Source of the DNA: Sphingomonas bacterium
Lineage (GTDB): Bacteria > Pseudomonadota > Alphaproteobacteria > Sphingomonadales > Sphingomonadaceae
Reading direction: 5' to 3'
Length of the DNA stretch: 5,067 bases
Assembly: GCF_903643065.1 (NCBI RefSeq)
Contig: NZ_CAHJWX010000191.1
Coordinates: forward strand, 1 to 5,067
In this document: one piece after another, positions 1 to 5,067 of the stretch
Layout: each line of letters opens with the position of its first letter
Numbering within the stretch: position 1 is the stretch's first letter
Notes under the pieces: model-generated
Databases searched by the model: none
Told to the model about the DNA's origin: nothing
The model's input: the letters and a program-made list of their open reading frames with translations, nothing else
Program-made: the position numbers and the translations under genes

Positions 1-605
1 ATGCCGAACACCGTGTTGGTGTAGATCGCCGAGATCGCCAGCATCTCCATGTAGCGGACGTGGGCATCGGGATCGTAGCGTGACGGAGGGCGATGCGCCC
101 GGAAGAACGGCGTATCGAACCGGGGATCGGTCACGCGATCGTCCATCGCATCGACCTCCCAGCCCTTGCGCGGCTGCATGGCGATGACGATCGGGGCGGT
201 ATAGACCATGTGGTCGGCATCGAGCGGGGTGAGCCTGGCGACCAGCCCGGCCGGTTGCGCGCCTATATCCTTGCGGGTCGGCTCGATCATGCCGGCCATC
301 ACGTTTTCGAGCGACGGGATCGAACCGCCATCGCGCTGCAATGCGGCTTGCGGCACCAGATCATAGCTGAGGCCACGCACGGCGTAGTCGGCGAGGAAGG
401 CATCGGCCATCAGCCCCAGCGCGGGCATTTCATAAGTTTTGCCGGTTTCAAGGCCGAGTCCCTTGACCCGTTCCCACAGGCTCGACGTGCCCGAGCTGGA
501 CCCCGCGCTTTCCGACGCCGAGCCGGACACCGACGAGCCGCCCCCGCTGCATCCGGCCAGCACGAGGCCCAGCGCGAGCGGGGCGAGGGCGCGCAGGCGG
601 ATCAT
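1..605 (-). CDS. Lipoprotein of unknown function, C-terminus missing (runs off left edge)
   Basis: An open frame of 201 complete codons runs from an ATG at 605-603 to the window edge without a stop, so the C-terminus is missing. The N-terminus is a classic lipoprotein signal: basic start MIRLR, hydrophobic stretch to residue 18, and lipobox L16-A17-G18-C19. Ser follows the Cys, which suggests outer-membrane rather than inner-membrane retention. Residues 20-42 are a Gly/Ser linker with no structure, and the folded part begins near SLWERVKGLGLETGKTYEMP. Further on there are acidic and aromatic stretches such as residues 159-169 (TDPRFDTPFFR) and a hydrophobic helix near 187-200. The start is well supported: GGAGG lies 7 nt upstream (617-613), and ATG overlaps the stop of the upstream gene (ATGA, 602-605), implying translational coupling. 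I do not recognise the family. Its place beside oriT suggests a conjugation-linked envelope protein (for example pilus assembly, mating-pair or exclusion function), but that is only inference. Confidence 0.82.
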   Translation of the reverse strand, partial: MIRLRALAPLALGLVLAGCSGGGSSVSGSASESAGSSSGTSSLWERVKGLGLETGKTYEMPALGLMADAFLADYAVRGLSYDLVPQAALQRDGGSIPSLENVMAGMIEPTRKDIGAQPAGLVARLTPLDADHMVYTAPIVIAMQPRKGWEVDAMDDRVTDPRFDTPFFRAHRPPSRYDPDAHVRYMEMLAISAIYTNTVFG

Positions 606-943
606 CGTTTTTCCTCCACCATCAGGTTGTGCAGCTCGCGCGCGTTGCGTTCCAGATCATCGCTCGACCCGGCGAGCTTGGCTTCCAGTTCGGCCGCGCG
701 CTTGCGGAGGCGGGTGAGTTCGGCCGCGGCGGCAGGGTCGCAGGCGGGGCGGGGCTGTCCCGTCGCGGCCGACCAGTCGCGGTTGAACCCGGCATCGAAC
801 GCAGCGCGATCGGCGCGCACGACGGCCGTGTCGCGCTCGACCCGCACATCGACATGCTGTTGCCACGACACCGCTAGCCAGGTCAGCACCGCGGCGACCG
901 GGGCCGCCACCAGAGCGCCGGAAGCGAAGCCGCTCAGCGCCAT
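602..943 (-). CDS. Small membrane-anchored coiled-coil protein, unknown function
   Basis: A 113-residue protein with one N-terminal membrane segment (about residues 8-27, rich in Ala/Val/Leu) and short leading residues MALSGF. The middle (about 30-70) is hydrophilic, and residues 72-110 are a heptad-like helix (ELTRLRKRAAELEAKL) ending in charged EEKR. The layout is a bitopic protein with a periplasmic or cytoplasmic coiled coil, reminiscent in shape only of phage i-spanins or small secretion accessory proteins; I see no family motif. It overlaps the downstream lipoprotein by ATGA, and the last codons carry that gene's ribosome site. Its own start at 943 has no good Shine-Dalgarno sequence (GGGTT about 3-4 nt upstream is poor), so the start is less certain than the frame. 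A longer plus-strand frame antisense to it has an arginine- and alanine-rich, structureless translation and is taken as a shadow. The membrane-protein plus lipoprotein pairing suggests they work together at the envelope. Confidence 0.72.
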   Translation of the reverse strand: MALSGFASGALVAAPVAAVLTWLAVSWQQHVDVRVERDTAVVRADRAAFDAGFNRDWSAATGQPRPACDPAAAAELTRLRKRAAELEAKLAGSSDDLERNARELHNLMVEEKR

Positions 944-980
944 GACAACCCGCGAAGAAGGCAGGAAGAAAGAAGAAGGG

Positions 981-997
981 GCGAGCTTTCAGCTCGC
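981..997. repeat. Hairpin, 7-bp stem, in oriT region
   Basis: Perfect inverted repeat GCGAGCT-TTC-AGCTCGC. On the plus strand it is followed by TCAGTTTT, giving a weak terminator-like look, but there is no plus-strand gene upstream of it. It lies 3' of the candidate nic on the minus strand and in the leader of the 602-943 gene, so it may be an oriT element or shape that leader. Confidence 0.55.
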
Positions 998-1005
998 TCA
1001 GTTTT

Positions 1006-1022
1006 GATCCACACCCTACGCA
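1006..1022 (-). other. nic: Candidate nic site, F-plasmid-like core
   Basis: Read on the minus strand these bases are TGCGTAGGGTGTGGATC. The F-plasmid TraI target, as I remember it, is TGCGTGGGGTGT^GGTGC, which gives 14 of 17 matches including an unbroken GGGTGTGG core. By analogy the cut falls between the complements of plus-strand positions 1011 and 1010. Directly 5' of it on the same strand is the palindrome GCACGCGTGC (1029-1020), and 5-bp arms CTACG (1040-1036) and CGTAG (1020-1016) could form a hairpin ending next to the core, as MOBF nic sites usually have. The polarity would send the lipoprotein side first and the tra genes last. Confidence 0.52.
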
Positions 1023-1039
1023 CGCGTGCAGCCCCCGTA

Positions 1040-1068
1040 GCGTGGTCGATGCGTGGTCGCTTCGACCA
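1040..1068. repeat. Tandem 9-bp direct repeat joined to an inverted repeat
   Basis: GCGTGGTCG occurs at 1040-1048 and again at 1051-1059 (11-bp period, about one helical turn). The second copy forms an inverted repeat TGGTCG-CTT-CGACCA (1054-1068). Together these place three copies of the TGGTCG half-site on one helix face or facing each other, as expected for a binding site of a dimeric relaxosome protein such as the RHH protein at 1164-1571, or of host IHF-assisted complexes. The binding partner is inferred. Confidence 0.5.
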
Positions 1069-1075
1069 GAACAGC

Positions 1076-1104
1076 ATGGCAACATATGGCCGGGAGCTTG
1101 TCAA
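1076..1104 (-). promoter_or_regulatory. Possible divergent promoter for the lipoprotein unit
   Basis: On the minus strand a perfect TTGACA -35 box lies at 1104-1099, followed after 17 nt by TGCCAT (1081-1076), a poor -10 with 3 of 6 consensus bases. If used, transcription would start near 1069 and give a leader of about 125 nt that crosses the repeat-rich oriT before the gene starting at 943. The -35 overlaps the plus-strand -35, so the two directions would compete. Confidence 0.3.
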
Positions 1105-1129
1105 CAGGGCTAGGCAGTAGGCCGATAAT
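1101..1129 (+). promoter_or_regulatory. Probable sigma-70-type promoter for the RHH/transfer genes
   Basis: TCAACA (1101-1106, 4 of 6) and GATAAT (1124-1129, 5 of 6) are separated by 17 nt. The predicted start near 1136 falls inside the inverted repeat at 1131-1149, and the ribosome site of the RHH gene follows at 1153-1158. The spacing and the operator-like repeat make this the most convincing promoter in the window. Confidence 0.5.
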
Positions 1130-1130
1130 G

Positions 1131-1149
1131 CGTACTCTCAGCGAGTACG
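1131..1149. promoter_or_regulatory. Operator-like inverted repeat over the transcription start
   Basis: CGTACTC-TCAGC-GAGTACG has perfect 7-bp arms around a 5-bp centre. It sits between the -10 box (ends 1129) and the Shine-Dalgarno sequence (starts 1153), exactly where a repressor would block initiation. RHH accessory proteins such as TrwA are known to repress their own operons, so autorepression by the 1164-1571 product is the natural reading. As RNA the same bases form a small hairpin just upstream of the ribosome site. Confidence 0.5.
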
Positions 1150-1163
1150 ATCGAGGAGCGGCG

Positions 1164-1571
1164 ATGGCCCGCGTGATGCTGACGGCGCGCGTGACGGACA
1201 CCCAGGCGGCGGCCCTAAAAAGCTACGCGGCCGAGGTCGGGTTGCCGGTCTATCAGGCGACCGTTCGCGCGCTCGAGCTCGGCATCGCGGCGCTTGTCGG
1301 GGGTAGGGGAGCGGAGCCGGCGAGGCCTGAACCGACCCCGGCGGCGAGCGTATCGGCGGGGGAGGTGGAGGCGTTGCGCGAAGCGGTGGATCGGCTGACC
1401 GTGCGGGCCGAGCTGACTGACCGGCTTACCCAGCGTACCCTATACGCAGCCGGGGCGGCCTATGCGGCGGCGCTGGCGGGGCCGACCCAGGACGCCGACA
1501 GGCTGGCGGGCATCGCCGCGGACGCGGACAGGATATTCGATCGGCAGCTCGCTAGGGCGAGGGGACAGTAA
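1164..1571 (+). CDS. Ribbon-helix-helix-like relaxosome accessory protein (TrwA/TraY role)
   Basis: A 135-residue protein. Residues 3-10 (RVMLTARV) look like the DNA-contacting beta strand of a ribbon-helix-helix domain, followed by helix A (about 11-25, TDTQAAALKSYAAEVG) and helix B (about 28-45, PVYQATVRALELGIAAL) with the short turn GLP between them. A Pro/Ala/Glu-rich linker (46-63) leads to a long helical C-terminal part (65-134) with heptad-like spacing, probably for oligomerisation. This two-part layout and length fit TrwA-like oriT-binding proteins. The start at 1164 is chosen because GAGGAG (1153-1158) sits 5 nt upstream and the RHH strand begins immediately. In-frame ATGs at 1053 and 1128 lie in the repeat region and inside the -10 box and lack ribosome sites. 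Role: bind and bend oriT, help MobF nick, stimulate the coupling protein, and probably repress its own promoter. The fold is read by eye with no clear family signature, so the function leans on synteny. Confidence 0.75.
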   Translation: MARVMLTARVTDTQAAALKSYAAEVGLPVYQATVRALELGIAALVGGRGAEPARPEPTPAASVSAGEVEALREAVDRLTVRAELTDRLTQRTLYAAGAAYAAALAGPTQDADRLAGIAADADRIFDRQLARARGQ

Positions 1572-1579
1572 GGACTGTC
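1564..1579. repeat. Small inverted repeat spanning the RHH stop codon
   Basis: GACAGT-AAGG-ACTGTC, 6-bp stem and 4-nt loop, includes the TAA stop (1569-1571). A third copy of GACAGT occurs at 1612-1617, before the ribosome site of the next gene. No T-run follows, so it is not a standard terminator. It could reduce readthrough, stabilise the RHH message end, or be chance. Confidence 0.3.
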
Positions 1580-1643
1580 ATCTCGACCTAGACGGGCAGG
1601 GCTAATCATCCGACAGTATGCCGGTTCAAAGGGGAGAAGGGGA

Positions 1644-1832
1644 ATGGGGACGTTTTCGGTCATCGTCGATGTCATCAAAGTCGTCGGCAAAGGCGCGACC
1701 CAGGCGAGTAGGCGCGTAAAGGCGGACGATATGCGAACCGCAATGAAACTCGGGAAAGGGGCGATTCAGGCCATGTACCCCGCCGCCAAAGTGATCGTGA
1801 AGAACGTGATTAAGCTAAAGGGCAATCTTTGA
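1644..1832 (+). CDS. Small cationic protein of unknown function
   Basis: A 62-residue protein with 12 Lys/Arg, 3 Asp and no Glu, so strongly basic (about +9). It contains an internal repeat with a 22-residue period: GKGATQA at 15-21 and GKGAIQA at 37-43. The N-terminus (residues 4-14) and the C-terminal part (46-58, AAKVIVKNVIKL) are alternately hydrophobic and basic, so amphipathic. The start is supported by a purine-rich ribosome site (GGGGAG at 1631-1636 and AGAAGG at 1635-1640). It lies 72 bp after the RHH gene and 24 bp before the coupling protein, in the same direction. I do not recognise it. Options are a nucleic-acid-binding helper, a membrane-active peptide or a regulator of the coupling protein, none supported by a motif. 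Its base composition is patchy and somewhat lower in GC than the neighbours. Reality of the gene rests on the ribosome site, the fit in the operon and the regular protein pattern. Confidence 0.62.
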   Translation: MGTFSVIVDVIKVVGKGATQASRRVKADDMRTAMKLGKGAIQAMYPAAKVIVKNVIKLKGNL

Positions 1833-1856
1833 TGTAATCGAATGGGGGACAGGTAG

Positions 1857-3665
1857 ATGGCCACTCGCGCTGAACTCCTCTCCCGCGGCCAGGCGAGCAG
1901 GAACCGGCATTGGGCAGGCGTCAACGCGCGCGCTCAGGTGGCGGCTATCCTGTTCCTGCTATGCGCGGGCGTGGGCGCGTTCGCGGGCTGGACGACCGCC
2001 CCGGACCTCACCCGGCGCGAGGCGGCGTTGTACGCCAAGACGCAGGGGCGCGAGCTGCTGGACCCGTTCGGGCGCAACCTGCACACCTATGAGGCCGAGA
2101 CGCGCGTCGCGGCGCGCGACGACATTCTCGACCCCGCCAGCCCCGCCACGCGGGGCTTCAAGCGCCTGTTATGGCGGATGGGGTTCTTCGCCATTTTGTG
2201 CGGCGTCGCGATCGGGGTTCCGCTGTATCGCTGGCGCAGGCGGGCATGGGCCAGCGCGGGCGAAAAGGCGGGGCGCGACCGCACCGTTCGCGGAGCGGAG
2301 CGGGTGGACGCGGCGACCTTGGCGCGTATGGTCCCGATCGGCGCGGCCGAACGGCCGGTGACGATCGGCGGCGTTCCCGTGCCGGTGGCCGAGGAGGCCC
2401 GGCACTTCCTGTTCGCGGGCGCGACCGGCACCGGCAAGACGACCGCGATATGGGCGATGCTCGACCAGGTGGAGCGGCGCGGGCAGCACGCGTTCGTGCA
2501 TGACGTGGATGGCGGCTATGTCGCGCGCTACTACCGGCCCGAACGCGGCGACCTCATTCTCAATCCGTTCGACGCGCGTTGCGCCTATTGGAACCCGTTC
2601 AGCGACGTTCGTTCGGCATCGGACGCCGACCGGCTGGCGGGCTTCATCGTCGCCAAGCCCGCAGGCGGCAGCGCCGGGGGCGACGATGTTTGGTACGACC
2701 AGGCCCGCATCGTCGTCGCGGCCGTCATTCGGCGCTTGTGGGAGCAGGGCAGGGGCAACGTCCCCGAGTTGACCCGCGCGCTTCGCGATATGACGCCCGA
2801 CGAGCTGGCGGAGCTGACGCGGGGCACCGAGGCCGCGCGCGTGTTCCAGAAGGACGCCGACAAGGCGACCGCGAGCGTGCTGTTCTGTCTGGCGGAGGCG
2901 GCGAAGATCGTCGGCGCGTTGAAGGCCGCGTCCGGCGACGGGCCGACCGTCAGCTTCGATGATTTCTACGCGGGCCTTCCCGGCATCGAGGGCGCGAAGC
3001 CTTGGATATTTCTGGCGTCGCGCAAGCGTAACTTCGCCGCGGCGCGGCCCCTACTCGGGTGCTGGCTGGATTGCGCCGTGGCGGCGATCCTCGACCGGCC
3101 GATCAAGGGCGCGCCGCGCGCGTGGCTTGTGCTGGACGAGCTTCCCGCGCTTCCCCGCGCGAGCGGGCTGCTCACCTTGCTCCCCGAGGGACGCAAGTTC
3201 GGGGCGGCGTGCGTCATCGCCTTTCAGGCGATCGGCCAGCTTCGCGACACCTACGGCCCGAACGCCGCGGGCACGATCGTGGGCCAGGCCGGCACTCAGC
3301 TCGTCATGCGCCTTGGCGACCCCGAGAGCACGAAATGGGCGACCGAGCTGCTAGGCCGGTCGGAGGTGGAGGAGCACCGATCGTCGGCCTCGCTCGACAG
3401 CGACGCATGGACCGACAAGGGTTCGCTATCGACCATGCGGCAAACCAAGCCGATCGTGCTCGACAGCGAGATCGGCCACTTGCCCCCGTTGACCGGGTTC
3501 CTGCGTCTGTCCGGCTTGCCGATCGCGCGCGTGGCAATCGACCGGGCGCACATGGAACGGCCCGACATAGCCGAGGCGACCGTTCCCGTGACGGCGCGAC
3601 CGGCACCGGGAGCGACGTCGGTTTCCACCATTACGATCGACCGGACAGCCGGAGGAGCACTATGA
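1857..3665 (+). CDS. traD: Type IV coupling protein, VirD4/TraD/TrwB-type DNA-pumping ATPase
   Basis: A 602-residue inner-membrane ATPase that links the relaxosome to the type IV secretion channel and drives DNA transfer. Two membrane segments are visible, about residues 26-45 and 108-124, with a small periplasmic loop between, and basic RWRRR following the second. The nucleotide-binding domain begins near 150: Walker A GATGTGKT at 188-195 (Lys194, Thr195), and Walker B WLVLDELPALP at 423-433 (Asp427, Glu428). FQAIGQL at 456-462 matches the conserved glutamine motif of this family, and the insertion between Walker motifs (about 250-380) corresponds to the all-alpha domain. FLASRKRNFAAARPLL (385-400) is also typical of TraD/TrwB. 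The C-terminal tail after about 560 is short and lacks the long acidic extension of F TraD; the length lies between TrwB (about 507) and F TraD (about 717). GGGGGA (1844-1849) is 7 nt upstream of the ATG. The stop overlaps a downstream ATG (ATGA), and GGAGGA near the end serves the next frame. It acts with the RHH protein and the MobF relaxase encoded alongside. Confidence 0.96.
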   Translation: MATRAELLSRGQASRNRHWAGVNARAQVAAILFLLCAGVGAFAGWTTAPDLTRREAALYAKTQGRELLDPFGRNLHTYEAETRVAARDDILDPASPATRGFKRLLWRMGFFAILCGVAIGVPLYRWRRRAWASAGEKAGRDRTVRGAERVDAATLARMVPIGAAERPVTIGGVPVPVAEEARHFLFAGATGTGKTTAIWAMLDQVERRGQHAFVHDVDGGYVARYYRPERGDLILNPFDARCAYWNPFSDVRSASDADRLAGFIVAKPAGGSAGGDDVWYDQARIVVAAVIRRLWEQGRGNVPELTRALRDMTPDELAELTRGTEAARVFQKDADKATASVLFCLAEAAKIVGALKAASGDGPTVSFDDFYAGLPGIEGAKPWIFLASRKRNFAAARPLLGCWLDCAVAAILDRPIKGAPRAWLVLDELPALPRASGLLTLLPEGRKFGAACVIAFQAIGQLRDTYGPNAAGTIVGQAGTQLVMRLGDPESTKWATELLGRSEVEEHRSSASLDSDAWTDKGSLSTMRQTKPIVLDSEIGHLPPLTGFLRLSGLPIARVAIDRAHMERPDIAEATVPVTARPAPGATSVSTITIDRTAGGAL

Positions 3666-3694
3666 CAGGGGGAAGGAAGCAAGATGCTCGCTAA
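3662..3694 (+). CDS. Possible 10-codon minicistron (coupling leader)
   Basis: An ATG overlaps the traD stop (ATGA, 3662-3665) and has the best-looking Shine-Dalgarno sequence nearby, GGAGGA at 3651-3656, 5 nt upstream. The frame reads MTGGRKQDAR and ends at TAA (3692-3694), 8 nt beyond the ATG of the 3684 gene. It may have no product of its own and simply hand ribosomes from traD to the next start, or the ribosome site may be leftover from a traD-traI junction broken by insertion of the 3684 gene. I cannot tell whether the peptide is made. Confidence 0.3.
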   Translation: MTGGRKQDAR

Positions 3695-4220
3695 GTCCGT
3701 TCAGGTGCTTTGTGCGGCGACAGTCGCGTTCACGCTCGCCAGCTCGGCGCTGGCGAAGCAGGCCACGTTGCAGGATGCGTTGCTCGACAGGCTGGAAGGC
3801 GCTTGGGTTATTACCGGCACGATCGCGGGCGAGAGGACAATCCACGATCTCACCGCGGAATGGGTGAACCAGCACCAATATCTACGATTGCACGAGGTAT
3901 CGCGCGAACGCGAGCAGGACGGCCGCCCCAAATACGAAGCGACGGTTTACATCGGCTGGAATCAGCCAACGGCTAAATACGGGATCGTTTGGCTGGACGA
4001 TTTTGGCGGACTATCTACCCAATCTATCGGCCTTGCCCCCAAAGAAGGCGACCAGCTCCCGTTTGTGTTCACTAACCCGGACGGCAGTTTCACACGCACG
4101 ACCATGACCTATAGCCCGGCGACGAAGGGCTGGGCCTGGACTATAGACGAGGACCGGGCAGGCAAGCTGTCCCGGTTCGCGGCGTTGACGCTGGCGCGGG
4201 TGGGGGCTGCGAGGCGGTAA
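3684..4220 (+). CDS. Exported beta-rich protein, possibly DUF1579/lipocalin-like, unknown role
   Basis: A 178-residue protein with a clear Sec signal peptide: basic start MLAKS, hydrophobic core about 6-20, and cleavage motif A22-L23-A24 before Lys25. The mature part starts with a helix and LLDRLEGAWVITGTIAGERT (about 33-52), then alternating strands, for example YLRLHEV, YEATVYIGW, KYGIVWLDDFGG, FTRTTMTYS and GWAWTIDED. The L-x-x-L-x-G-x-W opening followed by strands resembles DUF1579-type or lipocalin-like beta-barrel proteins, but this is a by-eye impression at low certainty. No catalytic motif is seen. The start has GGAAGG (3671-3676) 7 nt upstream. The stop TAA shares its last A with the ATG of the relaxase gene (TAATG), so it is co-translated with it. 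Two 60-base stretches I counted (3841-3900, 3961-4020) are about 52% GC against about 68% for a comparable stretch of traD, which suggests a later arrival. A periplasmic protein between coupling protein and relaxase is not part of the R388 or F arrangement. Confidence 0.85.
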   Translation: MLAKSVQVLCAATVAFTLASSALAKQATLQDALLDRLEGAWVITGTIAGERTIHDLTAEWVNQHQYLRLHEVSREREQDGRPKYEATVYIGWNQPTAKYGIVWLDDFGGLSTQSIGLAPKEGDQLPFVFTNPDGSFTRTTMTYSPATKGWAWTIDEDRAGKLSRFAALTLARVGAARR

Positions 4221-5067
4221 TGGTCGCGTCCGTCGCCTCGCTCAAAAGCGCCGGGCAGGCCGCGAGCTACTACGAGGCGGATGATTATTACACCGAGGGC
4301 GGCGAGGCCCCGAGCGCGTGGTTCGGCGAGGGGGCGAAGGCGCTAGGGCTGGAGGGCGAGGTGAACCGCGCCGCGTTCGCGGCCGGGCTTGAGGGCAAGC
4401 TACCCAACGGCGACCAGCTCGGCACCGTCAGGAACGGCGAGCGCGAGCATCGCCCCGGTTGGGACATGACCTTTTCCGCGCCCAAGTCGGTATCGATCAT
4501 GGCGGAGGTCGCGGGCGATCGGCGCTTGATCGGCGCGCACGACAAGGCGGTCAGGGTCGCGCTCGACTATATCGAGCGGCACGGCGCGGCGACGCGGGCG
4601 CGCCAAGGCGGCGAGGTCCGCACGATCGACACCGGCAAACTGGCGGTCGCGACGTTCCGCCACAACACCAGCCGCGCCCAGGACCCGCAGCTTCACACCC
4701 ATAGCGTCATCCTGAACGCCACCCCCGACAAGGCGGGCAACTGGCGCAGCGTCGAGAGCCTGGCGTTCTTTCGCATCTACAAGGATGCAGGGAGCATCTA
4801 CCGGCAGGCGCTGGCGGGCGAGGCGCGCCAGCTCGGTTACGGCACCGTGGAGGGGAAGGGTGGCACGTTCGAGCTGGCGGGCGTCCCCGAGGCTGCGATC
4901 CGCGAGTTCAGCGCGCGCGGGAACAAGGTGGAGGAGGCGCTTGCCGAGCGCGGCAAGACGCGCGCGAACGCGACCGCGGCCGAGAAGGCGACCATCACGC
5001 TCGCCACCCGCGAGGCGAAGGAGCACATCGCGCGTGAGGCGCTTGTGCCGACGTGGCGTACCCAAGC
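4220..5067 (+). CDS. mobF: MOBF-family relaxase (TrwC/TraI-like), N-terminal domain; runs off right edge
   Basis: 282 complete codons from ATG 4220 to the window end, with no stop. The protein nicks oriT, stays bound to the 5' end and is exported into the recipient; full-length members carry a RecD-like helicase after the relaxase domain, expected beyond this window. Tyrosines Y17-Y18 and Y23-Y24 match the catalytic pairs of TrwC (Y18, Y26). D82 in GWDMTFSAPKSVS matches the conserved acidic residue, and the metal-binding three-His motif is complete at H148, H159 and H161 (HNTSRAQDPQLHTHSVILN). The following segment with AGSIYRQALAGEARQLGYG and FELAGVPEAAIREFSARG is also typical of TrwC. The N-terminus has the usual length before the tyrosines, which supports the start; GAGG (4211-4214) lies 5 nt upstream. 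The start overlaps the preceding stop by one base (TAATG), so synthesis is probably coupled to it. All catalytic residues I can check are present, so the relaxase domain looks functional. Confidence 0.96.
   Translation, partial: MVASVASLKSAGQAASYYEADDYYTEGGEAPSAWFGEGAKALGLEGEVNRAAFAAGLEGKLPNGDQLGTVRNGEREHRPGWDMTFSAPKSVSIMAEVAGDRRLIGAHDKAVRVALDYIERHGAATRARQGGEVRTIDTGKLAVATFRHNTSRAQDPQLHTHSVILNATPDKAGNWRSVESLAFFRIYKDAGSIYRQALAGEARQLGYGTVEGKGGTFELAGVPEAAIREFSARGNKVEEALAERGKTRANATAAEKATITLATREAKEHIAREALVPTWRTQ

Follow-up and report, generated by a model that had tools for sequence, protein, structure and literature searches.

Does a transfer origin with a nic motif resembling that of F, set beside genes ordered as in R388, have a mixed ancestry, or is such a combination ordinary for MOBF elements? 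The question is raised by the stretch of DNA analyzed here (the window), which is one whole contig of 5,067 bases from a fragmented Sphingomonas genome (72% complete). The initial annotation had favored mixed ancestry. We conclude that the window contains a real, conserved MOBF oriT that is ordinary in kind. With a probability of roughly 0.9, the motif is a MOBF nic, the predicted target of the relaxase encoded at 4220-5067, with the minus strand expected to be nicked where the complement of position 1011 joins that of 1010 (a placement transferred from F and R388), and its F-like and R388-like looks reflect common inheritance and base changes matched to the relaxase rather than a fusion.

The nic motif and its gene neighborhood

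The minus strand from 1022 to 1006 reads TGCGTAGGGTGTGGATC. We compared it with nic sequences fetched for F (TGCGTGGGGTGTGGTGC, L027), R100 (TGCGTAGTGTGTGGTGC, L028), and R388 (TGCGTATTGTCTATAGC, L026). The window matched F and R100 at 14 of 17 bases each and R388 at 11; over the first 14 bases the matches numbered 13, 13, and 9, respectively. The earlier proposals that this is an F-like nic, sharing 14 of its 17 bases with F, and that the nic of R388 differs are therefore borne out by the fetched sequences. The window has a single exact copy of the 14-mer. If as many as three mismatches are allowed, however, 0.45 matches are expected per shuffle, and so the motif match by itself is modest evidence.

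What lifts the motif beyond chance is its conservation at the same position in related loci. Across all seven loci of the window's clade (the window, Sphingomonas hominis, pSA1, Actirhodobacter atriluteus, Novosphingobium marinum, pP6W2, and Croceicoccus hydrothermalis), 20 of the 22 columns of the site GCACxCGTGCGTAxGGTGTGGA are invariant, one variable base falling in the nic core, while the flanks vary across genera; the mean column identity of the 100-column alignment is 80%. Conservation upstream of related gene sets had been set beforehand as a test that could refute the annotation, and the motif was present in every one of the seven loci. The GCAC/GTGC arms of the nic-proximal repeat also recur in Sphingopyxis, Blastomonas, Rhodovastum, and R388. 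With at most one mismatch, the 22-base site was found in four of 397 genomes of the window's family: the window's own, G086 (whose site is that of the A. atriluteus locus, L024), G290 (whose site is the nic site of L175), and G135. A predicted single-strand fold in which the nic core pairs with CCACGCTACG was set aside because the CCACGCTACG stretch varies in relatives.

The features of the window are collected in Table 1. The gene order had been described as oriT, RHH protein, coupling protein, and MOBF relaxase, as in the R388-type module. This order was confirmed, but it is interrupted by two extra ORFs (the 62-aa and 178-aa frames), and the RHH assignment stands on weaker ground. A search with the accessory protein found 107 proteins, including the window's own. 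The protein had no Pfam or NCBIfam family hit. Its model is coil-helix-helix, with helices at residues 12-25 and 29-45 and no strand assigned (mean pLDDT 81.7, pTM 0.42), and the best four structural matches from Foldseek, at E values of 1.1-3.1, are to proteins that we take to be RHH antitoxins. The model thus weakly suggests a place in the RHH class. The inverted repeat just ahead of this gene is a possible operator or accessory-protein site.

Table 1. Features of the window, with the basis on which each was placed
Feature	Coordinates	Strand	Basis or remark
Predicted lipoprotein	3..605	minus	N-terminus reading; runs off window; same position in 7/7 clade loci
113-aa protein	602..943	minus	Predicted leading side; same position in 7/7 clade loci
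Post-nic hairpin, GCGAGCT-GAA-AGCTCGC	981..997	minus	Starts 14 nt 3' of predicted cut; folds in window
Nic core, TGCGTAGGGTGT^GG	1009..1022	minus	Exact match; aligned to F, R100, and R388; cut placed from F and R388
Nic-proximal inverted repeat, GCACGCGTGC	1020..1029	minus	Counterpart of R388 IR2; adjoins GTAGGGTGT; one base varies over 7 loci
Promoter-like site ahead of rightward gene set	1101..1129	plus	Predicted; consensus scan, 1 versus shuffle mean of 0.0
Inverted repeat, CGTACTC-TCAGC-GAGTACG	1131..1149	plus	Immediately ahead of RHH-like gene; read from sequence
RHH-like accessory protein, 135 aa	1164..1571	plus	TrwA position of R388
62-aa ORF	1644..1832	plus	Only in window among 13 loci compared
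TrwB/TraD-type coupling protein, 602 aa	1857..3665	plus	Pfam TrwB_AAD_bind, E 3.7e-104
Predicted secreted protein, 178 aa	3684..4220	plus	Very weak DUF1579 hit; signal read from N-terminus
MOBF relaxase, N-terminal 282 aa	4220..5067	plus	Truncated by contig end

The 178-aa gene separates the coupling protein gene from the relaxase gene, and its stop overlaps the start of the latter. Its product matched nothing in the 12 other loci of the comparison; in those loci the coupling protein and relaxase genes overlap, abut, or are no more than about 25 bases apart. In the Croceicoccus locus (L023), two long ORFs with lipoprotein-like starts lie at 2742-5001, between the RHH-like and coupling genes. 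We note that the operon position between these two genes suggests a place where lineage-specific cargo gathers. On the other side of the oriT, the window has no stb genes (an R388-type trait). Its 113-aa and lipoprotein genes stand there, and neither was matched in the R388 stretch; a search with the 113-aa protein found 71 proteins, none with a precomputed Pfam domain. An Rfam scan of the window found nothing, and scans of viral contigs gave no relative and no match.

The relaxase belongs to the MOBF family (Pfam TrwC, E 1.9e-87; NCBIfam MobF, 285 bits against a cut-off of 100). It keeps both tyrosine pairs (R388 positions 18, 19, 26, and 27) and the HUH histidines (150, 161, and 163). The contig ends at residue 282 of the relaxase, and the C-terminal helicase domain characteristic of the family would lie beyond it; in four relatives of the clade the frame stays open for 925-969 residues, and two others stop at contig ends.

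A survey of MOBF nic sites and the hairpin 3' of nic

We scanned the DNA upstream of the relaxase in 115 MOBF loci for GTxxxGT[G/C/A]T directly adjoining a hairpin, with no constraint on bases 19-21. This rule picked out a site in 57 loci on the strand opposite to the relaxase gene and in one on the same strand, as compared with 2-11 and 2-12 loci, respectively, for seven decoy motifs. (Among the 57 matches, that in pWW0, L032, is spurious, being 7 kb off, and L008 has an extra, spurious second match.) In the window, too, a hairpin arm and the GTxxxGTGT that follows it lie on the strand opposite to that of the relaxase gene, in agreement with the earlier placement of a MOBF nic on the minus strand. 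The distance from nic to the relaxase start is 3.2 kb in the window and about 2.3 kb in most pMC4-like loci. Together with its conservation, this makes it almost certain that the motif is the nic of a MOBF oriT.

The rule gave no match in the remaining 58 loci, which include L161, L167, L171, L180, L182, and L185, all close to matched loci, as well as Marinobacter L021 and IncN L081 and L082. By region set, it was without a match in 17 of 20 regions of one set and 15 of 16 of another; in three sphingomonad sets it matched 17, 14, and 6 of 20. Some unmatched loci could not contain the site, being cut by contig ends or belonging to F-like sets with nic tens of kilobases away. In all, the survey yields 60 MOBF nic assignments, including the F, R100, and R388 reference sites: 56 by the rule, pWW0 and IncN L081 (by eye) outside it, and F and R100, in which nic and relaxase are in different fetched stretches. 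The doubtful sites L075, L191, and L194 are retained in the counts. Three F-like upstream stretches outside the 60 were searched separately; L111 and L116 have the site on the strand opposite the relaxase, and L109 has a weak candidate only, on the wrong strand.

These controls bear on whether the site might be a chance match or a decayed, non-functional relic, as could be imagined for a contig of just 5067 bases with a cut-off relaxase and a 14-mer that, at three mismatches, is not rare by composition. We regard this as very improbable, given the outcome of the strand and decoy comparisons, the 20 columns that stay fixed across genera amid varying flanks, and the open frames of the coupling protein and of the part of the relaxase that is present.

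Relatives of the MOBF relaxase occur in 129 of the 397 family genomes, many on megabase-size contigs, and integrated MOBF elements may therefore be common in the family. The window's genome itself has a second MOBF set on another contig (L061, contig C22), with nic near 6021 (GTCAGGTGT^GT), a 3' hairpin, and a relaxase that has Gln paired with C at the positions considered below; a third MOBF relaxase (L075, contig C312) has a possible nic, GTGGTGTGT, at about 102, by the contig edge.

A second conserved element emerged 3' of nic. A stem of at least six pairs within 60 nt of nic was present in 43 of the 60 loci, as against a mean of 1.6 and a maximum of 7 in 200 mononucleotide shuffles, and 34 of these 43 stems are closed by a GNA triloop. 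Their arms show compensatory changes (CGATAC/GTATCG, CGATGC/GCATCG, CGAGCT/AGCTCG, CGAGGC/GCCTCG, and CGGATC/GATCCG). The stem begins at +13 or +14 in the window clade and at +19 in most of the next group; those of F, R100, and pWW0 begin at +8 to +12 and have four-base loops. The hairpin is not universal to oriT, because a six-pair stem is absent from R388, from Rhodovastum, and from the loci with Asn193.

Could this hairpin belong to the leftward genes, as a terminator or a leader element, and not to the oriT? Its score is that of a terminator on both strands, and it directly precedes the leftward gene that starts at 943. Its position is nonetheless fixed relative to nic within groups, and F, R100, and pWW0 also have stems close to nic; we consider a terminator or leader less likely than a part of the oriT, but a serious alternative. 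In F, a second TraI molecule is reported to load as a helicase on the 22 nt 3' of nic (PMC5422253), and by analogy the post-nic hairpin might position or delimit such loading. As a specific element at a constant offset from nic that can be deleted, the hairpin lends itself to tests of a role in strand transfer.

Ancestry of the site and a proposed pairing of nic bases with relaxase residues

The hint of a graft came from the contrast between the F-like core and the R388-like gene order. Bases are numbered here as in R388. Bases 22-25 of the window's nic are GTGT, not the GTCT of R388. Base 24 is G in 59 of the 60 sites, R388 alone having C. A study of TrwC (PMC4176350) likewise states that most MOBF plasmids have GTGT and that R388 has GTCT, and it attributes discrimination of base 24 to Lys262 of TrwC. 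Among the 60 loci, R388 is the only one with lysine at this position (L120 also has Lys262, and no site was found there). Because G24 is kept even by the R388 relatives L080, L081, and pWW0, it is R388 that deviates.

A relaxase tree placed the window with its six close relatives (support 100/100), inside a separate branch of 39 alphaproteobacterial rows (100/98). R388 joined IncN (L080 and L081) and pWW0 (100/98), all four being flagged as long branches of unsure placement (L188, a partial relaxase, was dropped). Since R388 groups with plasmids that keep G24, the change to C24 is most simply placed on R388's own branch, with the reservation that these rows are long branches. Over the relaxase domain, the window is 41% identical to R388 and 42% identical to F. 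The resemblance of the first relaxase residues to R388, pointed out in the initial annotation, is accordingly rejected as a distinguishing trait.

These results leave little room for a recombinant oriT made by placing the nic core of an F-type plasmid within a transfer module of the R388 type. Such an event would account for a core with 13 of 14 bases in common with F and 9 with R388, in the setting of R388 gene order. But R100 matches just as well as F; G24 is also found in IncN and pWW0 plasmids, whose genes are ordered as in R388; the distance of the relaxase from F is about the same as from R388; the nic plan is common to the window clade and its sister groups; and no GTCT-type relative of the window is found among the 60 sites. 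Recombination need not be invoked, because the F-like core and the R388-like gene order are each common across MOBF. We therefore rejected mixed ancestry, judged against F, R100, R388, pWW0, IncN, and the rest of the 115 loci, as extremely improbable: the near-universal G24 and the separate alphaproteobacterial branch of the relaxase speak against it. Thus, the apparent chimaera is the family norm, and R388, a usual reference, is the outlier.

How, then, do nic sites within the family come to differ? We looked at relaxase residues 193 and 201 (F TraI numbering), which we take to be the F/R100 specificity positions of TraI (Harley and Schildbach 2003). In 57 of 59 loci (L188, with a gap at the residue, was left out), base 19 agrees with what residue 193 leads one to expect: G accompanies Gln193 in 34 of 36 cases, and A or T accompanies another residue in 23 of 23. 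The exceptions are L175 (Gln with A) and L061 (Gln with C), and without the doubtful L075, L191, and L194 the fit is 54 of 56. F has Gln193 with G19 and R100 has Arg193 with A19; in the window, Tyr193 goes with A19, and Arg201 with G21. The separately searched L111 and L116 have G19 and G21, and their relaxases (L110 and L115) have Gln193 and Arg201, which fits the pairing. These counts are inflated because the sequences are related; state changes six times on the tree, which leaves six independent contrasts, of which five agree, none is opposed, and one is without difference (p 0.0625).

Residue 201 is linked less clearly to base 21. Arg201 goes with G in 40 loci and with A in one, other residues with G in 11, T in six, and C in one, and none of the six T21 loci has Arg201; independent pairs gave no clear result, and the link is only suggestive. 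One contact seen in R388, that of Asp183 to G17, is replaced by Leu in the window, though G17 is kept.

Taken together, the pairings raise the possibility of a family-wide code in which residue 193 sets base 19 (Gln reading G and others A or T) and residues 201 and 262 track bases 21 and 24, so that the window's site would embody changes within that code (Tyr193/A19 and Arg201/G21) rather than a hybrid. On the same reading, the mini-hairpin of an alphaproteobacterial branch, mostly with a GNA loop, would be an extra oriT part. We put this forward tentatively, at somewhat less than even odds. If the code is true, a relaxase alone could forecast an unseen MOBF nic and its partners in cross-mobilization. 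Searches of an open-access library brought up nothing plainly about the 193/19 pairing, and we make no claim to novelty in print. A double mutant of F TraI is reported to gain R100 specificity (PMC7826260). If the 193/19 pairing holds, that two-plasmid switch would extend towards a general rule by which transfer specificity is predicted from the relaxase sequence.

Proposed working of the oriT and comparison with known systems

By analogy with F and R388, transfer from this ordinary MOBF origin might proceed as follows. The RHH-like protein and the relaxase would assemble on the inverted repeats, with the relaxase binding the proximal arm and GTAGGGTGT. A catalytic tyrosine would cut after T25 and stay on the new 5' end, and the coupling protein would hand the complex to a type IV secretion channel; no channel is tied to the window contig, and one VirB4/TrbE-type gene lies on another contig of the genome. 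The strand would exit from the 943-1 side, so that the genes for the 113-aa protein and the lipoprotein would be the first to enter the recipient. As had been proposed, the transfer genes (1164-5067) would enter last, by the polarity known for F and R388. A second tyrosine would then re-cut nic and close the circle.

The closest known counterparts are MOBF plasmids of sphingomonads. Novosphingobium resinovorum pSA1, Novosphingobium sp. P6W pP6W2, Sphingopyxis indica pMC4, and Blastomonas pBSY18_2 all have the same plan of hairpin, nic, and hairpin. The nic of pSA1 is the window's over 14 bases and that of pP6W2 differs by one base, and in both plasmids the genes follow the window's order of RHH-like protein, coupling protein, and relaxase; pSA1 is typed as conjugative (on a MOBP relaxase) and pP6W2 as mobilizable. 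The pair pMC4 and pBSY18_2 is unlike the window in having GTGAGGTGT^GT and another flanking gene set. No oriT appears in the feature tables of these plasmids, which cover coding genes only.

F and R100 share with the window the GTGT^GG core, a hairpin abutting the 5' side of nic, and a hairpin (of 8 bp) 3' of nic, and their relaxases are 42-43% identical to the window's. Base 19 of the window's nic is as in R100 and base 21 as in F. Unlike the window, both plasmids have the relaxase gene far from the oriT and traM and traY near it. R388, IncN, and pWW0, on the other hand, have the window's gene order, and R388 also has TGCGTA beside the GTGC arm, but the nic of IncN and pWW0 is GTGT^AT, and R388 differs from the window in its GTCT^AT, its Lys262, and the absence of a six-pair 3' hairpin. 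Beyond the oriT, finally, R388 has the stbB gene set where the window has the 113-aa and lipoprotein genes.
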